Shown here: piece by piece, positions 1 to 53,014 of the stretch
How positions within the stretch are numbered: position 1 is the stretch's first letter
Layout of the letters: each line of letters opens with the position of its first letter
IMG/VR virus record: IMGVR_UViG_3300042914_003037
Coordinates: 1 to 53,014 of that record
Length of the DNA stretch: 53,014 nt
Origin: a virus
Strand: one strand, 5' to 3'
Program-made: the position numbers and the translations under genes
Notes under the pieces: generated by a model
What the model saw: only the letters and a program-made list of their open reading frames with translations
Told to the model about the DNA's origin: nothing
The model's database searches: none

Positions 1-45
1 TTGATCACCAGTCGCATTATTTGCCTCTCGCCGTTCAAAATATTG

Positions 46-189
46 TCAAACGAGTTGATTGTTCAGGTACATTGGGTGATTGGGATAAACTTGACGAACC
101 ATCCAAACACGAGCCATCAGTTGGCCGAAAGTACCACGCAACGTCATTGGAGTATTCTTTCTGGTATGCGTCCAAGTGAGTGTATGCAT
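46..189 (-). CDS. hypothetical 47-aa protein
   Basis: Short reading frame starting MHTLTWTHTRK and ending NNQLV, too short for most gene callers. It is supported by context: a perfect TTGACA-N17-TATAAT promoter lies just upstream (221-249), followed by the leader shared by other early genes here and a GGAGCAG ribosome-binding site before the ATG. Basic, no recognisable domain. Function unknown. Confidence 0.5.
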   Translation of the reverse strand: MHTLTWTHTRKNTPMTLRGTFGQLMARVWMVRQVYPNHPMYLNNQLV

Positions 190-220
190 TTCGTCTGCTC
201 CGTTTTTCTAACTTGAATAC

Positions 221-249
221 ATTATACAATAAAAAGGATTTAATGTCAA
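221..249 (-). promoter_or_regulatory. sigma70-type promoter
   Basis: TTGACA, 17-nt spacer, TATAAT; followed by the recurring leader TGTATTCAAGTTAGAAA. Serves the small gene at 46-189. Confidence 0.85.
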
Positions 250-534
250 TCAGTAGGGTTGGCTCATACGGCAATCAAGAATGGCATACTTATTCTGAGG
301 GAACACATCATTCCACTTCTTTACATGAATGTAGTGAGTACCAGAGCGGCATTCTCCGGCTTTGACTCGCTGGAAGTAAAAGTCGTAGTCGCGAGGTTTG
401 GCTTCAAAGTACCAGCACAGAGCAAGATACTCTTGTGGAGTACACCATGCATGAACACCGTCAGCATAGAACTGAGTACACTTACGCAGTGCCTGCTCGG
501 TGATCTTCTTGATGCTCTTACGCTGCGGTGTCAT
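250..534 (-). CDS. hypothetical protein (94 aa)
   Basis: Starts MTPQRKSIKKITEQ with GAGGAG upstream. Basic N-terminus, then an aromatic-rich body (WCTPQEYLALCWYFEAK). Six bases downstream of the stop of 541-822, so probably cotranscribed. No family recognised. Confidence 0.65.
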   Translation of the reverse strand: MTPQRKSIKKITEQALRKCTQFYADGVHAWCTPQEYLALCWYFEAKPRDYDFYFQRVKAGECRSGTHYIHVKKWNDVFPQNKYAILDCRMSQPY

Positions 535-540
535 TACCGT

Positions 541-822
541 TTACTCCTCGTTTGAAACTTCCATAAACATCATAATTTCGTCAACTTCGGAAACAGAAAT
601 GCCAACTCTTGCAGCAATTTCCTCCATAGTGAGAAAACGTGCAAGGAGCAGCCGTTCGACTTGGCTGACTACATCTTGATCATCTATGTTGTTCTTTGAA
701 GTCTCGTTCACTTCTTGTTGAAGTTGTTCCTTCATCTTGGCACGAACATTGGTGCCGTCTTTCTTGTGATACGTGCTAGAGTTATGGGTATGATCATTGA
801 TCTTACGATAATTAGCCTTCAT
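541..822 (-). CDS. hypothetical protein with possible C-terminal HTH
   Basis: 93 aa. The C-terminal third (LTMEEIAARVGISVSEVDEI) has the spacing of a helix-turn-helix; the N-terminal half is polar and probably disordered. First gene after the promoter at 851-879, so a DNA-binding role is possible but unproven. Confidence 0.65.
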   Translation of the reverse strand: MKANYRKINDHTHNSSTYHKKDGTNVRAKMKEQLQQEVNETSKNNIDDQDVVSQVERLLLARFLTMEEIAARVGISVSEVDEIMMFMEVSNEE

Positions 823-850
823 TTTTGACTCCGTTCTCTAACTTGAATAC

Positions 851-879
851 AGTATATCACCGATCCGAATTATTGTCAA
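851..879 (-). promoter_or_regulatory. sigma70-type promoter
   Basis: TTGACA-N17-TATACT plus the shared TGTATTCAAGTTAGA leader, upstream of the gene at 541-822. Confidence 0.85.
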
Positions 880-883
880 ATTA

Positions 884-1090
884 TCATTTTTTGTCCGATT
901 TCAATAGCCAATTGCACTGGCGCAATTGTTCGATTTCGTTTGCTGCCTCTTCTAGTAGATCAGCGATACGGTCAGAAGTTCCTTCTTCGACACTTTTGCG
1001 GCCAGGAATTTGTCGTCTGATTTCGGCTCTTTTTCGTAGCCTAAACACCAAACTTTGTTGTTCTACTGGCAATTTGGATTCGTCACGCAT
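884..1090 (-). CDS. hypothetical protein (68 aa)
   Basis: Starts MRDESKLPVEQQ; chosen over an in-frame GTG three codons upstream because AAGGTGG is correctly spaced from this ATG. Charged, helical, with a heptad-like tail (IADLLEEAANEIEQLRQ), a pattern common in small phage early proteins. Function unknown. Confidence 0.6.
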   Translation of the reverse strand: MRDESKLPVEQQSLVFRLRKRAEIRRQIPGRKSVEEGTSDRIADLLEEAANEIEQLRQCNWLLKSDKK

Positions 1091-1147
1091 TATGTCCACC
1101 TTATTGCGGCCACCGTCTACGTATTTCCTTGTCTTTGTTCCAATATT

Positions 1148-1501
1148 TCATGATGCTGTATCTGAAGACTTTTTGTCTCTAAAATCTTCCACATCTTGTA
1201 TGGCTTGTTTGAGCGTATATGCGTAATTAAGTGCTTGTTGTTTTGTTAGAGCAATTTCTACCTCTTGTTCCAAATAACCTTTAGTTAACAATGTCCAAAT
1301 ATGACGGAAACGATTTACTCGCCATTTGCTTTGTACCTTAGTGTATATGGCAACAGTTATATCATGCTCGTCTGCTTCTACCCAAACATCATGATCATGA
1401 TCACTACCGCCGCAATGACAGGCTATCTTGTATACTTTTGAGTTACCCCAATCATTAGTTTTTAGTATACCTTCAGCAGGAGTTTGATAATTTATGTCCA
1501 T
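1148..1501 (-). CDS. hypothetical protein (117 aa)
   Basis: Begins MDINYQTPAEGILKTNDW. It contains CHCGGSDHDHDVWVEADEHD, a Cys/His/Asp-rich stretch that could bind metal. The start overlaps the upstream stop by 10 nt and has GAGGAACC upstream. This type of protein recurs in large phages but I know no function. Confidence 0.7.
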   Translation of the reverse strand: MDINYQTPAEGILKTNDWGNSKVYKIACHCGGSDHDHDVWVEADEHDITVAIYTKVQSKWRVNRFRHIWTLLTKGYLEQEVEIALTKQQALNYAYTLKQAIQDVEDFRDKKSSDTAS

Positions 1502-2352
1502 AAATGGTTCCTCACTTTAATTAGTCTGGTCATCATTTCTGTATCCTCATCTTCTTGCTGTTTTTCAATTTCACGACAAAGGTCAAGAATACGGCGTGTC
1601 TCTGCCTGTTCCTCTTCTGTTTCATCTTCACCGCCTAACATAGCAGTCCACTGTGTATCTTCGTCTTCATCTTTGAGTTTTTCACGACGACGGTCACACC
1701 AAGCAGTCCAACCACTTAGATCATGTGGATCCTTACGAGTAGGATAAACTTCTTTCCACCAAGTATAAAGTTCAAAAATTTCTTTTGCGGCCAAGGCCTG
1801 TCCAGTAAGAACTGCTTCGTGTTTTTTGTCGTCTTCTAACCATTCTTCGTTAGTTAAACTCATTGCCCACTTTAGATGGTCAATACCTGCTTCTGGGCAA
1901 CGCCAAGTGCGCCAGCGGAACCAGCCCCACGAATAAAATGGGGCGTTGTACTGTTCACGTGATTCTTTGCTCCAAGCAACGTTGCTCCAAGCAGTTTCTA
2001 CTTCCACAAACTCGACGAGTTCATTGAACAAACATGGAAGAAAGCGATTGCCAACATCGCACCACTTTCCTCTTGGAAGATTTTTTGGATGAGCGGTAAG
2101 AGCGTGAGTTTTTGTAACCCAACGATTATTGATGTAATACTTAACATCATAGATTTTATCTACGGGCCACCAAATAAAGTTTTGAACTTTATCGAGACCT
2201 TCTTCTGCGAGCCAGTAGCGAACAGGATTAGACTTCTTGGCAAGTTTGCGCCAATCGTTCCATCCCTTGCCAGTTTCGGCTTTAGGTTTAGCAGTTCCGC
2301 GGAGCCAATTAGCAAACTTACTGCAACTCCAATATCTTGATCTTTGAGCCAT
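1492..2352 (-). CDS. conserved phage hypothetical, Trp-rich (286 aa)
   Basis: Starts MAQRSRYWSCSKFANWL with AGAGGAATAAAC upstream. Very rich in Trp through the first 200 residues, then an acidic Glu-rich coiled tail (about residues 225-275). No catalytic motif recognised. It overlaps the downstream gene by 10 nt, so the two are translationally coupled. Confidence 0.75.
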   Translation of the reverse strand: MAQRSRYWSCSKFANWLRGTAKPKAETGKGWNDWRKLAKKSNPVRYWLAEEGLDKVQNFIWWPVDKIYDVKYYINNRWVTKTHALTAHPKNLPRGKWCDVGNRFLPCLFNELVEFVEVETAWSNVAWSKESREQYNAPFYSWGWFRWRTWRCPEAGIDHLKWAMSLTNEEWLEDDKKHEAVLTGQALAAKEIFELYTWWKEVYPTRKDPHDLSGWTAWCDRRREKLKDEDEDTQWTAMLGGEDETEEEQAETRRILDLCREIEKQQEDEDTEMMTRLIKVRNHLWT

Positions 2353-2354
2353 GT

Positions 2355-2621
2355 TTATTCCTCTATGTTTTCTATTAGTTTCGGGCTATAGTGTGAGTAT
2401 TTGATTAGAAATAGCGTTGCGTATTCGTTTTTCCAAAAAGTAAAGATTGCATGTGAGAACATTTTTTCTCGAAGTTCGTCACCGTTTTCAAGATCATAAT
2501 ACGCAGGATAATAATCAAAGTTGTAATCTACATCCTTAATGAAGTTGTCTTTTTTAAGTTGATTGACAATCTCAGAGATTTTTGGTCCCTTTGCATTTAA
2601 TCTTATCTTAATCATAACCAT
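2355..2621 (-). CDS. hypothetical protein (88 aa)
   Basis: Begins MVMIKIRLNAKGPKISEIV. Mixed alpha/beta, aromatic C-terminal half. It overlaps the upstream gene by 10 nt and ends 2 nt before the next start, so it belongs to a tight operon. No domain recognised. Confidence 0.6.
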   Translation of the reverse strand: MVMIKIRLNAKGPKISEIVNQLKKDNFIKDVDYNFDYYPAYYDLENGDELREKMFSHAIFTFWKNEYATLFLIKYSHYSPKLIENIEE

Positions 2622-2944
2622 ACGAGTGAAAAACTTGATGCTGCTTTGTCAGACAAATACAATCTTAAATCTTCATCGCTACGTTCCCATGACCAGTCTC
2701 TATTGCAATGCTTTCCATAATCCTGATTTGATGATCTATTGTAAAACCAAATCTCACAACTTGATCCAAATTGTTCCCAGAGCCAAAGTCTTGCCTCACA
2801 AAACATCATTTCTCTTGAGACTGCATCATCTGACACTTTATAGTCATAAACTGAAACAATTTTGACATGGTGAGTAAAAACTTCGTTACCTCTATGTCTT
2901 TTGTCTAATTTTACAAGTTTGTATTGGAATTTACTAATAATCAT
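2612..2944 (-). CDS. hypothetical protein (110 aa)
   Basis: Starts MIISKFQYKLVKLDKRHRG. Rich in aromatic residues and cysteines. Overlaps its downstream neighbour. No known family. Confidence 0.55.
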   Translation of the reverse strand: MIISKFQYKLVKLDKRHRGNEVFTHHVKIVSVYDYKVSDDAVSREMMFCEARLWLWEQFGSSCEIWFYNRSSNQDYGKHCNRDWSWERSDEDLRLYLSDKAASSFSLVWL

Positions 2945-2953
2945 TCTGTTAAT

Positions 2954-3172
2954 CTACTTCCAATGCAAACTAAATGCGGTGGAATCTACAACATCAGAGA
3001 ATTCAAATGTGTATGTATTATAAAGTTGTTCGTTATTATTTGCAATAAATTCGGATGAAGCAAAATTAGAAATGTGCCAGTCTCCGCGACAACTATTTCT
3101 GCACCATGTCATTACTTTTTCTAATTGGCCAAATTGAACAATTATGCTAATTTTGACTTGAGCCTCGCTCAA
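2954..3172 (-). CDS. hypothetical protein (72 aa)
   Basis: Probable TTG start (MSEAQVKISIIVQFG) inside the 3' end of the dCMP deaminase gene, with GGAGTAGAGA upstream. Start is uncertain. No domain recognised. Confidence 0.45.
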   Translation of the reverse strand: MSEAQVKISIIVQFGQLEKVMTWCRNSCRGDWHISNFASSEFIANNNEQLYNTYTFEFSDVVDSTAFSLHWK

Positions 3173-3671
3173 TCTCTACTCCGCATTTTTTAAGAAACTC
3201 TACGCCGTCATCATTTTTATAGTCTTCTCTATAAAATACTCGACGAATGCCAGACTGAAAAATTAGTTTAGCACAGTCGATACATGGCCCGTGAGTTACG
3301 AACAAATCAGCGCCATTTCCACTATTGGAAGACTTAGCTAATTTTGCAATTGCATTTGATTCTGAGTGCAATACCTCAGGTTTAGTTTTTAGTCGATAAC
3401 GGCCTTGCATTTCGTTGCCGTAGGCATCTTTATACGTGCCTTCGTATGGCCAGCCTTCTTCAATTTCTTCCAGACTAAGCCAACCGCCGGCGCTGCACCA
3501 TTCAACATCTTCGCAGTTGTTATCCCATCCAGAGGGCATACCGTTGTATCCATAACTGATAACGGTATCATCTTTGACTATTACAGACCCTACTTTTAGT
3601 CTACGAGCATGACTTAGTTGTGCTACTCTGAGTGCAAAATCCATGTAAAGATCAATAAACTTTTGCTTCAT
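3147..3671 (-). CDS. dCMP deaminase
   Basis: Cytidine/deoxycytidylate deaminase of 174 aa, expected to convert dCMP to dUMP for dTTP synthesis. Zinc-site motifs are present: HSESNAIAKLA (HxE) and GPCIDCAK (PCxxC). Length matches T4-type deaminases, with an insert between the N-terminal strand region and the HxE motif (about residues 60-95). The start overlaps the previous stop (ATGA). With the nrd genes near 42-48 kb it forms a phage nucleotide-supply set. Confidence 0.92.
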   Translation of the reverse strand: MKQKFIDLYMDFALRVAQLSHARRLKVGSVIVKDDTVISYGYNGMPSGWDNNCEDVEWCSAGGWLSLEEIEEGWPYEGTYKDAYGNEMQGRYRLKTKPEVLHSESNAIAKLAKSSNSGNGADLFVTHGPCIDCAKLIFQSGIRRVFYREDYKNDDGVEFLKKCGVEIERGSSQN

Positions 3672-3901
3672 ATAATGTAATTATCGCGAATCCAGCGTTC
3701 GATAATTTTTTTGTCCTTCATAAAATAAATCACGCCTCGAATGTCGAATTTTTCGCAGAATGCCTGTCCGTATGTTTTACCCGCAAGCGCATACATGATA
3801 TATTCTTTATCGAATGTCTCTAATTCTTCTTTGGATATCTTTTTGTTTTCTTCTACTGAGAGTTGTCCCCAGTAGTGTTCCCAGTAATTTTTATTATACA
3901 T
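3668..3901 (-). CDS. hypothetical protein (77 aa)
   Basis: Starts MYNKNYWEHYWGQLSVEENK; start and upstream stop overlap as TGATG. The C-terminus overlaps the deaminase start. Acidic/aromatic; no domain recognised. Confidence 0.6.
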   Translation of the reverse strand: MYNKNYWEHYWGQLSVEENKKISKEELETFDKEYIMYALAGKTYGQAFCEKFDIRGVIYFMKDKKIIERWIRDNYII

Positions 3902-4275
3902 CAATCAATTCCGTGGTTATTATCGACATTGGCGACTCTACCATCAACAAAACAATAAACCTGCTTGTCATTTGCATGCACGAAGCAGCCAACAAAATCT
4001 TTAATTGTTTCGTTGAATCGCAAAGCCGCATCTTCAAGTGTTGAGCCTTGACACACGAAAGTATTGTCTGTTTCGTGATAGAAATAGTGACACTGATTTA
4101 TAATCTCGTGCTTAAGCATTATGCCATCTCTATGTACGGTTTCTTTATCGTCATCTGCTAATGGTGATGTATTTTTAGAAAGATTAGACGCGAATCGCTG
4201 TTCAAGTTTGCTCTGAACATAACCTATAAGCCAAATGCCACCGCCCAAAATTACACCAATTAGAATATCAAGCAT
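3901..4275 (-). CDS. putative membrane-anchored protein
   Basis: About 124 aa. The N-terminal hydrophobic helix (LDILIGVILGGGIWLIGYV) is followed by a polar domain, so it is likely a type II anchored protein. No ribosome-binding site is evident and the exact start (4275 or 4287) is uncertain. Lies just after a strong hairpin at 4291-4316. Confidence 0.6.
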   Translation of the reverse strand: MLDILIGVILGGGIWLIGYVQSKLEQRFASNLSKNTSPLADDDKETVHRDGIMLKHEIINQCHYFYHETDNTFVCQGSTLEDAALRFNETIKDFVGCFVHANDKQVYCFVDGRVANVDNNHGID

Positions 4276-4290
4276 ATATTTTATCAAATG

Positions 4291-4316
4291 ATTATGGACG
4301 ACCGAAGTCGTCCATA
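4291..4316 (-). terminator. UUCG-capped hairpin, terminator-like
   Basis: Stem TTATGGACGAC / GTCGTCCATAA closed by C(TTCG)G, between the HTH gene and the next gene. There is no good U-tract, so it may be a weak terminator or an mRNA-stabilising hairpin. Confidence 0.5.
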
Positions 4317-4338
4317 ATTGTTAAACATCAACCAAAAA

Positions 4339-4605
4339 TTACTCGTCTGAGTTTGCCAAAGCACGATAGCCGGCGGCAACTACTGCACGACTTGGAGTTC
4401 CAAGACGATATTTGAAAGTTTCGCGACCACTGCTATTGACATGACGATTGCTATAGACTGCATAGCCGCCACGAAGACGCAAATCGCTTACGGTTGCGGT
4501 TGGGTTTGCGATTCCAAATCGCGAAGCAATTTGCTTGACAGTTAGTTGTTCGCCACTCTTCAATGCTTCTATTAGACGCTTAGATTTAGTTTGTGTAGTA
4601 TTCAT
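4339..4605 (-). CDS. HTH DNA-binding protein
   Basis: 88 aa, winged-HTH-like: LTVKQIASRFGIANPTATVSDLRLRG reads as recognition helix plus wing. AAAGGAAAAG precedes the ATG. Its promoter (4648-4676) carries a perfect palindrome in the spacer, which suggests autoregulation (inference). Confidence 0.7.
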   Translation of the reverse strand: MNTTQTKSKRLIEALKSGEQLTVKQIASRFGIANPTATVSDLRLRGGYAVYSNRHVNSSGRETFKYRLGTPSRAVVAAGYRALANSDE

Positions 4606-4647
4606 ACTTTTCCTTTATTGTTATCGCTGTTTTGATAGCGTGAATGT

Positions 4648-4676
4648 ATTATGACATTGCATTGCTGCAATGTCAA
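4648..4676 (-). promoter_or_regulatory. promoter with palindromic operator
   Basis: TTGACA-N17-CATAAT. The spacer holds a perfect inverted repeat, GACATTGCA-N4-TGCAATGTC (4653-4674), touching both -35 and -10: a typical repressor-site geometry. Confidence 0.75.
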
Positions 4677-4686
4677 TACTAATTGG

Positions 4687-5544
4687 TTAAACGATGATTG
4701 TTTTGGCAAAGTAAGGTTCTTCTTCTTGAAGGCCTCTTTCGAAGCCAACATACCCGCGAGGGTTGCAAACCACTCTGCAATCACCAATTTTATAGTCAAA
4801 ATCGGTATGAACATGACCGTGCATCCACAATTTGATTTGTGGGCGATCCAAAATGAATTCACTGAGATCGCTATGATATGCACCATTCATGATTCGATCA
4901 TGTCTATATTGCTCGTGAATGCTCATGCTCGACGGAGCCATGTGACTAACAACGACCACGGTTGAATCAATCTGCTGATCAATTACTTGCTTGAAATATT
5001 CAAGAGTTTGACGATGTCGTCCAAGAGTGTGAGCCGGACGAAGTTTTACATAACCCAACCCATCATGTCTGATAGTGTTGTAATCGTTAGACGCATTAGT
5101 AACCCCGTGAAAAGTCAGTGGATCGCCACGATTCAAATCAGTCCAAAGAGTTCCGCCCACAAAAGTGATATCTTCGATAGTTAGCGTATCTTGCTCCAAG
5201 AAATGAACATTCGGATAAACCGAGCATTCGTTTCTCATAATGTCGATGGTTTGATTCCACTTGCCGTGATAAAACTCGTGATTTCCGGCCACGATCACGA
5301 CCTGTGGGAATTGAAAACTGACTCGATCAAGAAAGTTGCGATAGGATTGAGCCTTTCGCTGACGACTTCCAAGAGTTTTCAGTAGTTCGGCAGCATAGGG
5401 AACGTGAGGCTTTGGGTGATCATGAAGATCAGCCGAAATCATGATGTCTCCAGCCAGCACCAAAATATCGCAGTCGTCATGATTTTGCAGATTGATATCT
5501 GCAAATTCCAGATGAAGATCGGATGCTAATGCAATTTTGGTCAT
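4687..5544 (-). CDS. calcineurin-like metallophosphoesterase
   Basis: 285 aa with the full set of metallophosphoesterase motifs: SDLHLEF, LAGDIM, GNHEFYHG, SHMAPS and MHGHVH. Binds two metal ions in known families. The substrate could be nucleotides, nucleic-acid ends or phosphoproteins and cannot be told from sequence. Close to the SWIM-domain gene downstream. Confidence 0.88.
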   Translation of the reverse strand: MTKIALASDLHLEFADINLQNHDDCDILVLAGDIMISADLHDHPKPHVPYAAELLKTLGSRQRKAQSYRNFLDRVSFQFPQVVIVAGNHEFYHGKWNQTIDIMRNECSVYPNVHFLEQDTLTIEDITFVGGTLWTDLNRGDPLTFHGVTNASNDYNTIRHDGLGYVKLRPAHTLGRHRQTLEYFKQVIDQQIDSTVVVVSHMAPSSMSIHEQYRHDRIMNGAYHSDLSEFILDRPQIKLWMHGHVHTDFDYKIGDCRVVCNPRGYVGFERGLQEEEPYFAKTIIV

Positions 5545-5548
5545 GATT

Positions 5549-5914
5549 TCAACTATGCTCTTTTATGTGCTTGCAAGTGTTTCTAAAAGTAAAGCCTGGG
5601 CAAGAACAAGTGATTCGTCCACCAGAACTTTTTACAATTGTATAAACCTTGCCGTTACTTCCTGCTACTTGAATACCGGCCATTTTTTGCTCGGTTGGCT
5701 GGAAGTAAAGTTCGTCAGATTCGGCAGAACGATTGATTTCCTTGAACTTTCGACCACGAGTGTCGATAGACATTGGACTACTAAACTTTATCAGTTTAGT
5801 AGTTCCTGCTTTGATGTATCCAACAGCACGAGTTTTGCTGTCGTTCATATAGTAGATATGATTTGGAACAGCAAAACTGGTATTCCACTCAGTTATTTCT
5901 TGATAGAACTTCAT
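5549..5914 (-). CDS. SWIM-type zinc-finger protein
   Basis: 121 aa. The C-terminus ITCSCPGFTFRNTCKHIKEH fits the SWIM pattern CxCx(n)CxH, a nucleic-acid or protein-binding zinc site. The start MKFYQEITEW is chosen because the promoter at 5924-5952 lies only about 10 nt upstream, so the mRNA would be leaderless or nearly so; a longer frame reaching 6037 would run through that promoter. Confidence 0.75.
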   Translation of the reverse strand: MKFYQEITEWNTSFAVPNHIYYMNDSKTRAVGYIKAGTTKLIKFSSPMSIDTRGRKFKEINRSAESDELYFQPTEQKMAGIQVAGSNGKVYTIVKSSGGRITCSCPGFTFRNTCKHIKEHS

Positions 5915-5923
5915 AGTAAAACA

Positions 5924-5952
5924 AGTATAACAGAGTTTGCAATTATTGTCAA
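5924..5952 (-). promoter_or_regulatory. promoter giving a near-leaderless mRNA
   Basis: TTGACA-N17-TATACT with the ATG of the SWIM gene about 10 nt beyond the -10 box and no Shine-Dalgarno sequence between. Confidence 0.7.
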
Positions 5953-6314
5953 GTTTCGTCTTCGTTGTCGTCCCGCATCGTATCGTAAACGATTTTTGGA
6001 CGAATAGGCTTCTTGATGCCCAAAGCCTTGCGTTCATCAGGCGAAAGACGCTGATACGCCCGAGACTTAATCAAGTAAGTTTCCCACATTTTCTTCCGAT
6101 TTTCGGCCGCGGCTTCTGACTCTTTGATAATTCCGCCCCACCACTTTCGAATGCGATCATCGCGTAGCAACAGAAAGTCTGCCCGCCCACAGATAAACAA
6201 TTCCATCATGATTATGATCGATCTGGTTTCGGCCATCGAGGACGCTTTGCCGGCGAGGTGATTGATTTCGAAAACGACTTCTTTTGACAATTCATCAATG
6301 TTGCTCATATTCAT
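5949..6314 (-). CDS. hypothetical protein, paralogue of 6314-6658
   Basis: 121 aa, helical and charged. The C-terminal segment AYQRLSPDERKALGIKKP matches AYAKLTEEERIAFGLIKK in the next gene, so the two look like diverged duplicates. The start overlaps the preceding stop by one base. Function unknown. Confidence 0.65.
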   Translation of the reverse strand: MNMSNIDELSKEVVFEINHLAGKASSMAETRSIIIMMELFICGRADFLLLRDDRIRKWWGGIIKESEAAAENRKKMWETYLIKSRAYQRLSPDERKALGIKKPIRPKIVYDTMRDDNEDET

Positions 6315-6658
6315 TACCTCTTGCTATTAGAGACTTGTTTCTTGATCAAACCGAATGCAATACGCTCTTCTTCGGTAAGTTTGGCGTATGCTTTCTTTTT
6401 GAGTGCTTCTGTTTCTTTGGCTTTAAGTTCTCGTTTCAGTTGTGCGAGTCGCTCTTTTCGATCTTCCTCTTTGTGAACTTTCCACCAGTCACTCACTTCT
6501 GAGTCAGACAGAACGGATTTAAGTGCCGTTGGAGATTTTTCCAGTTCATACATAGCCTTACACGCAATTCGTGCAAGGCTATCAACCTTTTTTTTCAGAA
6601 GAAAAACGGTCGATTGATTTGGGTAATAATCGTCAGACCCGTAGTCTCGACAAGGCAT
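6314..6658 (-). CDS. hypothetical protein (114 aa)
   Basis: Starts MPCRDYGSDDYYPNQS, a start seen in other phage hypotheticals; long charged helix at 75-105. Paralogous C-terminus with the previous entry. First gene after the promoter at 6687-6715. Confidence 0.7.
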   Translation of the reverse strand: MPCRDYGSDDYYPNQSTVFLLKKKVDSLARIACKAMYELEKSPTALKSVLSDSEVSDWWKVHKEEDRKERLAQLKRELKAKETEALKKKAYAKLTEEERIAFGLIKKQVSNSKR

Positions 6659-6686
6659 ACAAACTCCTATCTATTTTAATAGAGAT

Positions 6687-6715
6687 ATTATAGTATAATT
6701 TTGTTTTTATGTCAA
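6687..6715 (-). promoter_or_regulatory. sigma70-type promoter
   Basis: TTGACA-N17-TATAAT upstream of the gene at 6314-6658. Confidence 0.85.
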
Positions 6716-6719
6716 GAAA

Positions 6720-7046
6720 TTAAATTCTTCTGGCAATCACTCTGAATCGTCTCATTTCTGGAGTAACAGCAACGCGAGGATCGACCAAAATCAAACGAAA
6801 TCTTCTAAGGTCTTCATGTTGACGAAAGATATCAATCAATCGTATTTCTGCTGCCATTTTGTCTGGAAGTGGTCTTGGGCAATCTATCATTATTGCATTA
6901 TCCCCAATATACACTGTGGAATCTGGACCAAAAAATAGTGTGGCTTTTTGTCTAATAAAAGACACATATTCCTGCTTCAATGAGTTTGAAGCTTCGTTCA
7001 AATGAAGAGTTCGAATTAAGGTTTGTGCTATTTCTGAGATACGCAT
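6720..7046 (-). CDS. hypothetical protein, paralogue of 30413-30799
   Basis: Starts MRISEIAQTLIRTLHL. An upstream GTG at 7094 is rejected because the -10 element of the promoter at 7085-7113 overlaps it. The C-terminus (LVDPRVAVTPEMRRFRVIARRI) resembles LVDSQTKLTDELRRFRIISRQI in the gene at 30413, so these are paralogues. A CATAAATA late-type box lies 4-5 nt before the ATG. Confidence 0.65.
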   Translation of the reverse strand: MRISEIAQTLIRTLHLNEASNSLKQEYVSFIRQKATLFFGPDSTVYIGDNAIMIDCPRPLPDKMAAEIRLIDIFRQHEDLRRFRLILVDPRVAVTPEMRRFRVIARRI

Positions 7047-7084
7047 ATAGTATTTATGCAACTCTATAAAAATATTTATATCGT

Positions 7085-7113
7085 AATTTAACACATTATT
7101 TGTTTTATGTCAA
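7085..7113 (-). promoter_or_regulatory. sigma70-like promoter
   Basis: TTGACA-N17-TAAATT upstream of the gene at 6720-7046. Confidence 0.6.
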
Positions 7114-7854
7114 GTCTGCTATATCGTAAATCCAACTCTCAAACACGTACTCATCTGCATACTCAAATGTCATATAGAAGTATCCATTCAGACCCCATTC
7201 GGGTCCAAAACTATTTTGGACCAAAAACGACTTTTTGTCCAAATCATAACCAACAATTAGCAGTGCGTGACCGCCCATTGGATTATCGTTATAGTCTCTG
7301 ACGGATAGCATGTAATTGTTTTTATCCAAATACATAAATGACTCAAAGATGTCAATTCCAATTATCACTGGATATCCAGAATTTAGTGCGTCTATTATGT
7401 TGTTCTGTCCAAGAACCAAGTAATAAGTTGGTATCTTGCGTTGTAGGGCCTCTGCATAAGCCTCTTCACTTGGTTTTACTGTGAATTTTTCTATATCGTA
7501 TGGCCACAATTCTTCTTTGCATACTCCGTAAGTTTTTAATCCTTTAAGTCCGTTCTTTATTGTTGCACCAATATCTACATCAACAGTATTGTCAAATGTT
7601 CTGGAATTGTAATACACAAACATTTCGCTCAATTCAATGAACTTAGTTGGATATTTTTTCATGGTCATCAATTCGTATGCGGCAGTAAGTGCTTGACCAG
7701 TGCAACTACCAAGAGAACTTTGGTCTTCTACGAGAGAATTGGCTTCTCTTAAATCCACGAAAGAACTTAGTGTTTGGTTCTTTGGTTTATATATGTAGTC
7801 GCGATAGTCTTCTTTGCTGCCGCAATATCTTATGAATTTTATATTCTCCACCAT
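7105..7854 (-). CDS. C1 (papain-like) cysteine peptidase
   Basis: 249 aa. Papain-fold signatures: DQSSLGSCTGQALTAA (oxyanion Gln and catalytic Cys), GGHALLIVGYD (His) and VQNSFGPEWGLNGYFYM (Asn). No signal peptide or propeptide is visible, so it acts in the cell or within the virion. It sits in a block of virion-like genes, so a role in processing or in degrading host surface protein is possible (inference). Start overlaps the fibre-like gene upstream by 16 nt. Confidence 0.85.
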   Translation of the reverse strand: MVENIKFIRYCGSKEDYRDYIYKPKNQTLSSFVDLREANSLVEDQSSLGSCTGQALTAAYELMTMKKYPTKFIELSEMFVYYNSRTFDNTVDVDIGATIKNGLKGLKTYGVCKEELWPYDIEKFTVKPSEEAYAEALQRKIPTYYLVLGQNNIIDALNSGYPVIIGIDIFESFMYLDKNNYMLSVRDYNDNPMGGHALLIVGYDLDKKSFLVQNSFGPEWGLNGYFYMTFEYADEYVFESWIYDIADLT

Positions 7855-16392: not shown

Positions 16393-16403
16393 GATTTTTC
16401 TCC

Positions 16404-16691
16404 TTAAATGTAATCGTATTTCTTTACCTTGGTCTTTTTATCACGGTCTTTAATTTTGTTCAAATATTCTCGCCCAATTCGTTGGGACTCAATATCATCA
16501 AATGCAACTGATGTTGGAATTGGTTTTCGTTTCCTTAGTTCCAGATATTCAGCGGCACTCATAGTGCTATACTTCATGCTCTCGTCTTCTTGCTTTCGCT
16601 CAGCATGCAGTTCTCGCAATCGTTCACTGGCAACAAGTATCAAATCGAACCTGTTGCCTATATTCTTATTCATTTTGTCAAAGTCGTTCAT
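16404..16691 (-). CDS. hypothetical protein (95 aa)
   Basis: Starts MNDFDKMNKNIGNRFDLI; charged, helical, basic C-terminus (KIKDRDKKTKVKKYDYI). First gene after promoter 16710-16738. Confidence 0.6.
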   Translation of the reverse strand: MNDFDKMNKNIGNRFDLILVASERLRELHAERKQEDESMKYSTMSAAEYLELRKRKPIPTSVAFDDIESQRIGREYLNKIKDRDKKTKVKKYDYI

Positions 16692-16709
16692 TCATTTCTC
16701 CATGTTTTT

Positions 16710-16738
16710 ATTTTATGTCTTATTTGATATCTTGTCAA
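16710..16738 (-). promoter_or_regulatory. sigma70-type promoter
   Basis: TTGACA-N17-TAAAAT upstream of 16404-16691. Confidence 0.75.
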
Positions 16739-16797
16739 GTCGATTGTCAAATAATAGTCCAATACTTACACGCATACAGTATTTACTAAATACCATT

Positions 16798-16965
16798 ATG
16801 ATATCCAAAACTATTAAAACAGATAATGGTTACACCTTTCACGTGTCGCTCAGTGATTACGGCACATACTACATTTTGGTTTGTGATCCATACACTGGCG
16901 GAATAAATCTCAAGTATTTTTCAGATTGGGTATCTGCACTGATGTTTATCAAGTCATTGAACTGA
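16798..16965 (+). CDS. hypothetical 55-aa plus-strand protein
   Basis: Starts MISKTIKTDNGYTFHVSLSDY; amphipathic, aromatic-rich, protein-like composition, but no ribosome-binding site. One of only two plausible plus-strand genes. Its 3' end overlaps the converging gene at 16954 by 12 nt. Confidence 0.4.
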   Translation: MISKTIKTDNGYTFHVSLSDYGTYYILVCDPYTGGINLKYFSDWVSALMFIKSLN

Positions 16966-17148
16966 CAACATTTCTTTCAATTTCTGAATTTGAGCCGGCG
17001 TTAGAACCATTTCAAAACGCATTTCAGTGTTATCGTGCCATTGAGCGTAAAAACGCAAATGCTTGAATTCTGGGCCAACTGAGATAGGCTGTGTTAGTTC
17101 AGCATATACACTATAATTTCCGTTTTCACTTATTAGAATTTTACTCAT
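16954..17148 (-). CDS. hypothetical protein (64 aa)
   Basis: Starts MSKILISENGNYSVYAELTQ; a longer frame would run into tRNA-Ser, so this ATG is chosen. Small beta-rich protein; no family recognised. Confidence 0.6.
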   Translation of the reverse strand: MSKILISENGNYSVYAELTQPISVGPEFKHLRFYAQWHDNTEMRFEMVLTPAQIQKLKEMLSVQ

Positions 17149-17164
17149 GATTGTCCTATAATTT

Positions 17165-17254
17165 TGGCGGGTAGTGAGGGATTCGAACCCCCGAGGGCAT
17201 TTCTGCCCTAACTGCTTAGTAGGCAGCCGCCATAGTCCGCTCGGCCAACTACCC
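17165..17254 (-). tRNA. tRNA-Ser(ACT)
   Basis: Acceptor GGGTAGT/ACTACCC, G73, encoded CCA, D-arm GCC/GGC, anticodon stem GCTGC/GCAGT, loop CTACTAA, long variable arm. A34 for a serine AGU codon is unusual in bacteria; tRNA-Ser(GCT) also exists at 27875. Confidence 0.85.
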
Positions 17255-17263
17255 AAATATTTT

Positions 17264-17893
17264 TCACTCAGTATTTAGTGATGAATTAGTCTGTTGAATT
17301 TTTTGTCTTTTCTCTAACTTCTTACGAAGTAGAGTATGGATTCCAGGATTAATTCTAAGTACATTAGGCATAAATTCGTGCCTAATATAATTGCGAGTAT
17401 AACGAGTATCGTTATTACTAAAATCTTCAATCCACCGAACATTTTTTCTACGCGCCCAATTTTCTAAATCATACTTTCTATTTAATAGAAATGGTCGAAT
17501 GACATTGTTGCGTCTGTATGGTAGCAATTTGCTTTGTCCGTGCAAACTACTCCACGCCCATGTTTCTACTACATCGTCAAGATGATGCCCGGTAACAACA
17601 CACTCAAATTGACTTAAAAATTCATATCTCTTGTCTCTCCAGTATTCTTCCGCACTTAGTTTGAGAGGAATTGACGAATCCTCAATTCGCTTAGTGATAA
17701 GATTCAAGTTTCTATCTGAGCATTCCCGTGTAATGAAGTCGAGAGCACGATCACTGGTTTCTGTTCCGTGATGAAAGAATGCAACATTTACTGCATGGTT
17801 GCGAGAGAGAAAGTCAAGCAACACCATACTATCGATTCCGCCGCTACACGCGACAGTCACGACACGAGGAATTGACCCAAGAATCTTGATCAC
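17264..17893 (-). CDS. tilS: tRNA(Ile)-lysidine synthase
   Basis: 209 aa PP-loop ATPase: CSGGIDSM (ATP loop), GHHLDDVVETW, RPFLLNRKYDLENWA and NNDTRYTRNYIRHEFMP are diagnostic for TilS, which turns C34 of tRNA-Ile(CAU) into lysidine so it reads AUA. It is the short catalytic form without the C-terminal domains of E. coli TilS. GTG start overlaps the upstream TGA (GTGA). A matching tRNA lies at 33171-33247. Confidence 0.9.
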   Translation of the reverse strand: MIKILGSIPRVVTVACSGGIDSMVLLDFLSRNHAVNVAFFHHGTETSDRALDFITRECSDRNLNLITKRIEDSSIPLKLSAEEYWRDKRYEFLSQFECVVTGHHLDDVVETWAWSSLHGQSKLLPYRRNNVIRPFLLNRKYDLENWARRKNVRWIEDFSNNDTRYTRNYIRHEFMPNVLRINPGIHTLLRKKLEKRQKIQQTNSSLNTE

Positions 17894-18009
17894 TTATTGA
17901 CCATCAAAGCGATAAACATGCCCGAGATAATCACTACAACAAAACAATGTCCAACGTTTTGCCAAAACGTAAAGTCCTTGCTATAAACCCAATTTACAAT
18001 TTTCTTCAT
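17890..18009 (-). CDS. small membrane protein (39 aa)
   Basis: MKKIVNWVYSKDFTFWQ followed by a hydrophobic helix (FVVVIISGMFIALMV). TTGGAGGCATAA precedes the ATG, and the stop overlaps the tilS start by 4 nt. Role unknown. Confidence 0.65.
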   Translation of the reverse strand: MKKIVNWVYSKDFTFWQNVGHCFVVVIISGMFIALMVNK

Positions 18010-18423
18010 TTATGCCTCCAAAATATAGGGCTTGTCCCACTTGCCAATGTTGATATCAACATAGTAGGCAATATCAAAGTAATCAATCATTGTATCAGTG
18101 TTGTCATACCAGCCATTAGATTTCATGGCCTTGAGCACTTCTGCAAGAAACTCGCGCGCCGCGCCATCATAGTGCTCCTGATACCAGTAGGTATTGACTT
18201 GAATGTAGTCACGAGCCAGATTGATCCTGCGATTTCCGGTAGGATCACGATCATCGATCATTCGATTGAAACTGCCGATAAAATCGATCTTGCCAGACTT
18301 GACATTCAGAACCAGAGTAGAGTGGTTATTCACTGCAAGACGAGCCTTGACGCCATACTTGTTGCAAATTGCCTTGATAGCGGGTTCCAGAGCCTTCTTG
18401 CGTTCCTGCGAAATGTAAGCCAT
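18010..18423 (-). CDS. conserved phage hypothetical (137 aa)
   Basis: Starts MAYISQERKKALEPAIKAIC; such proteins recur in large phages with no known role. Single-domain alpha/beta. Driven by promoter 18458-18486. Confidence 0.75.
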   Translation of the reverse strand: MAYISQERKKALEPAIKAICNKYGVKARLAVNNHSTLVLNVKSGKIDFIGSFNRMIDDRDPTGNRRINLARDYIQVNTYWYQEHYDGAAREFLAEVLKAMKSNGWYDNTDTMIDYFDIAYYVDINIGKWDKPYILEA

Positions 18424-18457
18424 TTGATTTCTCCGTTATCTAACTGTCTATGTATGT

Positions 18458-18486
18458 ATTATACACCCAAAACGATTATTTGTCAA
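18458..18486 (-). promoter_or_regulatory. sigma70-type promoter
   Basis: TTGACA-N17-TATAAT, overlapping the 3' end of 18476-18670. Confidence 0.85.
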
Positions 18487-18670
18487 CTCGCTTGGTCTTG
18501 ACTTGGCACTCGTAGACCGTATCGCCTACATAGAAGGACCCAAGGCGTTCGCAGTCTTGAGACGCCGTGTTTTGAGCGAATCCCCAACCTATCAAAAAGA
18601 TGAGCCCTGCAATTAGCATGACGACGATGCCAAACAAAAATGAAATACCGTTATTATTTTCCGATGACAT
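18476..18670 (-). CDS. small membrane protein (64 aa)
   Basis: One hydrophobic helix (ISFLFGIVVMLIAGLIFLIGW) followed by a short Cys-containing domain (CERLGSFYVGDTVYEC). Topology suggests a periplasmic or cytosolic two-Cys tail. Unknown function. Confidence 0.65.
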   Translation of the reverse strand: MSSENNNGISFLFGIVVMLIAGLIFLIGWGFAQNTASQDCERLGSFYVGDTVYECQVKTKRVDK

Positions 18671-18706
18671 AATTACTTTCCTTGTTGCGATGTTGTTCCT
18701 AATCTA

Positions 18707-19009
18707 TTATTGAATAGAATTGTTGTCAGTCTTGAGAATGCGCCACATCAACCACAGAACAGAAGTCAGTTGCCACATTGCGGGAACCATTGGTCCATCA
18801 AACAGTGCGATGCAACCAGCCAACAGAACAATCACTCCAATCAGCATTTGAAACATTACTGCTTTGAGACTGGGTTTTGCAGAAACCCGGCTTGTCGATA
18901 CACTAACAAGCGGGGTCAACTTTTGTCGCGAAGAATCAGCCGCAATTTGCGAGGACTCTTTGATGATCAACTCAGCGAACCGCTCAATCGACTCGTTATT
19001 CACGCTCAT
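18707..19009 (-). CDS. membrane protein (100 aa)
   Basis: Polar N-terminus (1-45) then two hydrophobic helices (FQMLIGVIVLLAGCIALF and MWQLTSVLWLMWRI). Promoter 19034-19062 upstream. Function unknown. Confidence 0.65.
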   Translation of the reverse strand: MSVNNESIERFAELIIKESSQIAADSSRQKLTPLVSVSTSRVSAKPSLKAVMFQMLIGVIVLLAGCIALFDGPMVPAMWQLTSVLWLMWRILKTDNNSIQ

Positions 19010-19033
19010 TCTCCTGTTTTCTAACTTGAATAC

Positions 19034-19062
19034 AGTATATCACTGTTCCGAATTATTGTCAA
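19034..19062 (-). promoter_or_regulatory. sigma70-type promoter
   Basis: TTGACA-N17-TATACT with the shared GTATTCAAGTTAGAAAACAGGAG leader elements. Confidence 0.85.
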
Positions 19063-19379
19063 GCCGACACAGGATCGAGTGTTTCAATGAAATTGAGCAA
19101 GATATTGGTGATGTTTCGAGCCCCCACGGGATTCTGACTATGCACTGCAAACTCAGTAGGGAACGAGTTGATATCAGCATCCAGATAGCGATTGATCATC
19201 CAGTGAATGAAGATCATGCTGGTGTCTTTGTCCCCCAGATCGTGATCATAGGACACGAAAGATGGAACGCCACGATTAGCCACCATCACCATGGCTTCGT
19301 AAGAACTACGAACAATGACCCATTCCTTACCATCGTTAGGCGGAAATCGCTCATCATCGATGAACATGCGGTAGGTCAT
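19059..19379 (-). CDS. cREC (cyclic-phosphate-processing receiver) domain protein
   Basis: 106 aa: MTYRMFIDDERFPP (acidic DDE site), FVSYDHDLGD and HSQNPVGARNITNIL are the signature of the receiver-like cREC family, which comparative genomics has linked to RNA repair and cyclic phosphate processing. Enzymatic activity is not established. Starts after promoter 19409-19437. Confidence 0.75.
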   Translation of the reverse strand: MTYRMFIDDERFPPNDGKEWVIVRSSYEAMVMVANRGVPSFVSYDHDLGDKDTSMIFIHWMINRYLDADINSFPTEFAVHSQNPVGARNITNILLNFIETLDPVSA

Positions 19380-19408
19380 TTCTTCCCTTTCTAACTGTCT
19401 ATGTATGT

Positions 19409-19437
19409 ATTATATATCCAAACCGATTTATTGTCAA
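19409..19437 (-). promoter_or_regulatory. sigma70-type promoter
   Basis: TTGACA-N17-TATAAT upstream of the cREC gene. Confidence 0.85.
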
Positions 19438-19703
19438 TCGAGGAATTCAATGTCCTGTGGGTTAACCAGTGCATACTTGTCGGAGCGCTGGATCACCACC
19501 TTATTGAATTCCACAATGTTGCGACGAGCCCAGTCGGGAACATCCTCGCGCTCATTGTACACCGCTACAATGTCCCAGACCTCATTCTTGTCGTAGAGCT
19601 TGTCCTCACGGGTGGTGTAGGGAATCCAGCCTGACCACCAATAGTGAGTATTACTCTTAGGTGTTTGGACCTGAATCACAGTGCCTGCTTTGACTAGGAA
19701 CAT
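19434..19703 (-). CDS. hypothetical protein (89 aa)
   Basis: Starts MFLVKAGTVIQVQTPKSNTH; Trp-rich middle (HYWWSGWIPYTT), beta-rich. Own promoter at 19732-19760. Confidence 0.65.
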   Translation of the reverse strand: MFLVKAGTVIQVQTPKSNTHYWWSGWIPYTTREDKLYDKNEVWDIVAVYNEREDVPDWARRNIVEFNKVVIQRSDKYALVNPQDIEFLD

Positions 19704-19731
19704 GTTTGCTCTTTCTACCTACTATGAATAC

Positions 19732-19760
19732 AGTATAACAGAAAATGGATTTATTGTCAA
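19732..19760 (-). promoter_or_regulatory. sigma70-type promoter
   Basis: TTGACA-N17-TATACT. Confidence 0.85.
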
Positions 19761-19948
19761 GTCCTGAGACGTTGCCGTTGACTCTTTAGCCGCCAGAACA
19801 TGCGGTAGCGGCAACCCGAGCGGGTACGATGGAGACTACCTGTTCCGCAAATAAACCTGCCTTCCCACAAACGGCAGTATCTCTTGGGTTTTGGTTGATC
19901 CTGCAACAGGCGCCTGCTGGTTCGTTCGTAGACTCTTGTAAGCATCAT
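19757..19948 (-). CDS. possible small Arg-rich protein
   Basis: 63 aa, overlaps the upstream stop by 4 nt. Extremely Arg-rich (RLWEGRFICGTGSLHRTRSG); composition is odd and it could be a chance frame. Kept because it fills the operon gap. Confidence 0.35.
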   Translation of the reverse strand: MMLTRVYERTSRRLLQDQPKPKRYCRLWEGRFICGTGSLHRTRSGCRYRMFWRLKSQRQRLRT

Positions 19949-20133
19949 TCAATGACCTCAAAAGTAATTCTAACACGCGAACCTAAAGGCAAGTCGTCGC
20001 TAAAGTAAAAATATTCTGGTGGCAGGATATTTCGTTCGTCGTCAAACATGGCTTCCAATGTGTTTAACACTGTCAACTTCTTGACTGTCTTTTCATCATC
20101 AAACAAGGTCATATCAAAAGTAGTCTTCATCAT
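19945..20133 (-). CDS. hypothetical protein (62 aa)
   Basis: Starts MMKTTFDMTLFDDEKTVKKL; small acidic beta protein. Overlaps the neighbour on each side by 4 nt. Confidence 0.6.
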   Translation of the reverse strand: MMKTTFDMTLFDDEKTVKKLTVLNTLEAMFDDERNILPPEYFYFSDDLPLGSRVRITFEVIE

Positions 20134-20321
20134 TCAACTTCCCAATCAATCTCATCCGTTTCACCAAGAGGTTCTACCTTGACGATCTTGGCGCCGTAAA
20201 TCTGTTGCTTGTTCCAGAAATTGGTCACATGCTTCTTGACGCCGGAAACAGAATTGCGTCCATATGTGATCCAAGTTTCCAACTTGCCTTCGTACAAAGC
20301 GGTGACGCGGTAGGCTTTCAT
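20130..20321 (-). CDS. hypothetical protein (63 aa)
   Basis: Starts MKAYRVTALYEGKLETWITY with AGGGGCACAAG upstream; a longer frame overlapping the previous gene is rejected. Ends DWEVE. Unknown function. Confidence 0.6.
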   Translation of the reverse strand: MKAYRVTALYEGKLETWITYGRNSVSGVKKHVTNFWNKQQIYGAKIVKVEPLGETDEIDWEVE

Positions 20322-20334
20322 CTTGTGCCCCTGT

Positions 20335-20502
20335 TCAAAATTGGGCGATAAGGGTAGGAATACCACCAGCAGGACCTTCCAGGATCACATCTTCAAGAGG
20401 TGCGGTAGTCATGCCGTGGCCGTACACGTAAGGATATGCCACACGAACCTCTTCGGTAGGATCAAGAGTTTGGAGAATGTTGATCAGTTCTGCTACGGTC
20501 AT
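20335..20502 (-). CDS. small phage protein (55 aa)
   Basis: MTVAELINILQTLDPTEEVR... The MTVAELI-xx-L-xxx-DP-xxxV pattern is a very common small phage protein of unknown role. First gene after promoter 20534-20562 and too short for many gene callers. Confidence 0.65.
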   Translation of the reverse strand: MTVAELINILQTLDPTEEVRVAYPYVYGHGMTTAPLEDVILEGPAGGIPTLIAQF

Positions 20503-20533
20503 TACGTCTGCTCCTGTTTTCTAACTTGAATAC

Positions 20534-20562
20534 AGTATATCAGGAAATGGATTTATTGTCAA
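20534..20562 (-). promoter_or_regulatory. sigma70-type promoter
   Basis: TTGACA-N17-TATACT with the shared GTATTCAAGTTAGAAAACAGGAG leader. Confidence 0.88.
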
Positions 20563-20568
20563 ATTTGA

Positions 20569-20913
20569 TTACCAAGCGTGATAGATAACCATGTGGTCAA
20601 CACCAGGAACATTACCAACAGGACGATAGATTTGCATTTCGCCGTCCCAACCATCTTGGCTGAACAACCGATCCTCAGGACCAACGGTAACGAAACGCAC
20701 TTCCTTACCTGTGTGGTGGCTCTTAACGAAGAAAGTACGTGGCATACCAAAATATTCGGACGCCAACTTGAGCACCTTACGGCTCTTATCGTATTCGCAC
20801 AACTTGAGAGCCACGGTGGGGATAGTAGTCATTTCAGATTCCTCATCAAGAGACGGAACGGGGTAATGTTGATCTTCCCATTCGGGGGAAACCCTACGAA
20901 AATTTGAAATCAT
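20569..20913 (-). CDS. hypothetical protein (114 aa)
   Basis: Starts MISNFRRVSPEWEDQHYPV after ACGGAGTCAGACG. Beta-rich; no family recognised. Confidence 0.65.
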   Translation of the reverse strand: MISNFRRVSPEWEDQHYPVPSLDEESEMTTIPTVALKLCEYDKSRKVLKLASEYFGMPRTFFVKSHHTGKEVRFVTVGPEDRLFSQDGWDGEMQIYRPVGNVPGVDHMVIYHAW

Positions 20914-20943
20914 CGTCTGACTCCGTTTTTCTAACTTGAATAC

Positions 20944-20972
20944 AGTATATCAGGAAATGGATTTATTGTCAA
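20944..20972 (-). promoter_or_regulatory. sigma70-type promoter
   Basis: TTGACA-N17-TATACT, near-identical in spacer and leader to 20534-20562. Confidence 0.88.
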
Positions 20973-21086
20973 ATTTTGGTTATTCTTCTACCGCTCGGAT
21001 TGCGGCACGCACTTCACGAACTTGATGCCTTGCCAAGTGGAAGTCTTCGTCATCTTTTGCCACCTATCTGTGTTGTGATCAGGCAC

Positions 21087-21527
21087 TCATGCCAGAGACT
21101 CTGCCCATTTTTCATATTGCGGTGAAATTTTATCGCCACGCAAAGTCATGATGATTTCTTCCTCTTCGGTAAAGATCAATCCTAGTTTTTCCAGATTAAA
21201 CCGTCGTCCATCATCAGACATGTTAATCCAACGATTTACGATTTCATAACTTCCATGAAATATGCCATCTCTCTCAGGACATATGTCAAGAATCCATCGA
21301 ATCAGACTTTTAAGACCTTCGATTGAATTACCAGGATGACTGCGAAGTATTGCATCGGAAAAATTGTTTGCCAAAACAGAAGTAAAAAACGACCCCGGAT
21401 AATATCCATGCACCAAATAGTTATAAATTGGGTCAAAGTAATCCCGATTTACCTCGTAATGATAGTAAGACTGCAATGATTTTGTTGTAAGCAGGATTTT
21501 ATAACGACTGTATATACTGAGGTTCAT
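21087..21527 (-). CDS. hypothetical protein (146 aa)
   Basis: Starts MNLSIYSRYKILLTTKSLQS; Tyr-rich N-terminal third, helical C-terminus. No domain recognised. Confidence 0.65.
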   Translation of the reverse strand: MNLSIYSRYKILLTTKSLQSYYHYEVNRDYFDPIYNYLVHGYYPGSFFTSVLANNFSDAILRSHPGNSIEGLKSLIRWILDICPERDGIFHGSYEIVNRWINMSDDGRRFNLEKLGLIFTEEEEIIMTLRGDKISPQYEKWAESLA

Positions 21528-21549
21528 CTGTATTATTCGTTATCTAAGA

Positions 21550-21813
21550 TCAAGCCTTGAAACGGTCGTAAGTACGAATTGGGCTACGACTCTCAGTAGA
21601 CTTGACGATATATTCGATCTTAACGCCCTTAAGGGACAGTGCGGTAGTCAATGTGGGTAAATCGCAATCTTCTTCGAGATAGACAGTTCCACCTTTCTGA
21701 TAACTATAGGTTGTGATCTTGTCGGCAATACACAGTTCATAGAGTGTCTGGCGCTTGACAGCAGCCCAACCATGGCCCGAGTCCGAATAGAACTTGATCT
21801 TAAACACAGACAT
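21550..21813 (-). CDS. conserved phage hypothetical (87 aa)
   Basis: MSVFKIKFYSDSGHGWAAVK ... KITTYSYQKGGTVYLEEDCD: a compact beta protein resembling others in large phages and plasmids; function unknown. Confidence 0.7.
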   Translation of the reverse strand: MSVFKIKFYSDSGHGWAAVKRQTLYELCIADKITTYSYQKGGTVYLEEDCDLPTLTTALSLKGVKIEYIVKSTESRSPIRTYDRFKA

Positions 21814-21834
21814 GTTGATAACTCCAACTATGAA

Positions 21835-22110
21835 TTAGATCAAATCAACTTGAACTTGACGAAATCCTGCTACATCCTTGACCAACCCAGTTGGCAACTC
21901 GCGACCGTTACCCTTAGCAATACGGCGCAGATAAGACAACTTTTCTAGTGTGGTCCAAACTGCCACACGGGCATCAGTGGTCGCAAACAAATCCGTCATT
22001 TGCTGAACGGTGATCGTCATGCCGAATTCTTCACCGCTGTTAGCCACGAGAATGAAACGAAACTTTTGAGAATTCTTGAAACCGTCGATGATAGTCTTGG
22101 TGCGCATCAT
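21835..22110 (-). CDS. hypothetical protein (91 aa)
   Basis: Starts MMRTKTIIDGFKNSQKFRF; ordinary alpha/beta composition. Behind promoter 22137-22165. Confidence 0.65.
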   Translation of the reverse strand: MMRTKTIIDGFKNSQKFRFILVANSGEEFGMTITVQQMTDLFATTDARVAVWTTLEKLSYLRRIAKGNGRELPTGLVKDVAGFRQVQVDLI

Positions 22111-22136
22111 TCGCTCCTGTTTTCTAACTTGAATAC

Positions 22137-22165
22137 AGTATAACAGAAAATGGATTTAATGTCAA
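22137..22165 (-). promoter_or_regulatory. sigma70-type promoter
   Basis: TTGACA-N17-TATACT with shared leader, overlapping the end of 22162-22428. Confidence 0.85.
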
Positions 22166-22428
22166 AATTCGGAATTGAGTCGTGCCCGTGCAGCCGACGC
22201 AAACTTGCTGATATTGCCACACTTGTCTTCCCAGCGCAGCAGACTACGAGCCGTGTAGCCGATTCCTGACCGATCTACGCAACGAGCCTCTTGATTCAGT
22301 TCTCCATTGACAAACACGCGAACATTGTAGCCATTGCCAATTTTCCGAACACTAATCTCGTGCTGACATTCGCCCAACAGCACACGCTTCATGGGCATGA
22401 TTTGTTCGTAACGAGCATTAAGCAACAT
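22162..22428 (-). CDS. hypothetical protein (88 aa)
   Basis: Starts MLLNARYEQIMPMKRVLLGE; basic, ends RARLNSEF. Behind promoter 22459-22487. Confidence 0.65.
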   Translation of the reverse strand: MLLNARYEQIMPMKRVLLGECQHEISVRKIGNGYNVRVFVNGELNQEARCVDRSGIGYTARSLLRWEDKCGNISKFASAARARLNSEF

Positions 22429-22458
22429 GGTTTTCTCCTGTCTTTCTAACTTGAATAC

Positions 22459-22487
22459 AGTATATCAGGAATTGGATTTATTGTCAA
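22459..22487 (-). promoter_or_regulatory. sigma70-type promoter
   Basis: TTGACA-N17-TATACT with shared leader. Confidence 0.87.
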
Positions 22488-22494
22488 ATAGTCA

Positions 22495-22665
22495 TCAAGC
22501 AGATTTCACAAGTTGAAGAATGACTTTTCCCTCGAAAATAAAGTCCTCGCGAGAAGAACTCGACAAAGAAATCTGAGAAAACTTATACCAGTTTTGAGCA
22601 ATTAGCGCAGCGTTTTTTGCGCCAAAGAAATCGATCAGAAAATCAACAACATACTTGGGAAGCAT
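22495..22665 (-). CDS. small hypothetical protein (56 aa)
   Basis: MLPKYVVDFLIDFFGAKNAA ... LQLVKSA. ACGGAGATATC precedes the ATG and a good promoter lies at 22696-22724. Amphipathic; function unknown. Confidence 0.65.
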   Translation of the reverse strand: MLPKYVVDFLIDFFGAKNAALIAQNWYKFSQISLSSSSREDFIFEGKVILQLVKSA

Positions 22666-22695
22666 GATATCTCCGTTCAGTGATTAGTGGATATA

Positions 22696-22724
22696 AGTAT
22701 ATCCCAGATCGTATTATTTGTCAA
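22696..22724 (-). promoter_or_regulatory. sigma70-type promoter
   Basis: TTGACA-N17-TATACT upstream of the 56-aa gene. Confidence 0.85.
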
Positions 22725-22728
22725 ATTT

Positions 22729-23193
22729 TCAAGTGGCATACCAAATTTCTTTGTATCCTTCTTGTTCAGTTGGATCCTGCCAATGACGAATCATGCCGTC
22801 AATAACATTCTTAGGAATGCTTTTGCCAACACGACTATTCAAGCGACGAGTCAATTCTTCCTCAGGAGGAGTCTTAAACACAATCGCAATGTGATAGTAA
22901 TTTGGCAGCATTACAAATTTCTTTTTTCTGCTGCTGATGTTGGTTGAGGTTTGATCCCAAACAATGTTCTTTCCTTGACTCGATGCCAATTTTACTTGTT
23001 CGATCATCACATTTACGGCAGTCGGCATATACTCACTAAAAACTTGATCGTAAGTTTTGCCGACGCTTTGTGCGTACTCTTCAACCAACTTGTCAGTTGA
23101 AATGTATGCATAATTCTTCAACCATTCCTGATTGGAAACCCAAGTGCTTTTTCCACTACCAGGAACACCAACCAAAACATACGCAATAGACAT
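22729..23193 (-). CDS. P-loop kinase, polynucleotide-kinase-like
   Basis: 154 aa: Walker A GVPGSGKST, IVWDQTST (Walker-B-like), then SSRKKKFVMLPNYY, TPPEEELTRRLNSR and IRHWQDPTEQEGY, the layout of T4 Pnk kinase and AAA_33 proteins. Could phosphorylate 5'-OH RNA or DNA ends, which would fit repair of cleaved tRNA, but the substrate is unproven. Overlaps the phosphatase stop/start by one base. Confidence 0.8.
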   Translation of the reverse strand: MSIAYVLVGVPGSGKSTWVSNQEWLKNYAYISTDKLVEEYAQSVGKTYDQVFSEYMPTAVNVMIEQVKLASSQGKNIVWDQTSTNISSRKKKFVMLPNYYHIAIVFKTPPEEELTRRLNSRVGKSIPKNVIDGMIRHWQDPTEQEGYKEIWYAT

Positions 23194-23663
23194 TATAAAT
23201 TTTCTCCCATATACTTACGATAATCTTCGCGCCAATTGTGACTTTTTACATCATAGTCAAGTCCCAATTCACTCATCATAAGACGCATGACGCGAGTATT
23301 AGGACTACGAAATTTTTCTACTGCATCGAAACCAAGTTTAGTTCCGACTTCGACTACAGCACCGCTGCGACAAATACCCGCAAAACAATGAACAATTACA
23401 TTCATTCGATTATCAAGTGCATGCTGTAGCAGTCCAATCAACTCTTTTGCTTGTTTTTCGCTAACGAACATTTCTGGATCGTCAGCTTCATCGTTATCAT
23501 CGATATCAAGAAATTCAAATGCATGTGTTTCCTTAAACACATGACGCGGCTTTGGAAACCAACTACCTGGATCCATGATCTGAATTAGCATAGAGTTCGG
23601 CCCAGCATCATGATGATATCCCAAAGAGATATCATCAGCAGCACAATTTTCAATCCAAGGCAT
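23193..23663 (-). CDS. PTP/dual-specificity-like phosphatase
   Basis: 156 aa with the signature VHCFAGICRSGAV (HCx5RS). Other conserved parts are weak. Could dephosphorylate protein or RNA ends; coupled with the kinase downstream as a two-gene unit. Confidence 0.78.
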   Translation of the reverse strand: MPWIENCAADDISLGYHHDAGPNSMLIQIMDPGSWFPKPRHVFKETHAFEFLDIDDNDEADDPEMFVSEKQAKELIGLLQHALDNRMNVIVHCFAGICRSGAVVEVGTKLGFDAVEKFRSPNTRVMRLMMSELGLDYDVKSHNWREDYRKYMGENL

Positions 23664-23689
23664 ATTTTTCCTTTATTCTGTTAAATTAG

Positions 23690-23718
23690 ATTCTATCTTA
23701 AAAGATATTTATTGTCAA
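23690..23718 (-). promoter_or_regulatory. sigma70-type promoter
   Basis: TTGACA-N17-TAGAAT upstream of the phosphatase-kinase pair. Confidence 0.8.
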
Positions 23719-23728
23719 ATAAAAGCAA

Positions 23729-23754
23729 AAAGAGAACCTCGTGGTTCTCTTTTG
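23729..23754 (-). terminator. rho-independent terminator
   Basis: AAGAGAACC-ACG-AGGTTCTCTT followed by TTTGCTTTT, after the gene at 23766. Confidence 0.85.
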
Positions 23755-23765
23755 TTAGAAAGTTC

Positions 23766-24359
23766 TCAATCAACATCTTGAATGGCTTTCCATCCTAATT
23801 TTAGCAAGTCTTCACGAATCTCATCAGTGACTACGCTTTCTGCGACATAGTTTTTAATAATATCAAAATGCTTTTTTAGTTCATCGTCTGCATCGTCGTA
23901 TTTTTCTTCAGAAATTCTATCACGAATTCCACTGCAATACCAATCGATGTAGTCACCCTCTTGAAGCATATCGGCAATTATTCCTCCAGCATGCCTCCAA
24001 CTACAAGACCAAGATTGCATTTGATCACTTGACAAAATCTCTACTATTTTTTCTGGTGTATTTTCTATTTCTATTTTTAGAAATTCGTTGTTGCACATTG
24101 CAGCATAAAGATTTTGAGCGTATGAAGTGCTACTTCTGACTTTTTTCAAAATCCAATCGGTAGTTCTTAAATCATACTCTAAATTATCTTTTTTCCAATC
24201 GTCTTGCGACTCTCTGTCTACAGTATATTCCAACGCATACTTATATTGTTCAATAACACTGTCTAATTCATCTTGCGTGGATTCTCCCCTTTCAAGTCTT
24301 TCTTTGGCACAACTCACGTGAAAAGTAAATCTATCTTTGCTACGACTTGGTTCAGTCAT
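23766..24359 (-). CDS. hypothetical protein (197 aa)
   Basis: Start MTEPSRSKDRFTFHVSC chosen because GGAAAGAT precedes it. Helical and acidic; DWYCSGIRDRISEEKY. No family recognised. Confidence 0.7.
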   Translation of the reverse strand: MTEPSRSKDRFTFHVSCAKERLERGESTQDELDSVIEQYKYALEYTVDRESQDDWKKDNLEYDLRTTDWILKKVRSSTSYAQNLYAAMCNNEFLKIEIENTPEKIVEILSSDQMQSWSCSWRHAGGIIADMLQEGDYIDWYCSGIRDRISEEKYDDADDELKKHFDIIKNYVAESVVTDEIREDLLKLGWKAIQDVD

Positions 24360-24360
24360 A

Positions 24361-25386
24361 CTAAATCTTTCCATAAATCGATGTAGTGTATTTACTACTT
24401 AAAACAACATCACCGTTCAAATCTTCTTGTCTTACCCATCCAGACAAATGATTCATGTGATCGGTGGCCCAAGTTTCCAAAACCGCCATAACTCCAGCAG
24501 CAGTGCTACGCTGAATTGCAGTCGCGTTTTCATTGCATGATATTTTCTGAACATATTGTCTTACGCTACTTGTTGATTGTCCAACATTTTGACCAGTCAC
24601 ATTTATGTAAATGTAAACAACATCGTCAGTGGTAGTTGGAATACAATCATTGAACAATTTTACATAAGTGTCAAAATTCTCAGCAAGACCAAGATCATCA
24701 CGCAAGAATTTAATGTTATCCCAATGTCCTGGATATCTAAGCGTTTTGTAATTTACATTGTGTGCTCTTAATTGCCAAGATTCTGGAAGACTGCCAATTC
24801 CACCGCTGGTATTTGCTGCTTCTAACTCAACGCCGTGTATTTCTACTTTTTCCAGACCATCCAGCGGATCAAGATTGACCAACACGCCATTGACCAAAGC
24901 AGGGCAAGGATTGATATATTCGTTTATCAGGCCCTCTGTATTCCAGGTTCTGTAATACTTTAATGAATTATTTGAGTGTGTAGGCAAAGCACCAACTCGT
25001 ATTTGAATCGAGTTTACTCGATCAAACTTGTTGGCCAAACTGTTAGCGATAATGCTAACCATTCCTGGAGCCAGTCCACACTGAGTGACAAACTTTGCAT
25101 TAGTCAGTGTTTTTACATAATCAGTTACCGTTACGCTTTCGGTTAAATCAAAATAATCAACGCCCGACTGATTACACAATTCTGCAATTTGCACATTCAA
25201 ATAAAACGGCGTGCTGCACAAAACTCCATCTACCGTTGAGATAATATCTCGGAGTGTTTTTGAATCACTCAGATCATGACCCAAAGATAAATCATATCCA
25301 CTAACCGCAAAATTAAAATCAGATGACAAGGTGTCATAAACATATTTTCCAATATGTCCCATTCCTAATATAGCAAGTTTCTTCAT
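24361..25386 (-). CDS. saccharopine-dehydrogenase-like protein
   Basis: 341 aa. N-terminal Rossmann motif LAILGMGHIGKYV; FDLTESVTVTDYV, QCGLAPGMVSIIANSLA, GGIGSLPESW and TLRYPGHWDNI match the saccharopine dehydrogenase/carboxynorspermidine synthase superfamily, which makes or splits secondary amines using NAD(P). A metabolic gene is unusual here; possible roles are lysine or polyamine metabolism. Immediately follows a parvulin gene. Confidence 0.8.
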   Translation of the reverse strand: MKKLAILGMGHIGKYVYDTLSSDFNFAVSGYDLSLGHDLSDSKTLRDIISTVDGVLCSTPFYLNVQIAELCNQSGVDYFDLTESVTVTDYVKTLTNAKFVTQCGLAPGMVSIIANSLANKFDRVNSIQIRVGALPTHSNNSLKYYRTWNTEGLINEYINPCPALVNGVLVNLDPLDGLEKVEIHGVELEAANTSGGIGSLPESWQLRAHNVNYKTLRYPGHWDNIKFLRDDLGLAENFDTYVKLFNDCIPTTTDDVVYIYINVTGQNVGQSTSSVRQYVQKISCNENATAIQRSTAAGVMAVLETWATDHMNHLSGWVRQEDLNGDVVLSSKYTTSIYGKI

Positions 25387-25387
25387 A

Positions 25388-25693
25388 TTAGCTGGTCCTA
25401 ACAATCAAATGCCAGCCAAATTGTGTTTGAACTGGAGCACTAAGTTGTCCTACACTTAGCCCAAAAGCAGTGTCTTCAAATGGCTTGACCATCATCCCGC
25501 GACCAAATAGTCCAAGATTTCCGCCATTTTGTCCGCTGGGACATTTACTATGCTGTTTGGCAAGTTCTACAAACTTATCCATAGTAGCGGACTGTGATAA
25601 CTCGTTTTGTAGTTGCTGTGCTAACTCAGCACTCTCAACTAAAATATGACAAGCACTCACTTGCTCAACGCTGTTTTGCTCACTATTGCTCAT
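25388..25693 (-). CDS. parvulin-type peptidyl-prolyl isomerase
   Basis: 101 aa: SACHILVESAELAQQLQNEL, CPSGQNGGNLGLFGRGMMVKPFE and VQTQFGWHLIVRTS are classic PpiC motifs. Minimal cytosolic form (no signal peptide). Start MSNSEQNSVEQ has AAAGGAAAAAC upstream. Its promoter carries a palindrome. Confidence 0.9.
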   Translation of the reverse strand: MSNSEQNSVEQVSACHILVESAELAQQLQNELSQSATMDKFVELAKQHSKCPSGQNGGNLGLFGRGMMVKPFEDTAFGLSVGQLSAPVQTQFGWHLIVRTS

Positions 25694-25718
25694 TGTTTTT
25701 CCTTTGTTTGTGTCTGTT

Positions 25719-25747
25719 AGTTTATTGTGCTCAGCACAATTTGTCAA
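25719..25747 (-). promoter_or_regulatory. promoter with palindromic spacer
   Basis: TTGACA-N17-TAAACT; the spacer contains TTGTGC-TGA-GCACAA, a perfect inverted repeat: second example here of an operator between -35 and -10. Confidence 0.7.
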
Positions 25748-25808
25748 TGTTTTATTATACCATTATGGTACGGAGATGTAGAAGCAATGATAGAACTTAT
25801 ACCATCTG

Positions 25809-25895
25809 TCAGAGTGGCAGGATTCGAACCTGCGACGAGATTGCTCTCTCCTGCTCCCAAAGCAGGTCGACTAAACCGGACTATCGGACACTCTG
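25809..25895 (-). tRNA. tRNA-Pro(TGG), class II-like
   Basis: Acceptor CAGAGTG/CACTCTG with C1-G72 and A73 (proline-type), anticodon loop TTTGGGA on stem CCTGC/GCAGG. It has a 16-nt variable arm (GAGA-GCAA-TCTC) and a 3-bp D-stem as in class II tRNAs; no encoded CCA. Confidence 0.8.
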
Positions 25896-25909
25896 ACAGA
25901 TGATACAAA

Positions 25910-25985
25910 TGGTGCATCCTGTAGGGATTGAACCTACGACCTACGCCTTGTAAGGGCGCCGCTACTACCGCTGAGCTAAGGATGC
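25910..25985 (-). tRNA. tRNA-Val(TAC)
   Basis: GCATCCT/AGGATGC acceptor, loop CTTACAA, canonical T-loop TTCAATC, CCA encoded. Confidence 0.93.
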
Positions 25986-25993
25986 AATAAAAA

Positions 25994-26069
25994 TGGAGCG
26001 GGTAACCGGGTTCGAACCGGTGACATCTTCCTTGGCAAGGAAGTGCTCTACCAACTGAGCTACACCCGC
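25994..26069 (-). tRNA. tRNA-Gly(GCC)
   Basis: GCGGGTG acceptor, loop TTGCCAA, T73, CCA encoded; fully canonical. Confidence 0.93.
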
Positions 26070-26070
26070 A

Positions 26071-26175
26071 TTTTATTGAAACACATTAGTACCAAACTTT
26101 TTCGCCCCGGGCCGGCCTATATGTCTATGCATCGTAGCGTTGGTCCTTGACGGGTGTTCAAATGCGCTTCAATAA
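26071..26175 (-). ncRNA. stem-enclosed structured RNA F
   Basis: Long terminal stem: TTTTATTGAAGCGCATT pairs with AATGTGTTTCAATAAAA with two G-U pairs. Inner TTGA-ACACCCG-TCAA hairpin. Same plan as RNAs A-E but different sequence. Confidence 0.5.
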
Positions 26176-26384
26176 AATGTCGTTGCTACCACTACCACAT
26201 GGCCCACCGACCGAGTTGCTTACCCTGTCACGACGATATTTTATATGGAAGGGTATCGTGTCCTCCTAAGGTATTTTCAAGACGCCCATGTTAAGACGGG
26301 CCTTGCGGTAAAATCCCTACGCACCGCGTGGTTATGGTAACCACAATACCCACTTTTGTAAAGCCAAAGTGTAAGACTGGTTAC
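26176..26384 (-). ncRNA. structured non-coding stretch
   Basis: No reading frame. Minus-strand hairpins GTGGTTA-CCA-TAACCAC, GCCC-N10-GGGC and CACTTT/AAAGTG. Lies between two tRNA-Gly genes; probably a transcribed RNA of unknown role. Confidence 0.35.
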
Positions 26385-26459
26385 TGGAGCGGGTGACAGG
26401 GATCGAACCTGCGACGAACAGCTTGGAAGGCTGACACTCTACCACTGAGTTACACCCGC
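26385..26459 (-). tRNA. tRNA-Gly(TCC)
   Basis: GCGGGTG acceptor identical to tRNA-Gly(GCC), loop CTTCCAA, T73, CCA encoded. Confidence 0.93.
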
Positions 26460-26469
26460 GTTGTCTAAC

Positions 26470-26524
26470 AGAATGCCTTTTTGTCAAATTACAATTTTGA
26501 TTTTATGTTTGCTGTAAGCATTCT
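26470..26524 (-). ncRNA. minimal CAGCAA-stem RNA 1
   Basis: AGAATGC/GCATTCT stem, TTACAGCAAAC inside, one hairpin TCAAA-ATTGTAA-TTTGA, A-rich AAAAAG on the 3' side. Sister copies at 29151 and 36983. Confidence 0.55.
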
Positions 26525-26530
26525 AAATTT

Positions 26531-26605
26531 TGGTTGCGGGCCCTGGAGTCGCACCAGGTATCTACAGGTTATGAGCCTGTCGGGTTACTGTCTCCCTCGC
26601 CCGCA
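26531..26605 (-). tRNA. tRNA-Met(CAT) with altered elbow
   Basis: TGCGGGC/GCCCGCA acceptor, A73, CCA; anticodon ACAGG-CTCATAA-CCTGT. D-loop AGACAGTAA lacks GG and T-loop is TGCGACT (G55 instead of U55). Acceptor resembles initiator tRNA but with a U1-A72 pair. Confidence 0.85.
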
Positions 26606-26612
26606 ATATAAC

Positions 26613-26801
26613 TTATTTATACTTGTTTAACCACGGAACTTCTTGCCAATACCCTTCAGTATAATACTCAAGATTTCCCTGATTGTTTATTCTGTAATCT
26701 CCATGTTTATCTGTTTCACTATGTTCATAGTGTATCATCGTATTGCTATGATTGTCAATCAATTGTTTATCCATTTGTTTATCCAATTTTTCATCTTTCA
26801 T
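26613..26801 (-). CDS. hypothetical protein (62 aa)
   Basis: MKDEKLDKQMDKQLIDNHSN ... WQEVPWLNKYK. Polar, His/Asn-rich. An AATAAATAT late-type box sits about 5 nt before ATG; no Shine-Dalgarno. Function unknown. Confidence 0.5.
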   Translation of the reverse strand: MKDEKLDKQMDKQLIDNHSNTMIHYEHSETDKHGDYRINNQGNLEYYTEGYWQEVPWLNKYK

Positions 26802-26845
26802 ACAAATATTTATTCATGACAACACTGAGCGTAAATTATATATTG

Positions 26846-26922
26846 TGGTGGTCAAGGGGATGCTCGAAATCCCACATTCCAACTTATGAGTTTGGCTCTA
26901 CTTCCTCTTAAGATACTTGACC
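26846..26922 (-). tRNA. tRNA-Met(CAT)
   Basis: GGTCAAG/CTTGACC, A73, CCA, loop CTCATAA, canonical T-loop TTCGAGC and D-loop with GG. Anticodon stem has one A-G mismatch. Confidence 0.88.
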
Positions 26923-26928
26923 GATATT

Positions 26929-27002
26929 TGGTGCCTCCGGATGGTTACGCTCCACCGACAACCGCTTATCAAGCGGACGTTATACTATTTAACTAAGGAG
27001 GC
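26929..27002 (-). tRNA. tRNA-Ile(GAT) with rewired elbow
   Basis: GCCTCCT acceptor (one mismatch), loop TTGATAA, A73, CCA. D-loop AAATAGTAT differs from the Gln and Thr tRNAs here (AAATGGTAT) by G18 to A, and T-loop AGCGTAA has G55 and A54/U58 swapped relative to U54/A58. Confidence 0.85.
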
Positions 27003-27010
27003 AAATTATT

Positions 27011-27084
27011 TGGCAGAGGGTGAGGGAATCGAACCCACGAATTCGGAATCAAAACCCGATGTTATACCATTTAACTAACCCCCA
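27011..27084 (-). tRNA. tRNA-Gln(TTG)
   Basis: TGGGGGT/ACCCTCT with weak first pair and G73 as in glutamine tRNAs, loop TTTTGAT, T-loop TTCGATT, CCA. Confidence 0.9.
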
Positions 27085-27102
27085 ACAGAAAATTATTATA
27101 AC

Positions 27103-27219
27103 AGGTTCTCTTTTTAAGTGCTACCACTACACCAATACTGCCGACCAAACAGTATCTGGGATTCGAACCCAGCCCTTCTTTTTTTCTGAAAGTTTAAAAT
27201 TATTTGCTGAAAAGAACCT
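27103..27219 (-). ncRNA. Y-RNA-like RNA with permuted tRNA module
   Basis: Terminal stem AGGTTCT/AGAACCT, TTTCAGCAAATA inside, hairpin CTTT-CAGAAAA-AAAG, T-arm CTGGG-TTCGAAT-CCCAG, acceptor strand ATACTGT, 7-nt loop TTGGTCG, acceptor strand GCAGTAT, TG, D-arm GTG-TAGTGGTAG-CAC, then TTAAAAAG. 3' half precedes 5' half: a circularly permuted tRNA fold, same loop length as the RNA at 15183. Confidence 0.75.
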
Positions 27220-27230
27220 AATGGTCTATT

Positions 27231-27707
27231 TTAATCGAATCTAAGCGATGTCGTTTGCTTTGGGGCAACGCCATCGTAGCGTTTTGTTATTTCTTCGCCT
27301 CGTTCTATGAATTTAATGGCTCTTAAACCAACTATTCTGTGAACTGTATCAATCACTTGTTCGCTATTTGGAGTGTCACTATGATTTACAAGTAAAAATG
27401 GACTAACAAAAACTCCATTTTTAAATCTGTCAGTTGATCTAAACTTAGGAATATCAGAATCGGGAAGTTTATACTCTATGTTTCCAACTGGTAAAACCTT
27501 TTCATTGTTTTTCCATTTTAGACCCATGCGTTTTACAAAAATTGTATCTTTAATCTTATTCCAATCGCTCTCGCTAATTGCAACTACTGGTCCCAAATGT
27601 ATTAGTGTTCCAGCAGGAATATCTCCCGCCGCAAACAACCCGTTTCCAGCATTTGGAATTTTTGATTTGGATACTACAGTAGACGAATATATTTCGTTGA
27701 TACGCAT
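27231..27707 (-). CDS. SET-domain protein
   Basis: 158 aa: NAGNGLFAAGDIPAGTLIHLG, LVNHSDTPNSEQV and IERGEEITKRYDG are SET signatures (SAM-dependent lysine methyltransferase fold). Substrate unknown. ATG follows a CATAAATA late box by 4 nt, with no Shine-Dalgarno. Confidence 0.85.
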   Translation of the reverse strand: MRINEIYSSTVVSKSKIPNAGNGLFAAGDIPAGTLIHLGPVVAISESDWNKIKDTIFVKRMGLKWKNNEKVLPVGNIEYKLPDSDIPKFRSTDRFKNGVFVSPFLLVNHSDTPNSEQVIDTVHRIVGLRAIKFIERGEEITKRYDGVAPKQTTSLRFD

Positions 27708-27723
27708 CTACTATTTATGCTCT

Positions 27724-27795
27724 TGGCGTCTCTCCACGGTACCGCCCCGCATTCCTCAGTTTTGGAGACTGATACATCACTTTAATGCTTGAGAG
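27724..27795 (-). tRNA. tRNA-Trp(CCA) with rewired elbow
   Basis: GTCTCTC/GAGAGAC, G73, CCA; anticodon arm TCAGT-CTCCAAA-ACTGA is typical tryptophan. D-loop TTAAAGTGA (A18G19) and T-loop GGCGGTA (G54, G55, C56, G57, G58) are non-canonical. Easily missed by standard models. Confidence 0.75.
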
Positions 27796-27802
27796 ACATT
27801 AT

Positions 27803-27871
27803 TTTGGCAGTGAGTGTGGGATTTGAACCCAAACCTGCGTTTTTTTTCAATCATGCTGGATAGGCAAATTA
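27803..27871 (-). pseudogene. tRNA 3'-half remnant
   Basis: CCA, G73, acceptor strand ACTCACT and T-arm TGGG-TTCAAAT-CCCA, but no matching 5' acceptor strand or D-arm upstream. Reads as a truncated tRNA. Confidence 0.5.
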
Positions 27872-27874
27872 AAT

Positions 27875-27964
27875 TGGCGGAGTGACTGGGACTTGAACCC
27901 AGAAGCCGTATTACTACAGCCGACGGATTAGCAATCCGCTCCAATACCATTATGGGATCACTCC
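27875..27964 (-). tRNA. tRNA-Ser(GCT)
   Basis: GGAGTGA/TCACTCC, G73, CCA, loop TTGCTAA, long variable arm. Its first 15 nt encode the C-terminus and UAA stop of the upstream endonuclease. Confidence 0.93.
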
Positions 27965-28666
27965 TTGATGTTTTAACTCTTTTTTCTTCCACACAACCAA
28001 ACACTCATTAAATTGCGACCATTTACATCTATCCAATTCAGTTTCATACCCTTTAATTTCAAGATAGCCCCCTAATTCTTCTACCCAAAAATCTGGAGTG
28101 TAATAACTTATTTTATTTTTTAAGTTAATGTATTGAAATCTAATTGTATTTCTTTTCCAAAGAAAATTGTTCTGGTCTAACCATTTAGCTACCGCTAACT
28201 CCCACTTACCGTCTAAACTTACCTCGCCGGCGATTGGAGAAATGTATTTATATTTTTTACATCTTCCAGCTTTCGGGCTCCAACCATTTTCATATCTTTT
28301 GTTTATGTTAGTTCTGGCCGAATCTGCTAATCGTTTCTTGCCATCCACAGTTAATTTTCCTTTTCCATTCTTTTTGGAAATACTAACGGAATCGCTTATT
28401 TTTCTTGGGGTGAATAAACCATTCTTTACTGCTTGATTGATAAGTGTCTGGGAAGATAGATCATATAATTTGATTATGTCACGATATGAAAGTCCAGAAT
28501 CATACACGCGCTGAATTTCTTTCCAATCGTAATTTACAAATTTTTTATTATTCGAATTGTTTCTTTCCTTCATCGAGGGACATTGGCTGGAATAATTAGA
28601 ACAACATCATCTGCCTGACCCAAATTGCTTAATAGCATTAAGATTACATCCAAAATCACACTTCAT
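27950..28666 (-). pseudogene. homing endonuclease with in-frame UGA in zinc finger
   Basis: Main open part 27950-28573 (207 aa) has a helix-turn-helix-like N-terminus and a PD-(D/E)xK core (YYTPDFWVEELGGYLEIKGYE). The same frame extends upstream to an ATG at 28666 with GGAGAAAAAAATAA: MKCDFGCNLNAIKQFGSGR-stop-CCSNYSSQCPSMK. That is the usual zinc finger of phage endonucleases, with UGA (28607-28609) where Trp is expected. Either an inactivated N-terminus or use of the internal start MKERNNSNN. Ends inside tRNA-Ser. Confidence 0.7.
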
Positions 28667-28748
28667 TTATTTTTTTCTCCATGTGATTTTATTTATCAAA
28701 TATTTGGTAGGGTGCCGATTTAAACCTCTCATCCAACTCACTATATTC

Positions 28749-28828
28749 TGGTGGAGAATATCGGATTCGAACCGATCTGAATTTCCTCGGTGCAAGCGAG
28801 GCGACCACCCCAAGCAGTCCCATTCCCC
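28749..28828 (-). tRNA. tRNA-Ala(TGC)
   Basis: GGGGAAT/ATTCTCC with the alanine G3-U70 pair, A73, CCA, loop CTTGCAC; variable region slightly long. Confidence 0.9.
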
Positions 28829-28839
28829 ATAAAAAACTT

Positions 28840-28924
28840 TGGTGCCCCCCAAGAGACTCGAACTCTCACGCCTTTCGGCGCCAGGACCTAAACCTGGTGC
28901 GTCTACCAATTCCGCCAAGAGGGC
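28840..28924 (-). tRNA. tRNA-Leu(TAG)
   Basis: GCCCTCT/GGGGGGC, A73, CCA, loop TTTAGGT, class II variable arm. Confidence 0.93.
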
Positions 28925-28986
28925 AATCAATTATCTATTTAGCATTACTCACATTATAGTTCGTTGAACTATAATGTCAATAATTT

Positions 28987-29106
28987 TGGTGTCGCCGCTG
29001 AGATTCGAACTCAGGTTTCTTCCTTGGAATGGAATAAGAAATTGCTGAACGTACTCTATACAGAGTCACCCTTTTTTAAGCGTCCTAACCACTAGACGAC
29101 AGCGAC
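28987..29106 (-). ncRNA. tRNA-like RNA with CAGCAA stem in anticodon position
   Basis: Normal tRNA ends: GTCGCTG/CGGCGAC, A73, CCA, D-arm GTCTAGTGGTTAGGAC, T-arm CTGAG-TTCGAAT-CTCAG. Between them: A-rich AAAAAAGG, hairpin GTGACTCT-GTAT-AGAGTAC, GTTCAGCAA, then hairpin TTCC-ATTCCAA-GGAA. These are the Y-RNA-like parts in unpermuted order. The last loop could read as a TCC anticodon, so an interrupted tRNA-Gly is the alternative. Confidence 0.65.
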
Positions 29107-29150
29107 AAAAATTCTGAACGGGTTTGCACCGTAATCAAAATGTTTTAAAC

Positions 29151-29204
29151 AGAATGCTTTTTTTCACCAATTGAAAGTTGTGTAAGATTTGCTGTAAGCA
29201 TTCT
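29151..29204 (-). ncRNA. minimal CAGCAA-stem RNA 2
   Basis: AGAATGC/GCATTCT stem, TTACAGCAAAT, hairpin CAA-CTTTCAA-TTG, A-rich 3' side. Confidence 0.55.
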
Positions 29205-29210
29205 AAAATT

Positions 29211-29285
29211 TGGCGGTCCCAACGGGGGTCGAACCCGTTCCTGCGCCGTGACAGGGCGCTATCCTAGCCGGTAGACGATGGAACC
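29211..29285 (-). tRNA. tRNA-Asp(GTC)
   Basis: GGTTCCA/TGGGACC, G73, CCA, loop CTGTCAC; canonical. Confidence 0.93.
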
Positions 29286-29291
29286 TATATT

Positions 29292-29366
29292 TGGTAGGAG
29301 CATTGGGATTCGAACCCAAGACCAACGGATTAAAAGTCCGCTGCGCTACCGCTGCGCCATACTCCC
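29292..29366 (-). tRNA. tRNA-Lys(TTT)
   Basis: GGGAGTA/TGCTCCT, A73, CCA, loop CTTTTAA; canonical. Confidence 0.93.
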
Positions 29367-29376
29367 AAAAATTGTT

Positions 29377-29484
29377 ATCATATTTCAACACACTGATGGG
29401 CTTCTTTTAAGTCGAACTAACCCCGCACCCCAGTGATTTATTCCACTCTGTTCAGAGGTTGTTTTCAATGTGCTGAAATATGAT
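29377..29484 (-). ncRNA. stem-enclosed structured RNA A
   Basis: 16-bp terminal stem ATCATATTTCAGCACA with TGTGTTGAAATATGAT (one G-U). Inside: CTCTG-AA-CAGAG, AGTG-N8-CACT and GGG...CCC hairpins. One of five RNAs sharing this stem. Confidence 0.6.
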
Positions 29485-29790
29485 ATCTTAAAGACATCAT
29501 ATCCTACTTTGACTTTTAAAGAACTGTTTTGATGCAATACATAGATTGTGCATCAAACCTCAATTCTTGTCAATAGTAGTTTGACAATATGCTCACCAAC
29601 ACGAATTTCAATTAATCATCGTGTTTAGATTTTTTACAGCCGATGAATCATTGTCACGACATACGTAATAGCAACAACTTTACCTGACGATTTAATTAAA
29701 TAGATAATGTCAGCATCTAACTCATGTGTCTTACCACACTATATAATAATTTTAAAATATATATATTATTTTTGTGAGCATATCATCAAA
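29485..29790 (-). promoter_or_regulatory. promoter and boxA-like leader region
   Basis: No gene. Holds TTGACA-N17-CACAAT (29545-29573), hairpin TTTGATGCA/TGCATCAAA and boxA-like CAGTTCTTTAAAAG, plus hairpin AACACGA/TCGTGTT and an AT-only run near 29740-29780. Confidence 0.5.
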
Positions 29791-29792
29791 TT

Positions 29793-29870
29793 TGGAGTGC
29801 GGGGTCGGATTTGAACCGACGGTTTTCAGGATTTGCAATCCCGTGCAATGGGCCGCTCTGCCACCCGCAC
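29793..29870 (-). tRNA. tRNA-Cys(GCA)
   Basis: GTGCGGG/CCCGCAC, U73 as in cysteine tRNAs, CCA, loop TTGCAAA. Confidence 0.92.
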
Positions 29871-29876
29871 ACTAAA

Positions 29877-30239
29877 TTATAAATTACTTAAAGTTTTCCA
29901 ACCATATTTCTTTGCACAAGCAATACTAATTTTAAGTGCTGCTGCACATGGAAATCTATGATTCTTTTTAAAACGCCAGCCGTTTAAATAAAATTCTTTT
30001 AATACAGTATCACCATTCCAAGAATTGCGACTGGTCGTAATATAACCTTGTTCTTCTAACTGATCGCGCAGTTTAGTGAATTCATCATGATCTATGTTAC
30101 TGGTAGAGAACGACTTATCAGTGCCCTTAAGAACTTTGATAATATCGTCATGTGTGGGATTATTACGATCCTTAATCCAATCGTATTCTGTTCTAACAGT
30201 AACATCACAGATATATTCTTCCGATATTGTAAAATTCAT
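29877..30239 (-). CDS. hypothetical protein (120 aa)
   Basis: Starts MNFTISEEYICDVTVRTEYD after CGGAGAATAGAT. Possible winged-helix-like C-terminal half (LRDQLEEQGYITTSRNSWNG). Embedded in the tRNA cluster. Unknown. Confidence 0.65.
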   Translation of the reverse strand: MNFTISEEYICDVTVRTEYDWIKDRNNPTHDDIIKVLKGTDKSFSTSNIDHDEFTKLRDQLEEQGYITTSRNSWNGDTVLKEFYLNGWRFKKNHRFPCAAALKISIACAKKYGWKTLSNL

Positions 30240-30299
30240 ATCTATTCTCCGATTATTATATGATCAAATGAGACTTAATATGGAATGATATGAGCAAAA

Positions 30300-30396
30300 T
30301 TACGAGTAGTGGACACTGCCCCGCACCATGCTCTACGCTGACTTTGGTTTCGAACCCTAGGCCAGTGTGCCTTTCTCTTGCTAACGCTGAAACACA
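30300..30396 (-). ncRNA. tRNA-like degenerate element
   Basis: Contains GGGTTCGAAACC (T-arm-like), TAGTG/CACTA and AGTGTG/CACACT pairings and a TTTCAGCG motif, but no full cloverleaf. Possibly another stem-enclosed RNA or a tRNA remnant. Confidence 0.3.
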
Positions 30397-30412
30397 CTAT
30401 GTTATTGATCTA

Positions 30413-30799
30413 TTATATTTGGCGTGAAATTATTCTGAATCTTCGTAATTCATCTGTTAGTTTAGTTTGAGAATCAACCAACATTATACGCGCCTTGCGA
30501 CCTTCAAAAACAGTTTGGAGACGCCTTGCAAGGGAATCCTGCATTGCTACTCTGTCATTTATTTGACGCCGCACTTCAATCATAACAAAACAAGCATCGT
30601 TTGCATTTGTTCCTGACTTGTCTTTCACATATAGAACAATGTCGGGTCCCAATAGACGAACGCAAAATTCCTTAATTTCTTTTAACTCTTCAATGTCTAG
30701 AGGACCAGAGGGCTTGGGAGTAGGCCGCACACCCAGTTTTATCATTTGATTAGATTGGGGGATTAAGCCCCAATTAGTCTCGCTAAATTTAGAGTCCAT
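30413..30799 (-). CDS. hypothetical protein, paralogue of 6720-7046
   Basis: 128 aa starting MDSKFSETNWGLIPQSNQMI; GTGAGGC upstream. The C-terminal ~90 residues align with the smaller gene at 6720 (ELRRFRIISRQI end). No known domain. Confidence 0.65.
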   Translation of the reverse strand: MDSKFSETNWGLIPQSNQMIKLGVRPTPKPSGPLDIEELKEIKEFCVRLLGPDIVLYVKDKSGTNANDACFVMIEVRRQINDRVAMQDSLARRLQTVFEGRKARIMLVDSQTKLTDELRRFRIISRQI

Positions 30800-30868
30800 T
30801 TTATATTTGCCTCACTTTTGGATTGATGCTGCACTTATTTATCGCATGTCTTCATTGCAGTTCTTCTT

Positions 30869-30996
30869 CACCATATTTCAACACACAGAATTCCCTGAAT
30901 CAACCCCCACTTAAAGCAACGGCGATCCATACATCAACTCACTTTATCGTTCATTGAGTCTGGAGTCGAACCAGAACTATGTGTTGAAATATAGTG
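30869..30996 (-). ncRNA. stem-enclosed structured RNA B with T-arm
   Basis: 20-bp terminal stem CACTATATTTCAACACATAG with CTGTGTGTTGAAATATGGTG (two G-U). Just inside: T-arm TCTGG-TTCGACT-CCAGA, then a closed acceptor-like hairpin CTCAATG-AACGATA-AAGTGAG (two mismatches) and GAT-GTATGG-ATC. Permuted tRNA order, as in the Y-RNA-like genes. Confidence 0.6.
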
Positions 30997-30997
30997 C

Positions 30998-31068
30998 GAC
31001 CCATTGTGGGGTGAACTTCGAAACCACCATCTCGCCGCGCTTTAGACCACTAAGCTACCGCCACTTTA
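30998..31068 (-). ncRNA. degenerate tRNA-like sequence
   Basis: D-arm GCTTAGTGGTCTAAAGC, arm GGTGG-TTTCGAAGT-TCACC, hairpin CCCA-CAA-TGGG and an imperfect acceptor AGTGGCGG/TCGCACT. Overlaps the stop of the HNH gene. Not a normal tRNA. Confidence 0.35.
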
Positions 31069-31754
31069 GATTGTTTTCTTTTTTCCCAGGCCAACTTTGA
31101 CGCAACCGATAATTTTTGATTGTGATCCTCTGTTCGTTTTCTCTTGTGTGGGCTCTTTTTCTTACCTCTTACCTTATCTGCTTGCTTTTTAGCAACAGAT
31201 GGGTCCTTCATTGGGTTATTACTACTCATCCGAGTACTCAATATTTCCTGAGTATAAGATGATTTACAAATCACTGAACAAAATATTGTATTAGTAATTT
31301 TTAGATACGATGCGTTGCAATATTTACAAGTGCTCAATTTTTTTCTACCTGCAACCCATCCTTCAGGAATTACCACACTTTTTTCTATTTTCTTTTGTTC
31401 GCCCTGTAAATTTGTTATCCATTTAGTTCCGTGTTGAGAATTCCCTTCGGCAGTTTGATTTATTGACACCGCTTCGGCGTATTTTCTTCTAAGCCAGCCA
31501 TACAATTTATTTGATGGACGATTGACAATCATCACCCTTGCTGCGTAAATTAAAGAATGATTATCTGGATAGATTTTTATCAAGAGTTGATGAGCAACAT
31601 AATGTTCTTCTGGAGTTAGTTCGACCAGATTCTCTATCTCATCTGATCCACCCAAACAACGAGGAATAATATGGTGTATTTCCTTATATTCAGATTCAAT
31701 CTTTCTTTCTTTGCCTCTAGTAATCAGAGTATCGTAAATGTTCTTGTAATTCAT
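31050..31754 (-). CDS. HNH homing endonuclease
   Basis: 234 aa. HNH core EIHHIIPRCLGGSDEIENLVELTPEEHYVAHQLL, a CxxC...C zinc-ribbon-like part (CKYCNASYLKITNTIFCSVIC), and C-terminal NUMOD-like DNA-binding repeats (NNPMKDPSVAKKQADKVRG). Its UAG stop lies in the D-arm of the next tRNA-like sequence. Confidence 0.88.
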   Translation of the reverse strand: MNYKNIYDTLITRGKERKIESEYKEIHHIIPRCLGGSDEIENLVELTPEEHYVAHQLLIKIYPDNHSLIYAARVMIVNRPSNKLYGWLRRKYAEAVSINQTAEGNSQHGTKWITNLQGEQKKIEKSVVIPEGWVAGRKKLSTCKYCNASYLKITNTIFCSVICKSSYTQEILSTRMSSNNPMKDPSVAKKQADKVRGKKKSPHKRKRTEDHNQKLSVASKLAWEKRKQSKVAVA

Positions 31755-31756
31755 AG

Positions 31757-32026
31757 TAAAATGCTATAGTAGTTGGGGAGGTGAGATGCCCGCGAACTAC
31801 ACTATTATTTATCACAGTGCTATACAAATACTTCAATATGGTGGGGGAATTCCACCCCCTCTCAATGTGCAGGCTTGCTTACAGACGGTTATGTATTCCC
31901 GTTCTTCCCAACACCGCGATCTTTGAGTAAGACCATGTCTTAATGGTCGCAAGAGACACAGTGAGCAATCCCAACTTCTCATAGCCAATCAGCCACTTAG
32001 GTTAAACCCCGCGCCACTTACATGCT
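31757..32026 (-). ncRNA. structured non-coding stretch
   Basis: No reading frame. Minus-strand hairpins GACCAT-TAAGAC-ATGGTC, GGGGG-TGGAATT-CCCCC, ACGG/CCGT and ATAGT..AGTT/AACTACTAT. Probably one or two transcribed RNAs of unknown role. Confidence 0.35.
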
Positions 32027-32098
32027 ACCATATTTCAACACTCTACCCAACCTAGCCCGGGATGCTGTTTGTACATTAGAGGAGTGCTGAAATATGGC
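32027..32098 (-). ncRNA. stem-enclosed structured RNA C
   Basis: 17-bp stem GCCATATTTCAGCACTC with GAGTGTTGAAATATGGT (two G-U); short interior with CCC/GGG hairpins. Abuts the next RNA with no gap. Confidence 0.55.
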
Positions 32099-32191
32099 GC
32101 TGTATTTTTGCCCAAGGAGATTGACCTATTGTTCTTCTCTTCACACTGCGACAGCTTTGAACTGAGAGATCGCAGTAACTTGGAATACAGC
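32099..32191 (-). ncRNA. structured RNA with two-part stem
   Basis: GCTGTATT-CCAAG pairs with CTTGG-GCAA-AATACAGC; inner hairpin ACTGCGA/TCGCAGT. No coding potential. Confidence 0.5.
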
Positions 32192-32201
32192 ATAACTTGG
32201 C

Positions 32202-32269
32202 GTACATGGAGATCATTTCAATCGTCTTTCGCTCTCGCAAGAGTACCCTCAATCTTCGGGCTCATGTAC
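32202..32269 (-). ncRNA. hairpin RNA
   Basis: GTACATG/CATGTAC stem around ~55 nt; upstream lies TGACAG/CTGTCA next to a TATACT box. Role unknown. Confidence 0.35.
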
Positions 32270-32386
32270 ATAAACTAGTTGACAGTATATGGATTCTTTC
32301 CTGTCAGTCACGGAATTACTTCGAATAACCACGAGCATACTTCTCCGTAAAAGGGAGGTGCAACGTATCCGTGTCTTAAAACTTGA

Positions 32387-32483
32387 TGAAGCATTCTGGA
32401 TTCGAACCAGAAGAGCGATACTCAGACCCTGCTAGCGGGTCATATGAGTGCTAGCACGCCGATACTATCTCACGCGATGCTTC
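32387..32483 (-). tRNA. tRNA-like gene with extended anticodon arm
   Basis: GAAGCAT/ATGCTTC acceptor, canonical T-arm TCTGG-TTCGAAT-CCAGA. Anticodon arm is a long helix ACTCA-TAT-GACCC / GGGTC-TGAGT closed by loop GCTAGCA. If read as anticodon this is TAG (Leu) but residue 33 is C. Amino acid uncertain. Confidence 0.5.
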
Positions 32484-32490
32484 AATAACT

Positions 32491-32579
32491 TGGTGGGTCC
32501 TGATGGTAACGCTCCACGAGGCAACTTCCTTACAAAACAATGCCAACGGATTTACAGTCCGCCGTAAGGGGCAGAACCC
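32491..32579 (-). tRNA. tRNA-Tyr(GTA), D-arm reduced
   Basis: GGGTTCT/AGGACCC, A73, CCA; anticodon GCGGA-CTGTAAA-TCCGT. No room for a full D-arm; CCTTAC/GTAAGG extends the anticodon arm. T-loop AGCGTTA (G55). Confidence 0.65.
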
Positions 32580-32754
32580 AAATTCTTGCCGGTTACGCTT
32601 TCCGGCGCTGCTTGTAGTCTCCACAAATCAGGAGTAGTACACAGTCGTAAATACAAATTCTTGCCTGTAGTTCAACATGAAGGACTTTACATGCCTACAC
32701 CCACGTATTACGTTCCGACCGGGTTAGCCGTTGCAGACATCCTTCTGCACTAGG
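32580..32754 (-). other. non-coding stretch with hairpins
   Basis: No gene. Hairpins GCCGG-AAAGCGTAA-CCGGC, CTCC/GGAG and ACGT-AAT-ACGT; GGCAAGAATTTG occurs twice. Confidence 0.4.
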
Positions 32755-32914
32755 TACCATATTTCAACACACTACAGCTCATCTGAGGATTTCGACGTCC
32801 CCACAGGGTCCAGCACCACCTGGATGGTTCCTGCCTCTTGCGATAGCACTTGTGTAGATCCTTCCAACCACTGTCTACAAGCCCTTGGGTAGGCTAATGC
32901 GCTGAAATATGGTA
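32755..32914 (-). ncRNA. stem-enclosed structured RNA D
   Basis: 17-bp stem TACCATATTTCAGCGCA with TGTGTTGAAATATGGTA (two G-U). The 5' strand starts at the 3' end (ACCA) of tRNA-Glu. Interior hairpins AGCC/GGCT and CTTGTAGA/TCTACACAAG. Confidence 0.6.
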
Positions 32915-32984
32915 CTCCCGAACGGTTTCGATCCGTCTTTTCCGCCTTGAAAGGGCAGCGTCCTAGCCAGTAGACGACGGGAGC
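32910..32984 (-). tRNA. tRNA-Glu(TTC)
   Basis: GCTCCCG/CGGGAGT, loop CTTTCAA, encoded CCA, T-loop ATCGAAA. The CCA end runs directly into the stem of RNA D. Confidence 0.88.
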
Positions 32985-33004
32985 AAATACTCTATGCTAA
33001 TTGT

Positions 33005-33066
33005 ATAAAGAACTCGCTGATTTCTCAGCATGTTGACAGTATATCAGGACTCTGATTTATTGTCAA
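33005..33066 (-). promoter_or_regulatory. promoter with boxB/boxA-type leader (1)
   Basis: TTGACA-N17-TATACT (33038-33066), hairpin GCTGA-GAAA-TCAGC, then boxA-like GTTCTTTATACAATTAGC. Drives tRNA-Glu and downstream genes. Confidence 0.75.
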
Positions 33067-33079
33067 ACTGTTTTTGTTT

Positions 33080-33164
33080 TGGTGCCCGGAGCCGGGGTCG
33101 AACCGGCACGCCGTTAAGCGAGGGATTTTAAGTCCCTTGTGTCTACCTATTTCACCATCCGGGC
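33080..33164 (-). tRNA. tRNA-Leu(TAA)
   Basis: GCCCGGA/TCCGGGC, A73, CCA, loop CTTAAAA, class II variable arm. Confidence 0.93.
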
Positions 33165-33170
33165 AATATT

Positions 33171-33247
33171 TGGTGCCCCCACCTGGACTCGAACCAGGAA
33201 CCTAACGATTATGAGTCGTTTGCACTAACCAATTGTGCTATAGGGGC
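33171..33247 (-). tRNA. tRNA-Ile2(CAT) candidate (or Met)
   Basis: GCCCCTA/TGGGGGC with C4-G69 and C5-G68, anticodon arm AACGA-CTCATAA-TCGTT, A73, CCA, canonical loops. The acceptor pairs match known determinants for TilS on tRNA-Ile(CAU), so it is the best substrate for the phage TilS. Confidence 0.8.
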
Positions 33248-33258
33248 ACGATCTAACT

Positions 33259-33355
33259 TACTATATTTCAACACACTATAGCTTCCTCTTGAGGCTCACT
33301 GGCCGTCTGACGCAGTGCTGGGCCTTGTACCCAGAAAATGTGCTGAAATATAGTA
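33259..33355 (-). ncRNA. stem-enclosed structured RNA E
   Basis: 17-bp stem TACTATATTTCAGCACA with TGTGTTGAAATATAGTA (one G-U). Inside in order: CTGGG-TACAAGG-CCCAG, closed hairpin CACTG...CAGTG, CCTC-AA-GAGG: permuted tRNA-like order. Confidence 0.6.
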
Positions 33356-33427
33356 TCACGCTACGTCAACGACTCTGAAAATCAGAATCTCAGTTGGCGT
33401 GATACAAAAACTCTATGCTAATTTTTA

Positions 33428-33488
33428 AAGATCGTCGCTGATTTCTCAGCGTTGAAGACAGTATATCAGAGTTCTGATTTATTGTCAA
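33428..33488 (-). promoter_or_regulatory. promoter with boxB/boxA-type leader (2)
   Basis: TTGACA-N17-TATACT (33460-33488), hairpin CGCTGA-GAAA-TCAGCG, boxA-like GATCTTTAAAAATTAGC. Confidence 0.75.
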
Positions 33489-33622
33489 GAAACTGCCAGG
33501 TAGCTTAATGTGTGATTTCCACTACCCTGTTACTCTGTATCAGTCTAGGCAGTGTTCAAGGACTTTTGTCTCATGTCTTACCTAGCATCAACCTACGTCA
33601 CACTGTTTTCGACAGTTTGATA
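33489..33622 (-). ncRNA. short structured transcript
   Basis: Between two tandem promoters; hairpin ACTGT-CGAAA-ACAGT, then CTGCCTAG...CTACCTGGCAG. No coding potential. Confidence 0.4.
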
Positions 33623-33651
33623 ACTATAACAGAACCCTGATTTATCGTCAA
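33623..33651 (-). promoter_or_regulatory. tandem promoter (3)
   Basis: TTGACG-N17-TATAGT. Confidence 0.65.
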
Positions 33652-33661
33652 TTGCTATGCT

Positions 33662-33832
33662 CTGTAGGCTGACGCTTCATAAACTCTAGGGGGATTCGAA
33701 CCCACCGTAACCCGCTCAAGGAGCAGGTATCCTATCCGCTAGATGATAGAGACTCCGATTTAGCACCGCGGCAACGGGGGTTCATCGGGTGAAGTAACAG
33801 ACCTTCTGACGATTGCCGCCATCAGCCTACAG
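33662..33832 (-). ncRNA. 11-bp stem enclosing a tRNA-like unit
   Basis: CTGTAGGCTGA (33822-33832 on the minus strand) pairs with TCAGCCTACAG; encloses the tRNA-like gene 33681-33753. Looks like an RNase III-type processing stem. Confidence 0.5.
33681..33753 (-). tRNA. degenerate tRNA, possible Lys(CTT)
   Basis: D-arm ATC...GAT, anticodon stem CCTGC/GCGGG with loop TCCTTGA, T-loop TTCGAAT. Acceptor GTCTCTA/TAGAGTT has one mismatch; no CCA; C33 instead of U33. Possibly a decaying gene. Confidence 0.45.
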
Positions 33833-33841
33833 AACACAACA

Positions 33842-33910
33842 ACTTGTTAAAGAACTTCAGTGATTTCTCACTGTTAAAGACAGTATATCAAACTTCTGAT
33901 TTACTGTCAA
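33842..33910 (-). promoter_or_regulatory. promoter with boxB/boxA-type leader (4)
   Basis: TTGACA-N17-TATACT (33882-33910), hairpin CAGTGA-GAAA-TCACTG, boxA-like GTTCTTTAACAAGTT. Confidence 0.78.
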
Positions 33911-33913
33911 CTC

Positions 33914-34044
33914 CATTTTTCTCAATGATTAGATCGAAATGCACTCGCATCTGCTTTTTGAGCCGCGTGTTCTCCACCCTTGATTCCTAGACTAGTACTA
34001 GGGGTGTGTGCCCATTTACACTAGCACTTCGATCTAATCACTGA
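33914..34044 (-). ncRNA. structured RNA with long terminal stem
   Basis: TGATTAGATCGAAGTGC pairs with GCATTTCGATCTAATCA (G-U tolerated), directly after boxA of leader 5. Interior GTAAATGGGCACACACC... is non-coding. Confidence 0.55.
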
Positions 34045-34111
34045 TTGTTAAAGAACTACGCTGATTTCTCAACGTTAGAGACAGTATATCAAACTTCTGA
34101 TTTACTGTCAA
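34045..34111 (-). promoter_or_regulatory. promoter with boxB/boxA-type leader (5)
   Basis: TTGACA-N17-TATACT (34083-34111), hairpin CGTTGA-GAAA-TCAGCG, boxA-like GTTCTTTAACAATCA. Confidence 0.78.
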
Positions 34112-34127
34112 GTTTCTATAGTGCGTT

Positions 34128-34252
34128 TATCAGCCCGCCCTGTTAGTTCAAGCTACGCACCCTTGCCGGATGCTCACACCGTTACGTGTGGAGGTTGATT
34201 CCTCTGTTGTAAGCCCCCGTAACGAGAGGCTTGCGGGCTGATAAACACACTA
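34128..34252 (-). ncRNA. structured RNA with 20-bp terminal stem
   Basis: TAGTGTGTTTATCAGCCCGC pairs with GCGGGCTGATAAACGCACTA (one G-U). Inside: AAGCC/GGCTT, CACAC-GTAACG-GTGTG, GCATCC/GGGTGC. No reading frame. Confidence 0.6.
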
Positions 34253-34254
34253 CA

Positions 34255-34483
34255 GATTGTTAAAGAGCGACAGTTTACGCTACTGTCAAACGAAGGCCTG
34301 TGGGTTCTCAGGCTACCTCACACTAGACGTTATACTGACAACTGGGATTGTGCTTCCCGAAACAACCTGTAGCGGCTGTGGGAGTTTGTTGTCCCGCTTT
34401 TGTGCCTGCTACACTGTGACCCTGTTTGTTGTCAGTTCTCTAGCGTATGAATACATTATAGTTGAGACTTGATTTATTGTCAA
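34255..34483 (-). promoter_or_regulatory. promoter with long boxA leader (6)
   Basis: TTGACA-N17-TATAAT (34455-34483), a ~150-nt leader with stem ACTGACAAC/GTTGTCAGT, hairpin GACAGT-AGCGTAA-ACTGTC, then boxA GCTCTTTAACAATCTG, nearly the enterobacterial rRNA boxA. Confidence 0.75.
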
Positions 34484-34504
34484 GCATTAAGTTGTTAAGT
34501 TGTT

Positions 34505-34545
34505 TGGCGCGACTGGAGGGATTCGAATCTCTATACGCGATTTGA
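34505..34545 (-). pseudogene. tRNA 3'-half remnant at endonuclease end
   Basis: CCA, G73, acceptor strand CAGTCGC and T-arm with TTCGAAT directly after the endonuclease stop; no 5' half nearby. Suggests the endonuclease replaced the 5' half of a tRNA. Confidence 0.5.
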
Positions 34546-35325
34546 TTTTCGTTTAAAACAATTATTTGTGTAGAATTCCAGAGCGTATCGTTTCATATAG
34601 TGATTTACTTTTTGCTGAGGCACTTCTAAAATTAGAGAGGCTTTTTTAACCCACCCAAACACGGAGAAGTTTATGTCAGACTCAAGTAATTTTTTAATTT
34701 TTGATAAAAACTTTTCATCGGTTTTTCTTTTTGTTTTTGTTCCCCTTGCCTCTGAGTTATTCATCAACTTATGCTGATCACGCAACATCTTTACATTGAA
34801 ATACTCAGTATAGTCTGGCTGTTCCCAACGAGTAATCAATTTTTTTAGGATTTCTTCATTGAAGCAACTAGAATAGTGCAATTCAATTAGTTTCCAGCCT
34901 GCATCAACAATTTCGTTGTGTCTATTTTGATAATACTCTTTAAGAGTGCCGTCTCTATTGTAATGCTGATTGCCGTTTATTTCAATTCCAAGTTTAATAT
35001 CAGGAAAAGCAATATCTATAGAGTAGTGGCGCGACTCTAACGGACTCCATTCTTCAACGAAGAGAATTTGCTGTTCAATTAAAAATTTCTTTACTCGTTC
35101 GCACGGCTCAGATTTGAATTTAGTGCTTCTCTTCCATACATGTTTGTCTGAGTTTTGCAGAAGATAGTTTATTCTACTTTTTGAAATTTTTTCTATAGTC
35201 TCAGATGTCACTATCTTCGCACAATTTACTGAGCAATACTTACTCCTTCTTCTGTCGTGAACTACTCCACAGCGTTCACAGTTTTTTTGTTTTCTAGGTC
35301 TAGACATAATTCGAACTTTCATCAA
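34531..35325 (-). CDS. Vsr-like (EDxHD-type) homing endonuclease
   Basis: 264 aa. N-terminal zinc finger NCERCGVVHDRRRSKYCSVNCAK, then the Vsr-type nuclease core (IDIAFPDIKLGIEINGNQHY ... NEIVDAGWKLIELHYS) and a C-terminal DNA-binding tail with HTH-like LILEVPQQKVNHYMKR. Start may be MSRPRKQKNC (35307). Ends at a tRNA remnant. Confidence 0.85.
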   Translation of the reverse strand: MMKVRIMSRPRKQKNCERCGVVHDRRRSKYCSVNCAKIVTSETIEKISKSRINYLLQNSDKHVWKRSTKFKSEPCERVKKFLIEQQILFVEEWSPLESRHYSIDIAFPDIKLGIEINGNQHYNRDGTLKEYYQNRHNEIVDAGWKLIELHYSSCFNEEILKKLITRWEQPDYTEYFNVKMLRDQHKLMNNSEARGTKTKRKTDEKFLSKIKKLLESDINFSVFGWVKKASLILEVPQQKVNHYMKRYALEFYTNNCFKRKSNRV

Positions 35326-35349
35326 CAGTAGTATTAATAAAAGTTCAAA

Positions 35350-35430
35350 AATGGAGCCCCGGAGAGGATTCGAACCTCCATTGACTCCATTACACTGCTA
35401 CGCTTTAGAAGAGCGTTGTGGTACCGGGGC
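35350..35430 (-). tRNA. tRNA-Arg(TCT), no D-arm
   Basis: GCCCCGG/CCGGGGC, T73, CCA, T-arm with TTCGAAT, anticodon ACGCT-CTTCTAA-AGCGT. Only about 7 nt separate acceptor and anticodon stem, while about 18 nt lie between anticodon arm and T-arm. CAC/GTG may extend the anticodon helix. Confidence 0.7.
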
Positions 35431-35455
35431 ATTGTTCGAATTTCATAATTAAGTT

Positions 35456-35484
35456 ATTATATTGCTTTTTGATTTATTTGTCAA
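35456..35484 (-). promoter_or_regulatory. sigma70-type promoter
   Basis: TTGACA-N17-TATAAT upstream of tRNA-Arg(TCT). Confidence 0.8.
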
Positions 35485-35605
35485 CAGAAATGTTGATTCA
35501 GTCACTACTGTTTTGATTAAGTTGCTTTAGCAACTTTCGTTTTCTTTTAGATATAGCTTTGTCAGATATGTTTAACATCTAACACTCATACATGAAATTG
35601 TAAAT

Positions 35606-35874
35606 TGGCTCCCTGTCGTGGGATCGAACCACGGACCAACAGATTCTGGTTTGTGTGACTTTCGCCACTCCCTGGACTTTATCTTGACCATAGCATTTCT
35701 GCCTTAGGCCCCTGCCGTCAAGTCTCTACACGTTCCCATTTCTGGGCTTCGCTCGGTATTGCCATATGCTTTCGCACTTAGATTTCACCGAATTTGACAG
35801 GATTTTCAACTACTGTTTCCAGTAGAAGTGTCAATTTCTAACAGTCTGCTGCTCTACCGCTGAGCTAACAGGGA
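35606..35874 (-). tRNA. tRNA-Asn(GTT) with group I intron
   Basis: Exons give TCCCTGT/ACAGGGA, G73, CCA, D-arm GCTCAGCGGTAGAGC, anticodon GCAGA-CTGTTAA-TCTGT. Intron 35646-35839 (194 nt) interrupts after U36. Confidence 0.85.
35646..35839 (-). other. group I intron in tRNA-Asn
   Basis: P1: exon TGTT with GACA in the intron (U-G at the splice site). P2 hairpin CTACTG-GAAA-CAGTAG. Core strings AATTCGGTGAAA (P), AATACCGAGCGAAGCC (Q), GTGTAGAGACTTGACGG (R), AAGATAAAGTCC (S); intron ends in G. Resembles the small tRNA introns of bacteria (IC3-like). No internal ORF. Confidence 0.85.
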
Positions 35875-35884
35875 ATTGTTTGAT

Positions 35885-35959
35885 TGGTGCCGGATGTCGG
35901 GTTCGAACTGACGACCTACCGCTTACAAGGCGGTTGCTCTACCACTGAGCTAATCCGGC
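35885..35959 (-). tRNA. tRNA-Thr(TGT)
   Basis: GCCGGAT/ATCCGGC, A73, CCA, loop CTTGTAA, T-loop TTCGAAC. Confidence 0.92.
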
Positions 35960-35992
35960 AAAATCTTTGAAAGAACTAATTTATTTAGACGT

Positions 35993-36020
35993 AGTATATC
36001 ATCATCGGTATTTTTGTCAA
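35993..36020 (-). promoter_or_regulatory. promoter with boxA-like leader
   Basis: TTGACA-N16-TATACT followed by TTAGTTCTTTCAAAG before tRNA-Thr. Confidence 0.7.
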
Positions 36021-36058
36021 ACTGTTTGTTGTCCAAAATTTGTTGATGATTGCTAACG

Positions 36059-36151
36059 TCAGTAAAGATAACTCCTGTAGTGAAGGCACAATTCGTTCCA
36101 AGCGTTTATTGCATCGTCGTGTTGTCGTTGTATTTCGTTCCACTCATTCAT
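36059..36151 (-). CDS. possible 30-aa peptide
   Basis: MNEWNEIQRQHDDAINAWNE ... RSYLY with AAGGAGATAACT before ATG, between tRNA-Leu(CAA) and a promoter. Helical; very short. Confidence 0.45.
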   Translation of the reverse strand: MNEWNEIQRQHDDAINAWNELCLHYRSYLY

Positions 36152-36166
36152 AGTTATCTCCTTATT

Positions 36167-36249
36167 TGGTGCCCTAACTCGGACTCGAACCGAGAAGCCG
36201 AAGCAGTAGATTTTGAGTCTACCGTGTTTACCAATTTCACCATCAGGGC
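36167..36249 (-). tRNA. tRNA-Leu(CAA)
   Basis: GCCCTGA/TTAGGGC, A73, CCA, loop CTCAAAA, class II arm. Confidence 0.92.
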
Positions 36250-36256
36250 AATATTT

Positions 36257-36332
36257 TGGTGCTGCCTCGTGGGATCGAACCACGTTCCAAGGCTCTTCAG
36301 GCCTCCGCTATGACCACATCAGCTAAAGCAGC
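36257..36332 (-). tRNA. tRNA-Phe(GAA)
   Basis: GCTGCTT/AGGCAGC, A73, CCA, loop CTGAAGA, T-loop TTCGATC. Confidence 0.9.
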
Positions 36333-36346
36333 ATTATTTCATTATT

Positions 36347-36431
36347 TGGTGCACAAGAGAGGAATCGAACCTCCACGCCTTTCGGCACTACCACCTCAAA
36401 GTAGCGTGTCTACCAATTCCACCACATGTGC
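36347..36431 (-). tRNA. tRNA-Leu(GAG)
   Basis: GCACATG/CTTGTGC, A73, CCA, loop TTGAGGT, class II arm. Confidence 0.9.
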
Positions 36432-36463
36432 AGCGTGTATTCAAAGAACTTAGGGGTGACCGA

Positions 36464-36537
36464 TGGGGCGAAGTCGGGAATCTAACCCTGGCTAACTATT
36501 TCACAGATAGTTGTGCTAACACTACACTAACTTCGCC
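36464..36537 (-). tRNA. tRNA-His(GTG), U19-A56 elbow
   Basis: G-1 pairs with C73 (histidine identity), GCGAAGT/ACTTCGC, CCA, loop CTGTGAA. D-loop TAGTGTTAG has U where G19 is normal and T-loop TTAGATT has A where C56 is normal: the tertiary pair is swapped. Confidence 0.85.
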
Positions 36538-36549
36538 ATCTGAAATATT

Positions 36550-36627
36550 TGGTCTGGGTGGCAGGCTCCGCCCCTGCGGCCTCCGGCTTCCAAAACCGGC
36601 CGTCTACTAGACTGACAATACACCCAG
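36550..36627 (-). tRNA. tRNA-Pro(TGG) with rewired elbow
   Basis: CTGGGTG/CACCCAG (C1-G72, A73), CCA, anticodon CCGGT-TTTGGAA-GCCGG. D-loop AGTCTAGTA (A18G19), T-arm GCAGG-GGCGGAG-CCTGC (G55). Confidence 0.82.
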
Positions 36628-36636
36628 AATGTTCTT

Positions 36637-36732
36637 TGGACCGACGGGTGGGATTCGAACCCACATCAGTATACAGTGATACCACTCCAAGTTACCTTTG
36701 TCCGCGTTCGTAGCGCGGGGGGATACCGTCGG
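36637..36732 (-). tRNA. tRNA-Arg(ACG), no D-arm
   Basis: CCGACGG/CCGTCGG, T73, CCA, T-arm GTGGG-TTCGAAT-CCCAC, anticodon CCGCG-CTACGAA-CGCGG starting 6 nt after the acceptor; ~36 nt between anticodon arm and T-arm (contains AGTGGTAT). Confidence 0.7.
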
Positions 36733-36751
36733 ATTGTTTGTTTGAATTTGT

Positions 36752-36827
36752 TGGTAGGTCTTGCTGGAATCGAACCAGCGGTCTTCACGATGTCAACGTG
36801 ACGATTTAGCCGCTAATCTAAAGACCT
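36752..36827 (-). tRNA. tRNA-Val(GAC)
   Basis: AGGTCTT/AAGACCT, A73, CCA, loop TTGACAT; canonical. Confidence 0.92.
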
Positions 36828-36900
36828 GATGCTGTTGACGATTTGTCACATTGTCGCCGTCAACAAGGGCGAGAAATAACTTCAGTGTTCAAAAATTTGT

Positions 36901-36974
36901 TGGTGCTCCAGACAAGAATCGGACTTGTGATACATCCTTACCAAGGATGCGTTATACCATTTAACTACAGGAGC
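36901..36974 (-). tRNA. tRNA-Thr(GGT) with C55
   Basis: GCTCCTG/CTGGAGC (one U-U), A73, CCA, loop TTGGTAA, D-loop AAATGGTAT, T-loop TCCGATT: C55 could pair with G18. Confidence 0.87.
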
Positions 36975-36982
36975 AATATAAC

Positions 36983-37042
36983 AGAATGCTTTTTTACGAG
37001 TCAAATTAGTAGTTTGATGTATAAGTTTGCTGTAAGCATTCT
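36983..37042 (-). ncRNA. minimal CAGCAA-stem RNA 3
   Basis: AGAATGC/GCATTCT, TTACAGCAAAC, hairpin TCAAA-CTACTAA-TTTGA, AAAAAA on the 3' side. Confidence 0.55.
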
Positions 37043-37049
37043 AAAACTT

Positions 37050-37140
37050 TGGCGGAAGAGGGCGGAGTTGAACCCCCAAGGGCTTTCTAGGCCTCGACGC
37101 ATTTCAAGTGCGCTACCGTCGCCAGTCGGTTTGCTCTTCC
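37050..37140 (-). tRNA. tRNA-Ser(TGA)
   Basis: GGAAGAG/CTCTTCC, G73, CCA, loop CTTGAAA, long variable arm. First gene of the cluster in transcription order. Confidence 0.92.
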
Positions 37141-37180
37141 TTTGATCTATTTACACTAAATACTACGAGGAGAAATAAAA

Positions 37181-37294
37181 ATGCTTGAAACACTATTCTA
37201 TCTTGCAGTAGGCGCATTCATTGGATGGAACTTTCCACAGCCAGAATTCGCCAAAACTCTACAATCTAAGATTGTAGCACTATTCAAAAAGTAA
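37181..37294 (+). CDS. small membrane protein, plus strand (37 aa)
   Basis: MLETLFYLAVGAFIGWNFPQ ... VALFKK with an excellent ACGAGGAGAAATAAAA ribosome-binding site. One membrane helix. One of the rare plus-strand genes; followed by a strong hairpin at 37323. Confidence 0.65.
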   Translation: MLETLFYLAVGAFIGWNFPQPEFAKTLQSKIVALFKK

Positions 37295-37322
37295 CACACT
37301 CAAATTACACATTTGAATGCGT

Positions 37323-37355
37323 ATAGTAAAGAGCACCACTATGCTCTTTACTATC
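37323..37355. terminator. hairpin between converging units
   Basis: ATAGTAAAGAGCA / TGCTCTTTACTAT, 13-bp stem without a U-tract; probably a bidirectional boundary. Confidence 0.55.
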
Positions 37356-37359
37356 ATTG

Positions 37360-37500
37360 AGACACCACTCAAAGGTGTGCTATCTCGTAATAGATTTCCC
37401 TTTATCGCACTCAGTCAGCCTAAAGAGTACTCGGCTGCTTCTTAGCGGTCCGGCGCTATTTCTATACCGCGAATTCCTGACGCGGTTTACACTGTAACAA
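37360..37500. other. non-coding stretch
   Basis: No reading frame or clear structure beyond short inverted repeats (CCGCG/CGCGG). Confidence 0.4.
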
Positions 37501-37507
37501 AAACAAA

Positions 37508-37532
37508 ACCCTAAGATTTTCGGTCTTAGGGT
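37508..37532 (-). terminator. rho-independent terminator
   Basis: CCCTAAGA-CCGAAAA-TCTTAGGG followed by TTTTGTTTTTG, ending the unit from promoter 37690. Confidence 0.85.
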
Positions 37533-37565
37533 TCACAGTTTTGTAGATACTTTTATGTAGTTACA

Positions 37566-37679
37566 CTACCGTGAACCCTCCAACCCATCATTATAACCAC
37601 GAATAAATGCGGGCATGACGGACCAGAGTCTTGTCTGCTCACATTTTGAGGCGGTTAGTAATGTATGCTTAGTGTTCAT
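37566..37679 (-). CDS. possible 37-aa protein
   Basis: MNTKHTLLTASKCEQTRLWS ... YNDGLEGSR. Lies neatly between promoter 37690-37718 and terminator 37508-37532, but has no ribosome-binding site; the transcript could instead be a small RNA. Confidence 0.35.
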   Translation of the reverse strand: MNTKHTLLTASKCEQTRLWSVMPAFIRGYNDGLEGSR

Positions 37680-37689
37680 GATAGATGCT

Positions 37690-37718
37690 ACTATATTCTA
37701 TTTATCAATTTCTGTCAA
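37690..37718 (-). promoter_or_regulatory. sigma70-type promoter
   Basis: TTGACA-N17-TATAGT. Confidence 0.75.
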
Positions 37719-37809
37719 ACATATTGGATAATCGTGTTTTTTTGTGTTTCCAATTTTCCAACATTGTTATTAACAATGCTTTCAATATTTATTTATTGAT
37801 TGTTTCAAT

Positions 37810-38385
37810 TTATCGCTGCTTATCGCTGTTTTTTGCATAAAAAGTGTGATTTCCAATAGTAGCCACTTTTTGATATGGCCATCTTGGATTTACTGAACTA
37901 TTATGAAAGAACAACACATTAGATGGAACTATATCACTCCAAGCATTTTCTGTCAACACTCTTTTTGCAATTTCTTCCGCCTGCTTGTATTGAGCGTTTC
38001 TTGTCGGCGTTTGCTTGTCTTCACATACCCAACTGAATTGACAAACCGTGGTGTCATCTCCATTTTCTCGTTTAATCTCGTGTTTTGCGTAAATCACCGC
38101 ACAAGGGTTCTGTGCAAAACCGTGTTTGATACGATTCATAACAACACGAGCAACCATTACTTGTCCCATGAATGGTTCACTTGCTGCTTCGTGATATATG
38201 TTTGTTGCCATGCATCTTAAATACTCTGCGTTCACGGCAATTTTGGTTGCGGTTTTGTTTTGTAGTTCTACATATACAATATCTTGTGTTTTTTGCTTAG
38301 CACCGACATTATAAAACATCACTGATGTAAAAACAAGTATTGATAAAAATAAAAAATAAAACAGTATTCTGCTTGTTGTAAGCAT
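37810..38385 (-). CDS. SleB-type cell-wall hydrolase
   Basis: 191 aa. N-terminal membrane helix (ILFYFLFLSILVFTSVMFY), then the Hydrolase_2/SleB domain: RCMATNIYHEAASEPFMGQVMVARVVMNR (catalytic Glu in YHEA), VCQFSWVCEDKQ, NVLFFHNSSVNPRW, GNHTFYAK. A lytic-transglycosylase-like peptidoglycan enzyme; the helix acts as a signal anchor, so it may serve lysis. AAAGGAGACTGAT before ATG. Confidence 0.88.
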   Translation of the reverse strand: MLTTSRILFYFLFLSILVFTSVMFYNVGAKQKTQDIVYVELQNKTATKIAVNAEYLRCMATNIYHEAASEPFMGQVMVARVVMNRIKHGFAQNPCAVIYAKHEIKRENGDDTTVCQFSWVCEDKQTPTRNAQYKQAEEIAKRVLTENAWSDIVPSNVLFFHNSSVNPRWPYQKVATIGNHTFYAKNSDKQR

Positions 38386-38407
38386 ATCAGTCTCCTTTTG
38401 ATTTTAA

Positions 38408-41320
38408 TTATTTCCAGCAATCGCAATTACAAGTTGTAACCATTCCGATTGCTTCGTTCACCGTATAACTGGCAGTGTTGCTTGATACTAAGTTGTCAGA
38501 TACTGGGAAGTCTCCAGTATATATTGATCCAGCAAAACTTCCAGGAACATTGGTGGTCCCAAGTCTGGGATTTCTTGGTGGTGGGTCTATATTGACTGGA
38601 ATGCATCCATTTTCAATAGAGTAATTACTACCACTCGAAATAATATTTATCTTTGTGACCGATCCATTTTCTACAATTGCCGCTGCTGTTGCTCCAGAAC
38701 CACTTCCTCCGAATACTCCCCCGAATGGTCCTATTTTTACTTTTGGCGGAGTAGTGTTGTTATATCCACGACCTCCAGATATAACAGTAATACTGGATAT
38801 TCCTCCCGATTGATTGACTTCACATGCCTCTGCCGCTGCTTGATTCAGATGCAGTTCTGTCGGGACGCTATTATCCAATTCTCCGCCTATGTTCATAAGT
38901 CTGATGGCATTTCTTGATTCTCTCATTAGTGCTATCAGTGATTGTCCTCCAACGCTGTTTGCGTTTGATATTTGCTCTAATATGCTTGCTATGTCTCCAT
39001 ACTGAGTCTTTTGTGCCCAATTTTCTATGTTTTTTACAAAGATTTCAAAATCAGTTAAACTGGTTTCTGCATATAGTTCTTGATTGCTCTTTATGGCAAA
39101 GGGTATGGCAAGTTGCTCGGTATATAATTGTTTTCCTATTTTGTCCCAATAAAAATTGATTTTATTGTATAAATCATTATTGTTCGCGAATAGTCTGTGT
39201 ATTTCCAAGTTTGCAGCATCTATTAGATTCTGAATACTATTTTCGTATTCTGTTTCCTCGACATATACTATCGTGTTTGCTGATATGTCATTTTGCAACG
39301 ATTCATTTAAAGTTATAGTGGTGTTGACTCCATCAAACGCTATTTGCTTTACAGTGTAGTATGTTGATCCGGTATTTACAAAACTTATTTTTGTATTGGC
39401 CGTAAGAATCTGCGTAAGATTTAGATTGATTTTTATAGTGTCAGTCTGTGCCGAAGCGACATCAACGGTTTTAAATACGGTGTATGCATATTCGCTGCTC
39501 CAAGAAGGAGTTTGATTTATTACAGAATCTTGATGACCTTTGCCTCTGGAAATAAGTGCCCATCCGTTATTCAATGACTTCTGATACAACTTCGTGTAGA
39601 CATTTTCTAACTTTTCTGCGTCTACTAATTTGAATAGATTCTGTATTTGATTGTAATAATCAGCGTATGGGATAGAACTTACTGCTCCAAAAAAATCACA
39701 CTGTCTGAATATTCCACGATTGCCGCTTCCAAACGCGATGTTTTTCAAGAAAGCGTCAACAGAATCAGTGTTCACTGGACTTGCATTTGGATTGTTTATC
39801 AAATCAAGATTTTTATCAAGAACTTCTAAATTCGCCACCACTTGAGCAAATTGCTCAAGATTCATTTTTTTGATGTTCTTTATCTGACACATAGACATCA
39901 TAAATGCACCGCAAGCACTTGCCAACTCTTCGGGCAGTATATTACTTAGATAATCTCCCCAGTTTTCTATTCTGGGATTTATGCCTTCGCCAATGTAAAT
40001 AAAATCGTAAATCTTACTGACTGGATTACTGATGTCATAGTGAGGGACCGTAAGAGATGGATAACTATTAGGAAACATCTTTATTGGATTCATAAGATCA
40101 GACAAAGAATCCAAGTTTTCAGTAGTGCAGTTTAGAATTATTTTTATGCTCTCTAAGTCCTGACCAGTTATGTATTCCATACATTCGTATATCTTTTTTT
40201 CCTGATCAATGGTTGGAACATACTTAGCAGATAAAATGTTGTCCAACTCCGAGGTAGACAAGTCATTGTAAAGCAATACAAACTTTAATGCGTCTGTAAG
40301 AGCACCAACAGATTGAAGATTCAACAGAAATGTGCTTGGAGTTCCAAATTTATCTATACCAGACAAATTCAGTGATTTGCCCAATCTAATTAGATCGTTC
40401 CCGAATTCTTTAAACGCCAAGTTTATGCCTGCTATATCGGCCGAGGCCAAATCATTTAGATTGCTGAAATTACCTTTCAAAAAGGTTTTGCTATTTACGA
40501 ATGATCCGATATTTTGATTAGTAGTATCTTTCCAGGAACTACACTGAACAAAACTTTTTATCAACTCTTTGTATTGATTTGGTCTTCTGGTCTGATGATC
40601 AGACCAGAGTTCATAATACGCTTGTCTTGCTACCGTTGATAAAAACCCGTTCTTGAAATACTCATCATATTCAATGAGATTTTGATCGCGACTTCTTATG
40701 TCAGGACGAGGGAAATATGCTGCACTATAATCGTCAGTTTCTTTTTGAAAGGCACTTCTTGCTGGCCATCCTGTTACCCAAGCATATTCATGACGCCATT
40801 GATAATCGTACTGATAGTCTTGTTTACTTGTTGATCCAAATAGTTTATAGATATAACTACCAGTTTGCTCAGACCCATAATTTGATGGTGGATAAACTTC
40901 ACCAACCAACTTTAACTCTGTTCCTGTGTTTATGACATTTCCAAAAGAATCGATTACATTCATGCTCCAGTCGCCGTATCCAGCATAACTGGTCTTGAAT
41001 GTGTCCGGTCTACTATTACCAAGTGCTGGACAATTTATTCTGTTGTCTGTCTTTATGTTTGTTGGTCTTCCAATCGACAAAAGATTTCTGTATAGCGACA
41101 CACTGATAGAATCAGATTGCGCCATGTTGTAAAAATTAGGAAGTGAGTCGGTAAGTTTCTTTAAAAAAGAATCTGCAACTATTGAACCTTGAGAACATGC
41201 ACTTGGCGTCCAATTTCCCTGATAATTTATCGCTATCGGAGAAATAGAGAATACATTGTTCTTTATTAGTTCTCCATATAGATTTAAACCCAATGGAGTA
41301 TATTGACCGTTCAAACTCAT
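38408..41320 (-). CDS. large virion structural protein (baseplate/tail)
   Basis: 970 aa. Contains YGDWSMNVIDSFGNVI near 115 and, near 830-905, glycine-rich repeats ITVISGGRGYNN...PPKVKI and NIISSGSNYSIEN typical of phage structural beta modules. The N-terminal start overlaps the PAAR gene stop (ATGA), so it is coexpressed with the spike tip and probably belongs to the baseplate. Precise role unknown. Confidence 0.7.
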   Translation of the reverse strand: MSLNGQYTPLGLNLYGELIKNNVFSISPIAINYQGNWTPSACSQGSIVADSFLKKLTDSLPNFYNMAQSDSISVSLYRNLLSIGRPTNIKTDNRINCPALGNSRPDTFKTSYAGYGDWSMNVIDSFGNVINTGTELKLVGEVYPPSNYGSEQTGSYIYKLFGSTSKQDYQYDYQWRHEYAWVTGWPARSAFQKETDDYSAAYFPRPDIRSRDQNLIEYDEYFKNGFLSTVARQAYYELWSDHQTRRPNQYKELIKSFVQCSSWKDTTNQNIGSFVNSKTFLKGNFSNLNDLASADIAGINLAFKEFGNDLIRLGKSLNLSGIDKFGTPSTFLLNLQSVGALTDALKFVLLYNDLSTSELDNILSAKYVPTIDQEKKIYECMEYITGQDLESIKIILNCTTENLDSLSDLMNPIKMFPNSYPSLTVPHYDISNPVSKIYDFIYIGEGINPRIENWGDYLSNILPEELASACGAFMMSMCQIKNIKKMNLEQFAQVVANLEVLDKNLDLINNPNASPVNTDSVDAFLKNIAFGSGNRGIFRQCDFFGAVSSIPYADYYNQIQNLFKLVDAEKLENVYTKLYQKSLNNGWALISRGKGHQDSVINQTPSWSSEYAYTVFKTVDVASAQTDTIKINLNLTQILTANTKISFVNTGSTYYTVKQIAFDGVNTTITLNESLQNDISANTIVYVEETEYENSIQNLIDAANLEIHRLFANNNDLYNKINFYWDKIGKQLYTEQLAIPFAIKSNQELYAETSLTDFEIFVKNIENWAQKTQYGDIASILEQISNANSVGGQSLIALMRESRNAIRLMNIGGELDNSVPTELHLNQAAAEACEVNQSGGISSITVISGGRGYNNTTPPKVKIGPFGGVFGGSGSGATAAAIVENGSVTKINIISSGSNYSIENGCIPVNIDPPPRNPRLGTTNVPGSFAGSIYTGDFPVSDNLVSSNTASYTVNEAIGMVTTCNCDCWK

Positions 41321-41586
41321 GATACTATTACATCATCGCTGCCCTGAACTATCGAGTGTCCACAACTATTACCACTGGTTACTCTCAAAACTGGACTTCC
41401 ATTGCAGATTACGTCAGGACTCGCAGAAGTGGTGACTGCATTTTGATGCGGTTTTTTCTTTGGGTGAGGTGATATAGAACTGGTGTGAAGTCCAACGGGA
41501 ATTCCATTGCATATCACATCGTCTGAACCCCTCATTATTTTCCCACCAACTTGATTGGTGTCACCCTTTCTGCTTAGTTTGAACAT
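41317..41586 (-). CDS. PAAR-domain spike-tip protein
   Basis: 89 aa with three PAAR-like blades: GGKIMRGSDDVICNGIPVG, SPDVICNGSPVLRVT and HSIVQGSDDVIVS. His/Cys residues could bind the tip metal. In contractile-tail phages PAAR proteins cap the spike; located next to the large structural protein. Confidence 0.88.
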   Translation of the reverse strand: MFKLSRKGDTNQVGGKIMRGSDDVICNGIPVGLHTSSISPHPKKKPHQNAVTTSASPDVICNGSPVLRVTSGNSCGHSIVQGSDDVIVS

Positions 41587-41588
41587 TT

Positions 41589-41888
41589 TTATCCCAGTAT
41601 AAGTTTTTTACTTGGCACTGCTATTCCCGTTGTTGCCTCAATGTATTTATTCTTAACATTTTCTTCAGTTAAACCGTAAAGCACTATGCTATTAGTGTTT
41701 AATCTAATATCGGACTTGGAATCCACGGTAAACAAACTTGGGACTAATCCCATACCTTGTGGGCCTGGAGCCACACTTACTGGGTCAACGATTATTAGTT
41801 CCGTCTCTAATAGGCCAATTATCTTGGCAATTAGTTCTTCTCCACTGACGAGTTTTAGTGTATATACTTCGTTATTTTTGATATTCAT
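41589..41888 (-). CDS. small Sm/Lsm-like phage protein
   Basis: 99 aa starting MNIKNNEVYTLKLVSGEELI; strand pattern and GMGLVPSLFTVDSKSDIRLN suggest a small beta-barrel like those in T4-type marine phages. Function unknown. Confidence 0.6.
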   Translation of the reverse strand: MNIKNNEVYTLKLVSGEELIAKIIGLLETELIIVDPVSVAPGPQGMGLVPSLFTVDSKSDIRLNTNSIVLYGLTEENVKNKYIEATTGIAVPSKKLILG

Positions 41889-41889
41889 T

Positions 41890-42117
41890 TTATTGTTCCA
41901 ATATAGATTTTAATTCTTGATACCCACCAACATGTTCATCATCTACGAATATTTGAGGGACGCTACGAGCGGCAGGAACTGCTGTCAGTAAGTCCTCTTT
42001 TGTCCACTTGTCTCCAGAGATGTTTCTCTCTTCGTATTCAAAGCCCTTTAACTTCAACAAGTTTTTTGCTGATTCACAATTAGGGCAATTGTCTTTACTC
42101 CATACTATTACATGCAT
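41890..42117 (-). CDS. glutaredoxin
   Basis: 75 aa: WSKDNCPNCESAKNLLKLKG (CPNC active site), SVPQIFVDDEHVGGYQEL (cis-Pro and GG). Likely electron donor for the phage ribonucleotide reductase just upstream. Confidence 0.9.
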   Translation of the reverse strand: MHVIVWSKDNCPNCESAKNLLKLKGFEYEERNISGDKWTKEDLLTAVPAARSVPQIFVDDEHVGGYQELKSILEQ

Positions 42118-42135
42118 ATAAATCTCCTTGACATA

Positions 42136-43236
42136 TTATAACTGTGGCAATTCGTGTTTGTCAACAGAATCTGACATTACCCCGATAATATAATTCGTAG
42201 ATTCTGTCTCTTGCAGTGCAGATTGTTTTTTGTGAATGTTTAAGTGTTTGTTAAACCATGGTATAGGAGTAGTTTTTGGATGAGTTCCCTGATACTTGAT
42301 TCCAATATCTTTAAGACGATTGTAAGCAGTCCAATCTACAAAGTCTTTTAGAATCTCAGCATTAAGACCGATTACTGGTCCTTTAATAAACAAGTAATCA
42401 GCCCACGCTTTTTCTTCAGCGATTACCTCTTCGTATAGTTTATATACTTCTTGCTCACAAACTAACGCAACTCTTGCAAATCGTTGATCCTCTTTTACCA
42501 CTTGATTGATAATCCAAGCAGTCCATTCTGTGTGTAGCAATTCATCTTGTAGAATAAGACTAATGATATTACCATTGCCAATGTAAATCTTGTTTTCTAC
42601 CATAGCAAGTGAAGTTGCAAAAGATACCATAAATCTAAATGCTTCTAATGCATAACTGGCGTGTAGTGCCATCCAAATTGCTTGAATATGAGCGTCTTCG
42701 TTTACTTTGTATCCCAATTCTTTGTTGCAATTAAATTGATGCAGTTGTTCGTAATATCGTCCAACACTGGCTGCCATATCAATAATTTCTTTGATGTCAT
42801 GAATTTTATTGAATTCTTCTTTGGGAACACCATAGATATTACGAATAATGTGACTGTAACTCTTGCTGTGAATGTTAGTCTCAAAAAATGACCAGTTATT
42901 TACCAGTGCTTCCATTTCTGGGATGCTTATGACTGGGTTAAATACCTGTGCTGGAGCACGACCTTGAATGCTATCAAGTGCTGTTTGTCGCAGTAAATTA
43001 CTGGTAAAAATATGCTTTATTGCTTCACTGGAATCTTTGTGATCCATTTTGTCTTTTGTTAGCGAGATTTCTTCTGGAACCCAAAAGAAACCACGAGCCA
43101 ATTGTTCGTAATTAGATAATTTTGGATACTTAACCTCTTCAAACCTCTGAATAACAACAGGGCCAGCAGAATCAAGAAACATTGTTCTATTAAGATAGTT
43201 TGTTTTTGTTGATAAGTTATATTGTTCTTTAGACAT
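42136..43236 (-). CDS. nrdB: ribonucleotide reductase class I, small subunit
   Basis: 366 aa. Di-iron ligands FFETNIHSKSYSHIIRNI (Glu, His and the radical Tyr in SYSHI) and LQDELLHTEWTAW. Pairs with NrdA to reduce ribonucleotides. Starts one base after the aldolase stop. Confidence 0.94.
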   Translation of the reverse strand: MSKEQYNLSTKTNYLNRTMFLDSAGPVVIQRFEEVKYPKLSNYEQLARGFFWVPEEISLTKDKMDHKDSSEAIKHIFTSNLLRQTALDSIQGRAPAQVFNPVISIPEMEALVNNWSFFETNIHSKSYSHIIRNIYGVPKEEFNKIHDIKEIIDMAASVGRYYEQLHQFNCNKELGYKVNEDAHIQAIWMALHASYALEAFRFMVSFATSLAMVENKIYIGNGNIISLILQDELLHTEWTAWIINQVVKEDQRFARVALVCEQEVYKLYEEVIAEEKAWADYLFIKGPVIGLNAEILKDFVDWTAYNRLKDIGIKYQGTHPKTTPIPWFNKHLNIHKKQSALQETESTNYIIGVMSDSVDKHELPQL

Positions 43237-43839
43237 TTATTTTCTTCCTGCCATAACGATACGACATATGTGTTCGGTTCTCTCAACGTGCTCGAATGCG
43301 CGCCATGGACTGGTATCTATCGAAACAACTCCATGTCTATCGATTCCTACAATGTGATTGTAAACACCACCGTCTTCACGCAGATCAAGTGCTGATATAG
43401 ATTCATCGGCAAGAATTTGACTAATAGGAGGAACATTAGGAACATTTCGCCCGACACGAGTATATCTACCAAGTTCCGGAAACTCTTTGACTAAATCAGA
43501 AAGTTCTATTCCAGCATACATAGCAGCAATCGTGTGAGTCGGATGCAAATGTAATACCACTCTCACATCAGTATCAATTTTTCGTTGCAATCCCCAATGC
43601 AGTGGTAATTCTCCACTGGGTTTCAGAGCGCCACTTAGATCGGTGTATGGCAAAGCACGATGTTCATTGATGTCCCACTTGATAAACATTTCTGGTTGTA
43701 ATGTTTGTTTTCGTATACCACTTGGAGTGATATACATATGGTCGCGATCACGCCAACGAACACTTGCGTTTCCATCACGAGCGGTGATCCAATTACGCTT
43801 ATACGCTTCTACAAATATTTCACTAATAGTTTCTAACAT
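43237..43839 (-). CDS. class II aldolase/adducin-family protein
   Basis: 200 aa: GNASVRWRDRDHMYITPSG, LKPSGELPLHWGLQ, VVLHLHPTHTIAAMY (zinc HxH) and GVVSIDTSPWRAFEHVERTEH. Related enzymes split sugar phosphates or act in methylthioribose salvage. Placed inside the nrd operon between nrdB and the NrdA C-terminal piece, an unusual position. Confidence 0.85.
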   Translation of the reverse strand: MLETISEIFVEAYKRNWITARDGNASVRWRDRDHMYITPSGIRKQTLQPEMFIKWDINEHRALPYTDLSGALKPSGELPLHWGLQRKIDTDVRVVLHLHPTHTIAAMYAGIELSDLVKEFPELGRYTRVGRNVPNVPPISQILADESISALDLREDGGVYNHIVGIDRHGVVSIDTSPWRAFEHVERTEHICRIVMAGRK

Positions 43840-43859
43840 ATTCTTTCTTTATTAAGTTA

Positions 43860-44408
43860 TTAAAGTTTGCAACTTTCGCAAGAACTATCGTCTTCGTCAG
43901 ACTCGACTACTGGATTGAACTGAATTATTTTTTCATCCTCTTCTTTTAATGCCGCCTTTGCACCCATTTTATTGATGAGACTGTAATAGTATGTCTTGAG
44001 TCCCCAGTGAATTCCAAGCATTAGATTTTTAGTTATCAGTGTTGCTGGTATTTTCCCTTTGCTGTAATTTGCTGGGTTATAGAAAGTGTTTGTGCTGATA
44101 CTTTGATCTACATATGCTGCCAAAACAGCAGCAGTTTTCAAATAATCAACACAATCAGTTTGATTCCACATCAATTGATAGCGATTCTTGAGACGCTTGT
44201 ATTCTGGAACAACTTGAACAAAACTTCCAGCCTTGCTTTCTTTCACACTTATCAATTCCATTGGCATTTCTATGCCATTAGTGCTGTTCAATACCACCGA
44301 AGAATTGTGCGACACACAACCGTTAGGCAATGCATACGCTCCGCTTTTTGTAGTTATATCATAAGTTGGCACTGTTTCAATATTTCTATTAATTTTTTTG
44401 ATTTTCAT
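43860..44408 (-). CDS. nrdA: split intein C-part + NrdA C-terminal extein
   Basis: 182 aa: residues 1-35 are an intein C-fragment (VPTYDITTKSGAYALPNGC then VSHN, blocks F and G) followed by Ser+1. Residues 36-182 are the end of NrdA (STNGIEMP ... KLKNRYQLMWN) with the redox tail ESCKL. Joined with the N-part the extein length equals the E. coli NrdA loop exactly. Confidence 0.9.
   Translation of the reverse strand: MKIKKINRNIETVPTYDITTKSGAYALPNGCVSHNSSVVLNSTNGIEMPMELISVKESKAGSFVQVVPEYKRLKNRYQLMWNQTDCVDYLKTAAVLAAYVDQSISTNTFYNPANYSKGKIPATLITKNLMLGIHWGLKTYYYSLINKMGAKAALKEEDEKIIQFNPVVESDEDDSSCESCKL

Positions 44409-53014: not shown

Follow-up and report, generated by a model that had tools for sequence, protein, structure and literature searches.

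The minus strand of the window, by which we mean the whole 53,014-nucleotide (53-kb) viral record that was analysed, carries two elements, E1 and E2 (Table 1), which are very probably YrlA-like phage Y RNAs, linked to a protein of the Ro60 type. The evidence lies in the two-dimensional structure of the elements, its covariation among relatives, the genetic coupling of such RNAs to the protein and the Ro60 fold modelled for that protein. This reading accounts for elements that many phage records leave without annotation or label wrongly ("tRNA-pseudo", "tRNA-OTHER", intron tRNAs), those of laboratory phages of E. coli and M. smegmatis among them, and it provides a sequence tag, CAGCAA...GUU, for finding such RNAs. 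It also ties the Pfam families DUF2828/DUF7788 to the Ro60 fold and opens phage Ro RNPs to functional tests.

Table 1. Coordinates of the RNA elements, their parts and the Ro60-type gene in the window
Feature	Position	Strand	Description
Ro60-type protein, 461 aa	13636-15021	-	PF25043 DUF7788, PF11443 DUF2828, phrog_850
Handle RNA between E2 and Ro gene	15037-15130	-	no clear tRNA parts; R1 20.4 bits
E2	15179-15297	-	second permuted tRNA mimic, Y RNA-like; R1 82.2 bits, E 6e-16
E2 D-arm	15203-15218	-	
E2 acceptor hairpin	15221-15241	-	TGTTATT / loop CCTAGTG / AGTAATA, then TA
E2 T-arm	15242-15258	-	GTTGG-TTCAAAT-CCAAC
Handle RNA	15553-15657	-	stem GGGATA/TATCCC then GUU; R1 25.0 bits; fold z -2.57
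Mini handle RNA	26467-26525	-	head can form anticodon stem-loop TCAAA-attgtaa-TTTGA (UGU); R1 30.4 bits
E1	27100-27220	-	Y RNA-like, tRNA-mimic head on CAGCAA handle; R1 78.0 bits, E 5e-15
E1 handle 3' strand	27100-27110	-	end CCUGUU; sequence and R1 model
E1 D-arm	27118-27132	-	GTGT-AGTGGTA-GCAC; read from sequence
E1 acceptor hairpin	27135-27155	-	7 bp closed by 7 nt: ATACTGT 27149-27155 / loop TTGGTCG 27142-27148 / GCAGTAT 27135-27141
E1 T-arm	27156-27172	-	CTGGG-TTCGAAT-CCCAG; read from sequence
E1 anticodon-arm-like hairpin	27178-27192	-	CTTT-CAGAAAA-AAAG; 4 bp/7 nt; A in place of U33
E1 CAGCAA motif	27204-27209	-	invariant in 39-sequence alignment; also part of search pattern
E1 handle 5' strand	27210-27220	-	TAGGTTCTTTT; pairs with 27100-27110
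Mini handle RNA	29148-29205	-	no canonical anticodon arm; R1 30.4 bits
Mini handle RNA	36980-37043	-	head can form anticodon stem-loop TCAAA-ctactaa-TTTGA (ACU); R1 30.8 bits

Architecture of the two elements

The order of parts is identical in E1 and E2: a 17-nt T-arm is followed by a 7+7+7 acceptor hairpin, two nucleotides (TG in E1) and a D-arm. The sequence-only reading had described this module at both loci, with the same spacing, the 3' half first and the acceptor closed by a loop, and all of this is found in E1 and E2. It had overlooked the closing handle and the anticodon-arm-like hairpin of E1, and the true spans of the elements extend beyond the module. The handle is formed by TAGGTTCT.../AGAACCTGTT in E1 and by TTGTATAC.../GTATACAGTT in E2, each with CAGCAA, and consists of an 8-bp stem, 3 nt and the invariant CAGCAA, placed at a fixed 11-nt register relative to the 5' strand, with G-U-U after the 3' strand. 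Both elements thus present the end-to-end stem of Y RNAs and a tRNA-like head made up of T-arm, D-arm and closed acceptor. At the site of the anticodon-arm-like hairpin of E1, two relatives (L068 and L192) have TCTTT-ctgaaaa-AAAGA.

Modules with seven of seven acceptor pairs occur exactly twice in the real window, as E1 and E2, and twice in total in 200 mononucleotide-shuffled windows. Taken alone, E1 folds better than its shuffles (z -2.46) and E2 no better (z -0.10). Immediately upstream of E1 lies a gene for a SET-domain protein, at 27231-27707 (-).

Relatives and covariation

A blastn search with E1 gave an unannotated homologue in Synechococcus phage BUCT-ZZ01 (73.6% identity), and E2 led to relatives in Eneladusvirus/GAP32 jumbo phages, whose elements have UUCG or AUCG as the acceptor loop. 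Pattern scans of IMG/VR with a structural filter yielded over 100 distinct elements, the copy numbers from these scans being lower bounds, and 145 elements were gathered over all loci; conservation reaches distant phages and Treponema. Among 39 relatives, all seven acceptor pairs and six of the seven handle pairs have changed on both sides, and 97% (acceptor) and 90.5% (handle) of the cells are paired, against 30-45% of all cells in a sliding control, counts of covariation that are inflated because acceptor and handle pairing served as search criteria. A covariance model, R1, built from these 39 relatives with the window left out, recovered E2 and E1 as its two best matches in the window, the next best scoring 33.8 bits.

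The 7-nt length of the acceptor loop has no diagnostic value: across the 145 relatives the loop measures 3 to 15 nt, most often 4 to 6, with 3-4 nt in 40 and an N-CCA start in 15. The best Rfam family for E2 and its relatives is YrlA (RF02553), at 26.7-34 bits. Since E2 itself scores 26.7 bits (E 0.0018), far under the gathering cut-off of 69, the E1/E2 family is a divergent branch; E2 lies outside RF02553 as modelled, yet is the same kind of RNA.

The handle is also found with other heads. In Treponema it bears a T-arm by itself, a tRNA-like head in unpermuted order or a loop unlike tRNA. In a second class of relatives (GAP32, BF, Treponema and E2) it takes the place of the anticodon loop, and the remaining anticodon stem is often mismatched (C-A, A-C or A-A) at pair 29-41 or 28-42. 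Other tRNA-like RNAs are linear and non-permuted: their acceptor is open, and their anticodon arm holds the CAGCAA handle hairpin as an insertion (L007 1506-1625, 1893-2015, 2134-2246 and 2257-2377; L013 3374; L144, L171, L115 and others); in L007 they are annotated as tRNA-OTHER, tRNA-Phe or tRNA-Asn. By their look, they are one and the same RNA in its alternative circular permutation. Among the stable RNAs of phage T4 (rnaC and rnaD, L474 909-1172), rnaC has the T-arm-like hairpin CCGGG-TTCGAAT-CCCGG; a CAGCAA handle was not detected, and T4 has neither a DUF7788 nor a TROVE match.

The Ro60-type protein

The Ro-type gene of the window begins 158 nt downstream of E2 and lies 12 kb from E1. 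The AlphaFold model of its product (pLDDT 92.3) matches the Ro60 fold along the entire chain, with a Z of 21.7 over 404 of 461 residues (Xenopus Ro 1yvp, VIA), followed by the Ro60 of Thermus phage phiLo (Z 16.6) and D. radiodurans Rsr (Z 12.0; both VIA), and unrelated vWA domains stop near a Z of 10. The MIDAS motif DxSxS...T...D is present, with D268, S270, S272, T340 and D372 invariant. Judged by its model, which has the helical ring plus the vWA fold, the window protein is of the Ro60 type. At the sequence level, the Pfam TROVE family PF05731 has no match in the window, the protein falling in PF11443/PF25043, and a profile of the protein gave only weak matches to the PDB, in the vWA part. 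In the collection, 682 phage records have this protein; some of them already name the phage homologue a "Ro-like RNA binding protein" or call it "Ro sixty-related". A literature search for DUF2828 linked to RNA found no paper.

A gene for a PF04308 RNaseH-like protein, at 15907-16392 (-), adjoins the Ro-type gene of the window just beyond the Y RNAs. Such a gene is also directly beside the Ro-type gene of Vibrio phage KVP40 (168283-169719, neighbour KVP40.0299), and it may be a conserved partner.

Coupling of handle RNAs to Ro genes

The association was examined in both directions. In a reciprocal test, 80 viral loci were fetched by protein alone: a strict handle was present on the coding strand in 72 of them and on the other strand in none. 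In all, 134 strict handles lie on the coding strand, and neither the opposite strand nor shuffled sequences gave any. A slightly looser rule found handles in 75 of the 80 loci (162 on the coding strand versus 1 on the other). The strict handles concentrate just upstream of the Ro gene, within 500 nt. In all 36 cases in which element and protein occur in one locus, the two closest to each other lie on one strand. Among bacterial genomes, the protein accompanies 7 of 10 element loci versus 4 of 109 others (P = 6e-7). The Treponema copies stand directly upstream of a DUF2828/DUF7788 gene.

PF25043 was detected in 40 of the 49 records tested. Three records without PF25043 have a canonical TROVE match in its place (G004, G007 and phage CcrColossus). 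They comprise two of the 49, the records of L066 and L079, and CcrColossus, whose TROVE gene is 0.4 kb from the RNAs. Element-bearing records with neither match, L156, L164 and L204 among them, may be fragments; a PF11443 search of the negative records matched nowhere and was uninformative.

Isolates that have a Ro gene together with R1 matches of 47-99 bits are BUCT-ZZ01, BF, GAP32, KVP40, E. coli phage nataliec (element at 27253-27377, about 125 nt), M. smegmatis phage Faith1, Enterococcus phage UTI-EfS3 and others. Over all tested isolates with Ro genes, the R1 matches are mostly of 39-99 bits; they are weak in Ochrobactrum phage OC (26 bits) and Listeria phage cka16 (32 bits). The tRNA-rich phages without Ro, namely T4, S-PM2, DU_PP_I and JSF10, gave no R1 match at E 1e-5. 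In mycobacteriophage Faith1 (L466), which offers a tractable test system, three handle RNAs at 4991-5250 stand directly downstream of the Ro-like gene, and the middle one is a permuted tRNA mimic. For Listeria phage CKA15, Y RNAs have been proposed near the Ro-like gene CKA15_055 (PMC12282133), whose product (L472) was detected in purified virions with 20 peptides and 57% coverage (PMC12282133); the Ro-like RNP or the protein may thus be carried in the particle. We find three handles at 25,288-25,553 of this genome, which do not overlap the one highly transcribed region given with coordinates in that study (26,236-26,727; PMC12282133).

Further handle RNAs and anticodon stem-loop heads

The window encodes five further handle RNAs (Table 1). 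Two of the minis, at 26467 and 36980, lie within the tRNA array; the AU-rich anticodon hairpin that their heads can form is absent from the predicted MFE structure in both. The same array contains a group I intron at 35653-35851 (-; 59.8 bits), just downstream of tRNA-Thr. At 37054-37140 (-) the window has a borderline tRNA-Sec-like match of 47.3 bits (cut-off 47), which ARAGORN did not call.

A canonical anticodon stem-loop is defined here by 5 bp, 7 nt, U33 and a purine at 37. Of the 166 distinct handle RNAs whose heads do not exceed 50 nt, 66 contain one, versus 2.8 expected from shuffles (maximum 9 of 200). Loops of 7 nt number 83 versus 16, other lengths staying near background (at most 28 versus 14), and they show C32 in 67%, U33 in 84%, A37 in 86% and A38 in 80%. 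With duplicates removed, U33 and a purine at 37 are found in 39 of 58 distinct stem-loops, against 18% expected. The anticodons are mainly UUU, UGU, UGA, UGG and UCU, and the RNAs with such heads are about 60 nt long. From their sequences, these sister RNAs in related phages seem to show only the anticodon arm of a tRNA.

Alternative explanations

With the 3' half first, E1 and E2 resemble the circularly permuted pre-tRNA genes of red algae and some archaea: the handle halves would be a split intron, the halves would be joined, and RNase P and Z would cut the acceptor loop to yield a decoding tRNA, a fate that the sequence-only reading had implied. Joined halves restore a 5-bp/7-nt anticodon arm with U33 in 39% of relatives (17% for mismatched halves), the N-CCA starts of some acceptor loops would fit, and there are linear tRNAs whose anticodon arm contains the handle hairpin. 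Many relatives, however, have acceptor loops of 3-4 nt, such as UUCG. Joining yields no canonical anticodon loop in E1 (CAGAAAA, with A33 and not U33), in E2 (CAATCAC) or in E2-type members; the same handle also bears T-arm-only, anticodon-arm-only and non-tRNA heads; and the coupling to Ro proteins is strict. No precise splice-site consensus was found, and 80 filtered elements had no canonical solution. A decoding tRNA as the product is therefore very unlikely. A permuted group I intron and a new small tRNA intron, considered for the restored anticodon arms and the linear tRNAs, were dropped because the handle occurs with non-tRNA heads and beside Ro genes.

A chance junction of neighbouring tRNA halves in a decayed or shuffled array might be suspected, as the phage has about 25 tRNA genes. 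It is contradicted by the scarcity of the module in shuffled windows and by the compensatory changes at all seven acceptor pairs, and it is refuted by the conservation of the module in distant phages and Treponema, which leaves it hardly any credence. The earlier argument against random decay is borne out on a larger scale, since the same module, with compensatory changes, recurs in over 100 contigs of viruses and also in several genomes of bacteria. The handle could also be mainly a cis-regulatory leader through which the Ro gene regulates itself, with no separate RNP RNA, as the concentration of handles in the 500 nt upstream of that gene would suggest; but E1 and the three minis lie 11-22 kb from it, among tRNA genes, and the Faith1 handles are downstream of the gene, so that we judge this highly improbable. 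The Y RNA reading is the one that we retain.

Proposed Ro RNP

As Y RNAs, E1 and E2 would be transcribed, and the ends of the transcript would pair to form the handle (8-bp stem, CAGCAA, GUU), which would probably be gripped by the phage Ro60-type ring protein (ORF 13636-15021). On its loop side, the handle would display the tRNA mimic, with T-arm, closed acceptor and D-arm, to which E1 would add its anticodon-like arm. By analogy with bacterial Ro RNPs, the head could recruit or occupy a tRNA-binding partner, such as PNPase or tRNA-modifying enzymes, and, speculatively, the partners could be tRNA-cutting nucleases.

These Ro RNPs seem to present the elbow of a tRNA (E2), an almost complete tRNA (E1) or just its anticodon arm, and the anticodon-arm heads hint at what some of them might bind. 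A tentative idea, to which we give rather low odds, is that phage Ro60 RNPs form a kit of tRNA-part mimics, including isotype-specific anticodon stem-loop RNAs of about 60 nt (often UUU, UGU or UCU), decoys that would engage those enzymes of the host or of rivals that attack or modify tRNA anticodons. The heads may be read as decoys for anticodon nucleases or, alternatively, as binding tRNA-modifying enzymes.

Comparison with known systems

The permuted pre-tRNAs of algae and archaea share with E1 and E2 the 3' half placed first and a short acceptor-side spacer between the halves; here, in contrast, the closed acceptor hairpin often has 3-4 nt, the RNAs are coupled to Ro, and E1 and E2 have no canonical anticodon loop. 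A literature search for permuted tRNA in phages found nothing. Two-piece permuted tmRNA also has a permuted acceptor, whereas E1 and E2 have a canonical D-arm and the window has no Rfam tmRNA match. With the Ro60/Rsr RNPs (Xenopus Ro 1yvp, D. radiodurans Rsr 2nvo and phiLo Ro60 9l5y), the window protein shares, in its model, the helical ring and the vWA fold with MIDAS; it differs by the absence of a Pfam TROVE match, by its place in the DUF2828/DUF7788 branch and by an identity of 12-17%.

Phage Y RNAs beside Ro60 have already been reported; Chen et al. (2014) are said to have described them close to Ro60 in numerous bacteria as well as phages. The closest known RNA is YrlA, whose end stem is bound by Ro60/Rsr and whose tRNA-like domain consists of T-, D- and acceptor arms; it is reported to be a substrate of DusA and TruB and to tether PNPase (PMC8394870), and phage YrlA has been mentioned (PMC7765460). 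Bacterial and phage Y RNAs and the E1/E2 family have in common the Ro-binding end stem, a head mimicking T-, D- and closed acceptor arms, proximity to a Ro60 gene and presence in phages. Judged against the part of the phage Y RNA literature that we covered, what looks new is a handle family missed by the Rfam YrlA model, tRNA mimics with an anticodon arm (E1) and RNAs of about 60 nt with an anticodon stem-loop only. Compared with YrlA, the E1/E2 family is thus set apart by its CAGCAA...GUU handle and its score far below the Rfam cut-off, and by the anticodon arm that E1 and many relatives add and that sister RNAs bear alone.

Follow-up and report, generated by a model that had tools for sequence, protein, structure and literature searches.

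Bacterial Y RNAs are known tRNA mimics. One of them, YrlA, has been proposed to inhibit an anticodon nuclease by competition (PMC7790460), and in Deinococcus a Y RNA tethers Rsr to PNPase, according to work cited in a passage of the same paper. Phage Ro-like proteins and YrlA-type RNAs are already known (work cited in passages of PMC12282133 and PMC7824862). Particles of Listeria phage CKA15 contain the Ro-like protein, it has been suggested that abundant phage non-coding RNAs are Y RNAs (PMC12282133), and the ROT/TROVE proteins of jumbo phages have been placed among RNA-repair systems (PMC7824862). In the part of the journal and preprint literature that we covered there is no description of a CAGCAA module across large phages, of small forms with an anticodon loop or of tRNA-ordered Y RNAs. 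The window studied here is the whole 53,014-nucleotide stretch of IMG/VR virus record IMGVR_UViG_3300042914_003037. It contains a gene that has the order of a tRNA and carries a Y RNA-type module, together with permuted and small relatives and a gene for a Ro60/Rsr-like protein (Table 1).

Table 1. The hybrid gene, its parts, its relatives and the Ro-like gene in the window
Feature	Position	Strand	Evidence or remark
tRNA-ordered Y RNA/tRNA hybrid	28987..29106	minus	120 nt including CCA; 95 bits with hybrid model R2 (gene in training set)
Acceptor 5' strand GTCGCTG	29100..29106	minus	7/7 pairs with 28991-28997
D-arm GTCTAGTGGTTAGGAC	29082..29097	minus	4/4 pairs
nt 27-28 (CT), outer split anticodon stem	29079..29080	minus	pairs with 42-43 (AG)
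Inserted 45-nt Y RNA-type module, between nt 28 and 29	29034..29078	minus	hybrid alignment
A-rich strand AAAAAA	29072..29077	minus	sequence; equivalent place in permuted and small RNAs
P1 hairpin GACTCTGTATAGAGTAC, loop-closed	29051..29067	minus	P1 columns covary, 20 hybrids
CAGCAA element	29042..29047	minus	nearly invariant in hybrids
Anticodon hairpin TCC-ATTCCAA-GGA + AG (42-43), anticodon UCC	29019..29033	minus	
T-arm CTGAG-TTCGAAT-CTCAG	28998..29014	minus	5/5 pairs
Acceptor 3' strand CGGCGAC, discriminator A, CCA	28987..28997	minus	sequence
Permuted relative (P1 holds ends; T-arm, loop-closed acceptor, D-arm)	27102..27220	minus	
Small family RNA, hairpin loop ATTGTAA (UGU)	26466..26527	minus	R1 59 bits
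Small family RNA	29147..29207	minus	R1 64 bits
Small family RNA, hairpin loop CTACTAA (ACU)	36979..37045	minus	R1 57 bits
Y RNA-like RNA, 15 bp upstream of Ro-like gene	15036..15132	minus	R1 24 bits, E 0.03; P1 AGATTAG/CTAATCT
Permuted Y RNA-like RNA upstream of Ro-like gene	15178..15299	minus	R1 31.5 bits; tRNA-like arms
Third Y RNA-like RNA upstream of Ro-like gene	15552..15659	minus	R1 24 bits, E 0.04; P1 GGGATAG/CTATCCC
Ordinary tRNA-Gly(UCC)	26385..26459	minus	anticodon identical to hybrid's
Ro60/Rsr-like protein, 461 aa	13636..15021	minus	DUF2828 + DUF7788 vWA; phrog_850 'RNA-binding protein'

Anatomy of the hybrid gene and its relatives in the window

The sequence-only reading had described the gene as having normal tRNA ends with encoded CCA, a D-arm and a T-arm, and this is borne out to the nucleotide: the acceptor is paired at 7/7 positions (including one G-U), the D-arm (GTCT..GGAC) at 4/4 and the T-arm at 5/5. 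There is also an insert at the anticodon position, as that reading had it, of 45 nt (TAAAAAAGGGTGACTCTGTATAGAGTACGTTCAGCAATTTCTTAT) rather than about 50, which consists in order of an A-rich strand, the short hairpin P1, CAGCAA and a linker. The hairpin that had been taken to end the insert is present, but it is the anticodon stem-loop itself, with U33 and the anticodon UCC. The arm reads C27 T28, then the module, then T29 C30 C31, ATTCCAA and G39 G40 A41 A42 G43, and both halves of its stem are still paired (27-28 with 42-43 and 29-31 with 39-41) below the loop AUUCCAA. The acceptor, D and T arms and CCA of a canonical tRNA are therefore all present, and the anticodon arm, uninterrupted in a canonical tRNA, is interrupted by the 45-nt module between nt 28 and 29. 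In the single gene the site of the module is ambiguous (27/28 or 29/30 would be equally good) because of a run of T; 28/29 is the family consensus. The P1 of this hybrid is weak, with 5 bp (ACTCT/AGAGT) and G-C and G-U pairs past a bulge.

The gene is missed by ARAGORN and by the Rfam tRNA model (RF00005 at gathering), Rfam at a permissive threshold gives no family for it and blastn against phages gives no match. Its single-sequence fold is no better than those of shuffles (z -1.1) and the case therefore rests on comparison. With R2, a covariance model of hybrids whose training set includes this gene, it scores 95 bits against at most 51.5 bits for the normal tRNAs of the window. An independent copy (L001) was found by pattern in IMG/VR.

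The hybrid and the RNA at 27103 had been proposed to be circular permutations of one design. The data uphold this, in that the A-rich strand, P1 (loop-closed in the hybrid) and CAGCAA are common to hybrid and permuted RNAs and in both orders the module is placed alike, within the 5' strand of the anticodon stem. The hairpin loop of the RNA at 27103 is CAGAAAA, which is less canonical than that of the hybrid. This RNA was considered as a permuted tRNA precursor and ruled out, since its acceptor loop is too short and it has no CCA. The RNAs at 15036-15132 and 15552-15659 are weak by score with R1, the covariance model of the small RNAs (E 0.03-0.04), but have P1 stems of 7 bp. A further hybrid candidate near 36230 spans two normal tRNAs and was rejected.

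Small Y-type RNAs often terminate in a look-alike of an anticodon stem-loop, with a 7-nt loop, U33 and A37 A38. Examples are the window RNAs at 26466-26527 and 36979-37045 and RNAs from L118, L246, L247, L251, L253, L255 and L257; the loops correspond, for instance, to Lys UUU, Asn GUU, Met CAU, Ser GCU and Ile GAU.

Several other features of the window were recorded. Five RNAs on the minus strand (33351-33262, 32910-32758, 32095-32029, 30992-30872 and 29481-29379) are closed by a near-identical stem of 16-20 bp, ATATTTCA[AG]C[AG]C ... GTGTTGAAATAT. Their interiors are very different (60-160 nt), one holding a T-arm-like hairpin, and they are possibly a second structured-RNA family, of which a sixth, divergent copy may be near 26170-26075. 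There is a 3' tRNA half with a T-arm and a GCCA end, and with no obvious 5' half, at 27800-27860 (minus), with a tRNA-Ser on one side and, on the other, a probable tRNA-Trp (~27800-27725) missed by tRNA finders. An ORF at 17264-17893 (minus) encodes a TilS-type PP-loop ATPase (PF01171) that may be a tRNA-lysidine synthase of the phage, and adjoins tRNA-Ser(ACU) at 17165-17254. An intein appears to divide the large subunit of ribonucleotide reductase encoded at 43860-47788 (minus), and an endonuclease-like ORF separates the portions.

Family members in other phages and their link to a Ro-like gene

When a small RNA was used as blast query, unannotated relatives were recovered from phages of Aeromonas, Vibrio and Xanthomonas and from uncultured phages; Felix-O1-type phages in turn contain relatives of these. 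A pattern scan of IMG/VR (TTACAGCAAA..AAAAAGC) gave mostly chance matches and led to one contig, L118, with family RNAs and a Ro-like gene. There are three architectures at the fetched loci. The small form consists of P1 and a hairpin. In the permuted form P1 holds the ends (...CUG / AG...) and is followed by a T-arm, an acceptor capped by a short loop and a D-arm. In the tRNA-ordered form the acceptor is open and P1 carries a cap, in most cases a loop of 4 nt (CU-GNNA-AG; CU-GUAU-AG in the window hybrid). The free RNAs begin with AG and finish with CUG, and the capped P1 therefore resembles a joining of their termini. All architectures have in common P1, CAGCAA, the A-rich strand and a genomic association with the Ro60/Rsr-like phrog_850. 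In the small RNAs P1 covaries, with double changes at 9/9 pairs, and 94.7% of cells are paired, against 63% in shuffled and 34-51% in slid alignments; CAGCAA is invariant in this alignment, the sequences of which were selected for CAGCAA.

Copies of the hybrid were sought with a Python detector and with R2. They are found in KVP40-type Vibrio phages, GAP32, XbC2, Aeromonas phages, Citrobacter Ci1, a 735-kb phage and several IMG/VR contigs. The detector gave about 35 candidates, of which roughly 30 are solid; one, L149, is an artefact formed by two adjacent permuted RNAs. Among 20 aligned hybrids 93.7% of cells are paired (57% shuffled, 34-44% slid), and there is covariation in all helices, with double changes at 26 of 28 pairs, including both of the 27-28/42-43 pairs. 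On these comparative grounds the tRNA-ordered form is a real class that recurs in many unrelated large phages. In Vibrio phage VH7D (W02 116222-118661) there are five R2 hybrid matches within 2.5 kb, at one edge of the tRNA array, and phage nt-1, which can infect Vibrio natriegens, has four hybrids.

The split stem is kept in both orders. Nucleotides 27-28 pair with 42-43 in 16/17 hybrid matches, against a mean of 7.0 and a maximum of 14 in 20,000 shuffles that retained sequence kinship. The same pairing is present in 15 of the 22 permuted RNAs that have a canonical anticodon hairpin (mean 4.5 and maximum 12 in 20,000 shuffles, kinship again retained). These 22 are the only ones among 66 permuted RNAs to pass a strict test for a canonical anticodon loop, and anticodon mimicry is therefore not universal. 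The anticodon loops of the hybrids are canonical (UUU, GUU, GUC, UUC, UGU, UCC and others). The module is at 28/29 in most hybrids, at 29/30 in 8/39 candidates and in the anticodon loop in 7/39.

Three Y RNA-like RNAs lie directly upstream of the gene at 13636-15021. Its product matches DUF7788, and a Pfam search of the window for the TROVE domain (PF05731) gave no match, with DUF2828 in its place. Of 17 homologues of the protein, three match vWA_Ro60 and one matches Rsr weakly, and sequence comparison with the PDB gave matches, also weak, to TROVE/Ro60 vWA entries. The family, phrog_850, is carried by 682 phage records, some of them annotated as Ro-like, and other authors have assigned homologues to Ro using HHpred. 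From DUF2828/DUF7788 and the weak Ro60 vWA matches, the phage protein appears to be Ro60/Rsr-like.

The RNAs and this gene occur together. Among records that contributed no sequences to R1, there are R1 matches in 14/20 Ro-positive and 0/14 Ro-negative records (Fisher 3e-5); the former count is enriched, as some contigs were fetched by RNA pattern, and the latter is unaffected. Full-length hybrids (R2) are present in 18/34 Ro-positive and 0/14 Ro-negative records, training records included. Conversely, phrog_850 is present in 15/20 contigs fetched only via these RNAs, the remaining five being fragments of 9-30 kb. In 11/25 records the distance between the Ro-like gene and an R1 match is at most 600 bp. 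The R1 scan gave no match in six Ro-positive records (G014, G018, W16, W18, W21 and W22), although hybrids are present in G014 and two look-alike RNAs in W16. In the mycobacteriophage MsGreen one permuted RNA lies between two small ones, at most ~300 bp downstream of a gene annotated 'Ro-like RNA binding protein', and the family RNAs of Listeria phage cka16 are found immediately upstream of its Ro-like gene. A ROOL-like RNA was also seen in cka16 (L256 2428-2979; 90 bits, just under the cut-off), at record positions ~26195-26746, the region matching the abundant non-coding region 26,236-26,727 of the related phage CKA15 (PMC12282133).

Fate of the module and possible role of the hybrid

The gene could be an intron-containing tRNA-Gly, the module being excised by an endonuclease and a phage or host RNA ligase to yield an ordinary tRNA-Gly(UCC). 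With the insert deleted, most hybrids regain a perfect stem of 5 bp and a canonical loop, and tRNAscan-based records annotate several hybrids as long tRNAs (a 127-nt tRNA-Lys in GAP32, and others in XbC2 and Vibrio phages). However, the split anticodon arm is also kept in the permuted RNAs, the acceptors of which are closed by loops of mostly 3-10 nt and have no CCA. No tRNA can therefore arise from them, and this argues, as far as sequence can, that the module is not an intron. The module also recurs in free-standing and permuted Ro-linked RNAs, and ordinary isoacceptors are found beside hybrids: Gly(UCC) in the window, Lys(UUU) in GAP32 and XbC2, and Asn(GUU) in VH7D and nt-1. U73 and C2-G71 are GlyRS identity features, and both are absent from the window hybrid whereas the ordinary tRNA-Gly of the window has both. 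Many hybrids end in TCA, GCA or ACA, CCA being encoded in 16/39 candidates. An Rfam search of the 45-nt insert gave no match to a group I or other intron, whereas the real tRNA intron of the window, in the anticodon loop of tRNA-Asn(GUU) (35872-35607, minus), is of group I (Rfam 35653-35851, 59.8 bits). We consider excision quite improbable.

Ro-guided quality control of tRNAs is another role that we think unlikely. Here the hybrid would scaffold a complex of the Ro-like protein and a PNPase-type exonuclease, which would receive tRNAs, fragments or tRNA-modifying enzymes for decay or repair. The tethering of Rsr to PNPase in Deinococcus (cited in a passage of PMC7790460) and the position of jumbo-phage ROT/TROVE proteins among RNA-repair systems (PMC7824862) are consistent with this, but it offers no reason for intact anticodon loops. 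If the hybrid were a regulated tRNA, charged and used in translation and only sequestered or protected by Ro binding, the CCA encoded in the window hybrid and its canonical acceptor, D- and T-arms would be expected. A protein-bound hairpin protruding from the anticodon stem should, however, clash with the ribosome. Moreover, there is an ordinary tRNA-Gly(UCC) with the same anticodon in the window and the hybrid is therefore redundant; such a role is highly improbable. Finally, failure of ordinary tRNA finders and a fold no better than shuffles might be expected of a decaying tRNA pseudogene that had received an insertion by chance, but this is refuted by covariation in all helices across 20 homologues and by independent occurrence in many phage genera.

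We favour the view, with a probability of roughly 0.6, that the hybrid is a tRNA-ordered phage Y RNA which retains its module, is held by the Ro-like protein and serves as a tRNA-like decoy or scaffold. The mature RNA would most likely keep the module, so that P1 and the A-rich and CAGCAA strands bulge from the anticodon stem at 28/29. The phage Ro60-like protein would bind P1 together with the CAGCAA/A-rich junction, and the rest of the hybrid is predicted to adopt a full tRNA fold that comprises the acceptor with CCA, the D-arm, the T-arm and an anticodon loop of canonical form. The Ro-held hybrid should be excluded from translation, yet could engage proteins that act on tRNA via its acceptor, elbow or anticodon loop. 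Its likeliest use would be as a Ro-tethered decoy or scaffold that competes for or captures tRNA-attacking enzymes such as host anticodon nucleases; alternatively, it may pass tRNA-like substrates on to a nuclease that the Ro-like protein binds. Permuted members keep a canonical anticodon hairpin despite a loop-closed acceptor, which we count in favour of the Ro-tethered decoy. Many of the displayed anticodons are targets of known anticodon nucleases, although this is suggestive only. An early role would agree with the finding that Listeria phage particles contain the Ro-like protein (PMC12282133).

A wider idea, which we put forward tentatively and with the odds somewhat against it, is that large phages evolved Ro-held whole-tRNA decoys. 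These would be tRNAs with an intact anticodon loop and a Ro-binding hairpin in the anticodon stem, in both permutations, that absorb or disarm host anticodon nucleases, and the tRNA-ordered form would be a route by which tRNA genes and Y RNAs are converted into one another by circular permutation. The purpose of tRNA mimicry by Y RNAs and the origin of the permuted form become testable questions, as a CCA-bearing, tRNA-ordered Y RNA with a real anticodon loop occurs beside permuted and minimal forms in phages that can be cultured (KVP40-type Vibrio phages, nt-1, GAP32 and Citrobacter Ci1). The 'long tRNAs' of phages and many unannotated RNAs of phage tRNA arrays would also be united under one identity, with a protein that is their likely partner.

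Comparison with known RNAs

A link to YrlA-type Y RNA had been suggested from the sequence. Adjacency to the Ro-like gene, co-occurrence with it and the MsGreen RNA speak for such a link, but no RNA of the window reaches the gathering cut-off of Rfam YrlA (RF02553, 69 bits). There is a weak YrlA overlap in the window at 26014-26108 (21.5 bits), the hybrid gene and the RNA at 27103 give no YrlA match even at E<5, and the best related phage RNAs score 39-45 bits. One of these is the permuted RNA of MsGreen (39 bits), which carries CAGCAA and the A-rich strand.

The hybrid shares with canonical tRNA (RF00005) the acceptor-CCA, the D-arm, the T-arm and a 7-nt anticodon loop with U33, and differs in the 45-nt module in its anticodon stem and in a score below the curated one. 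Permuted tRNA genes of algae and archaea give mature tRNA by means of a splicing motif and an acceptor spacer that can be cleaved. The permuted phage RNAs resemble them in being circular permutations of a tRNA, but their acceptor loops are short and their module is Ro-linked. The Y-type RNAs of MsGreen have the same CAGCAA, A-rich strand and P1 as those of the window, and no tRNA-ordered form was seen among them. In YrlA, which occurs in bacteria and mycobacteriophages, D-, T- and acceptor arms of tRNA type are attached to a helix, with a link to a Ro/Rsr gene; YrlA shares with the permuted phage RNAs their order and the A-rich strand that precedes the 3' side of the end helix. Unlike the phage family, it lacks both CAGCAA and an anticodon hairpin in its Rfam consensus, and its anticodon-like stem runs into another helix; the hybrid differs further from YrlA in its tRNA order, open acceptor and CCA. 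In the wider sense of a Y RNA, a tRNA-like domain with a conserved end helix that is encoded with a Ro60/Rsr-type protein, the family has D, T and acceptor arms joined to a covarying P1 module, and the phrog_850 gene is present in the window.
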